Below, piece by piece: positions 1 through 57,631 of a DNA stretch of 57,631 nucleotides. The notes under the pieces were generated by a model. It was not told the DNA's origin and searched no databases. It worked only from the letters and a program-made list of their open reading frames with translations. Source of the DNA: Pelagibacteraceae bacterium AG-404-N13 (lineage in GTDB: Bacteria; Pseudomonadota; Alphaproteobacteria; Pelagibacterales; Pelagibacteraceae); contig QCJD01000008.1 of assembly GCA_003216255.1 (NCBI GenBank), positions 1-57,631 on the forward strand. The letters are read 5' to 3'. Every line of letters starts with the position of its first letter. The first letter of the stretch is position 1. A program made the position numbers and the translations under genes.

Positions 1-117
1 ATTCAAAGAGCTGAAAATGTGAATGATTCAAAATTAACAGATGTAACAGCAAATGTTTACAAATCAAAACAACAAACTGAACAACCAGAATATGAGGAGT
101 GTTTATCATGTCAGTAG
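1..117 (+). CDS. nrdA: Ribonucleotide reductase alpha subunit, C-terminal end (partial)
   Basis: Only the last 38 codons lie in the window. The reading frame is open from base 1 and ends in TAG at 115-117. The tail ends YEECLSCQ, the flexible redox-active C-terminus of class I NrdA, whose paired cysteines re-reduce the active site. The stop lies inside the next gene, nrdB, so the two subunits are translationally coupled. The identification rests on this tail and on the neighbour. The catalytic barrel is outside the window. Confidence 0.85.
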   Translation: MQRAENVNDSKLTDVTANVYKSKQQTEQPEYEECLSCQ

Positions 118-1127
118 TAGAAAAAATTAAAAATGAAAATCAAACTACAATTATTGAGCCAAAAAAATCAGGCTTGTTAGTTGAGAACCCAGTATACAAA
201 CCTTTTAGATATCCATGGTGCTATGATGCTTGGTTGACTCAACAAAGAATTCACTGGTTACCCGAAGAAGTTCCTTTAGGTGACGATGTTAGAGACTGGC
301 AAAAAAACTTAACTCAATCGGAAAAAAATTTATTAACTCAAATTTTTAGGTTTTTTACACAAGCTGACGTTGAGGTTAATAACTGTTACTTAAGACATTA
401 CACAACAGTTTTTAAACCAACAGAAGTTTTAATGATGATGACGTCTTTTGCTTCAATGGAGACTGTTCATATTGCTGCTTATTCACATCTACTTGATACT
501 ATTGGAATGCCAGAGTCAGAATATTCTGCTTTTATGAAATATAAAGAGATGAAAGATAAATATGATTACATGCAAAACTTTAATGTTAATTCAAAAGAAG
601 ATATTGCAAAAACAGTAGCTGTGTTTAGTGCTTTCACTGAAGGACTACAGTTGTTTGCAAGTTTTGCAATTTTACTTAATTTTCCAAGATTTAATAAAAT
701 GAAAGGTATGGGTCAGATAGTTACTTGGTCTGTAAGAGATGAAACTTTGCATTGTAATTCAATGATAAGATTATTTAAAGAATTTATAAAAGAAAATCCA
801 GAAATTTGGACACCAAAATTAAAGAAAGAACTTTATGAAGCATGTAGAACTATAATTCATCATGAAGATGCATTTATAGACTTAGCATTCGAAATGGGAC
901 CTATGGAAGGATTAACTGCAAAAGAAGTTAAAGATTATATTAGATTTATTGCAAATAGAAGATTGGCACAATTAGGTTTAGAGCCTATTTATGAGGTTGA
1001 AAAAAATCCACTGAGTTGGCTGGATACAATGCTTAACGCAGTCGAACATATGAACTTTTTTGAGGGTAGAGCAACAGAATATTCTAAAGCATCGACCCAA
1101 GGAAATTGGACTGAAGCATTTAGTTAA
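108..1127 (+). CDS. nrdB: Ribonucleotide reductase beta subunit (class Ia)
   Basis: Radical-generating subunit of class Ia ribonucleotide reductase, which makes deoxyribonucleotides together with NrdA. I start it at ATG 108, giving 339 residues: GAGGAG at 94-99 is well spaced upstream, and the alternative GTG at 99 would sit on that site. The di-iron ligand pattern is complete: D87, E118 and H121 (ETVH), E178, E212 and H215 (DETLH). The radical tyrosine Y125 lies four residues after H121, so this is a tyrosyl-radical enzyme rather than a Tyr-less subclass. It overlaps the nrdA stop by 10 bases. It converges with prpC, with 7 bases between the stops. Confidence 0.95.
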   Translation: MSVVEKIKNENQTTIIEPKKSGLLVENPVYKPFRYPWCYDAWLTQQRIHWLPEEVPLGDDVRDWQKNLTQSEKNLLTQIFRFFTQADVEVNNCYLRHYTTVFKPTEVLMMMTSFASMETVHIAAYSHLLDTIGMPESEYSAFMKYKEMKDKYDYMQNFNVNSKEDIAKTVAVFSAFTEGLQLFASFAILLNFPRFNKMKGMGQIVTWSVRDETLHCNSMIRLFKEFIKENPEIWTPKLKKELYEACRTIIHHEDAFIDLAFEMGPMEGLTAKEVKDYIRFIANRRLAQLGLEPIYEVEKNPLSWLDTMLNAVEHMNFFEGRATEYSKASTQGNWTEAFS

Positions 1128-1134
1128 TAAAAGA

Positions 1135-2259
1135 TTATCTTTGATTTAAAAGCATAACTTTTCTATGTTTTGCTCCGCTATACTTTGACAATGGCCTAAT
1201 TAATTTATTCGCAGCATGTTGTTCCATAATATGTGCAGACCAACCAGTAATTCTAGAAATTACAAATATAGGCGTAAAGAAATCAGTATCAAAACCCATT
1301 AAATGATAAGTAGGACCTGTTGGATAATCAACGTTTGGATGAATATTCTTTTTTTCAATCATAACATTTTTAACAATGTCATAAATTTTAATAAATTTTC
1401 TATCTTTTTTTATTGAAGAAACCTTTCTGAAGTATTTTTCCATCGTAGGAACTCTAGAATCTCCTTTTTTATAAACTCTATGTCCGAAACCCATTACTAC
1501 ATCTTTATTTTTAAGTGCTTTATTAATCCATTTTAGGGCATTTTCAGGTTTTTTAATTTTATTCATCATGTGCATTACTTCTTCATTTGCTCCACCGTGA
1601 AGTGGTCCTTTTAAACTAGCAATAGCACCCGTAATTGCACCATGAATATCAGACAAACTACTTGTTATCGTTCTGGCAGTAAAAGTAGATACATTAAAAC
1701 TGTGTTCTGCATAAAGTATCAAAGATACATCGAAAGCTTTGACTATTTCTTTACTCGGAACCTTACCAAAACACATATAGAAAAAGTTTTCAGAAAAAGA
1801 CAAATTTTTCTTTGGTGAAATTATTTTTTTTCCTTTTCTTGCTCTAAAAAATGCTGCTAGAGCTATAGGTGTTTTTGAAAATATCCTAATAGCTTTTCGC
1901 ATATTTGCTTTTGGAGAGTTATCTTTAGTTTCATTATCTTCTAAAGCCATTAAACTTACAGCAGTCCTAGCTACATCCATTGGATGTGCTTTTTTAGGCA
2001 TTTTTCTAATATCACTTAAAATTTCTTTTGAAAGTTTTCTATCTAGTCTTTCTTCTTTAACAAAACTTTTTAATTGTCTTTTATTTGGAAGTTCCCCGTT
2101 TAAAACAAGATAAGCAACTTCTTCAAAATTACATTTTTCACAAAGATCTTGTACCGCATAACCTCTATAAGTTAGAGAATTAATATCAGGCATAACCTGC
2201 GAAACAGTTGTTTCATCAACAACAATTCCTAATAAACCTTTTTTTATTTCATCACTCAT
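1135..2259 (-). CDS. prpC: 2-methylcitrate synthase
   Basis: Citrate-synthase-family enzyme of 374 residues that condenses propionyl-CoA with oxaloacetate in the methylcitrate cycle. The catalytic triad is visible as H221 (LHGGANEE), H260 (GFGHRVYKKGD) and D311 (NVDYPTG), followed by the conserved SRITGWSAH region. Citrate synthase and methylcitrate synthase are hard to separate by eye. The assignment rests on the short type I length, the N-terminal start of GLLGIVVDETTVS and the position behind prpD and prpB. It is the last gene of the reverse operon, and its ATG shares one base with the prpB stop. Confidence 0.9.
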   Translation of the reverse strand: MSDEIKKGLLGIVVDETTVSQVMPDINSLTYRGYAVQDLCEKCNFEEVAYLVLNGELPNKRQLKSFVKEERLDRKLSKEILSDIRKMPKKAHPMDVARTAVSLMALEDNETKDNSPKANMRKAIRIFSKTPIALAAFFRARKGKKIISPKKNLSFSENFFYMCFGKVPSKEIVKAFDVSLILYAEHSFNVSTFTARTITSSLSDIHGAITGAIASLKGPLHGGANEEVMHMMNKIKKPENALKWINKALKNKDVVMGFGHRVYKKGDSRVPTMEKYFRKVSSIKKDRKFIKIYDIVKNVMIEKKNIHPNVDYPTGPTYHLMGFDTDFFTPIFVISRITGWSAHIMEQHAANKLIRPLSKYSGAKHRKVMLLNQR

Positions 2260-3155
2260 TATTCATGACCTTCAGTACTAAAATTATAAATCTTTTCATC
2301 AAGAGAGTTGTATTTCTCATACTCAACTAAATCATATAATCTTTTTCTAGTTTGCATTTTATCAATTATATTGTTTTGATGTCCATCGTCAAAAATAGCG
2401 CGTAATCCATCTTCAACACTTTTCATAGCTAATCTTTGCGTAGTTACTGGATAAATCACAATGTTATAACCAAGATTTTCAAGATCTTTGTAATTAAGTA
2501 ATTTCGATTTTCCAAATTCAGTCATATTAGCTAGCAAGTAACCAGTTAATGATTTTCTAACTTTCTCAAATTCGTTTTCATCTTTTAAAGCTTCAGGAAA
2601 AATAATTTCTGCACCAGCATCAATATAAGATTTACATCTTTCAATCATTTTATCTATTCCTTCAACATTTTTAGCGTCAGATCTTGCAATTATTTTGAAA
2701 TTTTTATCTTTTTTTGAACTTACACACTCTTTAATTTTATTAACCATTTCTTCTTTTGAAATAAGTTCCTTATTATCTAAATGTCCACATCTCTTTTGAT
2801 CAATTTGATCTTCTATGTGTACTGCAGCGATACCAAATTTCTCAAAAGTTTCTATAGTTTCTTTGCATGATTTAAATCCAGTATCTATATCAACAATTGT
2901 TGGAAGATTTGTAACTCTGGATATTTGACTTGATCTATTACTTACATCTTTAAGAGTTGTTAATCCTATATCAGGATATCCTAAATCATTAGACATTACT
3001 CCTCCAGAAACATAAACAGCATCATATCCAACTTCTTCGATAACTTTTGCTGTTAAAGGATTATAAGCACCAGGAACTCTTAAAATTTTATTTGTTTTTA
3101 ATTTATTATCAAAGTCAATTCTTTTTTGTTGAGCGTTTTTTTTTACAAAGTGCAC
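2259..3155 (-). CDS. prpB: 2-methylisocitrate lyase
   Basis: Member of the isocitrate lyase/PEP mutase superfamily, 298 residues. It cleaves 2-methylisocitrate to pyruvate and succinate, the last step of the methylcitrate cycle. The family signature KRCGH holds catalytic C123, and DTGF at 91-94 is the metal-binding loop. Translation starts at a GTG directly abutting the prpD TAG, so expression probably depends on readthrough from prpD. The next gene, prpC, overlaps by one base. The whole cluster is one transcript in gene order D-B-C. Confidence 0.92.
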   Translation of the reverse strand: MHFVKKNAQQKRIDFDNKLKTNKILRVPGAYNPLTAKVIEEVGYDAVYVSGGVMSNDLGYPDIGLTTLKDVSNRSSQISRVTNLPTIVDIDTGFKSCKETIETFEKFGIAAVHIEDQIDQKRCGHLDNKELISKEEMVNKIKECVSSKKDKNFKIIARSDAKNVEGIDKMIERCKSYIDAGAEIIFPEALKDENEFEKVRKSLTGYLLANMTEFGKSKLLNYKDLENLGYNIVIYPVTTQRLAMKSVEDGLRAIFDDGHQNNIIDKMQTRKRLYDLVEYEKYNSLDEKIYNFSTEGHE

Positions 3156-4658
3156 CTAAAAAATTCCTTTTTTATTGTTTTGCTTTAAGTATTTTTTACT
3201 TACTTCAATATTTAATTTATTAAGCTGTCCTTTTTTAAGTTTTTTTAATTTTTGAACTGTATTTAGAAATTTTAAACTTTCTTTTCTAGAAATGATTTTA
3301 TCAGTTAGGGTTTTAAATTTTTTAATATAATCATTTCTTTTAAATGGTCTTGATCCATATGGATGTGCATCAGCTCTTTCAAGCTGTGCAGATATTTTTT
3401 TCCCATTTTTCATTGTAACAATAACTTTTGCACCAAAAGATTTTTTTTTAGGGTTTGGATCATGATATTTTCTTGTCCATTTTTTATCTTCATGAGTTCT
3501 AATGCTGTGCCAGATTTTAATTGTGCTTTTTCTATTAGCTCTTGCTTTAGTATATGATTTAATATGATGCCAATCTGCATCTTCAAGAGCTACCGCAAAT
3601 ATATACATGATAGAATGATCCAAGGTTTCCCTACTTGCTTTAGGATCCATTTTTTGAGGATCGTTTGCGCCCGTTCCAATGACGTAATGAGTATGATGGC
3701 TTGTGTAAATATCAATTTTTTTAATATTATTTAAATTTGAAATTTTCTTGTTTAATTTTTTTGCTATATCTATTAGTGCTTGAGCTTGATATTCCGCAGA
3801 ATATTCTTTTGTGTAAGTTTCAAGTATAGCTTTTTTTTCCTCATTTTTTTTTGGAAGTGGAATGTTATACTTTGCGTTTTTACCATCTAAAATTCTTGCT
3901 ATTATACTATCTTCACCTTCATAAATGGGACTTGGAGCTCCTTCTCCTCGCATAACTCTATCCACTGCTTCTATTGCAAGCTTACCTGCATGTGCAGGAG
4001 CGTAAGCTTTCCAACTAGAAATTTCTCCTTTCCTAGATTGTCTTGTTGAAACAGTAACATGCAAAGCTTGTTGAATTGCTTGATATATAGTTTCGGTATT
4101 TAATTTAAGCATTGATCCAATTCCTGCAGCAACACTAGGACCTAAATGAGCTATATGATCTACTTTATGTTTATGAAGACATATTCCTTTAACCAAATTA
4201 ACTTGAACTTCATAAGCAGTGATAATTCCTCTTAACAAATCTAATCCACTTTTTTTTAATTGTTGTGCAACAGCCAATAAAGGAGGGATGTTATCTCCTG
4301 GATGACTATAATCAGCAGCTAAAAAAGTATCATGAAAATCTAATTCTCTAACAGCAGTACCATTCGTCCAAGCGGCCCACTCAGCATCAAATTTTATTTT
4401 AGAACTTATGCCAAATATAGTGGCACCATTTTGTCTTGGATGAGACTTAGCCATTTCTCTTGAAGAGATTACTGGTTTTCTGTTTAAGGATGCAATAGCA
4501 ACAGAAGCATTATCAATAATTCTATTTATCACCATTTCAATTGAATGTTTATTCAGTTTTGAGTTATCGCTTGCAATTTCAGCAATTTTCCAAGCAAGCT
4601 GTTTTTTTTTGTTTAGCTTAATTTTAGAAGGGTAAACTTTAACTTTATGATTAATCAT
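3156..4658 (-). CDS. prpD: 2-methylcitrate dehydratase, MmgE/PrpD family
   Basis: Dehydratase of 500 residues, first gene of the reverse methylcitrate operon. It converts 2-methylcitrate to 2-methyl-cis-aconitate. The MmgE/PrpD fold is recognisable from the N-terminal helical domain (RELDFHDTF and [14 protein letters not shown] near residues 105-130) and the lysine-rich C-terminal half. With prpB and prpC it lets the cell oxidise propionyl-CoA from odd-chain or methylated substrates; DMSP breakdown is one marine source (inference). The 52 bases before the next upstream gene are AT-rich and probably hold the operon promoter. No regulator lies next to it. Confidence 0.9.
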
Positions 4659-4710
4659 AATATCTATATTTTATTAAATTTTAATACCTTAGGTAAAAAT
4701 TTAATCAAGT

Positions 4711-5400
4711 TTAATGATTTAAGTATTTATTGATAATTTCTTGAATATTTACAAAATCTTTAATCAAATAATTATGATGAATTTCTGAAACTTTTTTCTC
4801 AGTATATCCATCTTCTACTAATATAAACGGAATACCAGCAGCTTTAGCTGAGTCCGCATCAGTTTCACTATCACCTATCATTAAACTTTTATTTATATCT
4901 CCATGCATAATTTCAATCACATTTGTTAAATGTCTAGGATCAGGTTTGCAATAATCAAAAGTATTACAGCCCGCAACATACTCAAAATATTCATAAATTT
5001 TTATTTTTTTTAACAAGTCTATTGCAAGGTGTTCTTGTTTATTTGTACACACTCCCATTGAAATATTATTTGTTTTTGCCCATTTTAAAAATTCTAAAAC
5101 ACCATTTATTAATTTACTTTCAACAGCTATATTATTTGCATAATACTCAATGAAATCTTTTACCATTTCATCTTTTATTTCTTTGTCGATAATCTGACCA
5201 AATTCTTTTTTTGCTTGGCCCCAAACGGCTCTTCCTATCAATGATGCAGCACCTTTTCCAACAAGTTTTTTTATATCACCTCTAGATTTTGTTTCGTAAC
5301 CAAATTTTTTCATAACATAATTATGTGCGTTCATTAGGTCGGGAGCTGTATCAATAAGAGTTCCATCTAGATCGAATAAAATTGTAAATTTTTGGACCAT
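4711..5400 (-). CDS. gph: HAD-family phosphatase, probably phosphoglycolate phosphatase
   Basis: HAD hydrolase of 229 residues. Motif I is DLDGT at residues 10-14, with D10 the nucleophile and D12 the acid/base. Motif II is the CTNKQ stretch near 118, and motif IV is GDSETDAD near 177. A helical cap between motifs I and II, with the DTAPDL start, fits the Gph type, which removes 2-phosphoglycolate. Substrate assignment in this superfamily is uncertain; another small phosphomonoester is possible. It is divergent from glmU, with 71 AT-rich bases between that should hold both promoters. Confidence 0.75.
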   Translation of the reverse strand: MVQKFTILFDLDGTLIDTAPDLMNAHNYVMKKFGYETKSRGDIKKLVGKGAASLIGRAVWGQAKKEFGQIIDKEIKDEMVKDFIEYYANNIAVESKLINGVLEFLKWAKTNNISMGVCTNKQEHLAIDLLKKIKIYEYFEYVAGCNTFDYCKPDPRHLTNVIEIMHGDINKSLMIGDSETDADSAKAAGIPFILVEDGYTEKKVSEIHHNYLIKDFVNIQEIINKYLNH

Positions 5401-5471
5401 AATTAAAAGTATTATTAAGAAATAATTTGTGAGTTAAAGTAAAGTAATACCTAAATATATATAAATATCAA

Positions 5472-6089
5472 ATGAAAGAAAAAAAAATAATAAATTTACA
5501 AAACAAATTAAGAAATAATTTTATAAAAAAAGGTGTAAAAATGATTGCGCCTGAAACAGTTTTTTTTTCAAATGATACAAAAATTGGAAAAAAAGTAGTT
5601 ATCGAACCTTATGTTGTGATTTCAAAAAAAGTAAAAATTGGCAACAATGTTACCATTTCATCTTTTTCTCATTTAGAGGGAGTGAAAATTGACAATAATG
5701 TCAAAATAGGACCTTATGCAAGAATTAGACCAGGCGTAATTATTAAATCTGGTTCAAAAATTGGTAATTTTGTTGAAGTTAAAAAAAGTAAAATTGGAAA
5801 AAATTCTAAAGTTAATCATCTTTCCTATGTTGGTGATGCTAATATTGGAAAAAATGTAAACATTGGCGCCGGAACTATTACATGCAATTATGATGGAGTT
5901 AAAAAATATAAAACAAGAATAAAAGATAAAGTTTTTATTGGATCAAATTCATCTTTAGTAGCACCAGTTACTGTTAATGAAAATAGTATTGTTGGAGCAG
6001 GATCTGTTATTACAAAAAACGTATTGAAAAATTCACTTGCACTTGAGAGAACAAATCAAGTCGAGATAAAAAATTATAAAAAAAGATAA
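5472..6089 (+). CDS. glmU: GlmU-type glucosamine-1-phosphate N-acetyltransferase domain protein (no pyrophosphorylase domain)
   Basis: A left-handed beta-helix acyltransferase of 205 residues matching only the C-terminal half of GlmU, which is normally about 450 residues. It begins in the linker helix (LQNKLR, then MIAPETVF) and runs through hexapeptide turns [42 protein letters not shown] and [11 protein letters not shown], the acetyl-CoA-binding core. The N-terminal uridylyltransferase domain is absent. The opposite-strand gph gene occupies the upstream DNA, so it has not simply been missed. It directly precedes glmS, with the stop and next ATG adjacent, so its role in UDP-GlcNAc synthesis is well supported. 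Confidence 0.85.
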
Positions 6090-7910
6090 ATGTGTGGAAT
6101 AGTAGGAATAACAAGTAATAAAGAAGTAACAACACGAATAGTTAATTCATTAAAAAAATTGGAATACAGAGGATATGATTCAGCCGGAATAGCAACTCTT
6201 AATGATGGTTTTATAAAAGAAGTTAAATGCGAAGGAAGAGTAGAAGTTTTAGAAAAAAATATAACAAGTTCAAATTTACAAGGTGAAATTGCAATAGGTC
6301 ACGTTAGATGGGCAACACATGGTAGACCAAGCACTATAAATGCTCATCCACATTCATCTGAAACTGTCTCAGTAGTTCATAATGGTATTATAGAAAACTC
6401 AACAATTTTAAAAAAAATATTAGAAAAAAAAGGCTATAATTTTAAATCTCAGACAGATACTGAAGTTATTGCACATTTGATAACTGATTATTTAAAAAAA
6501 AATAATTTAAAAAATACTATTATTAAAGTTTTAAAGAAACTACACGGTAGCTTTGCATTAGGCATTATATTTAAAGATTATCCAGATTTAATTGTAGGTG
6601 CTAGAAGAGGATCTCCTCTTGCTGTTGGATATGGTCCAAATGAAAATTACTTAGGATCAGACTCTTATGCATTAAAGTCAATGACAAATAAAGTATCTTA
6701 TCTTAATGATGGTGAGTTTTGTTTGATTAAAGACAATCAAGTTGAATTTTTTGATACCAATGGAATTAAAGTAAACAAAAAAATATTAAATTTATCACAA
6801 GATAACCAAGATAATGATAAAGGTGATTACAAACATTTCATGGCAAAAGAAATAGATGAACAACCAACAACAATAAAAAATTGTGTTAATGAATATATTG
6901 ACAAAATTAATAAACAAATAAATATTTATAATTTTCCTTGGAAAATTAACCAAATAAATTCAATTGTTTTAATAGGATGTGGAACAGCATATCACTCTTG
7001 TTTAGTAGCAAAATATTGGTTTGAAGAGTACACCTCTTTGGATGTATCAATAGATATAGCTTCTGAATTTAGATATCGAAAACTTAAATTTAAAAGTGAT
7101 TGTTTATATGTTTTTGTATCTCAATCTGGAGAAACAGCTGATACTTATGCAGCTTTAGATATATGTAAAAAAAATAAAATGAAAACATGTTCAATTGTTA
7201 ATGTTATTGAAAGTTCAATAGCTAGAGATTCTAATCTTGTTTTACCAATTCATTGTGGTCCTGAGATTGGTGTTGCATCAACCAAGGCATTTTTGGGTCA
7301 AATGCTAGTTTTATATATACTGTGTTTGAAATTATCATTTGATCAAAAAATAATTACTAAAAAAATTTATCAGGAAAAGATTAAAAATTTACTTTCTTTA
7401 TCTAACTTATGTAAAAAAACATTATTAACAGATAACAAAATACAAAAAGCAAGCAAAGAATTTATAAAAGCTAAAGGATCAATGTTTTTAGGAAGAGGTT
7501 ACTCATTTCCAATAGCACTTGAAGGAGCATTAAAATTAAAAGAACTTGCTTATGTCCATGCAGAAGGATATCCAGCAGGTGAAATGAAACATGGTCCTTT
7601 AGCATTAATAGAAGAGGGTATGCCTGTAGTTGTTCTTGCTCCAAGAGACAACCATTACAAAAAAACAATTTCAAACATGCAAGAAGTTATTGCCAGAGGA
7701 GCTAAAGTTTTACTTGTAACAAATAAAAGTAAAGATGAAATTCAATCAGAAAATATTTGGGAAAAAATAGAAGTTGAAAATTTAACAGAAGATTTATTTC
7801 CTTTTTTAATTACAGTACCTCTTCAAAAATTAGCTTATTATTCAGCATTGCAAAACGGATATGATATAGATAAACCAAGAAATTTAGCAAAATCTGTTAC
7901 AGTTGAATAA
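6090..7910 (+). CDS. glmS: Glutamine:fructose-6-phosphate aminotransferase (isomerizing)
   Basis: Full-length GlmS, 606 residues, which makes glucosamine-6-phosphate for peptidoglycan and LPS. The N-terminal class II glutamine amidotransferase domain starts MCGIVG; after Met removal, Cys is the nucleophile. It also has RWATHG near residue 74 and HNGIIEN near 98. Two SIS sugar-isomerase domains follow (SQSGETADT near 345; LGRGYSFPIALEGALKLKE near 465). The C-terminus ends DKPRNLAKSVTVE, the characteristic GlmS tail. Its ATG abuts the glmU stop, so the two amino-sugar genes form one operon. No glmS ribozyme-like leader is possible in that zero-base gap. Confidence 0.97.
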   Translation: MCGIVGITSNKEVTTRIVNSLKKLEYRGYDSAGIATLNDGFIKEVKCEGRVEVLEKNITSSNLQGEIAIGHVRWATHGRPSTINAHPHSSETVSVVHNGIIENSTILKKILEKKGYNFKSQTDTEVIAHLITDYLKKNNLKNTIIKVLKKLHGSFALGIIFKDYPDLIVGARRGSPLAVGYGPNENYLGSDSYALKSMTNKVSYLNDGEFCLIKDNQVEFFDTNGIKVNKKILNLSQDNQDNDKGDYKHFMAKEIDEQPTTIKNCVNEYIDKINKQINIYNFPWKINQINSIVLIGCGTAYHSCLVAKYWFEEYTSLDVSIDIASEFRYRKLKFKSDCLYVFVSQSGETADTYAALDICKKNKMKTCSIVNVIESSIARDSNLVLPIHCGPEIGVASTKAFLGQMLVLYILCLKLSFDQKIITKKIYQEKIKNLLSLSNLCKKTLLTDNKIQKASKEFIKAKGSMFLGRGYSFPIALEGALKLKELAYVHAEGYPAGEMKHGPLALIEEGMPVVVLAPRDNHYKKTISNMQEVIARGAKVLLVTNKSKDEIQSENIWEKIEVENLTEDLFPFLITVPLQKLAYYSALQNGYDIDKPRNLAKSVTVE

Positions 7911-7944
7911 TAAATAAACTCTGTTAAAACACTCTCAGGTTGAA

Positions 7945-9324
7945 ATGAAAAAATGGAAATTAAATAGTTGGAGAAATTATCCTGTTAAGCATATCCCGAC
8001 TTATGAGGATGAAAAAGAACTTAATATGGTTCTTGGAAAAATAAAAAATTTTCCTCCATTAGTTTTTGCTGGTGAAACTAGACATTTAAAACAACAACTT
8101 GCAGAAGTTGTTGATGGAAAAGCGTTTTTACTTCAGGGTGGCGATTGTGCAGAAAGTTTTGCAGAATTTAATCCTGATAACATAAGAGATTATTTTAAAG
8201 TCATTTTGCAAATATCTTTAGTATTGACTTATTCAGCTTCTTTACCTGTTGTAAAACTTGGTAGAATTGCAGGGCAATTTTCAAAGCCTAGAAGTGCTCC
8301 TACAGAAAAGCAAGGTGATAAAGAACTACCAAGTTATTTAGGTGATAATATTAATGGTATTGATTTTACTGAAAAATCAAGAAAGCCTGACCCTAAAAGA
8401 TTATTTAAAGCTTATTCTCAGTCAGCTTCTACATTAAATTTATTAAGAGCTTTTTGTCATGGTGGATTTGCTGATCTACAAAAAGTACATTTATGGAATA
8501 CAGGTTATATTAAAAAAAGTCCTCAAGCTAAAAAATTTAAAGAGTTAGAAGATAAAATAGCCGATGCTTTAGCATTTATGGAAGCATGCGGAATAAATTC
8601 AGATTTTAATAGAAGACTCAAGACGGTAAATTTTTGGACTTCACACGAGGCCTTACTACTTCCTTTTGAAGAAAGTATGACAAGAGTTGACTCAACAACA
8701 GGAGAATATCACGATACTTCTGCACATTTTGTTTGGATAGGTGATAGAACAAGACAGTTAGATGGAGGTCATGTCGAATTCTGCAGAGGTATAGAGAATC
8801 CTATTGGTATAAAATGTGGACCAACATCTAAACCAGATGAAATTGTCAAAATTTGTAATGTAATAAATCCTAAAAATGAAAAAGGCAAAATAACTTTGAT
8901 TTCAAGATTTGGTCACCAAAATGTTGAAAAATTTTTACCAAAATTAATTAGAGGTATTAAAAAAGAAGGTCTAAATGTGATCTGGTCTTGTGATCCAATG
9001 CATGGAAACACAATTAAATCTACAACTGGATTTAAAACTAGACCTTTTAACAATGTTTTAAATGAGGTTAAAAACGTATTTAGCGTTCATCAAAGTGAAG
9101 GATCGTATGCTGGTGGACTACACATAGAGATGACGGGACAAAATGTTACAGAGTGCACAGGTGGTACCCAAAAAATATCAGACAAAGACCTTTCTAGCAG
9201 ATATAGAACGCATTGTGACCCAAGATTAAATGCTAATCAAGCTTTAGAATTAGCATTTATGATTTCAGATGAGATTAAAAAGAATTCCATTTATGCCAAA
9301 AGTGGAATTAAAGCGGCATCTTAA
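7945..9324 (+). CDS. aroG: 3-deoxy-7-phosphoheptulonate synthase, class II
   Basis: Plant/actinobacterial-type (class II) DAHP synthase, 459 residues. It commits PEP and erythrose-4-phosphate to the shikimate pathway. Diagnostic stretches are FLLQGGDCAESF near residue 80, KLGRIAGQFSKPRS near 104, SHEALLLPFEE near 220, GCGPTSKPDE-like KCGPTSKPDE near 290, and DPMHGNTIKS and ECTGG toward the end. The length is typical. It is alone between glmS (34-base gap) and nadE. I saw no attenuator or riboswitch in the short upstream gap. The class is certain. The symbol follows common use for class II enzymes. Confidence 0.93.
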   Translation: MKKWKLNSWRNYPVKHIPTYEDEKELNMVLGKIKNFPPLVFAGETRHLKQQLAEVVDGKAFLLQGGDCAESFAEFNPDNIRDYFKVILQISLVLTYSASLPVVKLGRIAGQFSKPRSAPTEKQGDKELPSYLGDNINGIDFTEKSRKPDPKRLFKAYSQSASTLNLLRAFCHGGFADLQKVHLWNTGYIKKSPQAKKFKELEDKIADALAFMEACGINSDFNRRLKTVNFWTSHEALLLPFEESMTRVDSTTGEYHDTSAHFVWIGDRTRQLDGGHVEFCRGIENPIGIKCGPTSKPDEIVKICNVINPKNEKGKITLISRFGHQNVEKFLPKLIRGIKKEGLNVIWSCDPMHGNTIKSTTGFKTRPFNNVLNEVKNVFSVHQSEGSYAGGLHIEMTGQNVTECTGGTQKISDKDLSSRYRTHCDPRLNANQALELAFMISDEIKKNSIYAKSGIKAAS

Positions 9325-9362
9325 ACGTTTATAAATTTATTCCTTTAACATATATTTGAATT

Positions 9363-10100
9363 ATGGAAGTAAACAAAAAAGTTATCTACATTAAAGATTG
9401 GATATTGGATTATGTAAATTCAATGCCAACAAAAGCAAACTCATTAGTTATAGGTATATCTGGAGGTATAGACTCGTCAGTATCAAGTACTTTGAGTGCA
9501 ATGACAGGTTTAAAAACAATTGCAATTTCAATGCCTATAAAACAAAAAACTATTCAACATGATCTAAGTTTAAAACATCAAGAATGGTTAAAAAAAAATT
9601 TTGAAAATGTTAGTGGATTTACAATTGAGTTAGACGATCTATTTAATTCTTTTGAAAAAACACTTTCTAAATTTAATAATGCACATGGAATGGCAAATTC
9701 TAGAGCAAGATTAAGAATGTCAACACTTTATCAGGTTGCTGCTGCTAATAATGGAATAGTTGTTGGAACAGGAAATAAAGTTGAAGATTTTGGAGTTGGT
9801 TTTTACACAAAATATGGAGATGGTGGAGTAGATATATCACCAATTGCTGATTGTAATAAAACTGAAGTTTGGGAATTAGGAAAAGAACTTAATATATTAA
9901 AAGAAATTATTGAGGCTCCACCAACAGATGGATTATGGGATGATGGAAGAACTGACGAAGGTCAGCTTGGTCTTTCCTATAAGGAGCTTGAAGAAGCAAT
10001 GGATAATGAAAAATCAATAAATAGAGATAAATATATAAAAATAAGAAATGCAAACCTGCATAAAATGAATCCCATTCCAGTTTGCAAGATACCTAAGTAA
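9363..10100 (+). CDS. nadE: NAD+ synthetase, ammonia-dependent
   Basis: NAD synthetase of 245 residues that amidates nicotinic acid adenine dinucleotide using ATP. The ATP-pyrophosphatase P-loop is SGGIDS at residues 33-38. NSRARLRMSTLY near 115 and GTGNKVEDFGVGFYTKYGDGGVD-type sequence near 135 complete the active site. There is no glutaminase (nitrilase) domain, so it relies on free ammonia or a separate amidotransferase. nadK also occurs in this window, at 29167. It is probably cotranscribed with its forward neighbours, with gaps of 38 and 45 bases. Confidence 0.93.
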   Translation: MEVNKKVIYIKDWILDYVNSMPTKANSLVIGISGGIDSSVSSTLSAMTGLKTIAISMPIKQKTIQHDLSLKHQEWLKKNFENVSGFTIELDDLFNSFEKTLSKFNNAHGMANSRARLRMSTLYQVAAANNGIVVGTGNKVEDFGVGFYTKYGDGGVDISPIADCNKTEVWELGKELNILKEIIEAPPTDGLWDDGRTDEGQLGLSYKELEEAMDNEKSINRDKYIKIRNANLHKMNPIPVCKIPK

Positions 10101-10145
10101 TCTTAACGATTCACAAATCATCAATTAAAGTATATTTCTTGAATA

Positions 10146-11507
10146 ATGGATAAAGATATTTTTTTAACAAATAGCCTTGGCAACAAAAAGGAAAAATTTA
10201 TACCAATTGATTCAAAAAAAATTGGTATGTATGTCTGTGGACCAACTGTATATGATAATCCACATATAGGTAATGCTAGACCTCTTGTTATATTTGATAT
10301 CTTATTTAAAGTTTTAAAATGTAAATTTGGAACTAAAGCAATTAATTATGTAAGAAACATAACAGATATTGATGATAAAATTATTAAAGCTTCATTAGAA
10401 AAAAAAATATCTATAAGCGAACTTACAAATAAAATCACTAAAATTTTTCATGATGATTGCAATTATTTAAATTGTGAAGTTCCTAATCATGAACCAAAGG
10501 CTACTGAAAATATTTCTTTAATGATTGAAATGATTAGTAAGTTAATAAAGAACAATAATGCTTACGAAAGTAACCAGCATATTTATTTTGATGTAAATAA
10601 ATTTAAAGATTATGGGAAATTATCAAATAAAAATTTAGATGAATTAATCTCTGGCGCAAGAGTTGAAATATCTGAAAATAAAAAAAATCCTGCCGATTTT
10701 GTATTATGGAAACCATCTTCTGAAAACGAACCTTCTTGGGATTCCCCATGGGGAAAAGGCAGACCTGGATGGCATCTTGAATGTTCAGTTATGTCTAAAA
10801 AATTTTTGGGAGATAAATTTGACATTCATGGCGGAGGTATAGATTTAATTTTTCCTCATCACGAAAATGAAATTGCTCAATCTAGATGTGCAAATGAAAA
10901 TGAAACATTTGCGAATTATTGGGTTCATAATGGTTTTATAACAATATCAAGTGAAAAAATGTCAAAATCACAAGGTAATGTTTTAACAATTGATGATTTA
11001 AAAAATAAAGTGAATGGACAGGTAATAAGACTCGCTTTAATTAGTGCTCATTATAAGCAACCGTTAGATTGGAACGAAAAACTCTTGTCCGAAAGTGAAA
11101 AAACTATCAACAAATGGTATGAAAGTTACACAGAATTAAAAAAACAAGTTTTAATTCCACAAGAATATCTATCGCCTTTGTACGATGATTTAAATACACC
11201 AGGCTATATAGCTAATCTTCATAAATTATTTGAAAAGTCTCAAAAAGGTTCCGTAAAAGACAAAGAGATATTTGTGTCTGCATGTAATTTTATTGGTTTA
11301 TTAAACGAAGATAAAAAAATCTGGGAAAAATTTAAACAAAGTAAGTCAAAAATTTCCAAGGAAGAAATTGAAAAAAAAATTGAAGAAAGAAATATTGCCA
11401 GAAAAAACAAAGATTATAATGCAGCTGATAACATTAGAGATGAACTATTAGATAAAGGAGTTTTAATTGAAGACAAAGATGATAAAACCCTGTGGAAATT
11501 TAAATGA
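10146..11507 (+). CDS. cysS: Cysteinyl-tRNA synthetase
   Basis: Class I aminoacyl-tRNA synthetase of 453 residues. The HIGH-type motif is HIGN at 40-43, C31 of CGPT is a zinc ligand, and KMSKS lies at 271-275. The WHLECSVMS and GGGIDLIFPHHENE segments are the conserved CysRS core with the remaining zinc ligands. The C-terminal helical anticodon-binding part ends at GVLIEDKDDKTLWKFK, the usual family ending. Its TGA overlaps the next gene start as ATGA, so it is coupled to cimA. Confidence 0.97.
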   Translation: MDKDIFLTNSLGNKKEKFIPIDSKKIGMYVCGPTVYDNPHIGNARPLVIFDILFKVLKCKFGTKAINYVRNITDIDDKIIKASLEKKISISELTNKITKIFHDDCNYLNCEVPNHEPKATENISLMIEMISKLIKNNNAYESNQHIYFDVNKFKDYGKLSNKNLDELISGARVEISENKKNPADFVLWKPSSENEPSWDSPWGKGRPGWHLECSVMSKKFLGDKFDIHGGGIDLIFPHHENEIAQSRCANENETFANYWVHNGFITISSEKMSKSQGNVLTIDDLKNKVNGQVIRLALISAHYKQPLDWNEKLLSESEKTINKWYESYTELKKQVLIPQEYLSPLYDDLNTPGYIANLHKLFEKSQKGSVKDKEIFVSACNFIGLLNEDKKIWEKFKQSKSKISKEEIEKKIEERNIARKNKDYNAADNIRDELLDKGVLIEDKDDKTLWKFK

Positions 11508-13105
11508 TCAAGGAAAAAATATACATATTTGATACTACATTAAGAGATGGCGCCCAAACTCAAGGTGTAGATTTTTCTATAGATGATAAATTAAAAATAT
11601 CTAAAGCATTAGATGATTTAGGAGTTGATTATATAGAAGGAGGTTGGCCAGGAGCTAATCCAACAGATACTGAATTTTTTCAAAAAAAAATTATTTTAAA
11701 TAACTCTGTTCTAACAGCTTTTGGTATGACAAAAAGATCTGGCAGGAGTGCAGAAAATGATCCAGGATTATCAGCTATACTAAATAGCAATACACCTGCA
11801 GTATGTTTAGTAGGTAAATCTTGGGATTTTCATGTAGACGTAGCTTTAGGCATATCAAATAAAGAAAATTTAGAAAATATTTCTGAAAGTGCAAAGCTTT
11901 TTGTAAAAGAAAAAAAAGAATTTATGTTTGATGCAGAACATTTTTTTGATGGATTTAAAAATAATAAAGAATACGCACTTTCATGTATTAAATCAGCTTA
12001 CGATAATGGTGCAAGATGGATTGTGCTTTGTGATACTAACGGTGGGACTCTTCCAAACGAAATTTCAGAAATTGTTAGTGAAGTGGTAAAATCAGTTCCA
12101 GGAAAAAACCTAGGCATTCATGCTCACAATGATACAGGAAATGCAGTAGCCAACTCATTAGCAGCAGTTTTGTCTGGAGCTAGACAAATACAGGGAACAA
12201 TCAATGGATTGGGTGAAAGATGTGGGAATGCAAATTTAATGTCAATAATTCCAACACTATACTTAAAACAAACTTATAACCAGAACTACGAGATAAAAAT
12301 AAAAAAAGAAAATATTAACAAACTAACTCAATGTTCGAGATTGCTTGATGAAATATTAAATAGAAAACCAAATCAACACTTGCCTTATGTAGGAGCTGCA
12401 GCTTTTTCTCATAAGGGGGGATTACATGTTTCTGCTGTTCAAAAAGATCCAAAAACTTATGAACATATAAGCCCTGAAGAAGTAGGAAATGTTAGAAATA
12501 TAGTTGTTTCAGATCAATCTGGAAAATCTAATATTGTTTCAAGATTAAATTCTATAGGAATTGATTTTAAACAAGATGATCCAAAAATTAAAAAACTTTT
12601 AGAAGAAGTAAAAGATAGAGAATTTATTGGATATAGTTATGATGGAGCAGACGCATCTTTTGAATTACTAGCTAGAAGAGTAATGGGTGAGATTCCAAGA
12701 TATATATTAATTAAAGAATACGACGTTAGTGTCAAAAAAAATAATTTAGGAGAAATTGTTTCTTCAGCAAAAGCCCAATTAGAAGTTGATAAAAAATTAA
12801 TTCTTTGCGAAGGAGAGGGCAATGGTCCAGTACATGCACTTGATAATGCAATTAGAAATAATGTAGACAAATTAGCTAAATATTCCCAGTATTTAAAAGA
12901 TCTAAAACTAGTTGATTACAAAGTTAGAATACTTAATACAGGAACAGAGGCTGTAACAAGAGTTTCAATTGAAAGCACTGATTCAAAAGGTAAAAATTGG
13001 TTTACAATTGGAGTATCACCAAACATTATTGATGCTTCTTTTAAAGCACTTGTTGATAGTTTAGATTATAAACTATTTAAAGATAATGCTCCAGCAAGCC
13101 TTTAA
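11504..13105 (+). CDS. cimA: (R)-citramalate synthase
   Basis: HMGL-like acyltransferase of the isopropylmalate/citramalate synthase family, 533 residues. It makes citramalate from pyruvate and acetyl-CoA, an entry to isoleucine synthesis. The catalytic barrel opens with FDTTLRDGAQTQG and YIEGGWPGANPTD; the GW-PG-NPTD form is typical of the CimA-like subfamily rather than LeuA. The metal-binding HAHNDTG follows near residue 205. A C-terminal LeuA dimer (allosteric) domain spans roughly 400-525. It shares ATGA with cysS and one base with trmJ. A LeuA-like activity cannot be excluded from sequence alone. Confidence 0.85.
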   Translation: MIKEKIYIFDTTLRDGAQTQGVDFSIDDKLKISKALDDLGVDYIEGGWPGANPTDTEFFQKKIILNNSVLTAFGMTKRSGRSAENDPGLSAILNSNTPAVCLVGKSWDFHVDVALGISNKENLENISESAKLFVKEKKEFMFDAEHFFDGFKNNKEYALSCIKSAYDNGARWIVLCDTNGGTLPNEISEIVSEVVKSVPGKNLGIHAHNDTGNAVANSLAAVLSGARQIQGTINGLGERCGNANLMSIIPTLYLKQTYNQNYEIKIKKENINKLTQCSRLLDEILNRKPNQHLPYVGAAAFSHKGGLHVSAVQKDPKTYEHISPEEVGNVRNIVVSDQSGKSNIVSRLNSIGIDFKQDDPKIKKLLEEVKDREFIGYSYDGADASFELLARRVMGEIPRYILIKEYDVSVKKNNLGEIVSSAKAQLEVDKKLILCEGEGNGPVHALDNAIRNNVDKLAKYSQYLKDLKLVDYKVRILNTGTEAVTRVSIESTDSKGKNWFTIGVSPNIIDASFKALVDSLDYKLFKDNAPASL

Positions 13106-13818
13106 TGTTTAATAATATATCTTTTATTTTACACAAACCTCAGCTATCTGAAAATATAGGCGCATGTGCTCGAGCAATAAAGAATTTTAATTTTGATAAA
13201 TTAATTTTGGTAGATCCAAAACCAAGTTTTCCAAATGATAAAATTATAGCTACATCGGTTGGCGCCAAAGATATTATAAAAAAAAGTAAAGTTTTTGATA
13301 CTATGGAACCAGCATTAGAGAAAATAGATTATTTAATTGCTACAACCTCACGATTTAGAAATAAAAATATTAAACATATACAGTTAAAAGATTTAAAAAA
13401 AATAAATTATAATAAAAAAATTGGCTTTTTATTTGGTTCAGAAGCTTCAGGATTATCAAATAATGAAATAAGTTATGCTAATTATACTATGCAAATACCA
13501 TCAAATTCAGAATTTAAATCATTAAACCTTTCTCATAGTGTAATTATTGTAGCTCAAGCTGTATTCAATTTACTTAACTTAAATTTAAAAATTTATTCTA
13601 AGTCTAAGAAAATTACTCAGGCATCAAAAAAACAAATACAATTAATGTTGAATTTATGTATTAAAAATCTTGAAGATAGAAATTTTTTTAAACCTAAGGA
13701 AAAAAGAGCTATCATGCTTGAAAATTTAAGAAGTATTTTTTATAGGATGGAACTCTCAGAAAAAGAAACGCGTATTTTATCAAGTGTATTTGCGAGTTTA
13801 TCAAAAAAGGTTGATTGA
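13105..13818 (+). CDS. trmJ: tRNA (cytidine/uridine-2'-O) methyltransferase, SPOUT family
   Basis: SpoU/TrmH-fold RNA 2'-O-methyltransferase, 237 residues. TrmJ modifies position 32 of several tRNAs with SAM. The N-terminus (FILHKPQLSENIGACARAIKNF) is the family start. The knotted SAM site is built from GFLFGSEASGLSN near residue 110 and IPSNSEFKSLNLSHS near 132. A C-terminal extension of about 70 residues follows, as in TrmJ and unlike minimal TrmL. The start codon overlaps the cimA stop by one base. Confidence 0.85.
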   Translation: MFNNISFILHKPQLSENIGACARAIKNFNFDKLILVDPKPSFPNDKIIATSVGAKDIIKKSKVFDTMEPALEKIDYLIATTSRFRNKNIKHIQLKDLKKINYNKKIGFLFGSEASGLSNNEISYANYTMQIPSNSEFKSLNLSHSVIIVAQAVFNLLNLNLKIYSKSKKITQASKKQIQLMLNLCIKNLEDRNFFKPKEKRAIMLENLRSIFYRMELSEKETRILSSVFASLSKKVD

Positions 13819-13854
13819 CAAAACACAAGTTAAGTTTATAAAGCGCAATATTAA

Positions 13855-14472
13855 ATGACAAAAAGACTAAACTCTAAACATAAAGTAGATAGAAGATTAA
13901 AGGTAAATCTATGGGGAAGACCCAAGAGTCCATTCAACACTAGAGCTTATCCACCAGGTCAACACGGTCAAACTAAAAGTTCTAAACCATCTGACTTTGG
14001 AATTCAGCTTCAAGCTAAGCAAAAACTAAAGTCTTATTATGGAAATATGAATGAAAGACAATTTAGAAACATGTACAAAAAAGCTATTATGAAAAAAGGT
14101 GATACTGCAGAAAATTTAATTGGCTTACTTGAGAGAAGATTAGATGCTGTAATTTATAGATCAAAATTATCTAATACTATTTTTTCTTCTAGACAACTAA
14201 TTAATCACGGACATGTTAGAGTTAATGGTAAAAAGGTAAACATTTCTAGTTATCAAGTAAAGGAAGAAGACAGTATTGAGATTAGAGATAAATCAAAACA
14301 ACTTGCTTTAATAGATATTGCTTTAGCAAATAAAGAGAGAGAAGTTCCAGAATATCTTCAACTTGATGAAAAAAACAAAAAAGTAAAATTTGTAAGAATT
14401 CCAAAATTTGAAGAAGTCCCTTATCCAGTAGTAATGGAGCCAAATTTAGTAATTGAGTATTACTCTAGATAA
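13855..14472 (+). CDS. rpsD: 30S ribosomal protein S4
   Basis: Small-subunit assembly protein that binds 16S rRNA, 205 residues, the normal length. The N-terminal S4 domain contains YPPGQHGQTKSSKPSDFG. The S4 RNA-binding domain follows (ERRLDAVIYRS, then RQLINHGHVRVNGKKVNISSY). It stands apart from the main ribosomal clusters, behind trmJ with a 36-base gap. No S4 autoregulatory pseudoknot can be judged in such a short leader. Confidence 0.97.
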   Translation: MTKRLNSKHKVDRRLKVNLWGRPKSPFNTRAYPPGQHGQTKSSKPSDFGIQLQAKQKLKSYYGNMNERQFRNMYKKAIMKKGDTAENLIGLLERRLDAVIYRSKLSNTIFSSRQLINHGHVRVNGKKVNISSYQVKEEDSIEIRDKSKQLALIDIALANKEREVPEYLQLDEKNKKVKFVRIPKFEEVPYPVVMEPNLVIEYYSR

Positions 14473-14526
14473 ATCATTTAAAATTTAATAGAAATTAAAA
14501 CTAAAAATATTTTTAGATGGTTTAAC

Positions 14527-16896
14527 ATGCTTTTTGCTAAAAAATTTTATTTTAATTTTTTTTACCTTCTCTTTTTTTTAGGACTAATCAATTCTTCATT
14601 AGCAGCAGATTACTCATTAAGTTTTGATGGAACTAATGATTATGTAGAAGTACCTTATGATGCTACAATGAATCCCTCTGGTGATTTTTCTGTAAATGTT
14701 TGGGTAAAAGTCGGAGCATCTAGTGATTGGCAGTCATCAGTTACATCAAGATCTGCAAATACTGCTTGTGGAGAAGATGCTAATCGAACTAAAGGTTATA
14801 TGGTTTACATTCAAGCAGACGAGGAATGGTCTTTTTGGAATGGAAATTGTGAAGACAGAACATGGGCAAGACTTGATACTAGTGTTGATGTTAATCTTAA
14901 TACATGGCAAATGCAGACTGTCACATATGATGCATCTGAAACGATGATGAAGCTTTATGTTGATGGAGTTCTTATTGGAAATGACAATTCAAACACTTTA
15001 ACAGCAAATGATAATGAACCTCTAAGAATTGGTGCAGGAGCGACCAATGAAGATACACCAAGATATTGGTTTAATGGAAAAATAGACGAAGTTGCAATTT
15101 GGAGTTCAACTTTATCATCAGATGAAATAGTGCAGTTATATAATTCAGGAGAAACTTTATATGCAGGAGATAATTATGGTGATTATACTTCTTCAGGGTC
15201 TTTAAATGAATATTGGACGATGGATGATAATGCAGAATCTAGCAATGGTTCTGGAACAACATTGTATGGTGAAGAAAATAATAATGATGGAACGCTGACA
15301 GGAGGTCCTACATGGAGTACTGATTTTCCAGGTACGGTTCCAACTTTATCTTCTTCTAACCCTGTAGATGATGAAACCGACACCCCTTATGATACAAATA
15401 TAACATTAACTTTTAGTGAGATAGTCAAAGTTGGAACAGGAAATATTACTTTAAAAAAAACTAGTGATAATTCTACTGTACAAACTTTTGATGTAACGAC
15501 TGATGTAAGTGGATCAGGATCAACTCAAATAACTATGAATCCATCTTCTGATTTAGAAACAGGTACTGAGTACTATGTTTTAATAGATTCTACTGCAATT
15601 GTTGACTTATCTAGAAATTCTTATGCTGGAATTTCTTCAACAACGGATTTAAGTTTTTCAACAGGATCTCGAACATCAAACCCTTTTGATGATAAAGATG
15701 TATTAGCTTTAGCTGAGGCTCAGACAGAAGCGCCAAAAAAAGTCGTCAGCCACGTAACAACCCCTATATTTAATAGATTAAATTGGATAAGAGGATATGA
15801 GTCAGATAAAAATTTGAGTGCTCAAAGTATAAAATTTAATTTTTCAAATCCTAAAATTGCAAAGATTGCAGAGATAATTCCTCAGTCCATTAACTTTAAT
15901 CATATTCCAAAAAGATCTAATGATGATTGGTTATTTTGGAGTGAAGGAAGTGTAAGCGTAGGAAGAGTAGGCGATACTACAAATTCATCTTCTAAAGATG
16001 TAAATACTAACGCTGTTACATTAGGATGGGATAGAAAAGTTGATGATAAAATTATACATGGATATACAGTTACTTATACTCAAGATGATGTTGAAGTTGG
16101 TAGTTCTGGAACTTCAGTTGATATAGACTCCTATAGTTTTGCAACTTACGCAACTTTTCATAAATATGGAAATAGACATTTAGAGGGTATTTTAGGTTTA
16201 AGCAAATTAGACCTTAAAAACAAGAGAAAAAGTGGAAGTAATATTTTGACTGGAGATAGAGTTGGTAAACAGATTTTTGGTTCAATTCAATACCTGAGCA
16301 CTTTTGAAAAAAATGAAATTGATATTACCCCAAATATCAAAGTTGATTTAAGTTATACGACTTTAACGCAATATAGCGAGTCTGGAATTTCACCAATTAA
16401 ATATGACGAACAAAGTGTTGAAACAGTTGGACTATATGGTGGTTTTGATTTTAATAACGAAATTATAAAGAATAATTATATTTTGAGGCCATCAGCTGGT
16501 TTTGAATTGGGAATAGATTTAAGTCCAAGTTCAGATGTTTCTTTAAATTATGTTTCTGATCCAAATACAAAATATACAAAATCAATTGATCAACAAGATG
16601 AAAAAAGTATTAAAGGAAAAATAGGTTTTGATATACTTACTAATACAGGTTGGTCTTTGATGACTTTTTATGAAAGAAACCAAAGTGAAAACAGCCATAG
16701 TGATACATTATATTTCCTAACCGGATATGTTTCTTCGAAAGAAGAGGAGTACGCTATGGCATTAAATGATAACAAGGCTTCAATTGAATATAAAAGAAAT
16801 ATAAATGGTTTTAATATTTCTTTTGATACAGCTTATGATTTGTTTGCTGAAAATCCTGGCTATGAAATAAACTTAAATATTTCGAATATATTTTAA
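14527..16896 (+). CDS. LamG/Ig-like domain autotransporter, putative surface protein
   Basis: A 789-residue exported protein. A signal peptide covers about residues 1-26 (hydrophobic FFYLLFFLGL, then LAA). Residues about 28-205 are a LamG/concanavalin-type jelly roll (SFDGTNDYVEVP; LYVDGVLIG; GKIDEVAIWSS). Residues about 271-380 resemble a bacterial Ig-like domain of the Big_5/SbsA type (NPVDDETDTPYDTNITLTFSE). Residues about 465-789 alternate like an outer-membrane beta-barrel and end in a terminal Phe (NISNIF), as autotransporters do. The likely role is surface display of a carbohydrate- or protein-binding module; the ligand is unknown. It stands alone, converging with grxD. It is probably accessory. 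Confidence 0.75.
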   Translation: MLFAKKFYFNFFYLLFFLGLINSSLAADYSLSFDGTNDYVEVPYDATMNPSGDFSVNVWVKVGASSDWQSSVTSRSANTACGEDANRTKGYMVYIQADEEWSFWNGNCEDRTWARLDTSVDVNLNTWQMQTVTYDASETMMKLYVDGVLIGNDNSNTLTANDNEPLRIGAGATNEDTPRYWFNGKIDEVAIWSSTLSSDEIVQLYNSGETLYAGDNYGDYTSSGSLNEYWTMDDNAESSNGSGTTLYGEENNNDGTLTGGPTWSTDFPGTVPTLSSSNPVDDETDTPYDTNITLTFSEIVKVGTGNITLKKTSDNSTVQTFDVTTDVSGSGSTQITMNPSSDLETGTEYYVLIDSTAIVDLSRNSYAGISSTTDLSFSTGSRTSNPFDDKDVLALAEAQTEAPKKVVSHVTTPIFNRLNWIRGYESDKNLSAQSIKFNFSNPKIAKIAEIIPQSINFNHIPKRSNDDWLFWSEGSVSVGRVGDTTNSSSKDVNTNAVTLGWDRKVDDKIIHGYTVTYTQDDVEVGSSGTSVDIDSYSFATYATFHKYGNRHLEGILGLSKLDLKNKRKSGSNILTGDRVGKQIFGSIQYLSTFEKNEIDITPNIKVDLSYTTLTQYSESGISPIKYDEQSVETVGLYGGFDFNNEIIKNNYILRPSAGFELGIDLSPSSDVSLNYVSDPNTKYTKSIDQQDEKSIKGKIGFDILTNTGWSLMTFYERNQSENSHSDTLYFLTGYVSSKEEEYAMALNDNKASIEYKRNINGFNISFDTAYDLFAENPGYEINLNISNIF

Positions 16897-16908
16897 AATT
16901 GTAAAAAA

Positions 16909-17247
16909 CTATTCTTTTTTCTTAAAATTAATATTTTTACTTTCAAATAAATTAGCTAATTCGCCATTCTCATACATTTCTTTAATTATATCACAACCGC
17001 CAATAAACTCATTTTTTACGTAAAGTTGAGGGATAGTAGGCCAGTCACTGTAAACTTTTATTCCTTCTCTTACGTTTTGGTTTTCTAAAACGTTCACACT
17101 TTTAAAATTTAGTTCAAGAATTTTAAATATATTTACCACAGCCATTGAAAATCCACACTGAGGTGCATCAGGTGTTCCTTTCATAAATAGACAAACATCA
17201 TTATTTTCTATTTCACTTTTTATTAAATCATTTGTTTGTTGATCCAT
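16909..17247 (-). CDS. grxD: Monothiol glutaredoxin, Grx4 family
   Basis: CGFS-type monothiol glutaredoxin, 112 residues. It carries [2Fe-2S] clusters for Fe-S assembly and iron sensing. The signature is complete: KGTPDAPQCGFS with C31, the TVP-equivalent WPTIPQLYV, and GGCDI near 80. It follows bolA directly, with the bolA stop and grxD ATG adjacent. Grx4 and BolA proteins form a cluster-binding heterodimer, so the pairing itself supports both calls. It is the last gene of the reverse purine block. Confidence 0.95.
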   Translation of the reverse strand: MDQQTNDLIKSEIENNDVCLFMKGTPDAPQCGFSMAVVNIFKILELNFKSVNVLENQNVREGIKVYSDWPTIPQLYVKNEFIGGCDIIKEMYENGELANLFESKNINFKKKE

Positions 17248-17478
17248 TTAATTCTCCTTTGTTTTAATTGCTAGTGCGTGCAGTTCATTACCCATTTTAC
17301 CTTTTAATGAATTATAAACCATTTTATGCTGTTCTATTTTACTTTTACCAGAAAATTGGCTTGATGTAACTGTGGCAGAGTAATGATTACCATCGCCAGC
17401 TAAATCTTGTATTTCTATAGAAGCATCAGGCATAGCCTCCTTTATCAACTTTTCAATTTCTTTTAAATCCATTGCCAT
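17248..17478 (-). CDS. bolA: BolA family protein
   Basis: Small BolA-fold protein of 76 residues. The invariant C-terminal region KIEQHKMVYNSLKGKM...LHALAIKT contains the His used as a cluster ligand with monothiol glutaredoxin. The N-terminus IEKLIKEAMPDASIEIQDLAGDGNHY is typical. The start is written as MAMD from the ATG that shares one base with the purL stop (TAATG); a second ATG two codons later is also possible. It is most likely the Fe-S/Grx4 partner type rather than a morphology regulator. Confidence 0.92.
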   Translation of the reverse strand: MAMDLKEIEKLIKEAMPDASIEIQDLAGDGNHYSATVTSSQFSGKSKIEQHKMVYNSLKGKMGNELHALAIKTKEN

Positions 17479-19670
17479 TAGTTATCCATATACCTCTTTA
17501 ACCAATATGTATGTGCATTTGACAATTCTTCAATAGGTAATTTTATATCATTTTCAAAACTTAATTTATTTTTATCTACAACTCCTAAATCATCGAAATG
17601 AACTGAATTATTATTAAGTATCTCGCTTACTTTTTCAATATTAGTAGTATTTATCTCAATTATATAACGAGCCTGATCTTCACCAAAAAAATAGTCAAAT
17701 TTATTTATTAAACCTTTTAACGGATTTATTTTTATACCTTTATTTCCTTTAATACACATTTTTGAAACAGCAATTAATATTCCGCCTAATGAAACATCAT
17801 GACAAGAAACAACTAAATTTAAATCTATTAATTTAAGTAAAGTTTCACCAATATTTTTTTCATTGAATAAATTGACGCTTGGAGGGGATCCTTTTTTTTC
17901 ATTCAATAATTCTTTAGCGAATACACTTTGATCTAAGTGTCCTTCAGTTTTTCCTATTACATAAACTACATTTCCCTCATTTTTAAAATCCATTGAGATC
18001 ATTTTTTCATAATCTTTGATTAATCCAACACCACCAATTGCAGGAGTTGGTTTGATACCTTTGTCATTTGTTTCGTTGTAAAAAGATACATTTCCAGAGA
18101 CAACTGGAAAATCTAAATATTTACTTGCCTCTGTAATTCCTTCAACACATTCAACAAATTCTCCCATATTTTTTTCTTTTTCTGGATTTCCAAAATTTAA
18201 ACAATTTGTAATAGCAATTGGTTTTGCTCCAACAGAAATTAAATTTCTCCAACTTTCACAAACAACTTGCTTACCTCCTGTTAGGGGGTGGGCAAAACAA
18301 TAAGAGGCCGATGAGTCTACTGAGGCAGCTACAGCTTTTTTTGAACCATGCACTCTTACTACTCCTGCATCACCCCCAGGTTTTTGAATTGTGTCTCCCA
18401 TAACTGTATGATCATATTGATCCCATATCCACTTCTTGTCAGAAATGTTTGGAAAACTTAATATTTTTTTTAAGCAGTCAGATAAATTTAAAGATTTTAA
18501 ATCATCTTTATTAAATTTTAATTTTTGAGGAAGTTTTGTCTTTTTCCATTTTCTATCATACATGGGTGAATTTTCTGCTAATAGATCTATTGGAATTTCT
18601 GCAACCTTTTTATTATCAAATAATAGTTCTATTTTTTTTGAATTAGTAGTTTTACCTATTACTGCAAAATCTAAATTCCATTTATCAAATATTTTTTTTG
18701 CATGATTTTCTTTACCCTTTTCTAAAACAATTAGCATTCTTTCTTGGCTTTCTGAAAGCATGATTTCGTAAGGGGTCATTTTATCTTCTCTACAAGGAAC
18801 TTTACTCAAATCTAATTCTATTCCTAGTTTTCCTTTTGATGCCATTTCTATACTTGATGAAGTTAAACCAGCAGCACCCATATCTTGAATAGAAATAATT
18901 GAATTATCTGCCATTAACTCTAAACAAGCTTCTAACAATAATTTTTCAGTAAATGGATCTCCAACTTGAACTGTTGGTTTTTTTTCTTCAATTTTATCAT
19001 CAAATGTTGCAGATGCCATACTTGCTCCATGAATTCCATCTCTTCCTGTTTTTGAACCTACATAAATTACTGGTTTATTCGTACCCGCAGCTTTTGAATA
19101 AAATATTTTGTTTTTATTTACCAAACCTAAGGTCATCGCATTCACTAAAATGTTTCCATTATAAGACTCATCAAAACTTGTTTGTCCTGCGATTGTTGGA
19201 ACTCCAATACAATTACCATATCCTCCAATACCTTTTACTACTCCACGTAATAAATTTTTAGTTTTTTTGTGTTGGGGTGAACCAAAATGAATGGAGTTCA
19301 GGTTAGCAATAGGTCTTGCTCCCATTGTAAACACATCTCTCATTATTCCTCCTACACCAGTGGCCGCTCCTTGGTATGGTTCAATAAAAGAGGGATGATT
19401 ATGACTTTCAATTTTAAACACAATTGCATCATCATCACCGATATCTATCACACCTGCATTTTCTCCAGGTCCTTGGATAACTTGTTTGCCTTTTGTATGC
19501 ATTTTTTTTAAATGTTTTCTTGAGGATTTATATGAGCAGTGCTCATTCCACATTGCTGAAAAAATTCCTAATTCAGTAATATTGGGCGTTCTTTTAAGTA
19601 ATTCACAAATTTTAGCAAACTCTTCTTTTTTTAATCCATGATCTATAGCAACAGTTTCTGTGACTTTCAT
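17478..19670 (-). CDS. purL: Phosphoribosylformylglycinamidine synthase subunit PurL
   Basis: Small-type FGAM synthase subunit, 730 residues. It is the ATP-dependent amide-transfer core that works with PurQ (glutaminase) and PurS. Conserved parts include the N-terminal SAMWNEHCSYKSS, the ATP-binding FKIESHNHPSFIEPYQGAATGVGG, GGYGNCIGVP, and AGLTSSSIEMA. The second AIRS-like half starts near residue 400 (GDAGVVRVHGS). The length fits the three-subunit system. Its ATG shares one base with the purQ stop, giving the order purS-purQ-purL within one reverse operon. Confidence 0.97.
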   Translation of the reverse strand: MKVTETVAIDHGLKKEEFAKICELLKRTPNITELGIFSAMWNEHCSYKSSRKHLKKMHTKGKQVIQGPGENAGVIDIGDDDAIVFKIESHNHPSFIEPYQGAATGVGGIMRDVFTMGARPIANLNSIHFGSPQHKKTKNLLRGVVKGIGGYGNCIGVPTIAGQTSFDESYNGNILVNAMTLGLVNKNKIFYSKAAGTNKPVIYVGSKTGRDGIHGASMASATFDDKIEEKKPTVQVGDPFTEKLLLEACLELMADNSIISIQDMGAAGLTSSSIEMASKGKLGIELDLSKVPCREDKMTPYEIMLSESQERMLIVLEKGKENHAKKIFDKWNLDFAVIGKTTNSKKIELLFDNKKVAEIPIDLLAENSPMYDRKWKKTKLPQKLKFNKDDLKSLNLSDCLKKILSFPNISDKKWIWDQYDHTVMGDTIQKPGGDAGVVRVHGSKKAVAASVDSSASYCFAHPLTGGKQVVCESWRNLISVGAKPIAITNCLNFGNPEKEKNMGEFVECVEGITEASKYLDFPVVSGNVSFYNETNDKGIKPTPAIGGVGLIKDYEKMISMDFKNEGNVVYVIGKTEGHLDQSVFAKELLNEKKGSPPSVNLFNEKNIGETLLKLIDLNLVVSCHDVSLGGILIAVSKMCIKGNKGIKINPLKGLINKFDYFFGEDQARYIIEINTTNIEKVSEILNNNSVHFDDLGVVDKNKLSFENDIKLPIEELSNAHTYWLKRYMDN

Positions 19671-20356
19671 TATTGCAAATTTCCTAAAAGATTTTCAAAA
19701 AACAAAGAACCATCTTCTCCTGAAAGATATTTATCAATCATTCTTTCAGGATGGGGCATCATACCCAATACATTTTTATTTTTATTAAATATTCCCGCAA
19801 TGTTTTTTAGTGCACCGTTAGGATTATTTTCATCATTTTCTAAACCTTTTTGATCACAGTATGTAACGGCTATTTGGCTATTATCTTCCAAAGACTTTAA
19901 TTCATCTTTTGAGCAAAAATAATTACCTTCATTATGAGCTATATGAAGCTCTAAAATTTCTTTTTTGATATTTTTAAAGTATTTATTTTTCTTATCTCTA
20001 ACTTTCACATAAACATTTTTGCATATGAAATTAAGATACTTATTTTGTTGTAATATACCTGGCAATAAAGCTGTTTCTGTTAATATTTGAAAACCGTTAC
20101 AAATGCCAAGAACAAGTCCACCAGAATTAGCAAAATCTATAACAGATTTTATAATATTTGATTTTGATGCAATACTTCCACATCTTAAATAATCTCCATA
20201 AGAAAAACCACCAGGTAGAACAATCAAATCACTTTTTGGAATAGATTTATCATTGTGCCAAATCATTTGATTTTTAAAACCAAACTTTTTTAGAGCAACA
20301 TCCATGTCTCTATCACAATTTGAACCAGGAAAAATAATTACAGATGATTTCATCAA
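19670..20356 (-). CDS. purQ: Phosphoribosylformylglycinamidine synthase subunit PurQ (glutaminase)
   Basis: Class I glutamine amidotransferase of 228 residues that supplies ammonia to PurL. It opens IIFPGSNCDRDMD, with the oxyanion loop LPGGFSYGDYLR, the nucleophile Cys in GICNGFQIL near residue 92, and the His-Glu pair in MMPHPERM near 205. The length is normal. Two ATGs begin the frame; the downstream one is equally likely. The gap from purS is two bases. Confidence 0.96.
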   Translation of the reverse strand: MMKSSVIIFPGSNCDRDMDVALKKFGFKNQMIWHNDKSIPKSDLIVLPGGFSYGDYLRCGSIASKSNIIKSVIDFANSGGLVLGICNGFQILTETALLPGILQQNKYLNFICKNVYVKVRDKKNKYFKNIKKEILELHIAHNEGNYFCSKDELKSLEDNSQIAVTYCDQKGLENDENNPNGALKNIAGIFNKNKNVLGMMPHPERMIDKYLSGEDGSLFFENLLGNLQ

Positions 20357-20358
20357 TA

Positions 20359-20592
20359 TTAAACGATCTTGTAATCCTCTATAACTAAGTTGGCTAATAG
20401 TTTTTTACACATTTCGTCTACTAATGATTTTGCTTTAGTTTCATCATTTTCTTTAACTTCAATTTCAAAAAATTTCCCTTGCCGTACATCGCTTACTTTG
20501 TCAAAATTCATACCGTTTAATGTTTGTTGAATAGCTTTTCCTTGTGGATCTAAGACACCATTTTTTAAAGTTACAACTACCTTTATTTTCAT
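20359..20592 (-). CDS. purS: Phosphoribosylformylglycinamidine synthase subunit PurS
   Basis: Small PurS subunit of 77 residues that bridges PurL and PurQ. The family signature is present: VTLKNGVLDPQGKAIQQTL, then VSDVRQGKFFEIE. The order purC-purS-purQ-purL and the overlap with purC by one base confirm the role. The length is typical at about 80 residues. Confidence 0.95.
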   Translation of the reverse strand: MKIKVVVTLKNGVLDPQGKAIQQTLNGMNFDKVSDVRQGKFFEIEVKENDETKAKSLVDEMCKKLLANLVIEDYKIV

Positions 20593-21371
20593 TATTTCTT
20601 TTTAATTTTAACCGCTTTAGGTTTTGGAAATTTTATAGGTCTTATATTAGATTGTTCATGTAGAATATCCAATCTCTTTGCTACCTCTTGGTATCCTTCA
20701 ATTAAATTTCCAAGATCTTTTCTAAATATATCTTTATCTAATTTTTTTTCTGTTCTTGAGTCCCATAGTCTACATGTATCAGGACTAATTTCGTCTGCGA
20801 GAATTATTTCATTATCTTGTCCTGATCTTCCAAATTCTAATTTGAAATCAACAAGCTTTATACCAACGCCTCTAAACATCCCTTGTAAAAAATCATTTAT
20901 TCTTTTGCATTGATCATTTATTAATTCTAATTCCATTATATTCATCCAATTAAATGACAATATATGTTCACGACTTACTAACGGGTCTCCTAAATCATCA
21001 TTTTTGAGGCAATATTCAATTAATGGATAATCTAAAATTGTTCCTTCTTCTATCCCAAGTCTCTTTGTTAATGATCCTGTAGCAATATTTCTTACAACAA
21101 ATTCAATAGGTATAATTTCAACACTTTTTACAAGCTGTTCTCTCATGTTAATTCTTTTAATTAGATGATTTTTTATTCCTACTTCATTTAAGTTTGAGAG
21201 AATATATTCAGAAATTCTATTATTTAAAATTCCCTTTCCATCTATTGTTGCCTTTTTTTGATTATTAAAAGCAGTTGCGTCATCTTTAAAATGTTGAATG
21301 ACCAAGTTTTTTTCAGGTGAAGCATATATAATTTTAGCTTTACCTTCGTATAACTTTTTTCCTTTTTTCAT
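20592..21371 (-). CDS. purC: SAICAR synthetase
   Basis: Phosphoribosylaminoimidazole-succinocarboxamide synthase, 259 residues, which couples aspartate to CAIR with ATP. The start KKGKKLYEGKAKIIY, the ATFNNQ-type DDATAFNNQKKA, the conserved EFVVRNIATGSL, and KLVDFKLEFG and DEISPDTCRLWD are all recognisable. It sits in a run of overlapping purine genes, with single-base overlaps to purB upstream and purS downstream. Confidence 0.97.
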   Translation of the reverse strand: MKKGKKLYEGKAKIIYASPEKNLVIQHFKDDATAFNNQKKATIDGKGILNNRISEYILSNLNEVGIKNHLIKRINMREQLVKSVEIIPIEFVVRNIATGSLTKRLGIEEGTILDYPLIEYCLKNDDLGDPLVSREHILSFNWMNIMELELINDQCKRINDFLQGMFRGVGIKLVDFKLEFGRSGQDNEIILADEISPDTCRLWDSRTEKKLDKDIFRKDLGNLIEGYQEVAKRLDILHEQSNIRPIKFPKPKAVKIKKK

Positions 21372-22663
21372 TATTTAAAAACTCTTCTAAAGATATAGTT
21401 AATATTTTTGAAATGTTTGTCATATGTAAAAATTCTATCTATTTTTTTTTCATTTATATTCTTAGTTATTCTTACATCTTTTTTTAAAAGATTTTTTAAA
21501 TTGGCGTTTTTAGTAAAACTTGCCTTAGCGTGACCCTGAATTAATCTATAAGCTTTTTCTCTAGCCATACCTGTTTTTGTTAATTCCAACATCATTTCTT
21601 GAGAAAAAACTAAACCTTTAGTGAAATTTAAATTTTCTAACATTTTTTTTGGATAAATAATCATTTTATCCAAAACATTTGCAAGTCTGAATAAAGCAAA
21701 ATCTAAGGTTATGTTTGCATCGGGCCCAATGTTTCTTTCAACACTAGAATGAGAAATATCTCTTTCATGCCAAAGTGCTATATTTTCTAGAGAAGGAATA
21801 ACATAACTTCTGACCATTCTTGCAAGACCAGTTAAGTTTTCACTTAAAATTGGGTTTTTCTTATGTGGCATTGCAGAAGATCCTTTTTGGTCTTTTGAAA
21901 AAAATTCTTGTAATTCATAAACCTCAGATCTTTGAAGATGTCTAATTTCCGTAGCTATTCTTTCAACTGATCCCGCAATTATTCCTAAAATTGAAAAGTA
22001 ATGCGCATGTCTGTCTCTTGGTATAATTTGTGTTGATATAGGCTCTGGTTTTAGTTTTAGTTTTTTAGCAACATAAACTTCAACTCTAGGGTCTATATTT
22101 GCAAAAGTACCAACAGCTCCTGAAATTGAACAAGTAGAAATATTATCTATTGCATCTTCTAATCGTTTTTTATTTCTTTTAAATTCTTCATAAAATGATG
22201 CTAATTTTAAACCAAAAGTTATAGGTTCGGCGTGTATTCCGTGACTTCTTCCAATACAAGGAGTTAATTTGTATTTTTTAGCCTGTTTTTTTAAAACAGA
22301 TAATATTTTATCTATATCTTTAATTAAAATTTTTCCTGATTGAACTAATTGTAAGTTAAAACTTGTATCCAATACGTCCGAAGAAGTCATGCCTTGGTGT
22401 AAATATCTTGCTTTGAGACCAGCTTGTTCTGTAATTGAGGATAAAAAAGCTATAACATCATGTTTTACTTTTGCTTCAATATCATGAATCCTTCTAACTT
22501 TGATTTTTCCCTTTTTTCTAACTATTGAAACAACACCCTTTGGTATAATTTTATATTTTTCCATTGCTTCTGCTGCAGCAATTTCAACATCTAACCAAAT
22601 TTTATATTTGTTTTCTTCTGACCAGATTTGTACAAGTTCTTTTCTAGAGTATCTTGATATCAT
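21371..22663 (-). CDS. purB: Adenylosuccinate lyase
   Basis: Fumarase/aspartase-superfamily lyase of 430 residues that acts twice in purine synthesis, on SAICAR and on adenylosuccinate. It opens MISRYSRKELVQIWSEENKY. The catalytic region includes the GRSHGIHAEP stretch and the signature loop GSSAMPHKKNPILSEN near residue 265. TSSDVLDT near 95 is also conserved. It is read directly after map with a one-base overlap. The length is normal for the bacterial 430-residue class. Confidence 0.96.
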   Translation of the reverse strand: MISRYSRKELVQIWSEENKYKIWLDVEIAAAEAMEKYKIIPKGVVSIVRKKGKIKVRRIHDIEAKVKHDVIAFLSSITEQAGLKARYLHQGMTSSDVLDTSFNLQLVQSGKILIKDIDKILSVLKKQAKKYKLTPCIGRSHGIHAEPITFGLKLASFYEEFKRNKKRLEDAIDNISTCSISGAVGTFANIDPRVEVYVAKKLKLKPEPISTQIIPRDRHAHYFSILGIIAGSVERIATEIRHLQRSEVYELQEFFSKDQKGSSAMPHKKNPILSENLTGLARMVRSYVIPSLENIALWHERDISHSSVERNIGPDANITLDFALFRLANVLDKMIIYPKKMLENLNFTKGLVFSQEMMLELTKTGMAREKAYRLIQGHAKASFTKNANLKNLLKKDVRITKNINEKKIDRIFTYDKHFKNINYIFRRVFK

Positions 22664-23433
22664 TACTTATATGGAGGCTTTCTATAACCTTTAACAGATT
22701 CTGTGAAAATTTCATAAGAATCTTCAGTTATTCCTAATGTGTGCTCAAATTGTGCAGATAAGGATTTATCTTTTGTAACAGCAGTCCACCCGTCATTTAA
22801 AACTTTAACATCTAATTTTCCTGCATTTATCATAGGCTCAATTGTAAATGTCATACCAGGCTTTAATTCAATACCAGTATTTTTTTTTCCATAGTGCAAA
22901 ATATTTGGTGGTTCATGAAAAGTATTGCTAATTCCATGACCGCAAAAATCTCTTACAACAGAAAAACCTTTTTCTTCAACATATGATTGAATCTCAAATC
23001 CTATATCACCAAGCTTAACTCCAGGTTTTAAAATTTTTATTGCATTCATCATAGACTCATAAGTTGCATCAATTAAATTTTTTGACTTAATCGAAATTTC
23101 ACCAACTGTATACATTCTACTGGTGTCGCCATAGTATTCGTTTACAATAGCCGTTACATCTATGTTTACAACATCTCCTTCATTTAAAATTCTTTCAGAT
23201 GGTATGCCATGACACACAACATGATTTAACGATGTACATAAAGATTTTTTAAATCCTCTATAGTAAAGAGGCGCAGAATGTCCTCCATTATCATTTATAA
23301 ACTCATAACCTAATTGATCAATTTTATCTGTTGAGACACCAGACTTTACATGCTCAGTTAACATGTCTAAAGTTTGAGAAGCTAATTTTCCAGCTATTCT
23401 CATTTTCTCAAATTTTTCAGAATAGTTATTCAT
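22663..23433 (-). CDS. map: Methionine aminopeptidase, type I
   Basis: Metal-dependent peptidase of 256 residues that removes the initiator methionine from new proteins. The five metal ligands are in recognisable contexts: HVVCHGIPS, VNIDVT and YGDTSRMY for the two aspartates, GHGISNTFHEPP for the histidine, FTIEPMIN for one glutamate and AQFEHTLGI for the last. The N-terminal extension of type II enzymes is absent. It overlaps sfsA by 8 bases and purB by one. Confidence 0.96.
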   Translation of the reverse strand: MNNYSEKFEKMRIAGKLASQTLDMLTEHVKSGVSTDKIDQLGYEFINDNGGHSAPLYYRGFKKSLCTSLNHVVCHGIPSERILNEGDVVNIDVTAIVNEYYGDTSRMYTVGEISIKSKNLIDATYESMMNAIKILKPGVKLGDIGFEIQSYVEEKGFSVVRDFCGHGISNTFHEPPNILHYGKKNTGIELKPGMTFTIEPMINAGKLDVKVLNDGWTAVTKDKSLSAQFEHTLGITEDSYEIFTESVKGYRKPPYK

Positions 23434-24112
23434 TTAATATTTTAATTTTTTTTTCAATTTTTATTTCTTTAGAACTCAAATAACATCTGTATGCTAAAAA
23501 ATTAACACCAGCTTTTTTTGCTTCAATGTAATCTTTATAGTAATTGGCATCTATGTCTTTAGCTATTTTAAATTCATTTATATTCTGAATTTGAGTTAAA
23601 AATAAGACATAAGGTTTATAACCTTTTTTAATTGAATTAATTAACATTTTTAAATGTTTAGAGCCTCTAGAGGTTACCGCATCTGGAAATTCAGCAACTT
23701 TATTGTCTCTTAAAAGTGTTACGTTTTTAACCTCTAAAATTTTCTTATCACAGAGAAAGTCAAATCTTGTATCTTTAGAATATTTAAATTCAGCTTTAAT
23801 ATTTTTAGCTAATTTAAATTCATTAATTAGCTTATTATTTAAGCCATGTTCAACAATTCTGTTTGTTCTGTGAGTGTTAACACCTATGATTCTATTACTG
23901 ACTCTAATCATTTCTAGAGTGAATTTTAGTTTACGATTTGGATCGTTATGCTCTGTTATCCAAACTGTATTACCTTCATTCAAAAGACCTTTCATAGAAC
24001 CAGTATTTGGACAATGAGCAGTAACAATTTTATTATTTACTTCTATATCTGTAAAAAATCTTTTATATCTTCTGATTAATTTGCCTTTAATTAAACTATT
24101 GGTAAATTTCAT
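23426..24112 (-). CDS. sfsA: SfsA family protein (sugar fermentation stimulation homologue)
   Basis: SfsA-family protein of 228 residues. It has the N-terminal OB-like part (RYKRFFTDIEVNN; AHCPNTGSMKGL) and a C-terminal nuclease-like domain (FDFLCDKKILEVKNVTLL; FPDAVTSRGSKHLK). The cellular role of SfsA is not well established; the fold suggests a DNA- or nucleic-acid-binding or nuclease protein. It is first in the reverse block that includes map and the purine genes. It diverges from the next forward gene with only 22 bases between, so the promoters must overlap the coding ends. Confidence 0.9.
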   Translation of the reverse strand: MKFTNSLIKGKLIRRYKRFFTDIEVNNKIVTAHCPNTGSMKGLLNEGNTVWITEHNDPNRKLKFTLEMIRVSNRIIGVNTHRTNRIVEHGLNNKLINEFKLAKNIKAEFKYSKDTRFDFLCDKKILEVKNVTLLRDNKVAEFPDAVTSRGSKHLKMLINSIKKGYKPYVLFLTQIQNINEFKIAKDIDANYYKDYIEAKKAGVNFLAYRCYLSSKEIKIEKKIKILNE

Positions 24113-24134
24113 TTAAATTAATTTATATTTACAA

Positions 24135-24887
24135 ATGACAAATAAAAAAGAAATAAATGCTGGGATAATTATAATAGGTAACGAAGTATTATCTGGAAGA
24201 ACCAAAGATATTAATACTAGCAGCATAGCTTTATGGTTGAATCCTTTAGGTATTCACGTCAAAGAGGTAAGGGTTATTGCAGATGATGAAAACACAATAA
24301 TAGATACAGTAAACGTATTTAGAAAAAAATTTAATTATGTTTTTACAACTGGAGGAATTGGACCTACTCACGATGACATAACAGCTGAGTCTATCGCAAA
24401 AGCATTTAATACAGAATATGGTTTTCATAAAGAAGCTTTCTCAATATTAGAGAGTTATTATAAACCAGGTGAATTTACTGAAGGAAGACAAAAAATGGCA
24501 AAGATGCCAACCAGTGCTAGCTTGATATTAAATCCATCAAGCGGTGCGCCAGGATTTTATATTGAAAATGTTTTTTGTTTGCCAGGAGTTCCTTCAATAC
24601 TTAAGTCAATGTTAGGTGGTTTAAATAATGTTTTAATTGGTGGAGATCCAGTATTAAGCAAAACATTAAATCTAAGAACTGTCGAAAGTGAAATTGCAAA
24701 ATCCTTAACCGATGTACAAAATAAAAATAATGATGTTGAAATTGGAAGTTATCCTTTTTTTAGAGCAGGCAAGTTAGGTGTTTCTATAGTTTTAAGATCA
24801 ACCAATCAAAAAAAAATTGATCTTTGTAATGAACAAATATTAGAATTTGTAAAATTAAAAAATATTGAAATTTTAAGAGAAATCTAA
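24135..24887 (+). CDS. CinA N-terminal (MoaB/MogA-like) domain protein
   Basis: A molybdopterin-binding-fold protein of 250 residues that matches the N-terminal half of competence/damage-inducible protein A. It starts AGIIIIGNEVLSGRTKDINT and has the conserved FTTGGIGPTHDDIT near residue 72 and LPGVPSILKSML near 150. The C-terminal CinA deamidase domain (PncC) is absent. In many alphaproteobacteria the two are separate genes. The CinA N-domain can act as an ADP-ribose or NAD-related pyrophosphatase, but this is unproven here. It overlaps the next gene by one base. Confidence 0.85.
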   Translation: MTNKKEINAGIIIIGNEVLSGRTKDINTSSIALWLNPLGIHVKEVRVIADDENTIIDTVNVFRKKFNYVFTTGGIGPTHDDITAESIAKAFNTEYGFHKEAFSILESYYKPGEFTEGRQKMAKMPTSASLILNPSSGAPGFYIENVFCLPGVPSILKSMLGGLNNVLIGGDPVLSKTLNLRTVESEIAKSLTDVQNKNNDVEIGSYPFFRAGKLGVSIVLRSTNQKKIDLCNEQILEFVKLKNIEILREI

Positions 24888-25297
24888 TGCTTTATTTTGC
24901 TTACGGAAGTAACTTAAATCATCATCAAATGAAAAAAGATAGATGTGTTGGCTCACAATATTTACAATCATTTACTTTGAAAGATTATAAATTAGTTTTT
25001 TCTCATTCTAATAAATTAAATAAATTTGGTTACGCCAATGTAATAAAAAAAAAAAGATCTAAAGTTATAGGTGCTATCTGGAAAATTACTAAAAAACACG
25101 AAATTATACTTGATGGATATGAGCAATTTCCTGATGTATATCAAAAAGAATATTTTAAATATAATGGAAAGGAAATCATGTTTTATATAATGAAAAAATA
25201 TTTTTTAAAAAATCCACCTAAAATTTATGTAGAAACAATTAATAAAGGTTACGAAGACTGTAAAATTGATTTAAAAATAAATTATAATTTTAAATAA
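24887..25297 (+). CDS. Gamma-glutamylcyclotransferase-like (AIG2/GGCT fold) protein
   Basis: A small 136-residue protein with the GGCT signature FAYGSNLN at its N-terminus, which forms the substrate-binding loop. The conserved Glu/Asp environment follows: GAIWKITKKHEIILDGYEQFPDVYQK, in which the DGYE glutamate corresponds to the usual catalytic acid. The family cleaves gamma-glutamyl amines or peptides to 5-oxoproline; the substrate here is unknown. It is coupled to the CinA-like gene by one base (TAATG). Confidence 0.8.
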   Translation: MLYFAYGSNLNHHQMKKDRCVGSQYLQSFTLKDYKLVFSHSNKLNKFGYANVIKKKRSKVIGAIWKITKKHEIILDGYEQFPDVYQKEYFKYNGKEIMFYIMKKYFLKNPPKIYVETINKGYEDCKIDLKINYNFK

Positions 25298-25315
25298 AAA
25301 AACTATCTCTTAATA

Positions 25316-26008
25316 ATGAAAAGTTCTAAAATTTTTACCAAAGGTGTTTTAGATGTACTGCCATTGTTAATACCTGTTTTTCCCTTTGGTCTAATTATAG
25401 GTGTTATTGGAGTAGAACTAGGTTTTAGTCCTTTAATGGTATTTGTGTCATCTTTAGTTGTTTTTTCTGGTTCAGCACAGATTGTTCTTTTTCAACTTGT
25501 TTCTGGTGGAGCATCACCTCTAGTAACATTAACTTCAGTAGGAGTTACAAATTCGAGACATTTTTTGTATGGTGCTGTACTCTCAGAATATTTAGAGGAT
25601 CTAAGCACCACTTGGAAAATTTTTTTATCATATTTTTTAGCTGACCAGTCTTTTGCTCTTTCACAAAGATATTTTAAAGAGAACAGCTCTCTTAAAAATA
25701 AACATTTCTATTTATTAGGATCAGGATCAACTCTTTGGCTTGTTTGGCAAACATCGTCGTTATTTGGAATTTTTTTAGGATCAATAGTTCCAGAAGAACT
25801 AGGCTTAGCTTTTGCTATCCCGCTAACTTTTTTATCTTTAATAATTCATGAATTTAGAAAAATTGATCACTTAATTGTAATCATTACTTCTGGATTATTG
25901 GCAATTTTATTTTATGAGATTCCTTTTAAAGCATACATTATTACGGCAAGTCTAGGAGCACTAATGATTGCATGGATAATTACAAATATAAAATACAAGA
26001 AAACATGA
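25316..26008 (+). CDS. azlC: AzlC family branched-chain amino acid permease subunit
   Basis: Integral membrane protein of 230 residues with about six or seven hydrophobic segments. The family opening is FTKGVLDVLPLLIPVFPFGLIIG, and the conserved VFSGSAQ and NSRHFLYG motifs are seen near residues 47 and 80. With AzlD it forms a two-component exporter of branched-chain or related amino acids. It ends in an ATGA overlap with azlD, which supports a stoichiometric complex. Confidence 0.9.
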   Translation: MKSSKIFTKGVLDVLPLLIPVFPFGLIIGVIGVELGFSPLMVFVSSLVVFSGSAQIVLFQLVSGGASPLVTLTSVGVTNSRHFLYGAVLSEYLEDLSTTWKIFLSYFLADQSFALSQRYFKENSSLKNKHFYLLGSGSTLWLVWQTSSLFGIFLGSIVPEELGLAFAIPLTFLSLIIHEFRKIDHLIVIITSGLLAILFYEIPFKAYIITASLGALMIAWIITNIKYKKT

Positions 26009-26316
26009 ACTGGATTTTAATTTTTTTAGCAGGACTTATTACATATTTTTTGAGATATTCGATGATCTCTTTTATTAAAAAAGATATGCTTAATGAAAAA
26101 ACAAAAACACTTTTAGGTTATGTTCCTTCGGCTGTTTTTCCAGCTTTAATATTTCCAGCAGTTCTTTTAGACAATTCAGCATCTTTTGTTAGCTATAATG
26201 ATCCAAAAATTTTAGCCATTTTAATTGCAATGTTAGTAGGTTTTTTTTCAAGAAAGATAATTGCCACAATTCTTTCTGGATTAATATCATATTGGGTAAT
26301 AATATTTTTGTTGTAA
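26005..26316 (+). CDS. azlD: AzlD family transporter subunit
   Basis: Small membrane partner of AzlC, 103 residues, with four hydrophobic segments (WILIFLAGLITYFLRYSM; VFPALIFPAVLL; ILAILIAMLVGFF; ILSGLISYWVIIFLL). I place the start at ATG 26005 inside the azlC stop (ATGA). A longer frame from 25972 would only add polar residues in front of the first membrane helix. The FLRYSM and YVPSAVFPAL stretches are typical of AzlD. Confidence 0.88.
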   Translation: MNWILIFLAGLITYFLRYSMISFIKKDMLNEKTKTLLGYVPSAVFPALIFPAVLLDNSASFVSYNDPKILAILIAMLVGFFSRKIIATILSGLISYWVIIFLL

Positions 26317-26448
26317 AATTATAACTATCAAAGAATTATCTATAAAAAGATAAAAAAAGAAAAATAAATACTATTTTTATGCTTAAACTATAACAAGACT
26401 ATTACACAAAAAGATGGTAATAATTTTCAACAAAGTCTGGTTGTGCTG

Positions 26449-26501
26449 ACTTTTAAAAAAAGGGACAACATAAAAGTTAACTTTTAAAAGAAAGGCAACA
26501 T
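26449..26501 (+). repeat. Imperfect direct repeat in the leader of the serine hydrolase pair
   Basis: ACTTTTAAAAAAAGGGACAA at 26449-26468 is repeated almost exactly as ACTTTTAAAAGAAAGGCAAC at 26480-26499, each continuing CAT or AT. The second copy contains the ribosome-binding site and runs into the ATG at 26500. A palindrome AAAAGTTAACTTTT at 26473-26486 sits between and overlaps the second copy. It could be a duplicated translation-start region, a regulator-binding site, or a relic of a lost gene start. The other 130 bases of the 183-base gap after azlD hold nothing I can name. Confidence 0.6.
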
Positions 26502-27810
26502 GATGAAAAAAATATTACTAATCATTACTTTAAGCTTATTAACTGCAAGCAATGCATTTGCTGAGAGACTAAATTGGTTTTTTAATAAGTGGCTTTCTGA
26601 AAACGGACATCATCAATATTTAAATGAGCAAGGATCTCACAATCTAAATATCAAAATAAAAAATAAAGCATTATCAGCTACTAATATTGCCTATCATTCA
26701 AACCCAAACAGAGATACGCTGATTTATTATTTATGGAAATATTCATATAGAGATAGAAGTCAACATTTAAAAGAGTTTAAACCGACAAATAGTTCCTACG
26801 AATTTAAATTCAACTTAATTGAGGATGAATTTATAAAAAAGCAAACGAAAACTGTAAAAAAGCAAATGAAAACCAAAGGTATCCTTAGTTATTTATATTA
26901 TCAAGATGGTGAAGTATTAATTGACGAACTTTCTCCTAAAGAAAGACTGGGAGAGTTTTTGAATAATGAAACAAAATTTTATTCAATGTCAATGGGTAAG
27001 TCAGTAACTTCTTATTTAGTAGGTCACGCAATATGTGAGGGTTATATTGATGGAGTTGATGCTAGAGTAAATGACTGGCCTATAATAAAAGATTCTCTTT
27101 ATCATGATCAAAAATTAATTAATTTTTTAAATATGAATACTGGTGATCAAAAATATATCGATGAGTTTGAAGATGGCACTAGCAAATTAGGCCCATATGA
27201 AGACGCAGATATTGCAACAACCATGCGCCTTTACTTTAACAACCAAAATACAAAAAAATCTAAGGAAAGGTACAATTACAATGGATTTGTCACTCAGTTA
27301 ATTTTAAACTATATGAAATTTAAAATTGGTGAAGATTATGACAAATTTTATAGCAAAGTTTTCAACGATAAAATAAAGATCAAAAATAGCATTCGTTATG
27401 GCTACACTAGTTTAAATGAAAACTGGGGAAATGGACATCCTAACATAATGGCAACGAGATTTGACTATCTTAGAATAGCAAAAGCTATAATGGATGATTA
27501 TCAGAATGATACTTGTGTTGGAAAATATTTAAAAGAAATTTATGAAAGAAGAATACCAAAAGGAAGCAAAGAAAAAGAAGAGCCCTTATTTAATCGTACA
27601 AAATCATACGGGGGTCAATTTCATATGGATTTTCCAGGATTAAAAGACAAAATTATATTTGGTATGGGCGGCTATGGTGGGAATATGATTTTAATTGATG
27701 TAGAAAATTCAAGGATACTAGTTGTTAATTCACTTCATTATAATAATAAAAAATATAAATATAATCACAAAAAACTACTGTACGATCCATTTAAAAAAGG
27801 AAAAGGTTAA
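26500..27810 (+). CDS. Exported serine hydrolase, NylB/class C beta-lactamase-like (copy 1)
   Basis: A 436-residue protein with a clear signal peptide (hydrophobic run to NAFA, about residue 21). The SxxK catalytic motif is S164-M-G-K167, followed by SVTSYLVGHAICEGYID. The tyrosine motif is YNYNGFVTQLI near 258-268, in the arrangement of 6-aminohexanoate-dimer hydrolase and related penicillin-recognising enzymes. A C-terminal KSYGGQFHMDFPG near 368 occupies the place of the KTG-type strand. The periplasmic or surface substrate (ester, amide or peptidoglycan) is unknown. The downstream paralogue abuts with zero spacing, so they are an operon and a gene duplication. Confidence 0.7.
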   Translation: MMKKILLIITLSLLTASNAFAERLNWFFNKWLSENGHHQYLNEQGSHNLNIKIKNKALSATNIAYHSNPNRDTLIYYLWKYSYRDRSQHLKEFKPTNSSYEFKFNLIEDEFIKKQTKTVKKQMKTKGILSYLYYQDGEVLIDELSPKERLGEFLNNETKFYSMSMGKSVTSYLVGHAICEGYIDGVDARVNDWPIIKDSLYHDQKLINFLNMNTGDQKYIDEFEDGTSKLGPYEDADIATTMRLYFNNQNTKKSKERYNYNGFVTQLILNYMKFKIGEDYDKFYSKVFNDKIKIKNSIRYGYTSLNENWGNGHPNIMATRFDYLRIAKAIMDDYQNDTCVGKYLKEIYERRIPKGSKEKEEPLFNRTKSYGGQFHMDFPGLKDKIIFGMGGYGGNMILIDVENSRILVVNSLHYNNKKYKYNHKKLLYDPFKKGKG

Positions 27811-28956
27811 ATGAAAAAAATCTTAACAGTTATTTTTATATTAATATTTTCAACTTCTGCTTTTGCAAAAAAAAATAAAAATACCTGGGATTATCCTCTT
27901 ATAGAATATAGAGGATGGGTAATTAAAGGTTCAGAAAATCATTACAAATTTCAATCAAATTTAAGAGAAGATAAAGACGTTCTAAAAGAATTTAAAAATA
28001 ACAAAAATACAGGAATAATTAGTTATTTATTATTTGAGAACGATAAAATTGTTATTGATGTGTCTGATATTCCTAAAAAAATTAGCAGCGGAGATTACAT
28101 AATTGATGGTTTGTTACCTTCACACTCAATGGGTAAAAGTTTGGTGTCTTATGTAACAGGGCACGCAATTTGTGAAGGCTACATTGATAGCATAAATGTA
28201 AAATTAAATGATTGGCCATTAATTCAAAATACTCTTTATGAAGATGCAGTATTACTTGATCTTCTAAATATGAAAGGTGGAGATCAAAAATGGGTTGGCG
28301 AAAGAAGAAACGTTGGTTCAGATAATAGGATCAAAGGTGGAAAGCCAGAAGAAAATGTAAGTGTTATTGGTCTAGAGAAAGTAATGAATAAATATCTAAA
28401 AGGTACAGAAAAAAGTAAATTAATTTATAACTATAGCGCCCTAACTACCAATGTAATTATGAACTATGTAAAATTCAAAGCAGGTGATGATTGGGACAAA
28501 TTATTGCATAAAGTGTTCAATGAACATGTTAAAGTTAAAAATAGTGTTGAATTTCAAAGATCAAATAGAAAGTACGCTCAAACAAGTTTTGTTTCTGCAA
28601 GATACTCTTTTTATGCAAATAGATATGATTACTTAAGAATTGCAAAAACAATGATGGAAGATTGGCATAACGATACTTGTGCAGGCAAGTATTTAAAAAC
28701 AATTTATAAAAATAGAATTAAAAAGAAAGACAACGTAAAACAATCAACCGATGTAGGTCTTTATACAAAATCCTATGGTGGCCAAATTCATTTTGATCTT
28801 TTTGGAATAAAAAAAGAAAGAAAAATTTTAGGATTAAGTGGATTTGCTGGACAGCAGATTTTGGTTGATTTAGATAACAAACGAATAATTGTAGTAAACT
28901 CTCTTTATAGAAATTATAATTGGAAAAAAATTGTTTACAAAGTAATTAAAGATTAA
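27811..28956 (+). CDS. Exported serine hydrolase, NylB/class C beta-lactamase-like (copy 2)
   Basis: Paralogue of the preceding gene, 381 residues, with a signal peptide ending near SAFA (about residue 19). SxxK is S106-M-G-K109, followed by a near-identical GHAICEGYID. The tyrosine motif YNYSALTTNVI lies at 206-216, and the C-terminal KSYGGQIHFDLFG at about 325. Relative to copy 1 it lacks about 55 residues of N-terminal extension, and its TQ after the tyrosine motif is TN. All three family motifs survive in both, so both are likely active. The substrate is not evident. No transporter or regulator lies nearby to help. Confidence 0.7.
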   Translation: MKKILTVIFILIFSTSAFAKKNKNTWDYPLIEYRGWVIKGSENHYKFQSNLREDKDVLKEFKNNKNTGIISYLLFENDKIVIDVSDIPKKISSGDYIIDGLLPSHSMGKSLVSYVTGHAICEGYIDSINVKLNDWPLIQNTLYEDAVLLDLLNMKGGDQKWVGERRNVGSDNRIKGGKPEENVSVIGLEKVMNKYLKGTEKSKLIYNYSALTTNVIMNYVKFKAGDDWDKLLHKVFNEHVKVKNSVEFQRSNRKYAQTSFVSARYSFYANRYDYLRIAKTMMEDWHNDTCAGKYLKTIYKNRIKKKDNVKQSTDVGLYTKSYGGQIHFDLFGIKKERKILGLSGFAGQQILVDLDNKRIIVVNSLYRNYNWKKIVYKVIKD

Positions 28957-29011
28957 AAGTATATAGGATTTTGTAGGATAACTTGGACACAGGGAGATAA
29001 ATTAAAAAAAT

Positions 29012-29040
29012 TTTACTTATTAGACTTGTTCAATTATAAA
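29012..29040 (+). promoter_or_regulatory. Candidate promoter for tRNA-Leu
   Basis: TTTACT at 29012-29017 as -35, a 17-base spacer, and TATAAA at 29035-29040 as -10, placed about 32 bases before the mature tRNA. Matches to the sigma-70 consensus are 4/6 and 5/6. In DNA this AT-rich such matches arise easily, so the spacing and position are the main support. Confidence 0.35.
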
Positions 29041-29072
29041 TATTAGCATAAATACTCATGAAAATAACTCAT

Positions 29073-29158
29073 GCCCTCGTGGTGAAATTGGTAGACACAA
29101 AGGACTTAAAATCCTTGCCCTTTTGGGAGTGCCAGTTCGAGTCTGGCCGAGGGCACCA
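29073..29158 (+). tRNA. trnL(uaa): tRNA-Leu (anticodon UAA)
   Basis: An 86-base class II tRNA with a long variable arm. The acceptor GCCCTCG (29073-29079) pairs with CGAGGGC (29148-29154), and discriminator A and an encoded CCA follow. The anticodon loop reads CTTAAAA within GGACTTAAAATCC, giving UAA. The D-loop and T-loop (GTTCGAG) are normal. nadK begins 8 bases after the CCA, so the two may share a transcript. Confidence 0.96.
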
Positions 29159-29166
29159 CTAAGTAA

Positions 29167-29937
29167 ATGATTAAACCTCATATCGTTTCAGATAAAAACA
29201 ATCTCTCTTTAAAAATTAAAAAATCTATAGAGAGCAAAAATGACTTTTATTCATTATCAAAGAGCAATTTAATAATCGTTATTGGCGGTGATGGTTTCAT
29301 GCTTTCAGCTTTAAAAAAGTATAGAAATTATAAGAAACCATTTTATGGAATAAATTCAGGTAACTATGGATTTTTGATGAACAAGTTTTCTAAAAATTTT
29401 TCTGCAAAAAATTTATCTAAATGTCGACATGTAACAATCTCACCTTTGGAAATGACTGTTAAAACAAAATCTAATACTGCTAAAAAATCTATTGCTATTA
29501 ATGAAGTATCTATACTCAGACAAAGTCGACAAGCTGCTTCTTTATCAATTTTAAATGGTTCAAAAACTATTATTAAGAAATTAGTTTCTGATGGAGTACT
29601 TGTATCTACACCAGCTGGAAGCACAGCTTATAACCTTTCAGTTCATGGTCCAATATTAAGTTTAGACTCAAAAAAATTATCTATTAGCCCGATTAGTGCT
29701 TTTAGGCCAAGAAGATGGAAAGGTAAAATAGTTGGAGAAAAATCAAGAATAGTAATTAAAAATACTAATCCAAAAAAAAGACCCATAAGCGCTGTTGCAG
29801 ATAATATTGAAGTAAGAAATGCTAAAAGTATTTTAATAAAAATAAATAAAAAAATTAAATTCAACCTTCTATACGATTCAAATAGAAGCCTTCAAAAAAA
29901 AATCAAAATAGAACAAATTAGAAAAGAAACTAATTAA
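29167..29937 (+). CDS. nadK: NAD kinase
   Basis: ATP-NAD kinase of 256 residues that makes NADP. The catalytic GGDG is at residues 40-43 (VIGGDGFML). NEVSILR near 118 and the conserved TPAGSTAYNLSVHGPILS near 145 form the NAD site. It is short for the family, but the core is complete. It overlaps the next gene by one base (TAATG). Confidence 0.92.
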   Translation: MIKPHIVSDKNNLSLKIKKSIESKNDFYSLSKSNLIIVIGGDGFMLSALKKYRNYKKPFYGINSGNYGFLMNKFSKNFSAKNLSKCRHVTISPLEMTVKTKSNTAKKSIAINEVSILRQSRQAASLSILNGSKTIIKKLVSDGVLVSTPAGSTAYNLSVHGPILSLDSKKLSISPISAFRPRRWKGKIVGEKSRIVIKNTNPKKRPISAVADNIEVRNAKSILIKINKKIKFNLLYDSNRSLQKKIKIEQIRKETN

Positions 29938-31082
29938 TGAATAATAAAAATTTTGGGTTTGGAACTCAAATTAGAAAATCACCATATTTTGATGCTACTG
30001 TTAGATGGGGCGCAACTGGTTTCTCTGTTTATAATCACATGTATATTCCTCGTGATTTTGGTGATCCAGAACAAAACTTTTGGAATTTAATTGAAACAGC
30101 AATACTTTGTGATGTAGCTGTTGAGAGACAAGTTGAAATTACTGGACCTGATGCTTTTAAATTTATTCAGTTGTTAACACCAAGAGATTTATCAAAATTA
30201 TCTGTTGGTCAATGTAAATATGTTTTAATTACAAATGCTGATGGTGGAGTTTTAAATGATCCAGTTCTTTTAAGATTAGGTGAAAATCATTTTTGGTTAT
30301 CATTAGGTGACAGTGATATTTTATTATGGGCTCAAGGAGTAGCTGTTAACTCAGGTTTAGATGTTAAAATTTCTGAGCCCGATGTATCTCCATTGCAATT
30401 ACAGGGACCAAATTCAGGTAAAATAATGATTAAGTTATTTGGAGAGAGTATTAAAGATTTAAAATATTATTGGTTTAGAGAATTAGAATTAGACGGAATC
30501 CCTCTGGTCGTATCCAGAACGGGTTGGTCTAGTGAATTTGGATACGAATTATTTTTAAGAGATGGAACTAAAGGTGATGATCTATGGGAAAAAATTATGA
30601 CTGCTGGAAAAGATTTCGGACTTAAACCCGGTCATACTTCTTCAATCAGGAGAATAGAAGGGGGTATGCTTTCTTATCATGCTGATGCTGATATTCACAC
30701 AAATCCTTTTGAACTTGGATTAGATCGTTTAGTAAATTTAGATAGCAATATTAATTTCATAGGAAAGGCAGCTCTTAAAAAAATAAAAAAAGAAGGAATA
30801 AGGAGAATACAAATAGGCTTAGAAATTAAATGTGAAAAGCTGGATAAACCAAATACAACTTTCTGGCCAATTTTATCAAACGGTAAAAAAATTGGAAAAG
30901 TAACATCGGCTGTTTATTCTCCAAGATTAAAAAAAAATATTGCTTTAGCGATAGTGGAAATTAATTATTCTAATATTGGTTTAGAACTTGAAGTTTCGAT
31001 AAATAATGAAATTTTTAAATGTGAAGTAATTGAAAAACCTTTTTTTGATCCAAAAAAACAGATAACTTCAAAATCTATATAA
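29937..31082 (+). CDS. Aminomethyltransferase (GcvT)-family protein, DmdA-like
   Basis: A tetrahydrofolate-dependent GcvT-fold protein of 381 residues. The opening FSVYNHMYIPRDF, the CDVAVERQVEITGPDA stretch, and LTPRDLSKLSVGQCKYV resemble dimethylsulfoniopropionate demethylase (DmdA) more than glycine-cleavage T protein. TGWSSEFGYELF and the C-terminal GKAALKKI barrel are general family features. It is not with gcvH or gcvP, which argues against the glycine cleavage role. It could be a true DMSP demethylase or one of the DmdA-like paralogues that demethylate other compounds; sequence by eye cannot decide. It is coupled to nadK by one base. Confidence 0.75.
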   Translation: MNNKNFGFGTQIRKSPYFDATVRWGATGFSVYNHMYIPRDFGDPEQNFWNLIETAILCDVAVERQVEITGPDAFKFIQLLTPRDLSKLSVGQCKYVLITNADGGVLNDPVLLRLGENHFWLSLGDSDILLWAQGVAVNSGLDVKISEPDVSPLQLQGPNSGKIMIKLFGESIKDLKYYWFRELELDGIPLVVSRTGWSSEFGYELFLRDGTKGDDLWEKIMTAGKDFGLKPGHTSSIRRIEGGMLSYHADADIHTNPFELGLDRLVNLDSNINFIGKAALKKIKKEGIRRIQIGLEIKCEKLDKPNTTFWPILSNGKKIGKVTSAVYSPRLKKNIALAIVEINYSNIGLELEVSINNEIFKCEVIEKPFFDPKKQITSKSI

Positions 31083-31102
31083 CTTTGATTTTATTAATGA
31101 AG

Positions 31103-31149
31103 TGGTGCCCCGCACGGATTCGAACTGCGGACCTATTGATTACAAATCA
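31103..31149 (-). pseudogene. 3' half of a tRNA-Thr gene (split tRNA remnant)
   Basis: These 47 bases match the intact tRNA-Thr at 37686-37761 from CCA through the T-arm to the anticodon loop, with two differences: one C missing from the acceptor run, and one T for C in the T-stem. The match stops at 31149, just past the anticodon. No D-arm or 5' acceptor follows. It lies on the same strand as the intact gene and forms the left edge of the split-tRNA island. As a 3' tRNA end with a short core, it looks like an attachment-site footprint. Confidence 0.85.
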
Positions 31150-31225
31150 GTAAGCGTAAATAATTTTCCTTAAATTAAGATTGATGCAACTGATGTTTTA
31201 GAGTCATGGCAATTTGCTCTTATAA

Positions 31226-31247
31226 AAAAGACTACAAAAAGACTACA
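31226..31247 (+). repeat. Tandem 11-base repeat near the left island edge
   Basis: AAAAGACTACA occurs twice back to back (31226-31236 and 31237-31247), about 80 bases inside the tRNA-Thr remnant. The helical-turn spacing of the two copies suits a protein-binding site such as an integrase arm site, but that is inference. The rest of the gap 31150-31278 contains no gene I can support. Confidence 0.6.
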
Positions 31248-31278
31248 CTTAAAAGTCAAAATTTATTAATATTATTTT

Positions 31279-32115
31279 ATGAAAAATTTTTTGTTAGTTT
31301 TATTTATTTATCTTTTATCAAATAGCTTCACTTTTGCTGATAATAAAATAATTAAAATTTATGAAGAACAATTTAAGCAAGGCCTGATTAGTGAAGAAGA
31401 GTACAATGCTGTTAAAAAAAATTTTGAAAATAAAAATTCAAAAAAGCAAAATAAACAAAAAAAAAAATTAAAATTAATTAAAAAAGAAACATCCAAAAAA
31501 TCAAAATTATTAAAAAAAAAAGAACCTATATTTGATGATGATTTAGCTCTATTAGAAATTTATGATAAAAAAAAATTTGAAGAAGAGTTTAAAAAATATC
31601 CAAATGAAATAATTGAATTTTTTGGAAAAAATTCAAATAATGTATCGAGAGCTAAAAAAGCTGGTAAATATATGAATATTGAATTCAATAGATCTGCTAA
31701 GGGTCAAGCAAGATTTCCAGGAAGAATGATCAAAGCAATGGCTATGTATGAATTTTTTTATATAGATCGTTTACGGGACGGCAAAGGAGCTCTTCTCAGA
31801 TATCTAGAGAAAAAAAATAGTAAATATTTAAGAAAATCTTCAGATCAAGCAAAGATTAGAAGTTTAATATCCATGAATAATGGAAGGAAAAAAATGAGAG
31901 AAGCTCTAGGTATGACTTTAGACACTCCAAGAATAGAAGCAGCTAAAAAATTTTGGTATTTAGGTGAATTTCTTGAGATGAGTACAGCTGTTAAAAACGA
32001 AAATTATGACAAAAATTTAGAAAAAAGAAAAAAACTTCTTGATGATTACAAGCAAAAAATATCCAAATTAAAAGAAAAAATACTATCTGAAGAAAAAAAA
32101 ACTGATCTTAACTAA
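31279..32115 (+). CDS. Exported hypothetical protein, first gene of island operon
   Basis: I do not recognise this 278-residue protein. A signal peptide spans about residues 1-20, ending FTFA. Residues about 28-48 (EEQFKQGLISEEEYNAVKKN) resemble the short SHOCT-type helix pair. A lysine-rich low-complexity segment runs from about 52 to 80, and then a predicted all-helical region extends to the end, with a final charged coiled coil (about 245-275). There are no catalytic motifs. Its stop shares one base with the start of the giant coiled-coil gene, so the two are translated together and their products may act together in the periplasm or at the surface. Confidence 0.75.
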   Translation: MKNFLLVLFIYLLSNSFTFADNKIIKIYEEQFKQGLISEEEYNAVKKNFENKNSKKQNKQKKKLKLIKKETSKKSKLLKKKEPIFDDDLALLEIYDKKKFEEEFKKYPNEIIEFFGKNSNNVSRAKKAGKYMNIEFNRSAKGQARFPGRMIKAMAMYEFFYIDRLRDGKGALLRYLEKKNSKYLRKSSDQAKIRSLISMNNGRKKMREALGMTLDTPRIEAAKKFWYLGEFLEMSTAVKNENYDKNLEKRKKLLDDYKQKISKLKEKILSEEKKTDLN

Positions 32116-35100
32116 TGAAAAAAATATTATTTATACTCATACTCTTTCTTAATTTTAGCACTGCATACTCGATAGACCTCGATTCATTGTCAGAGGCTAC
32201 GAAAGAAGTTGAAAAGGTACAAGAAGATTTAAAAAATTTGTCTAAATCAGATAGTGATATAGCAAATACTATTGATAGTGCGGTTGAACAAATAAACAAA
32301 GCAACTGAATTTGTAAAAAAATCTTTAGAAGAAAACAATGTTGATAGTGCGATTAAAACTTTAGAGTTTATAGAAAAATCATTAGGTGATGTTGCAAACA
32401 TTGTTCCCCAAGAATTAACCTCCGACATGACTAAAGTAGATATGACTCAATTAGATCAAGACAAACTCGATACAGTTATGTCTATTACTAAAAATATGAA
32501 TGAAAATAAGGAGCAAAAATTAAACGAGTTAGTCTCCAACATGGTTGAAATGCAAGGAGAGGGATTAGAAGTTCAAGAGATAACTAGCAATTTAAAAGAA
32601 CTTGGAATTGATACAATAGAAATTGGTGTTGATTTAGAAAAAGTTAATGAGATGAGCAAGTGGTCCAAAGAACAATGGGCTGAATCTTATAAAGGTTCTG
32701 TGATTATTAATGCTGGAACCGAAGTTATTGTAGATAAAGAAATAGATAATAAAATTTTAGAATTAGAAAATAAACTTAGTCAAAATAACGTAAAACTTCT
32801 CGAGACAAGAAATAATATTAAAGGATTAGAAAATGAATTAACTCCCTTAAATTCTCAAATTGTTTCTTTATCTGAAAAGAAAAAAAACTTACTTGATCAA
32901 TATAATTCAGAATTATTAAAACAAGATTTATCAGGTATCAATGATGAAGAAATAGCTAATAGCAAAGCTCTTTCCGATGGATTAACTGTAGAAATTTCAA
33001 ATTTAAATAACCAAATTAATCAAATTGAAAATCAATCAGCAAATATTAAGCAACAGGTAGCAAGCCTTAATACAGAGCTATCAAATGAAATTGCTGTATC
33101 AAATGATATTAACTCTAAAATATCACAGTTAAATCAACAAATTCAGAATAATCAAAATCTATTAAGATCAAAACAAGCTGAATTAGAACAAATTAAAAAT
33201 TCATCACCAAATATTGCATCTGTTAATAATGAATTAAATGAAAGACTTCAAAAGGCATCTCTTGAAAGAGATTTTATCCAAACTCAATTTGAGAGATCAA
33301 TAGACAAGGAAGTTGAACATTTTCAAATTTACGCAAATATTTTTTCAGATGATATGTCAGAGGAAGAGATTGATTTTGCGTTTAAAGAGGTAGGGGCTCT
33401 CTTAAGTGGAGACCCTAGAAAATCTAGAGCTTTTGAGATAGAGAAATATGGAACATTTGCTGGTCTTTCTCAAAGTGAAATTCAAAGTGGTGTTAATGCG
33501 GCAATGAATGATGACTGGGGAACACAGAAAAAAGTAGTTAAAAAAATATATTCTAAACTTAGTAAAAATCCTAATTGGGTAGTGGATGTTCCATCAGATG
33601 CTGGATTAAATGTATTAATAGCAGAAGAGCAGGCCATTCAAGAAGCAGTTTTTGTGATGGATCAAAGTAGAAAAGTACAAGCTGAAGTGGATAAAATTAT
33701 TAATCAGCGAACTGCACAGTATCAAGATGTTTTGTCGATTAACCAACCAGACTGGGCGATAGAAAGTGCATCTTTATATGGTAAAGCAAAAGAGTATGTA
33801 GACAAAGAGTTTAATATAATTGCAGCACAAAATACAGAATACTCAAACTTATTAAATCAAATATCAGAAAAACAATCAGAACTTAAAATATTAGATGAAT
33901 TGAATAAAGAAAGACAAAATAAAATTAATTCTTTGATAGCTCCTTTGCAAAATGAAATGCAGAAAGCTTATGATGAGATGAGTGATATTCAAAATAAATC
34001 GATAGTTAAGCAAATTCAAAAAAATGAGTATATTAATTCAATTGGTGGATATGATAAACTTTATAGAGACCAAGGAAACCCTGAGTATAGTAATTGGATT
34101 AAAAACATAAACAATTTTGATAATGAAATTGGTGCTTTAAATAGTGAAATTACAAAATCTAGTACTGAATATTTCAATAAGAGTTCAGAAATAAATAAAA
34201 TTAGAATTGAAAATCAAACATCGATGAGTGAATGGAATCAATACTATTCAGTTAACAGCGAGGTAAACAAATTAAACTTTAATAAAATTTCAATTGAGTC
34301 TGAAATAAATAAACAGGCTAGAGTAAATGTAATTAATCTCAAAAAGAATGCTGTTGAGGAGGTAAACAAAATTAGAGCAGAAGAGATAGCTAAAACAAAC
34401 GGTCTTTACAATACAGAAGATGCTGTATTTAATGTTTTAAATAAAATCCCAACTTTTGATGAAGCTCAAAGAAAAAGAGCCAAAGAAGTTATATCTGGCG
34501 GATATTATGCAATATCGGGAGGTCAAATTGTAGGTTTTGATGATAAAGCAGCTGGTTTGATAGCTGCGCTTGATAGTGATGCAAATACGTATGATGCTTT
34601 TAAAGCAGCTGTTGATAATGTTAAAAAAATTGGAAAAACACCTGCTTTTGATAGTCATCATTATGAAATGACTAATGTTAAATTAGCAGCAATAGTTCAT
34701 TCAAGATTAAATGGCAATTATGATTACATGAATTTTGGTGAGTCTGATAAATTACAACTTTCAACGGCAGATAGAGCAAGACTAGAGCAAGAATTATCAA
34801 AATTATACGGTTCTAATAATCCAAAATTAAATGTTCTTAATACTGAAATTGATCAACTTAATAATCAAATAAATACAAATAGTTCAAAACTAACTAATAT
34901 AAACCAAGATATAGTAAAACTTGAAAGCGAAATAAACTCTCTTCAAACAAGTGAAAATGAAATAAATAATCAACTTAATCAATTAACTTCAGAACTAAAT
35001 GTTAAACAATCATTGATTTCTGAGAAAAAAAATTCCTTGAATGTTTTGCAGTCTGAACTTGAACCAATTTCAGGTAAAATAAATGAACTAGAAAATCAAA

Positions 35101-36782
35101 GAGCAGGTTTAAATGAAAAATTTGATCAACAAATTAATGTAATCGCAGAACAATTGAAAAACCAAGGACAAAGCTCAGCAGATACAGAAGCTTTAAAATC
35201 TAAATTTGAGAGTGAAATTGCTGCAATAGATAGTCAGTTAAATGAATTTAAAAATCAGTCAGATAAAATAACCACTAACATAACTTCATTAAGTAATGAT
35301 CTCCAAGTTTTGGAGTTAGAAACCCCTGAAATAGCAAGCCAAATAACAAAATTAAATACTGATCTTCAAAATGCAATTGACATAAAAGCTGATCTTGCAA
35401 TCTCAGAAGCAAGAAAAGCAAACATTGAAATAGAAGAAAAAATCATTGGTTCAATTGCTCAATTAGATAATAAATCGATTATAAAAATTGAAGGCTCAAA
35501 CTCTTTAAGAGTTGTTGATACTAATTTGTTAACAAATGAGGCTGGAAAATTTAAAATGCCAGAAGGCACAATGACGGTTAATGGAAATATATTTACTGCA
35601 GGTGCTGTACAGCCTGAAAGACTTTTATCTTTTGAAGCAATAGATCAAACTGGTGATTTAAAAGTTTCATACTCAAAAGCAGCAATAGAGCAAATCAGTA
35701 ACACTGGTAAATTAGCTGGTGGCACACAAACCTACTCAGGTTCAACACTTGGTTCTTGGGTTTTAGTTGATGCAGCTACAGGTAAACAAATGAAAAACCC
35801 TCTTAATGGTCACCAAGGTTCAATAGTTTGTGAAGCAAGCACTTGTGGCCCTCAAGGTTCATTTGGAAAACAAGCTGCCTCTTTTGGAGGAATGTATGTA
35901 ATGGAAAATTTAGCGAATCCCGAGACAGGAAATGTTGCAGGCATGTGTTCAGGTGGTAATTGTGAATTTAATTTTAGTCAAAATGTTGTTTCAGGCATGG
36001 CAACTAGTAGTACAAATAACTCACAAAGTTTTGAATTAAGTGAAACAGCTAAAGCTAATATAGATGCTGCTCGAGAAATTACAGAGGCAAACGCAGATGT
36101 TGCGAAAAATGTTATTTCAAAAACTTCAGATATTTCATCCAATGTAATTGATAAATTAAGTGAAGTTGCAAGTCTAGGTGGAGATTCAAGTAGGTTACAA
36201 AAAACAATTCAAGAAATTAATAAATCACAAGCTGCTGCTGCTCAAATGATTGCATCTGGTGTTGGAACTACAATTACAAATTCTTTATCAAGTCAAACCG
36301 CAGCAGATGCCTTAGCAGGTCAAATGGCTAGAGATATGGTTCAAGGTGCTAGTAACGAAGTTAATTCAACATCACAGCAATTAAGAGAAGCACAAGAAGC
36401 TTTAGCTAGTGCAACTACTGAAGTAGCTAAAGCTGCAGCGCAAGAAAGTGTTAATGCAGCGCAAGTTGCAAACACTGCCGCTCAAGAAGCTCTTCAAGCT
36501 GCACAAGAAGCAACACAAGAAATACAACAAGCAGCTCGTGATGCACAAGAAGCTGCAGGCACTGCAGTTGCAGGTATAAGTGGAAATGATTTAGAAGCTT
36601 TAAGTCAATTAGCTAATGATGCACTAGGTGTTTGGCAAGAAGTTGACGCTCAAGGTAATCCAGTTAATAATCAACAAATTGTTTGTACAGCAAGTGTGTG
36701 TGGATCAGGTGGATCTTTTGGTAAAGATGCTGCATCAAGAGGGAATTCATATGTTAGAACTAATAGAACAGATGGATATTAA
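32115..36782 (+). CDS. Giant exported coiled-coil protein with duplicated Cys-pair modules
   Basis: A 1555-residue protein with a signal peptide (about 1-19). Long coiled coils rich in Asn, Gln, Glu, Leu and Ser fill about 210-410, 590-770 and 900-1110. Two globular-looking insertions lie near 415-560 and 780-890. The C-terminal third is different: a module starting W1215 (VDAATG, IVCEASTCG, GSFGKQAAS) recurs at the very end from W1507 (VDAQGN, IVCTASVCG, GSFGKDAAS). Between them is an Ala/Gln-rich helix. No catalytic motif or transmembrane anchor is seen after the signal. It may be a periplasm-spanning or surface fibre. It is middle gene of a tight three-gene operon. Confidence 0.8.
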   Translation: MKKILFILILFLNFSTAYSIDLDSLSEATKEVEKVQEDLKNLSKSDSDIANTIDSAVEQINKATEFVKKSLEENNVDSAIKTLEFIEKSLGDVANIVPQELTSDMTKVDMTQLDQDKLDTVMSITKNMNENKEQKLNELVSNMVEMQGEGLEVQEITSNLKELGIDTIEIGVDLEKVNEMSKWSKEQWAESYKGSVIINAGTEVIVDKEIDNKILELENKLSQNNVKLLETRNNIKGLENELTPLNSQIVSLSEKKKNLLDQYNSELLKQDLSGINDEEIANSKALSDGLTVEISNLNNQINQIENQSANIKQQVASLNTELSNEIAVSNDINSKISQLNQQIQNNQNLLRSKQAELEQIKNSSPNIASVNNELNERLQKASLERDFIQTQFERSIDKEVEHFQIYANIFSDDMSEEEIDFAFKEVGALLSGDPRKSRAFEIEKYGTFAGLSQSEIQSGVNAAMNDDWGTQKKVVKKIYSKLSKNPNWVVDVPSDAGLNVLIAEEQAIQEAVFVMDQSRKVQAEVDKIINQRTAQYQDVLSINQPDWAIESASLYGKAKEYVDKEFNIIAAQNTEYSNLLNQISEKQSELKILDELNKERQNKINSLIAPLQNEMQKAYDEMSDIQNKSIVKQIQKNEYINSIGGYDKLYRDQGNPEYSNWIKNINNFDNEIGALNSEITKSSTEYFNKSSEINKIRIENQTSMSEWNQYYSVNSEVNKLNFNKISIESEINKQARVNVINLKKNAVEEVNKIRAEEIAKTNGLYNTEDAVFNVLNKIPTFDEAQRKRAKEVISGGYYAISGGQIVGFDDKAAGLIAALDSDANTYDAFKAAVDNVKKIGKTPAFDSHHYEMTNVKLAAIVHSRLNGNYDYMNFGESDKLQLSTADRARLEQELSKLYGSNNPKLNVLNTEIDQLNNQINTNSSKLTNINQDIVKLESEINSLQTSENEINNQLNQLTSELNVKQSLISEKKNSLNVLQSELEPISGKINELENQRAGLNEKFDQQINVIAEQLKNQGQSSADTEALKSKFESEIAAIDSQLNEFKNQSDKITTNITSLSNDLQVLELETPEIASQITKLNTDLQNAIDIKADLAISEARKANIEIEEKIIGSIAQLDNKSIIKIEGSNSLRVVDTNLLTNEAGKFKMPEGTMTVNGNIFTAGAVQPERLLSFEAIDQTGDLKVSYSKAAIEQISNTGKLAGGTQTYSGSTLGSWVLVDAATGKQMKNPLNGHQGSIVCEASTCGPQGSFGKQAASFGGMYVMENLANPETGNVAGMCSGGNCEFNFSQNVVSGMATSSTNNSQSFELSETAKANIDAAREITEANADVAKNVISKTSDISSNVIDKLSEVASLGGDSSRLQKTIQEINKSQAAAAQMIASGVGTTITNSLSSQTAADALAGQMARDMVQGASNEVNSTSQQLREAQEALASATTEVAKAAAQESVNAAQVANTAAQEALQAAQEATQEIQQAARDAQEAAGTAVAGISGNDLEALSQLANDALGVWQEVDAQGNPVNNQQIVCTASVCGSGGSFGKDAASRGNSYVRTNRTDGY

Positions 36783-36783
36783 A

Positions 36784-37662
36784 ATGAAAAAACTTTTAGG
36801 GTTCGTGGTTCTTGGTTTATTGTGGAGTAGTTTTGGTTTTGCAGATGTTGAGAAGATTCTTAAAGATATAAAGAAAAATAAAGATATAGCTCAAGGTTAT
36901 AATAAAGTTAAAGAATACGATAAAAGAAATAATTGGAGAATAAACCCAAAACAAATATTAAAGTCAGATAAAACATCGAGGAAACATATTCTTAAAATTG
37001 TAGATAAAAGCGATGGATATCCAGTAAGATTTGGAAACCAATCGTTAAAATTTGAAGTTAGAGATGGAGATACATGGGGATGGGATAAAAAAAATGATCG
37101 TGAGAGAGTAGAGCTTATAATATGTTGTTTTGAAAAAAAAACTCACTGGAGTATGTGGTCGATATATTTTCCCAATGATTTTCAAGTAATTTTTCCTACA
37201 AAAGTTGCTTTAGGACAATTTCATAATTCAGGAGATAATCCTCCTGAATTTATGTTTCAAAATCAATTTGATAAATATTCAAAATCAAAGTCTGGAGGTT
37301 ATTGGGTTACTCCTGCTGAAAGTATAAGTGATCATGTATCGAAAAAACTTTTAGAACAAGAAGATATGCTGGGTAAATGGAATGATATTTTAGTCAATAC
37401 AAAATGGACTCATAAAGAAGATGGGTTTTTTAAAATTTGGATAAATGGAAAGTTAACTTATGAGCATAAAGGAAAAACACATTTGAAAGGAGACGAAATA
37501 GAATATCAGTTAGGTATATATAGATCCTTTGGATCAAGATCTCCGGGAGCTGATCCTACTCAAATAGTTTATTTTGATGAATTACGTTATGCTAAGTCAT
37601 GCAAAAAACTTAAATTAAAAGATTTAGGTTATTCGTGTAAAGAAATTGAAAATCAAAAATAA
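36784..37662 (+). CDS. Exported polysaccharide-lyase-like protein
   Basis: I start this at ATG 36784, one base after the previous stop, giving 292 residues that begin with a signal peptide ending SFGFA (about 20). An upstream in-frame ATG inside the giant gene would bury the signal sequence. The body resembles the heparin/glucuronan-lyase jelly roll (Polysacc_lyase type): SLKFEVRDGDTWGWD, the RERVEL pair used for substrate contacts, FHNSGDNPPEF, KIWINGKLTYEHKG, YQLGIYRSFGS and VYFDELRYAKS. It probably cuts or binds an acidic polysaccharide; the substrate is unknown. It is the last gene of the island operon, reading toward the opposite-strand tRNA-Thr. Confidence 0.7.
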   Translation: MKKLLGFVVLGLLWSSFGFADVEKILKDIKKNKDIAQGYNKVKEYDKRNNWRINPKQILKSDKTSRKHILKIVDKSDGYPVRFGNQSLKFEVRDGDTWGWDKKNDRERVELIICCFEKKTHWSMWSIYFPNDFQVIFPTKVALGQFHNSGDNPPEFMFQNQFDKYSKSKSGGYWVTPAESISDHVSKKLLEQEDMLGKWNDILVNTKWTHKEDGFFKIWINGKLTYEHKGKTHLKGDEIEYQLGIYRSFGSRSPGADPTQIVYFDELRYAKSCKKLKLKDLGYSCKEIENQK

Positions 37663-37685
37663 TTTGTATTGAATTTATTGAGTGA

Positions 37686-37761
37686 TGGTGCCCCCGCACG
37701 GATTCGAACCGCGGACCTATTGATTACAAATCAATTGCTCTACCAGCTGAGCTACAAGGGC
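37686..37761 (-). tRNA. trnT(ugu): tRNA-Thr (anticodon UGU), intact copy inside the island
   Basis: A 76-base tRNA on the reverse strand with encoded CCA. The acceptor GCCCTTG pairs with CGGGGGC (including two G-T pairs), and the anticodon loop is TTTGTAA within ATTGATTTGTAATCAAT, giving UGU. D-loop AGCTCAGCTGGTAGAGC and T-loop GTTCGAATC are normal. A -10-like GATAAT lies on the reverse strand at 37774-37769. Both flanking tRNA-Thr halves are mutated, so this copy is presumably the functional one. Confidence 0.96.
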
Positions 37762-37850
37762 ATTGGTGATTATCTAACTTAAAAATTTAATTTAGTCTAA
37801 TGAATTTTTTTATACTTTATTAATGTATTGTTTAATTTAAAATTTAATTA

Positions 37851-38046
37851 ATGAAGAATTTTAAATTTATAGATTTATTTGCTGGCATTGAGAGTTTTCA
37901 TAGAATCCTTAATTTTCTACTAAAGAAATGTGTTTTTCTTCATAAGTTGATGAATATGCAAGAAGGACATGTGCAGTAAATTTTAAAGAAAATATATAGA
38001 TAAAATAGAGAAAGTATTAGAGTTCAGAAATTATTCTTTAAATTAA
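37851..38046 (+). pseudogene. Decayed 5' end of a DNA cytosine-5 methyltransferase
   Basis: From ATG 37851 the translation reads KFIDLFAGIESFHRIL and KKCVF, matching motif I (FIDLFAGIGGF) and the following strand of C5 DNA methyltransferases. The frame then breaks. In another frame, 37946-37996 continues VDEYARRTCAVNFKENI, which matches the next conserved stretch (S-ID-YA--TY--NF--N). Stop codons end every frame by about 38046. It is about 50 residues of a normally 300-plus residue enzyme, so it is a dead fragment, probably of a restriction-modification or phage-borne gene. The rest of the 37762-38091 gap is featureless AT-rich DNA. Confidence 0.7.
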
Positions 38047-38091
38047 TTAGTTTTTTAAACTTTTTCATATATACACTTGTAATAAATAATT

Positions 38092-38976
38092 ATGAAAACA
38101 GCAATTATAAGCGGTTGTGACAACAATTATTTTAATACCTATCTAAATCTTTATAATTCATTAATAGGCAATAAATGTTTTGAATATGCTGATTTATGCT
38201 TTGTAAATATTTCTGTTAGTGAAAATAATATAAAAAAAATATCTAAAAATATTAAAAAAATAATAGAACCAAACTGGGATTTTAATTTTAAATTTAAAAC
38301 AAATGATTGGAAAAAAATCTTAACTATTAGACCATTCTTAAAAAAATACTTTCCGGGATATGATACATATATTTGGTTGGATGCTGATACATGGGTTCAA
38401 ACTAATGAATTTATAAATGATTTTGTTGAAGTTTCTAAAACTGGAAAAGTTGGCATAATTCCTGAATTTGATATTAATTATGAAGTTTATAGAGAAAAGT
38501 ATTCTTTTAATAAAATCATTTTTAACCTCTATAAAGCCAAAGGGTGGTCGTATAAAAATTTTAAAAAATATTTTGATCAAAAAACATTTAACAAACTGTT
38601 CCAAAAACCAATCTTGAATGCTGGGGTATTTTCTATTCCAGGAGAAAGTATTATCTGGGATTTATGGGCAGAAGAATACCAAAAAATTGTAGAAAATTCC
38701 TCTGATGATTATTGTTTATATATGGATCAGGCAAGCCTAAATAAGATATTGTATAATAATTTAGATTTAGTCAATTTTTTTAATTCAGAATATAATTACT
38801 TAATTAAAAATTCACTGCCATTAATAAATAAAAATAATTTTTTTTGCATTAAAGACTATCCATTTAATAAAATTAAAATTTTACATCTTACTAAAATTGA
38901 TAAAAATAAACTTTACGAAATTAAAACTGTTGAAGGAAATAAAGTAAAAACAAAGTTTCAATATGAAATTAAATAA
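38092..38976 (+). CDS. Putative glycosyltransferase, GT-A fold
   Basis: A cytosolic-looking protein of 294 residues. It starts TAIISGCDNNY, typical of nucleotide-sugar-binding strands, and carries the metal-binding DxD as D97-A98-D99 in YIWLDADTWVQ. A later PILNAGVFSIPGES and DQASLNKILYN match the acceptor-side motifs of GT8-like transferases. The sugar and acceptor are unknown; an envelope polysaccharide or LPS role is likely. Its last codons overlap the start of the decayed epimerase frame by 14 bases, so the pair was once an operon. Confidence 0.7.
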   Translation: MKTAIISGCDNNYFNTYLNLYNSLIGNKCFEYADLCFVNISVSENNIKKISKNIKKIIEPNWDFNFKFKTNDWKKILTIRPFLKKYFPGYDTYIWLDADTWVQTNEFINDFVEVSKTGKVGIIPEFDINYEVYREKYSFNKIIFNLYKAKGWSYKNFKKYFDQKTFNKLFQKPILNAGVFSIPGESIIWDLWAEEYQKIVENSSDDYCLYMDQASLNKILYNNLDLVNFFNSEYNYLIKNSLPLINKNNFFCIKDYPFNKIKILHLTKIDKNKLYEIKTVEGNKVKTKFQYEIK

Positions 38977-39240
38977 AAAAGAAATAATATTAATCACAGG
39001 TGGATTTGGATATTTAGGAACATATTTAACAAATCTATTACTTAAAAAAATTTAGAAAAAAATTTAGTTCACTTAAATACAAATTTTTCATCAAATATTG
39101 TTTTAAACTATATTAAAAAGAAAGATATCAAAAAATAATCTATTTGGCAGCTTTTATTGATGCTGAAGAAGACGATTGGAATAAGAATAAATAACTTTAA
39201 AGTAAATTTAATTTTATTTTAAATATTCAAATCATATAAA
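38963..39240 (+). pseudogene. Decayed NAD-dependent sugar epimerase/dehydratase
   Basis: From ATG 38963, 30 codons read KKEIILITGGFGYLGTYLTN, the Rossmann GxxGxxG start of the extended SDR family, and then hit TAG at 39053. At 39138-39195 another open stretch reads IYLAAFIDAEEDDWNKNK, matching the family's HLAA strand, and a further frame gives FKVNLILF, matching the usual KVN-GT region. At least two frameshifts and the lack of the YxxxK part make this a remnant. It lies directly behind the glycosyltransferase. The remainder of the 38977-39358 gap holds only the tRNA remnant. Confidence 0.7.
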
Positions 39241-39284
39241 ATTAACTTCTTTTTGAATGAAAACAGATCTGGTAGTGGTAAGTA

Positions 39285-39324
39285 TGATTACAAATCAATT
39301 GCTCTACCAGCTGCGTTACAAGGG
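39285..39324 (-). pseudogene. 5' half of a tRNA-Thr gene (split tRNA remnant)
   Basis: Forty bases match the intact tRNA-Thr from the anticodon loop back through the D-arm to the 5' acceptor strand, with two mismatches (in the D-stem) out of 40, on the same strand. The match starts at TGATTACAAATCA (39285-39297), the same 13 bases at which the left remnant ends. There is no T-arm or 3' acceptor. It marks the right edge of the island, 35 bases before the rlmB stop. Confidence 0.85.
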
Positions 39325-39358
39325 TATAAAATGTTACGTATTATGATTTTGCAATTTA

Positions 39359-40102
39359 TCAAGATAATTTTTTAAATTGGTTTATGTAATGAAAAGCAAT
39401 AGCTGCACTATTAGATATATTTAAACTTTCTATATTCTTACTAATATTAATTTTCACATTAAAATCTGTATATTTTGATGTATGTTTTTTAATCCCAAAC
39501 CCTTCTGATCCAAATAGTAAAACATTATTTCCTTCCCATTTTATATCAACAAAATCTTTATCACTACTTGCATCAAATCCATAAACCCAAAAATTTTTAT
39601 CTCTTAAATATTTCAAGGTTGTATTGATATTTGAAACTTCAAAAATATTTAAATGTTCCAAGCAACCACTGGCAGATTTATACATTAATTTACTTTCACT
39701 TGGAAAATGTCTCTCTTTAACAATTAATCCATCAATGTTAAATGATGCTGCGCTTCTGATTATAGAACCTATGTTTCTTGGATCAGTAACTTCATCCAAA
39801 CAAACTAAAGTTAAATTATTTTTTTCTTTAATAAAATCTTTGAGAGATTTTTTTTCTAAATGTTCAATTTCAGCTACATATCCTTGATGAAGCATCCCTT
39901 CTTTATTGCAGTACTTATCTAGCTCTTTTTTAGTTTTAAAATAAACTTTTACATCTTTAAGAAGATTTTTTTTTGGACTATCCCTATGAATACTTTTTTT
40001 ACTCTCCTCGGTTAAAAAGACTCTCAGAACTTTTCTTTTAGTATTTTTTAAAGCTTCAAATACAGCATGTTTACCAACTACGAAGAATGAAGATTTGTTC
40101 AT
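39359..40102 (-). CDS. rlmB: 23S rRNA (guanosine-2'-O)-methyltransferase, TrmH/RlmB family
   Basis: SPOUT-fold 2'-O-methyltransferase of 247 residues. The N-terminal substrate-binding domain opens FFVVGKHAVFEALKNTKRK. The knotted domain has VCLDEVTDPRNIGSIIRSAASF near residue 100, NNVLLFGSEGFGIKKHT near 190 and INISKNIESLNISNSAAIAFHY near 217. RlmB modifies G2251 of 23S rRNA; a tRNA-directed TrmH role is possible. It is read away from the tRNA-Tyr/tuf block, back to back with it. Confidence 0.88.
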   Translation of the reverse strand: MNKSSFFVVGKHAVFEALKNTKRKVLRVFLTEESKKSIHRDSPKKNLLKDVKVYFKTKKELDKYCNKEGMLHQGYVAEIEHLEKKSLKDFIKEKNNLTLVCLDEVTDPRNIGSIIRSAASFNIDGLIVKERHFPSESKLMYKSASGCLEHLNIFEVSNINTTLKYLRDKNFWVYGFDASSDKDFVDIKWEGNNVLLFGSEGFGIKKHTSKYTDFNVKINISKNIESLNISNSAAIAFHYINQFKKLS

Positions 40103-40154
40103 ATAAATACAGATTTTAACCCATTTTTAAGCTATTTTTCCTTTAATTCACGTA

Positions 40155-40182
40155 TTGCATTTGTACAATAAAAATATATAAA
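40155..40182 (+). promoter_or_regulatory. Candidate promoter for the tRNA-Tyr/tRNA-Gly/tuf transcript
   Basis: TTGCAT at 40155-40160, a 16-base spacer and TATAAA at 40177-40182, followed by a GC-containing discriminator (ACGC), as in stable-RNA promoters. It lies 53 bases before tRNA-Tyr. Consensus matches are 4/6 and 5/6. It is the best-looking candidate in the 133-base gap after rlmB. Confidence 0.45.
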
Positions 40183-40212
40183 ACGCATGTTGTTTAAAGC
40201 TTTATTGAACAA

Positions 40213-40226
40213 GGGGACGCTTCCCC
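40213..40226 (+). promoter_or_regulatory. GC-rich leader hairpin before tRNA-Tyr
   Basis: GGGGA at 40213-40217 pairs with TCCCC at 40222-40226 around a CGCT loop, in DNA that is otherwise very AT-rich, 9 bases before tRNA-Tyr. It may guide 5' processing or shield the precursor leader. No T-run follows, so it is not a typical terminator. Confidence 0.4.
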
Positions 40227-40235
40227 AACTATTAA

Positions 40236-40321
<86 letters not shown>

Positions 40322-40363
40322 TCAATAAAATTTTCTACAATGTTGGAGTGTACACTTGGTTAA

Positions 40364-40437
40364 GCGGGTGTAGTTCAGTGGTAGAACACTAGCCTTCCAA
40401 GCTGGTTGCGTGAGTTCGATTCTCATCACCCGCTCCA
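40364..40437 (+). tRNA. trnG(ucc): tRNA-Gly (anticodon UCC)
   Basis: A 74-base tRNA. The acceptor GCGGGTG (40364-40370) pairs with CACCCGC (40427-40433), with discriminator T and encoded CCA. The anticodon loop CTTCCAA gives UCC. It is 42 bases after tRNA-Tyr and 46 bases before tuf, so probably on one precursor. Confidence 0.97.
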
Positions 40438-40483
40438 AAAAATTAAAATGATAAAGAAAATATAAAGTGAGGTAAAAAAAGTA

Positions 40484-41674
40484 ATGTCGAAGGAAAAATT
40501 TGTAAGAAATAAACCGCATTGTAATATTGGTACAATCGGACATGTGGATCATGGTAAAACAACATTAACAGCCGCGATCACAAAAGTTTTAGCTGAAACA
40601 GGTGGTGCGCAATTTACAGCATATGATCAAATTGATAAAGCTCCTGAAGAAAAAGAAAGAGGAATAACAATTTCTACTGCCCATGTTGAGTATGAAACTG
40701 AAAAAAGACATTACGCTCACGTAGACTGTCCAGGTCATGCTGACTATGTAAAAAATATGATTACAGGCGCTGCTCAAATGGATGGCGCGATATTAGTTGT
40801 TAATGCTGCTGATGGACCTATGCCACAAACAAGAGAACATATTCTTCTTGCAAGACAAGTTGGTGTACCTGCAATTGTTGTTTACTTAAATAAAGTTGAT
40901 CAAGTAGACGATAAAGAAATGATAGACCTTGTTGAAGAAGAAATTAAAGATCTTTTAACATCATATAAATTCCCAGGAGATAAAACTCCAATCGTCAAAG
41001 GTTCAGCTTTAGCTGCGGTAGAAGGTAAAGATGATGAGATTGGAAAAAATTCAATTATGGAATTAATGAAAGCTGTAGATGAATTTATACCTCAACCAGA
41101 CAGACCAAAAGATAAAGACTTCCTAATGCCAGTTGAAGATGTATTTTCTATTTCAGGTAGAGGAACTGTTGTAACTGGAAGAGTAGAGTCAGGTGTTATT
41201 AAAACTGGAGAAGAAATAGAGATAGTTGGAATAAGAGAAACAAAAAAATCTGTGTGTACTGGAGTTGAAATGTTTAGGAAACTTTTAGATTCAGGTGAGG
41301 CAGGAGATAATATCGGTGCTCTATTAAGAGGTGTTGAGAGAACTGACGTTGAGAGAGGTCAAGTTTTGTGTAAACCAGGGTCAATCACTCCTCATACAAA
41401 ATTTGAAGCACAAGCTTATGTATTAAAGAAAGAAGAAGGTGGAAGACATACTCCTTTCTTTACTAAGTATAGACCGCAGTTTTATTTTAGAACAACTGAT
41501 GTTACTGGAGAAGTAGAGTTACCTTCAGGAACAGAAATGGTTATGCCTGGAGACGATGCTAAATTTACAGTTAAATTAATTACACCAATTGCAATGAATG
41601 AAAAACTTAATTTTGCAATTAGAGAAGGTGGAAGAACAGTAGGAGCTGGAGTAGTAACAAAAATAATAGAGTAA
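40484..41674 (+). CDS. tuf: Elongation factor Tu
   Basis: EF-Tu, 396 residues, delivers aminoacyl-tRNA to the ribosome. The GTP-binding elements are GHVDHGKT at 19-26, DCPGHADYV for G3 and NKVD for G4. The effector region RGITIS and domains II and III ([26 protein letters not shown]) are complete to the C-terminus. It is the only tuf in the window, and none follows fusA, where the second copy commonly sits. It is preceded by GAGG at an ordinary Shine-Dalgarno distance. Confidence 0.98.
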
Positions 41675-41681
41675 ACTCCAT

Positions 41682-41757
41682 AGGAGTGTAGCTCAATTGG
41701 TAGAGCGCCGGTCTCCAAAACCGGAGGTTGGGGGTTCGATTCCCTCCGCTCCTGCCA
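41682..41757 (+). tRNA. trnW(cca): tRNA-Trp (anticodon CCA)
   Basis: A 76-base tRNA. The acceptor AGGAGTG (41682-41688) pairs with CGCTCCT (41747-41753), with discriminator G and encoded CCA. The anticodon loop TCTCCAAAA region gives CCA. It begins only 7 bases after the tuf stop, and secE starts 18 bases later. It is embedded in the tuf-secE transcript, so RNase P/Z processing must cut the mRNA here. Confidence 0.97.
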
Positions 41758-41775
41758 TTTTAAGCAAATTAAACT

Positions 41776-41967
41776 ATGAAAAACCCTTTGAAATTTATTC
41801 AAGATGTAAAACAAGAGGCTTTTAAAGTTACTTGGCCGACTGGAAAAGAAACAGTCCAAGGAGCATTAATGGTAGTTGCTATGGCAATTGTAGCCTCTCT
41901 ATTTTTTTTATTACTAGATCAAATTCTTAAATTCTTTTTAGAAATTGTTTTAACGATGAGTTTTTAA
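41776..41967 (+). CDS. secE: Preprotein translocase subunit SecE
   Basis: A 63-residue single-pass SecE, the essential clamp of the SecYEG channel. The amphipathic helix FIQDVKQEAFKVTWPTGKET carries the conserved KVTWP motif, followed by one membrane segment (about residues 33-58). This is the short alphaproteobacterial form, not the three-helix E. coli form. It overlaps nusG by one base. Confidence 0.96.
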   Translation: MKNPLKFIQDVKQEAFKVTWPTGKETVQGALMVVAMAIVASLFFLLLDQILKFFLEIVLTMSF

Positions 41968-42497
41968 TGAAAAATTGGTATATTGTTCAATCACATTCTA
42001 GCTTCGAAAATAAAGTAGCGCAAATGATTAAAGATGAGGCTGAGAAAGCAAAAATATCTGAAAAAATTGAAGAAGTTGTAGTCCCAACCCACGATGTTAC
42101 TGAAGTAAAAAGAGGCAAAAGAGTACAAAGAAAAAAAAAATACTTTCCTGGATATGTGTTAATTAAAAGTGAAATGGATAATAATATTTACCATATGATA
42201 AAAAATATAAAAAAAGTTTCAGGATTTTTGGGAACAAAAGGTTTACCAAGCCCAGTCTCTGATAAAGAAGTTGAAAAAATTTTAGGGCAAATAAAAGATG
42301 GTGTGGCACAACCAAAATCTGCTATAGAATATAGTATTGGAGAAAAAGTTCAGGTAATAGATGGACCTTTTGCTTCATTTAGTGGAATGGTTGAAGATAT
42401 TGATGAAGAAAAATTAAGATTAAAAGTTTCGGTGTCAATATTTGGTAGACCTACTCCGGTAGATTTAGAATATAATCAGGTAGAAAAGGTAAGCTAA
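41967..42497 (+). CDS. nusG: Transcription termination/antitermination protein NusG
   Basis: NusG of 176 residues. The NGN domain starts [17 protein letters not shown] and contains [13 protein letters not shown] near residue 65. The C-terminal KOW domain lies at about 125-176 ([22 protein letters not shown]). It couples RNA polymerase to Rho and to the ribosome. It overlaps rplK by one base, as in the standard secE-nusG-rplK order. Confidence 0.97.
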
Positions 42498-42925
42498 TGG
42501 CAAAAAAAGAAATAAGTGGTTATGTAAAATTGCAAATTAATGGCGGTCAGGCAAATCCCGCTCCGCCGGTTGGTCCAGCATTAGGGCAACGAGGAATTAA
42601 TATAATGGAGTTTTGCAAGGCATTTAATGAAAAGACCAAATCTTTTGCAGGCAAACCTGTGCCTGTAATTATAACAGTCTATAAAGATAAAAAATTTGAT
42701 TTTATAATTAAATCACCACCAGCATCACACTTTATTAAAGAAGCAGTTAAATTAAAAAGCGGTTCAAAAGAACCGGGTAGAAATATAGTTGCATCTATTT
42801 CAAAAAAACAATTAGAAGAAATAGCAAAGAAAAAAATGGAAGATTTAAATGCAAATGATTTAGAAGAAGCTTCAAAAATAATCGCAGGATCAGCAAGATC
42901 AATGGGTATAGAGGTAAAAGAATAA
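42497..42925 (+). CDS. rplK: 50S ribosomal protein L11
   Basis: L11, 142 residues. The N-terminal domain is [30 protein letters not shown], the thiostrepton-site region with its conserved prolines. The C-terminal rRNA-binding domain ends [17 protein letters not shown]. The length is normal. It overlaps rplA by one base. Confidence 0.98.
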
Positions 42926-43614
42926 TGGCATCAAAAAGATTTAAAAAACTACCAGAGAATACCAAAAAACTAACATCAGACAGTTTTGAGAAGTTATTAC
43001 CTTTAATAAAACAAAATTGCACAACTAAATTTGATGAGTCAATAGATTTAAATATTCATATAAATAATAAGCAAAAAAAAAATGAGATTAATATTAGAAC
43101 AGCAGTTAATCTACCTGGAGGAACAGGAAAAAAAGTTAAAGTAGCTGTCGTTTGTGAAGAAAATAAATCTCAAGAAGCAAAAGATGCTGGTGCTGACATA
43201 GTTGGAGCAGATGAATTTGTTGAAAAGATTAAAGGTGGAGATATAGATTTTGAAAAATTAATTTGTACTCCCGGTATGATGATTAAACTTTCAAAACTTG
43301 GTAAAATTCTTGGACCAAAAGGTTTGATGCCAAACCCTAAACTTGGTTCTGTTACTAATGATCTCAAAAAAGCAGTTACAGATTCAAAATCAGGCCAAGT
43401 TGAAATAAGAAATGATAAAGATGGTAATATTGGTGTAAGTATTGGTAAGAAATCTTTTGAAGATCAAAAACTAGTTAAAAATTTTAATGCTATAATTGAT
43501 GCTTTAGAAAAAGAAAAAACAAATAACACTTTAAAAGGAGATTTGATAAAACAAACTTTCATGACATCAACAATGGGAGTTTCTTATAAAGTTAAATTAG
43601 AAAAAAACATATAA
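42925..43614 (+). CDS. rplA: 50S ribosomal protein L1
   Basis: L1 stalk protein of 229 residues that binds 23S rRNA and, in many bacteria, its own mRNA. GADIVGADEFVEKIKGG, CTPGMMIKLSKLGKILGPKGLMPNPKLG and the C-terminal TSTMGVSYKV are characteristic. Only two bases separate it from rplJ, so there is no room for a long L10-type leader between them. Confidence 0.98.
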   Translation: MASKRFKKLPENTKKLTSDSFEKLLPLIKQNCTTKFDESIDLNIHINNKQKKNEINIRTAVNLPGGTGKKVKVAVVCEENKSQEAKDAGADIVGADEFVEKIKGGDIDFEKLICTPGMMIKLSKLGKILGPKGLMPNPKLGSVTNDLKKAVTDSKSGQVEIRNDKDGNIGVSIGKKSFEDQKLVKNFNAIIDALEKEKTNNTLKGDLIKQTFMTSTMGVSYKVKLEKNI

Positions 43615-43616
43615 TT

Positions 43617-44126
43617 ATGATGAACAGAGAGCAAAAAAAACAGTACATAAGTGATATGTCAACTCAGCTTGACAAGTCTGAAGCAGTTATTGTTACACAT
43701 TATCAAGGATTAACAGTTTCGCAATTAGATGAATTAAGAAAAAGAATGAGAGAGCATGGAATTATTTTTAAAATTACAAAAAACAGAATTACAAAATTAG
43801 CTTTAGAGAACACAAAGTGTAAAGATATATCAAATTTATTTACAGGCCCTACAGCTGTTGCAATGTCTGAAGATGCTATTACTTCAGCAAAAATATTAAC
43901 AAAATTCTCTAAAGAAAATGCAAACCTAAAGATATTAGGTGGAATCATGGGTAAAGATATTTTAGATGTTGCAGGTGTGCAAAATGTAGCAACTTTACCA
44001 ACTTTGGATGAAGCAAGGGCTAAAATTGTGGGAATATTGCGATCTCCTGCCCAAAAAATAGCAAGTATTTTACTTGCGCCGGCGTCAAAAATCGCTATTT
44101 TAGCGCTCGAAAAATCAAAAAAATAA
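43617..44126 (+). CDS. rplJ: 50S ribosomal protein L10
   Basis: L10, 169 residues, anchors the L7/L12 stalk. It opens NREQKKQYISDMSTQLDKSEAVIVTHYQGLTVSQLDELRK and has a C-terminal helix for L12 dimers (ASKIAILALEKSKK). Two ATGs start the frame; the second is equally possible. rplL follows after 19 bases. Confidence 0.97.
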   Translation: MMNREQKKQYISDMSTQLDKSEAVIVTHYQGLTVSQLDELRKRMREHGIIFKITKNRITKLALENTKCKDISNLFTGPTAVAMSEDAITSAKILTKFSKENANLKILGGIMGKDILDVAGVQNVATLPTLDEARAKIVGILRSPAQKIASILLAPASKIAILALEKSKK

Positions 44127-44145
44127 CCAGGGATAAAGATTTATT

Positions 44146-44520
44146 ATGGCTGATCTAAATAAAATTATAGATGACTTATCAAGTTTAACTGTTGTTGAAG
44201 CAGCTGAACTATCAAAACAACTTGAAGAAAAATGGGGTGTAACAGCAGCAGCAGCTGTTGCAGCAGCACCTGCAGCAGGAGCAGCTGGATCAGCTCCAGC
44301 AGAAGAAAAAGATGAATTCACAATAATGTTAACTGCAGCAGGAGACAAAAAAATTAATGTTATTAAAGAAGTTAGAGCTGTAACAGCATTGGGTTTAAAA
44401 GAAGCTAAAGATTTAGTTGAAGGAGCACCAAAAGAAGTAAAATCAGGTGTCAACAAAAAAGAAGCTGAAGAAATTAAAGCTAAGCTTGAAGCAGCTGGAG
44501 CAAAAGTAGAACTTAAGTAA
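44146..44520 (+). CDS. rplL: 50S ribosomal protein L7/L12
   Basis: L7/L12, 124 residues. The N-terminal dimerisation helix ([22 protein letters not shown]) is followed by the Ala-rich hinge (about 36-52) and the factor-binding C-terminal domain ([32 protein letters not shown]). Present at several copies per ribosome, it needs more product than the downstream rpoB. The hairpin just after its stop fits that need. Confidence 0.98.
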
Positions 44521-44539
44521 TTAACTAGAAAAAATTTAA

Positions 44540-44564
44540 TTGCTGATTATTTTTTAATTAGCAA
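44540..44564 (+). terminator. Hairpin between rplL and rpoB (attenuator or processing site)
   Basis: TTGCTGATTA at 44540-44549 pairs with TAATTAGCAA at 44555-44564 over ten positions (one G-T), with a TTTTT loop. It lies in the 54-base rplL-rpoB gap. In E. coli the same gap holds a partial terminator and an RNase III site that lower rpoBC relative to rplJL. The stem is visible; the function is inferred. No U-run follows, so processing is as likely as attenuation. Confidence 0.55.
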
Positions 44565-44574
44565 CAAGGTATAG

Positions 44575-47500
44575 ATGCAATTATCTTTTACTGAAAAGAA
44601 AAATATAAGAAAAAGCTTTGGTAAACTTAAAGAAAGTTTATCTATTCCAAATCTTATAGAGGTTCAAAAAAATTCATACAAACAATTGACTGAATTTAAA
44701 GTTGATGTTGAACAGCATCTAATTAAAGGATTTGATAGAGTATTTAAAAGTATTTTTCCAATTGAAGATTTAAATGATAAGGCAACATTAGAGTATGTGT
44801 CTTATAAATTAGAAAAACCTAAGTTTGATGTAGATGAGTGTATAACAAGAGGCTTAACTTATTCTGCTGCACTTAAATGTACTTTAAGGCTTGTTGTATA
44901 TGAAATTGACCAAGAAAATAATACTAAAGATATTCTTTCTGCAAAAGAACAAGAAGTGTACATGGGAGAAGTTCCAATGATGACTCATAGTGGCACTTTT
45001 ATAACTAATGGGGTTCAAAGAGTTGTTGTTAACCAAATGCATAGAAGTCCAGGAGTATTTTTTGATCACGACAAGGGCAAATCTCATGCTAGTGGTAAAT
45101 TATTATTTAATTGTAGAGTAATTCCTAATAGGGGTTCATGGTTAGATTTTGAATTTGATGTAAAAGATTTTTTATATTTCAGAATAGATAGGAAGAAAAA
45201 ATTATTAGTATCAACTTTACTTATTGCATTAGGATATACAAAAAATGATATTGTTAATGAATTTTATGAAAAAGAAACTTATTTATTTGATGAAAATATT
45301 TCAAAATGGAAAACTAAATTTGACCCAGAAAATTATAAAGCAAAAAACTTTTCAGAAGAAGTTATAGATGCCAAAACACAAAAGGTTGTAATTAAATTAG
45401 GAGAAAAAATCAATTTTTTAACTGCAAAAAAACTTGCAAATGATGGCCTAAAAGAAATTTACGTTGCCAATGAATCTTTATACGGAAAATTTTTATATTC
45501 TAATGTTAATGGTGATGATGAATTTAATATTGGAACTGAATTAAATGAAACCATTATTCAAAATCTTATACAAAAAAAAATATTTAAAATAGATATTGCA
45601 AAAACTAACTCTATTTCAAAAGGACCTTATCTTTTGCAAACTATATTGAATGACAAAAATAATACTAAAAATGATGCAATCACAGAAATTTATAAAATTC
45701 TTAGACCAGGCGAGCCTCCTAGCATAGAAATTGCAGCACATATTTTTAATAATTTATTCTTCAGCTCAGATAGATATGATTTATCAGATGTTGGAAGAGT
45801 TAAAATAAATTCAAGATTGGATCTAAATTGTTCAGATAAAATTACAATCCTAAGAAATGATGATATTTTAGCTATAATTCAAAAAATGTTAGACTTAAGA
45901 GATGGAAAAGATGAAATTGATGACATCGACCATCTGGGTAATAGAAGAGTAAGATCGGTTGGAGAACTTGTTGAAAACCAGGCCAGAATAGGCGTTTACA
46001 GAATGGAAAGGGCTATAAAAGAAAAGATGACAACTTTAGATGTTGAGTCTGCAATGCCTCAAGATTTAATTAATGCAAAACCATTAACAGTTTCGCTTAA
46101 AGATTTTTTTGCAACATCTCAATTATCACAATTTATGGATCAAACAAATCCATTATCTGAAATAACACACAAAAGACGAGTCTCAGCATTAGGTCCCGGT
46201 GGTTTAACTAGAGAAAGAGCTGGTTTTGAAGTCAGAGACGTTCATCCAACTCATTACGGAAGAATATGCCCAATCGAAACCCCAGAAGGTCCAAACATTG
46301 GATTAATTAATAGTTTATCAACTTATTCAAAAATAAATAAATATGGTTTTATTGAGAGCCCTTACAAAAAAGTTGAGAGTGGAGTAGTTCAAGATAAAAT
46401 TGAATATCTTTCTGCTATGGAAGAAACCAAATTTACTATTGCTCAAGCAAATTCATTACTTGATAAAAATGGTAGATTTAAAGAACAACTTGTTTCTTGC
46501 AGAGAAAATTTAAATTTTATTCTTTCAAAGCCAGAAAACATTGATTATATAGATGTTTCTCCTAAACAACTTGTTTCAGTAGCAGCGTCTTTAATTCCAT
46601 TTCTAGAGAATGACGATGCAAATAGAGCATTAATGGGATCAAATATGATGAGACAAGCTGTACCACTTCTTAAACCTGAGGCTCCTTTAGTAGGCACTGG
46701 AATTGAGAGCGACGTAGCTCTAGACTCTGGAGTTACAATAGTTGCTAAAAGAAATGGAGTTGTTGATAAAATTGATGGAAAAAGAATTGTTATTAAAGCA
46801 TCTAACGAAAAAGATTATTCTCAATCTGGTGTAGATATTTATAATCTTCAAAAATTCAGAAGATCTAATCAAAATACATGTATAAACCAAAAACCATTAG
46901 TTCGTGTTGGAGATAAGGTTAACTCTGGAGATATCATTGCTGATGGACCATCAACAAAAATTGGAGAGTTAGCACTAGGAAAAAATGTTACCGTAGCGTT
47001 TATGCCTTGGCAAGGATACAACTTTGAGGACTCAATATTAATATCTGAAAGATGTGTAACTGATGATGTATTTACATCAGTTCACATAGAAGAATATGAA
47101 GTAATGGCAAGAGACACAAAACTTGGAGAGGAGGATATAACAAGAGATATTCCTAATGTTAATGAAGAAGCTTTAAGAAATCTTGATGAGTCAGGAATTG
47201 TATACATTGGTGCAGAAGTAAAACCTGGAGATATTCTTGTTGGAAAAGTTACTCCAAAAAGTGATAGTGCATCAGGACCTGAGGAAAAATTATTAAGATC
47301 AATATTTGGTGAAAAAGCTATAGATGTTACCGACACATCATTAAAAATGCCAAGTGGAAGTGGAGGTATAGTTGTTGATGTAAGAGTTTTTAACAGACAT
47401 GGAATTGATAAAGATGAAAGATCTATAACTATAGAAAGAGCAGAAATCGAAAGTGTACAAGAAGATAAAAAAGTAGAAGAGGAAATATTAGAGAGAAGTA

Positions 47501-48654
47501 TTAAACAAAGAGCCTCAACAATTTTATCAGGAACTGTTTTAAATAAAAAAATAAAGGATATTGATAGCGGAACAAAACTTAGTGATACTAATTTAAATAA
47601 CTTAATTGTCTCTGAATTATTTAAAATAATAACTGAAAATGAAAATAAAAATAACGCCTTATCTCAATTAAAAGAACAATACAATACAGCTAAAAAAGAC
47701 ATACAAGATCGATTTGAAGATAAAGTTTTAAAAATAAAAGAAGGTGATGAATTATTACCTAGTGTAATGAAAATGGTAAAAGTTTTTGTTGCAATTAAAA
47801 GAAGATTGAGACCTGGAGATAAAATGTCAGGACGACATGGAAACAAAGGCGTTGTTAGTAAAATAGTACCCGTAGAAGATATGCCATATAGAGAAAATGG
47901 AAAACCAGTTGACATAGTATTAAATCCCTTGGGAGTTCCAAGTAGGATGAATGTTGGTCAAATTTTAGAAACACATCTTGGTTGGTCATGTACAGAGCTT
48001 GGCGAACAAATTAGCCAATTAATAAATGAAAATCAAAAAAATATTGAAAAAACTGAAAAGATTAAATCATTTCTTAAGTCTATTTATGGCGACGAAATAT
48101 TTAACGAAAATATAGATAAATTATCTAACTCTGAATTTAAAGATTTATGCGAAAATATCAAAAAAGGAGTTCCTATATCTACACCTGTTTTTGATGGCGC
48201 AAAAGAACATGATGTTACAAAAATGCTTGAGCTTGCTAAATTACCTAACTCTGGACAAACCCATTTGTGGGATGGAAGAACTGGAGAAAAATTTGATAGA
48301 CATGTTACTGTTGGAACAATTTATATGCTTAAACTTCACCACTTAGTTGAAGATAAAATTCATGCAAGATCGACTGGTCCTTATAGTTTAGTTACTCAAC
48401 AACCTCTAGGAGGAAAAGCTCAGCTTGGCGGTCAAAGATTTGGAGAAATGGAAGTTTGGGCTCTAGAAGCATATGGAGCATCATACACATTACAAGAAAT
48501 TTTAACTGTAAAATCAGATGATGTAGCAGGACGTGTTAAAGTATACGAAACTATAGTAAAAGGTGAAGAAAATTTTGAATCAGGAATACCAGAGTCATTC
48601 AATGTTTTAATAAAAGAAATAAAATCATTAGCTTTAAATGTGGAGTTAAATTAA
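44575..48654 (+). CDS. rpoB: DNA-directed RNA polymerase subunit beta
   Basis: RNA polymerase beta, 1359 residues, full length. It opens [15 protein letters not shown]. The rifampicin region [20 protein letters not shown] and [19 protein letters not shown] is wild type at the usual resistance positions. [12 protein letters not shown] and the C-terminal [18 protein letters not shown] are the active-site and clamp elements. It overlaps rpoC by one base. Confidence 0.99.
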
Positions 48655-51600
48655 TGAGTAAAGAGTTATCAGATTTATTTAAAAAGTCAGAGATTTCAGA
48701 CGCACAAAATTTTAATAGTATTAAAATAACATTAGCTAGTCCTGAAAAAATTAAATCTTGGACTTATGGTGAAATCAAAAAACCAGAAACAATAAATTAT
48801 AGAACATTTAGACCAGAAAAAGATGGACTATTTTGTGCAAGAATTTTTGGTCCAATTAAAGATTACGAATGTTTATGCGGAAAATATAAAAGAATGAAAT
48901 TTAGAGGAATTATATGTGAAAAATGTGGTGTAGAAGTTACAAAATCAAATGTAAGAAGAGAGAGAATGGGGCATATAAATTTAGCCACACCTGTAGCCCA
49001 TATATGGTTCCTAAAATCATTACCTAGCAGAATTTCTCTTGTTGTTGACATGAAACTTAAAGACGTTGAGAGAGTACTTTATTTTGAAAATTTTATAGTT
49101 ATTGAACCAGGGTTAACTAATCTTAAAAAAAACCAACTTCTTGGAGAAGAAGAATTAATAAAATACCAAGATGAGTATGGTGAAGAAGCTTTTACAGCAG
49201 GAATTGGAGCAGAAGCAATTTTAGAAATTTTAAAATCAATAAATTTAGAGGATGAGAGAAATTTACTTATAAAAAATATAAAAGAAACTAAATCAAAAGT
49301 TTCTGAAGAAAGATCAATTAAGCGTTTAAAATTAATTGAATCATTCATTGAAACTGGGAATAAACCAGAATGGATGATTTTAACTACTGTTCCTGTAATA
49401 CCCCCTGAATTAAGACCTTTAGTGCCACTAGATGGAGGACGTTTTGCTACATCTGACCTTAATGATTTGTACAGAAGAGTAATAAATCGAAATAATAGAC
49501 TGAAAAGATTAATAGACCTTAAGGCACCAGATATAATTGTAAGAAATGAAAAAAGAATGCTTCAAGAGTCTGTTGACGCTCTATTTGATAATGGTCGTAG
49601 AGGAAGAGTAATTACAGGTACTGGAAAGCGACCTCTCAAATCACTTGCTGAAATGTTAAAAGGAAAGCAGGGAAGATTTAGACAAAATTTATTAGGTAAA
49701 AGAGTAGATTATTCAGGTAGATCAGTAATAGTCGTTGGACCAGATCTAAAACTTCATGAATGTGGTTTGCCAAAAAAAATGGCTCTTGAATTATTTAAAC
49801 CATTTTTATATGCAAGGTTAAATAAATTAGGCTTGGCATCAACTATCAAACAAGCAAAAAAATTAGTAGAAAAAGAAAGAAATGAAGTTTGGGATGCACT
49901 TGAATTAATTGTTAGAGAACATCCTGTAATATTAAACAGAGCGCCAACATTACATAGGTTAGGTGTTCAAGCGTTTGAGCCAAAATTAATTGAAGGTAAT
50001 GCTATTGAATTACATCCATTAACATGCGCAGCTTTCAATGCAGACTTTGATGGCGATCAAATGGCTGTACATGTACCACTTAGTTTGGAAGCACAGTTAG
50101 AAGCTAGAGTTTTAATGATGTCTACAAATAATATTTTAAGCCCTTCAAATGGTAAGCCAATAATTGTACCGAGCCAAGATATGATATTAGGAATATATTA
50201 CTTATCTCAACCTCCTTATCAATCAGAAAAAGTTGAAGGTTACTTTGTAAATACATCTGAGATAGAACATGCCTTAGAAATTGGACAGATAAAAGTACAT
50301 TCGAGAATAGTTTCTAGATTTGAAACAATTGACGAAAATGGAAATGTTAAATTTGAAAAACATATAAGTACAGTCGGAAGATTTCTACTTGCAAATATTT
50401 TACCAAAAAATGTTAATAATAAGTTCTCTCTAATTGATAGATTATTACCAAAAAAAATTGTATCGGAAGTAATAGATCATGTTTTTAGATTTTCAGGACA
50501 AAAAAGCACTGTTATATTTTGTGATAAACTTAAAGACATTGGTTTTAAACATGCATTTAAAGCAGGAATTTCATTTGGCAAGGATGATCTAGTAATACCT
50601 GAAAACAAACAACAATTAATAGATGAAACTAAAAAATTAATTTCAGATTATGAAAATCAATATGCAGAAGGTTTAATTACAAGAGGTGAAAAATATAATA
50701 AAGTAATTGATGCATGGTCAAAATGTACTGATCGTGTTGCCTCGGAAATGATGAAAAGAATATCGGCAACAGAAATTACTAATGATGGACTAAAAATAAA
50801 TTCTGTTTTTATGATGGCTGATAGTGGCGCCAGAGGTTCAGCTGCACAAATGAAACAATTAGCTGGTATGAGAGGTTTGATTGCAAAACCTTCAGGTGAA
50901 ATTATTGAGTCTCCAATTACATCAAACTTCAAAGAAGGATTAACAGCCTTAGAATACTTTAACTCTACACACGGAGCTAGAAAAGGTTTGGCTGATACAG
51001 CATTAAAAACAGCAAGTTCTGGATATTTAACTAGAAGATTGTGTGATGTTGCTCAAGATTTAACAATTACCAAACCTAAATGTGATATGAAAAACTGTGG
51101 TTCAATAAAACTTAGTGAAGTTCTTGAAGGCGGTAACATAATGGTAAGTTTATCAGAAAGATCACTGGGAAGAGTCGCGGCAAAGGATGTGAAAAACCCA
51201 CTCACAGGTGAAGTACTTGTCAAAAAAGAAGAAATGATTGATGAAGCTGCTTGTGAAAAAATTGATGCTGCAGGTGTAAAAACTTTGAATGTATATTCAG
51301 TAATGACTTGTGGTTCTAAACAAGGAGTATGTGCTACTAGTTATGGAAGAGATTTATCAAGAGGAAAAATGGTGCATGTGGGAGAGGCAATTGGGATGAT
51401 ATCCGCACAATCAATTGGGGAGCCTGGTACGCAATTAACAATGAGAACATTTCACGTTGGAGGAACAGCTTCTGTAAAACAAGAGTCTCAAATAGTATCA
51501 AGTTCAGAAGGAAAAATAAAAATAACAAATACAAATTTATTAGAAGATTCTAAAAAAAATCTTATTGTTATGGGAAGGAATACCGAACTATCAATAGAAG

Positions 51601-52823
51601 ATGAAAATGAATTGCAAGTAGCTTCTTATAAAATTCCTTATGGATCCAAATTATTCTTTCAAAACGGAGATAAAATTAAAAAAGGAATAAAAATTTGTGA
51701 ATGGGATCCTTACACAACTCCAGTAATAGCAGAAAAAGATGGTATAGCTAATTATGTAGATTTAATTGATGGAGTTTCATTAGCAGAAACAATTGACGAT
51801 GCTACTGGAATTTCTACAAAAGCAGTAGTCGATTGGAAAACTCAATCAAAAAACTCAGACCTTAAACCAAGAATTACATTAAGAGATAAAAAAGGAAAAA
51901 TAATTAAAAAAGCAGATGATAATGAAGCAAGATATTATCTTGTACCAGACTCGATTTTATCAGTTAAAGATGGACAAGAAATATCTGCAGGCGATGTTAT
52001 TGCTAGATTACCTAAAGAAACTACAAAAACCAAAGATATTACAGGTGGATTACCTAGAGTTGCAGAATTATTTGAAGCTAGAAAAGCTAAAGATAGTGCA
52101 ATCATTGCAGAAAATGATGGTAAAGTAATCTTTGGCAAAGAAGTAAGAGGAAAACAAAAAATTTCAATACAATCAGAGAACGGTGAAGCATCAAATTATT
52201 TAATTCCAAAAGGTAAGCATATTAACTTTAATGAAGGTGAAAGAATAAAAAAAGGAGAATATCTTTTAGATGGCCAACCATTACCTCATGATATTTTGAG
52301 AATATTAGGAATTGAAGAACTAACAGATTATTTTGTAAATCAGGTTCAAGATGTTTACAGATTACAAGGTGTAATTATTAATGATAAGCATATTGAAGTA
52401 ATTCTTAGACAAATGCTTAAAAAAGTAGAGGTAAAAGAGTCCGGCGATAGCAATTTACTACCAGGTGAAGTCATCGATAGATTAAAATTCGAAGAAATTA
52501 ATGAAAAACTAAATTCTGAGAAAAAGAAAGTAGCTTCAGGAGAAAGAATATTAATGGGTATAACTAAAGCTTCTTTACAAACAGAATCATTTATATCAGC
52601 AGCATCTTTCCAAGAAACAACTAGAGTTCTTACAGATGCAGCAATAAAAGGTAAAGTAGATAAGTTAATTGGCTTAAAAGAAAATGTTATAGTAGGAAGA
52701 CTAGTTCCTGCAGGCACAGGATCAATTAAAAATTTATGGAATAGAAAAGCTAAAGAAGATGATGATAAATTCCTATCTGAACAAGAAAAATTAGAACCTA
52801 CAGAAACCCAAGTAAATCAATAA
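48654..52823 (+). CDS. rpoC: DNA-directed RNA polymerase subunit beta'
   Basis: RNA polymerase beta prime, 1389 residues. The N-terminal zinc ribbon is [20 protein letters not shown]. The catalytic NADFDGD that binds Mg lies at 462-468. The bridge helix and trigger loop region ([19 protein letters not shown]) and the second zinc site ([22 protein letters not shown]) are present. It ends an operon; a 158-base gap with its own promoter-like sequence follows. Confidence 0.99.
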
Positions 52824-52852
52824 AAGTAATCGATAATTAAGCTTATTTTAGT

Positions 52853-52880
52853 TTGACAAATAGTTTTTCTAATGTATTTT
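52853..52880 (+). promoter_or_regulatory. Promoter for the str/S10 operon (rpsL onward)
   Basis: A perfect -35 TTGACA at 52853-52858, a 16-base spacer and TATTTT at 52875-52880, preceded by TG. It lies in the rpoC-rpsL gap about 100 bases before rpsL. The rest of this gap is a leader with two inverted repeats, listed separately. Confidence 0.6.
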
Positions 52881-52902
52881 GTCGATATTTTTGGTTGGAA
52901 TG

Positions 52903-52950
52903 TAGTGACATGTTCACTAAACGCTGCCACAAATAACCTGTCAGTTATTT
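52903..52950 (+). promoter_or_regulatory. rpsL leader with two inverted repeats
   Basis: TAGTGA (52903-52908) and TCACTA (52914-52919) form one inverted repeat around CATGT. AAATAAC (52931-52937) and GTTATTT (52944-52950) form a seven-pair stem around CTGTCA. Both lie between the promoter and rpsL, and rpsL starts 31 bases after the second. They could be an autogenous ribosomal-protein site or a processing site. No U-run follows the second hairpin. Confidence 0.45.
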
Positions 52951-52981
52951 CATCAAAAATAAAAATATATATAAAAAACTT

Positions 52982-53353
52982 ATGCCAACGATTAACCAAT
53001 TGCTAAGAAAAAGTAGAACTAGGCCTTTAGCTAGAAACAAGGTTCCAGCTTTGCAAAAACAACCTCTTAAGAGAGGTGTTTGTGTTAAAGTTTATACTAC
53101 TACACCAAAAAAACCAAACTCTGCACTTAGAAAAGTTGCAAGAGTTAGATTGTCAAATGGTTTTGAGGTAACAGCTTATATTCCTGGAGAAGGTCATAAT
53201 TTACAGGAGCACTCAGTTGTCTTAATTAGAGGTGGAAGAGTTAAAGATTTACCTGGTGTTAGATATCATATCCTTAGAGGTAATTTAGATACCCAAGGCG
53301 TTGCTAACAGAAAACAAAGAAGATCTCTTTACGGAACAAAAAAAGGTAAATAA
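52982..53353 (+). CDS. rpsL: 30S ribosomal protein S12
   Basis: S12, 123 residues, decoding-site protein. It opens [42 protein letters not shown] and [18 protein letters not shown] carry the conserved lysines at the streptomycin positions, wild type by eye. It is the first gene of the str operon, with rpsG 3 bases later. Confidence 0.98.
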
Positions 53354-53356
53354 TAA

Positions 53357-53827
53357 ATGTCTAGAAAAAGAAAAGCTCCTAAAAAAATTCCTGTAATAGA
53401 TCCAAAATATAAATCAGTCATTATACCAAAATTAATTAATTCAATTATGTACGATGGAAAAAAAATAACAGCAGAGAAAATTGTTTATGAGGCAATTGAA
53501 AAAATTAAAACAAAATCAAAAGACGAACCAATAACAGTCTTTAATGATGCTATTAATAATGTAAGACCGACTGTTGAAGTAAGATCGAGAAGAGTAGGTG
53601 GTGCAACATATCAAGTTCCAGTTGAAGTTAAATCTAAAAGATCACAAGCACTAGCTCTTAGATGGATAATAGATGCATCTAGAAAAAGAAAAGATAAAAA
53701 AATGGCAGATAAACTTTTTAATGAAATTTATGATGCTTATCAAAACAAAGGTTCTGCAATTAAAAAAAAAGAAGACACACATAAAATGGCAGAGTCAAAT
53801 AAAGCTTTTGCTCATTTCAGATGGTAA
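53357..53827 (+). CDS. rpsG: 30S ribosomal protein S7
   Basis: S7, 156 residues, initiates 30S head assembly. [47 protein letters not shown] and the C-terminal [15 protein letters not shown] are typical. In E. coli S7 represses translation from the rpsL-rpsG gap; here that gap is 3 bases, so any such control must lie elsewhere. Confidence 0.98.
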
Positions 53828-53833
53828 TTAATT

Positions 53834-55909
53834 ATGGCTAGAACTCATACATTAGATAAATATAGAAATATTGGGATCATGGCTCATATTGACGCCGGAA
53901 AAACAACAACTACAGAAAGAATTTTATATTATACCGGTAAAAGTCATAAAATTGGTGAAGTCCATGATGGTGCTGCAACAATGGACTGGATGGAACAAGA
54001 ACAGGAAAGAGGAATAACAATTACTTCTGCAGCTACTACTTGTTTTTGGAAGGATCACAGAATTAACATTATCGATACTCCAGGACATGTCGATTTTACT
54101 ATTGAAGTTGAAAGGTCTCTAAAAGTTTTAGATGGTGCTGTTGCAGTTTTTGATGGTGTTGCAGGTGTAGAACCTCAATCAGAAACTGTTTGGAGACAGG
54201 CTGACAAATATAAAGTACCAAGAATTTGCTTCGTAAATAAATTAGATAGAACTGGTGCTGATTTTTTTAGGTGTGTAGACATGATTAAAGATAGACTTGG
54301 AGCCAAACCACTCGTTATGCAAATTCCGATCGGTATCGAAGCTTCTTTGCAAGGTGTCGTCGATTTGATTAAAATGAAAGCAATTGTTTGGAAAAATGAA
54401 GATCTTGGTGCAGCATGGGAAGAGAAAGATATACCAGATGATTTAAAGGAAATTTGCGATAAATATAGGCAAGAATTAGTTGAAACAGCTGTAGAACAAG
54501 ATGAAAAACTAATGGAAACTTATCTTGGTGGAGAAGAAATAAAACAAGAAGATTTAATTAAATGTGTTAGAAAAGGGTGTTTAAACTTTGAATTTGTTCC
54601 AGTTTTAACAGGATCAGCTTTTAAAAATAAAGGTGTTCAACCTCTATTAGACGCAGTAGTTAACTTTCTTCCAAGCCCGACAGATATTGGATCAATTAAG
54701 GGAACAAAGCAAGGTTCTGATGAGGAAATTGAAATGAAATTTGAGGATAGTGCGCCGTTTTCAGCTTTAGCCTTTAAAGTAGCAAACGATCCTTTTGTTG
54801 GAAGTCTAACTTTTATTAGAATTTATTCTGGTACAGTTAAATCTGGTACTGGAATATATAATACATCAAAAGATAAAGAAGAAAGAGTCGGTAGGATGCT
54901 TTTAATGCATGCCAACTCAAGAGAAGATATTAAAGAAGCTAATGCAGGTGATATTGTTGCTCTTGCAGGGTTAAAAAATACTATAACAGGGCACACATTA
55001 GCAGATAAAGAAAATCCTGTTTTATTAGAACCAATGGAATTTCCAGATCCAGTAATAGAAATTGCAGTTGAACCAAAAACAAAAGCTGACCAAGAGAAAA
55101 TGGGTGAAGCACTTGGTAGATTAGCTAAAGAAGATCCTTCATTTAGAGTTACATCTGACGAAGAATCTGGACAAACAATAATTAAAGGCATGGGAGAACT
55201 CCATCTTGATATTATTGTGGATAGAATGAAAAGAGAATTTAAAGTAGAAGCAAATGTAGGAGCGCCACAAGTTGCATATAGAGAAACTATACTTAATGCA
55301 GCTGAGTTTGATTATACTCACAAAAAGCAGAGTGGAGGTGCTGGTCAATTTGCTAGAGTTAAATTATCAGTGGAACCACTTGAACCTGGTAAAGGAAGAG
55401 AAATTGAAAGTAAAATTAAAGGTGGGGCTATACCAAAAGAGTTTATACCTGGAGTAGAAAAAGGTGTAGAAACAGTAGCTGACAGTGGAATATTAGCAGG
55501 ATTTCCTTTAATTGATTACAAAGTAGTAATTTTAGACGGTTTACATCACGACGTTGACTCAAGTGTACTTGCATTCGAATTAGCCTCAAGACAATGTTTT
55601 AAAGAAGTTTGTACAAGAGGAACTTTAAAATTACTTGAACCTGTAATGAGAGTAGAAGTAGTAACACCCGAAGATTACATGGGTGATGTTATAGGAGATT
55701 TAAATAGTAGAAGAGGACAAATAAGCACCCAAGAGCAAAGAGGAAACGCTACAGTAATTACTGCAATGGTGCCGCTTGCAAATATGTTTGGATACATAAA
55801 TAGTTTAAGATCAATGTCACAAGGTAGAGCTCAATATTCTATGTTTTTTGATCATTACGATAAAGTTCCTCAAAATGTTCAGGATGAAGTTACTAAAAAA
55901 ACAGGTTAA
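53834..55909 (+). CDS. fusA: Elongation factor G
   Basis: EF-G, 691 residues, translocase of the ribosome. GTP motifs are [12 protein letters not shown] near residue 17, DTPGHVDFT near 81 and NKLDRTGAD near 135. Domain IV ([17 protein letters not shown]-type [14 protein letters not shown]) and domain V ([19 protein letters not shown]) complete it. rpsJ begins two bases after the stop. Confidence 0.99.
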
Positions 55910-55911
55910 TT

Positions 55912-56220
55912 ATGGAAAAACAAAATATTAGAATTAAACTTAGAGCTTATGACAACAAAGTTCTTGATCAGTCAACAGAAGAAATAGTTAATACTGTTAG
56001 AAGAACAGGCGCTAATATTAAAGGTCCAATTCCACTACCTACAAAAATAGAGAGATATACAGTGTTAAGGTCGCCTCACATAGACAAAAAAAGCAGAGAA
56101 CAATTTGAAACAAGAACTCATAAACGATTAATAGATATAATAGAACCAACTCCTGCGACAGTAGAAGCTTTAATGAAATTAGATTTAGCATCTGGAGTTG
56201 ATGTGGAGATAAAAATTTAA
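55912..56220 (+). CDS. rpsJ: 30S ribosomal protein S10
   Basis: S10, 102 residues, also NusE in antitermination. [21 protein letters not shown] and [24 protein letters not shown] are diagnostic. It follows fusA directly with no tuf between, fusing the str and S10 operons. It overlaps rplC by one base. Confidence 0.98.
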
Positions 56221-56930
56221 TGTCTGATATAGCTTTAGTTGGAAAAAAAATAGGAATGTCTCGTGAGTTTTATAAAACAGGACAATCAATACCTGTAACT
56301 GTACTTAAAATGGAAACTGGAAGAATAATACAAGTGATAGATAAAGAAAAAAGAGGCTACCAGGCAGTACAAGTTGGTTTTGGCAAAATTAAAAATTCAA
56401 AATTAACAAAAGCAATGAAAGGTTATTTCGCAAAAAAAAATACAGAACCAAAAAAGATATTAAAAGAATTTAAAGTAAAAAATATAGAAGATTACAAAGA
56501 GGGAAATGAAGTAGGTTTAGAGATTTTTAAAGATGTAAAATTTGTTGATGTTAGATCCAAAACTATAGGAAAAGGCTTTGCAGGAGCGATGAAAAGACAT
56601 AATTTTGGAGGTTTAAGAGCGTCTCACGGAGTTTCAGTTTCGCATAGGGCTCATGGTTCAACAGGACAAAATCAGGATCCTGGAAAAGTTTTTAAAGGAA
56701 AAAAAATGGCTGGCCACATGGGTGATAAACTAAGAACAATGCAAAATATTGAGATTATTAAAACTGATGAAGAAAATAATCTTATCTATCTTAAAGGTTC
56801 CATACCAGGCTCTAGAAACACAAATGTTTTAATAAAAAAAGCTGTGAAAAATATAAGAAAACTAACAATTACTGAAAAAATAGAAGTAATAGAAAAACTG
56901 AAAAAAACACCAGATAAAAAGAAAAAATAA
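56220..56930 (+). CDS. rplC: 50S ribosomal protein L3
   Basis: L3, 236 residues. It opens ALVGKKIGMSREF, and the conserved arm GLRASHGVSVSHRAHGSTGQNQDPGKVFKGKKMAGHMG reaches the peptidyl-transferase centre; the Gln methylation target region is intact. A lysine-rich C-terminal tail of about 25 residues extends past the usual end. The rplD ATG abuts its stop. Confidence 0.97.
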   Translation: MSDIALVGKKIGMSREFYKTGQSIPVTVLKMETGRIIQVIDKEKRGYQAVQVGFGKIKNSKLTKAMKGYFAKKNTEPKKILKEFKVKNIEDYKEGNEVGLEIFKDVKFVDVRSKTIGKGFAGAMKRHNFGGLRASHGVSVSHRAHGSTGQNQDPGKVFKGKKMAGHMGDKLRTMQNIEIIKTDEENNLIYLKGSIPGSRNTNVLIKKAVKNIRKLTITEKIEVIEKLKKTPDKKKK

Positions 56931-57554
56931 ATGAAGATAGACAAAATAAATATAGATGGAAAAAAAAATTCTATAGAAGTTTTAGATAAAATATTTGCAG
57001 CAAAAATTAATAAGCAACTTGTTAGCAATGTTCTTTATAAAACTAATGCAAATTACAAAGGTAGAAAGGCTAAAACAAAACAACAAAATGAAATTAAAGG
57101 TTCTACCTCAAAAATATATGCTCAAAAGGGAACAGGTAATGCACGTCATGCAAGTAGAAAAGCTCCAATTTTCGTTGGAGGAGGTGTTGCTCATGGACCC
57201 AAAGGTGAGTCAAAATATAAAAAAAGAAGATTAAATAAAAGTGAAAAAAAATTAAGTATCGCTTCAATTTTAACTGAAAAAAATAAAGGAAGTAACTTGA
57301 TAATTTTTGATGATTTTGAAAAAAAAATTTTAAAAACAAAAGAAATGAATCAAATTTTAATTAAATTTGAAGCAAAAAATTCAATATTCATTCTTGATAA
57401 AAAATCTAGAGAAAATATTTATAAATCTGCAAGAAACATACCAAATGTAAAAATTACGGACACAAATCATTTTAGCGCTTTTGATTTAGCGAAATACAAA
57501 AAAATTATATTTACAGAAACTTCAATTAAAGAGTTAGAAAAGAGATATACATGA
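56931..57554 (+). CDS. rplD: 50S ribosomal protein L4
   Basis: L4, 207 residues. The extended loop carries KQQNEIKGSTSKIYAQKGTGNARHASRKAPIFVGGGVAHGPK, the exit-tunnel lining near residues 45-90. In E. coli L4 also regulates the S10 operon. Its TGA overlaps the rplW start as ATGA. Confidence 0.97.
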   Translation: MKIDKINIDGKKNSIEVLDKIFAAKINKQLVSNVLYKTNANYKGRKAKTKQQNEIKGSTSKIYAQKGTGNARHASRKAPIFVGGGVAHGPKGESKYKKRRLNKSEKKLSIASILTEKNKGSNLIIFDDFEKKILKTKEMNQILIKFEAKNSIFILDKKSRENIYKSARNIPNVKITDTNHFSAFDLAKYKKIIFTETSIKELEKRYT

Positions 57555-57631
57555 TCAACAAAATTCATTTATACGACAAAATTCTTTTCCCTATTGTAAC
57601 TGAGAAGTCAACCAATATATCTGATCAAAAT
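57551..57631 (+). CDS. rplW: 50S ribosomal protein L23, N-terminal part (partial)
   Basis: The first 27 codons, starting MINKIHLYDKILFPIVTEKS, match the L23 N-terminus (the P-VTEKS strand). The gene runs off the window. It overlaps the rplD stop by four bases. Confidence 0.93.
   Translation, partial: MINKIHLYDKILFPIVTEKSTNISDQN

Follow-up and report, generated by a model that had tools for sequence, protein, structure and literature searches.

GlmU without its uridylyltransferase domain in SAR11 bacteria, and candidate resident enzymes for the missing step of UDP-GlcNAc synthesis

We found that the gene at 5472..6089 of the window is a conserved GlmU without its N-terminal uridylyltransferase domain and under purifying selection, and that this C-only form is the rule in most genera of the family to which the genome belongs. 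The window is the whole stretch analysed, 57,631 nucleotides from Pelagibacteraceae bacterium AG-404-N13, and lies in contig C8 of draft genome G000 (1,166,071 bases, 40 contigs, 83.42% complete). Domain loss together with a working acetyltransferase is almost certain from sequence comparison. The protein represents a known enzyme in variant form rather than something new in kind; what makes the case interesting is the uridylyltransferase step left open and the short list of candidates for it. Both lipid A and peptidoglycan depend on UDP-GlcNAc, SAR11 bacteria are counted among the most abundant bacteria of the ocean, and in most SAR11 genera sampled the enzyme for the last step of UDP-GlcNAc synthesis is not recognisable. 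It appears likely that a resident enzyme from the same superfamily took this step over. The best explanation as a whole, domain loss in place combined with a take-over by GalU in the clade of the window genome, is a tentative proposal that falls somewhat short of being probable. The features of the locus are as follows.

5472..6089, + strand: glmU, C-domain only, putative glucosamine-1-phosphate N-acetyltransferase of 205 aa with an ATG start (GlmU profiles, Hexapep PF00132, PDB GlmU chains)
5475..5528, + strand: GlmU linker helix, residues 2-19, retained despite the loss of the N-domain (helix H2-19 of the model)
5817..5819, + strand: His116, counterpart of GlmU His363 (alignment via PDB 3fww numbering)
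5401..5471, no strand: divergent spacer of 71 bases from the phosphatase gene to the short glmU, without N-domain remnant (spacing and tblastn)
4711..5400, - strand: HAD phosphatase of the phosphoglycolate phosphatase type (PRK13222.1-2, 164.4 bits, below the cut-off of 225)
6090..7910, + strand: glmS, glutamine--fructose-6-phosphate transaminase (TIGR01135, 741.8 bits, above the cut-off of 418.05)

We compared the 205-aa protein with GlmU profiles and with solved GlmU structures. TIGR01173 matched it over positions 236-448 of 452 with 243.8 bits, which does not reach the curated cut-off for bifunctional GlmU (366.85 bits), and PRK14353 matched over positions 242-434 of 453 (E 1.8e-90). Hexapep PF00132 was found in the profile search, the solved PDB GlmU chains aligned through their C-terminal part only (E down to 4.7e-51), and residue 9 onward aligned with fused GlmU from residue 237 or 242. 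The profile starts at 236 or 242 bear out the sequence-only reading, which had placed the beginning of the protein at the GlmU linker helix; its claim that the whole uridylyltransferase domain is absent also stands, with the TIGR01173 match beginning at 236 and no N-domain upstream. Compared to the bifunctional GlmU of the E. coli type (TIGR01173, ~430-455 aa), the window protein has the linker, the C-terminal hexapeptide repeats, the acetyltransferase residues and the place by glmS in common, whereas the whole N-terminal nucleotidyltransferase domain is missing.

Eleven residues were checked with numbering via PDB 3fww (R333, K351, H363, Y366, N377, N386, Y387, K392, S405, A423 and R440), which in E. 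coli GlmU carry or line the site of acetyl transfer. All 11 were retained in all 93 C-only proteins, comprising 80 from named loci, the window's own and 12 from further genomes. At the position of His116, histidine was found in 93 of 93 proteins of this alignment and was invariant in a separate alignment of 21; GlmU His363 is a catalytic residue, hence the role assigned to His116. The dN/dS values of the short glmU against four relatives were 0.109, 0.076, 0.114 and 0.150. We infer that the protein acts as a GlcN-1-P N-acetyltransferase. Its AlphaFold model was poor overall (mean pLDDT of 77.9, with the five models ranging from 77.9 to 48.2), and helix H2-19 had a block pLDDT of 62-66. A Foldseek search with this model gave nothing at E <= 0.001 and no GlmU in the best 50 of 280 matches. 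Because solved GlmU chains match the sequence with E values down to 4.7e-51, we took the model as wrong, resulting from a shallow alignment, and drew on it for the helix alone.

The glmS gene starts at the base right after the stop codon of the short glmU, so the two genes are directly adjacent, as the sequence-only reading had stated. On the other side, the 71-base gap between the start codon and the divergent phosphatase gene is too short for an upstream N-domain to fit, and tblastn searches of the 93 C-only loci with two GlmU N-domain queries revealed no remnant at E <= 1. Neither a GlmU N-domain nor a full-length GlmU, which the sequence-only reading had named as the finding that would speak against it, was found elsewhere in G000 at 83.42% completeness in 40 contigs. 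The HAD phosphatase scored 78.3 bits with the MupP model, below its cut-off of 359. According to the available text of PMC13046382, the gene assigned to MupP in Caulobacter adjoins glmU (CCNA_02390/CCNA_02389), and the window phosphatase is its positional counterpart.

We then denoted the family of the window genome as f1, its genus as f1/g1 and the other family as f2; clade A, the clade of the window genome, comprises genus codes g1, g8 and g9. Of 455 confirmed loci, 80 were kept as named loci, with the labels Pelagibacteraceae, Candidatus Pelagibacter or Pelagibacterales (SAR11). The protein had 202-211 aa in all 80. Of the 78 loci covering both genes, 72 had a spacer of 65-73 bases, the other six lengths being -26, -9, 16, 46, 46 and 59. 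Among the 49 f1/g1 genomes, 37 gave a C-only match and none a full GlmU. In the remaining 12, a GlmU match of this size was absent, as would be expected of incomplete genomes, although G004, at 96% completeness, is one of them. The f2 genomes exhibited a full GlmU over the cut-off in 27 of 32, two pieces in one (G076) and none in four. In an order-wide survey of 298 genomes, 258 had a GlmU match at E <= 1e-25 and 40 had no match; the 40 genomes over the full-length cut-off were 34 from f2 and six from f1 (two g5 and four g7). The other f1 matches listed (g1, g6, g8, g9, g10 and g11) were half-size, and they were the C-half wherever the position was seen. The related genomes thus share the short form, a point that the sequence-only reading had proposed to check, and the form is not peculiar to the window genome.

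Eight closed genomes, seven of g1 and G085 of g6, had a half-size GlmU match. The C-half was seen in G012, G082, G090 and G085, and G083, G086, G087 and G088 gave matches of half size; the one in G086 must be the C-half because PF00483 finds only ManC-, GalU- and MurU-like proteins there. We take G085 to be an LD12-type genome. An assembly gap, a frameshift or a pseudogene might be suspected in an 83% complete draft. However, the short form in 80 of 80 named loci and in closed genomes, the low dN/dS and the 72 of 78 loci with a spacer of 65-73 bases make such an artefact practically negligible.

The statement of the sequence-only reading that bacterial GlmU is nearly always fused agrees with our survey of 289 alphaproteobacterial genomes, made up of the window genome and others with a completeness of 90% or more, in which 278 were matched at E <= 1e-25 and 255 scored over the full-length cut-off. 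Half-size matches only were observed in families f39 (3/3 listed), f49 (2/2), f77 (3/3) and f123 (2/2) and in G396 and G420, with genomes of 0.7-2.3 Mb, and GlmU domain loss may have happened repeatedly across the alphaproteobacteria. A literature search that lay outside most subscription papers found no published account of the SAR11 GlmU domain loss.

Fused GlmU is ancestral and persists in relatives, and the domain was lost in place. A fused GlmU was found at the same phosphatase / glmU / glmS locus in f2 (4/4 loci) and in g5 and g7, so this locus is common to the fused genes and the short genes of the C-only genera. The notable split described in the sequence-only reading therefore stands as far as the absence of the domain is concerned, but it is a loss from a gene fused at the same locus in relatives and not a division into two genes. 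In the N-domain tree, six fused f1 rows (99/97) joined ten f2 rows (99/97, including three identical pairs) at 99/99, separate from 14 other alphaproteobacterial rows. This grouping indicates vertical inheritance of the N-domain, with a later loss in the C-only genera. A regain of the N-domain in g5 and g7 by transfer from other alphaproteobacteria received no support from the tree.

The number of losses was judged from four trees. The C-domain tree placed fused g5 as sister to C-only g6 (86/95), and the MurU tree placed g5, g11 and g6 together (95/92); both suggest at least two losses. The GalU tree placed g6/LD12 beside clade A (95/91, with a long-branch warning), and the GlmS tree placed g5 within or next to g1. 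In our reading, at least two N-domain losses are preferred, and one is allowed by the GalU tree. If the GalU tree is true, one GlmU loss may have preceded the change in GalU described below. The GlmS of g5 (L187 and L189; G081 and G084) groups with g1, though the GlmU C-domain of g5 groups with g6, and gene transfer or recombination around glmS is possible at this locus. In addition, the MurU tree groups g11 (L172, G326) and fused g5 (99/95), yet g11 shows a half-size GlmU match; if g11 is C-only, this would be another independent loss. In G189, a frame change within the N-domain interrupts the fused glmU (L188:3758-5079, with overlapping frames of 81 and 366 aa), as opposed to the intact glmU of its near relative G095. 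This is either a real break of the N-domain or a sequencing error.

The genes lpxA (343.3 bits, cut-off 226), lpxD (303.2, cut-off 242.5) and lpxB (226.2, cut-off 190.25) all passed in G000, in one row with an LpxI-like gene (145.7 bits, cut-off 400) and a putative fabZ frame. Since LpxA and LpxB are present and use UDP-GlcNAc, it is still required, and another enzyme must supply the uridylyl transfer, in line with the sequence-only reading. That reading had suggested a standalone GlmU N-domain or a UAP-like enzyme, and neither was found. Our family searches for this step covered Pfam PF00483, PF12804 and PF01704. No UAP/UDPGP enzyme (PF01704) scored above the curated cut-off in the 81 genomes. 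In closed G086, PF00483 at E <= 1 gave three other proteins (ManC-, GalU- and MurU-like) and nothing else; a stand-alone N-domain would have appeared there, since the intact N-domains of f1 and f2 score 47.6-57.0 bits with this profile. The same three enzymes were present in all eight closed half-size-GlmU genomes, which narrows the PF00483 candidates to GalU, MurU and ManC. The ManC-like protein was assigned by length, and in G000 and G086 also by its neighbour. The closed fused genomes G081, G084 and G189 also have GalU- and MurU-like enzymes, and hence no new PF00483 gene marks the loss of the GlmU domain.

Some further proteins were considered and set aside. MocA-like proteins of ~190 aa gave ~59 bits with the GlmU profile; the one in G012 fits MocA best (138 bits, cut-off 186.45), and its gene adjoins a putative XdhC-like gene. 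RfbA is not universal, with no match in G086 and G090. A 250-aa protein of G085 is a relative of glucose-1-phosphate cytidylyltransferase (79.2 bits, below the cut-off).

We propose that GlcNAc-1-P from the short GlmU would be converted to UDP-GlcNAc by a nucleotidyltransferase already resident in the lineage, which would have made the GlmU N-domain dispensable. An uridylyltransferase that is unrecognised or unrelated, either YvcK/GlmR-like or a diverged enzyme outside the three Pfam families, is rather improbable. The available text of PMC10128056 provides a precedent, in that GlmR/YvcK of Listeria, B. subtilis and S. aureus is a non-GlmU protein that makes UDP-GlcNAc from GlcNAc-1-P and UTP. 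However, the same text places GlmR in Firmicutes and Actinobacteria, where it is accessory beside an intact GlmU, unlike the C-only GlmU of SAR11; every PF00483 gene common to the C-only genomes, moreover, also occurs in the fused ones.

A separation of the two reactions is familiar from eukaryotes, in which GlcN-phosphate acetyltransferase and the UAP pyrophosphorylase are separate proteins. The likeness to SAR11 ends there, as the SAR11 acetyltransferase is the GlmU C-domain and UAP/UDPGP enzymes over the cut-off occurred in 0 of 81 genomes.

It is also conceivable that no uridylylation of GlcNAc-1-P is needed, with precursors being salvaged or bypassed and the C-domain acetylating another sugar phosphate. 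The retention of muramic acid recycling genes would agree with this, and alternative routes were suggested for Rickettsiaceae without GlmS and GlmM in the available text of PMC5814848. However, glmS, which feeds de novo synthesis, is intact and adjoins the short glmU, and 11 of 11 checked acetyltransferase residues are retained. Furthermore, recycling gives UDP-MurNAc, which is not known to serve LpxA or MurG. Such a bypass is very unlikely.

Among the resident enzymes, a dual-specific GalU fits the evidence best, as we infer from its substrate motifs, and GalU is a plausible replacement enzyme though not quite a probable one. In clade A, the GalU-like enzyme of the panC/galU-ugd locus would use both Glc-1-P and GlcNAc-1-P, following the substrate-motif changes Leu109 to Thr (in the GLG motif), Tyr168 to Trp and Gln228 to His. 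The 24 full-length clade-A GalUs (22 from g1, one from g8 and one from g9) all showed K21S, L109T, Y168W and Q228H, and 16 of them also P24A. They consequently carry GTG and WG in place of the GLG and YG motifs of GalU. In contrast, Lys, Leu, Tyr and Gln were kept at these four positions in the seven canonical GalUs compared, namely three from fused genomes (g5/g7), the single LD12-type one and three from the PDB; G-L-G and Y-G were seen in all five PDB alignments listed, of 16 matched. The rows of this comparison were f1 and PDB proteins, and the counts leave aside G004, with its gene in pieces, and G050, an f2 protein of 30% identity that we read as RfbA-like.

In the alignment, Thr109 fell on the threonine in LGTGHA of GlmU and on Leu88 in a SAR11 RfbA. 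Trp168 and His228 are not GlmU-like, and Thr109 alone brings GalU closer to GlmU. Judged from the motif, Thr109 would occupy the position mutated in the engineered RmlA L89T, which showed raised tolerance for sugar-1-phosphates in the available text of PMC9415975. If the dual reading of GalU is true, the natural Leu-to-Thr exchange mirrors the laboratory broadening of RmlA. Changes at otherwise invariant GalU columns numbered 5-6 in clade A (four members), 4 in LD12, 3 in g7, 1 in g5 and 3-7 in the PDB rows; the number in clade A is thus ordinary, and only the place and nature of the changes are suggestive. Likewise, all 11 f1 GalUs scanned scored under the TIGR01099 cut-off of 326.8 (237-272 bits), and since those of fused genomes are included, there is no family-level shift of GalU.

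In 10 of 10 genomes, galU was flanked by a panC-like and a ugd-like gene, the names being our own reading. This place next to ugd argues that GalU still makes UDP-glucose. The use of UDP-glucose in vitro by a glycolipid enzyme of HTCC7211, given in the available text of PMC8231724, argues likewise that UDP-glucose is still made in SAR11. The LD12-type G085 has a C-only GlmU yet a canonical GalU, so the GalU change was not needed for the GlmU loss in this type (n = 1). Against this background, it is doubtful, though conceivable, that the GalU of the dominant SAR11 lineages is a dual UDP-glucose/UDP-GlcNAc pyrophosphorylase that freed the GlmU N-domain, with the LD12 type perhaps using MurU instead. 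No GalU was found in the window's own genome, which is 83% complete. In G004 (96% complete), which is also without a GlmU match of the usual size, galU is in pieces (L258, G004:C1:300-2200); this fragmentation is either a draft error or a real loss.

MurU is a close rival to GalU. The MurNAc-1-P uridylyltransferase of peptidoglycan recycling might also use GlcNAc-1-P and so supply UDP-GlcNAc, a possibility that we regard as on the unlikely side. All 28 f1 genomes chosen contained a MurU-like protein, as did 36 of the 49 f1/g1 genomes (matches at E <= 1.5e-26, frames of 228-248 aa, amgK-type locus); it is present in G000, where GalU was not found. In all 12 genomes examined for gene order, its gene adjoined an AmgK-like gene, and 11 of these 12 loci had a frame that we read as TsaE-like. 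The natural substrate of MurU differs from GlcNAc-1-P by a lactyl ether only and is thus nearer to it than glucose-1-P. MurU was discovered through its identity with the GlmU transferase domain, according to the available text of PMC5371407.

Residue 109 of MurU, beside the conserved Asp110, was Pro in 27 of 27 clade-A rows (here including g10), Ser in 10 of 10 rows of g5, g6, g7 and g11, and Ser or Cys in f2. In the LD12 type, MurU carried LGTGGG in three of three, nearer to the LGTGHA of GlmU; the other MurUs had D, N or E before TGG, except for the g1 row of G004 (G). However, MurU is equally common in the fused f2 genomes, and none of the columns invariant in the remaining MurUs carries a fixed change in clade A or LD12. 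The MurU scores of ~84-140 bits against the NF045761 cut-off of 250 also include fused genomes; G000 gave 109.1 bits, and the cut-off was exceeded in 0 of 81, 0 of 28 and 0 of 14 control genomes. In addition, MurU has its own recycling job, as 61 of the 81 genomes retain the upstream AnmK (35 of 49 in f1 and 26 of 32 in f2). The idea that AmgK and MurU have no other job in SAR11 was dropped because AnmK is so widely kept. No statement that MurU acts on GlcNAc-1-P was found in the available portions of the MurU papers.

The AmgK-MurU shunt of Pseudomonas and Caulobacter makes UDP-MurNAc, according to the available text of PMC5371407 and PMC13046382. SAR11 has AmgK-like and MurU-like proteins, AnmK and the phosphatase at the MupP position in common with it, whereas supplying UDP-GlcNAc would be a new role for such a shunt. 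The MurU- and AmgK-like genes lie at L006:1150-2783 (G000:C5) of this streamlined genome, where the AmgK-like gene gave 139.8 bits with NF045759, below the cut-off of 550. Muramic acid recycling seems to be retained in SAR11.

If GalU or MurU does the step, automatic pathway annotation is incomplete for much of the family, and a streamlined genome would have dropped a catalytic domain by reusing another enzyme. If GalU in clade A and MurU in the LD12 type both do it, two resident enzymes would have filled one essential step.

Two further observations concern G000. In the window, a 1555-aa ORF (32115-36782) and a 344-aa ORF (36628-37662) lie on the same strand in different frames with a 155-base overlap, and a frame change may have divided what is a single long gene. 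At L004:1483-2652 (G000:C1), a 389-aa protein is a fusion of an HddC-like nucleotidyltransferase and a GmhB-like phosphatase.
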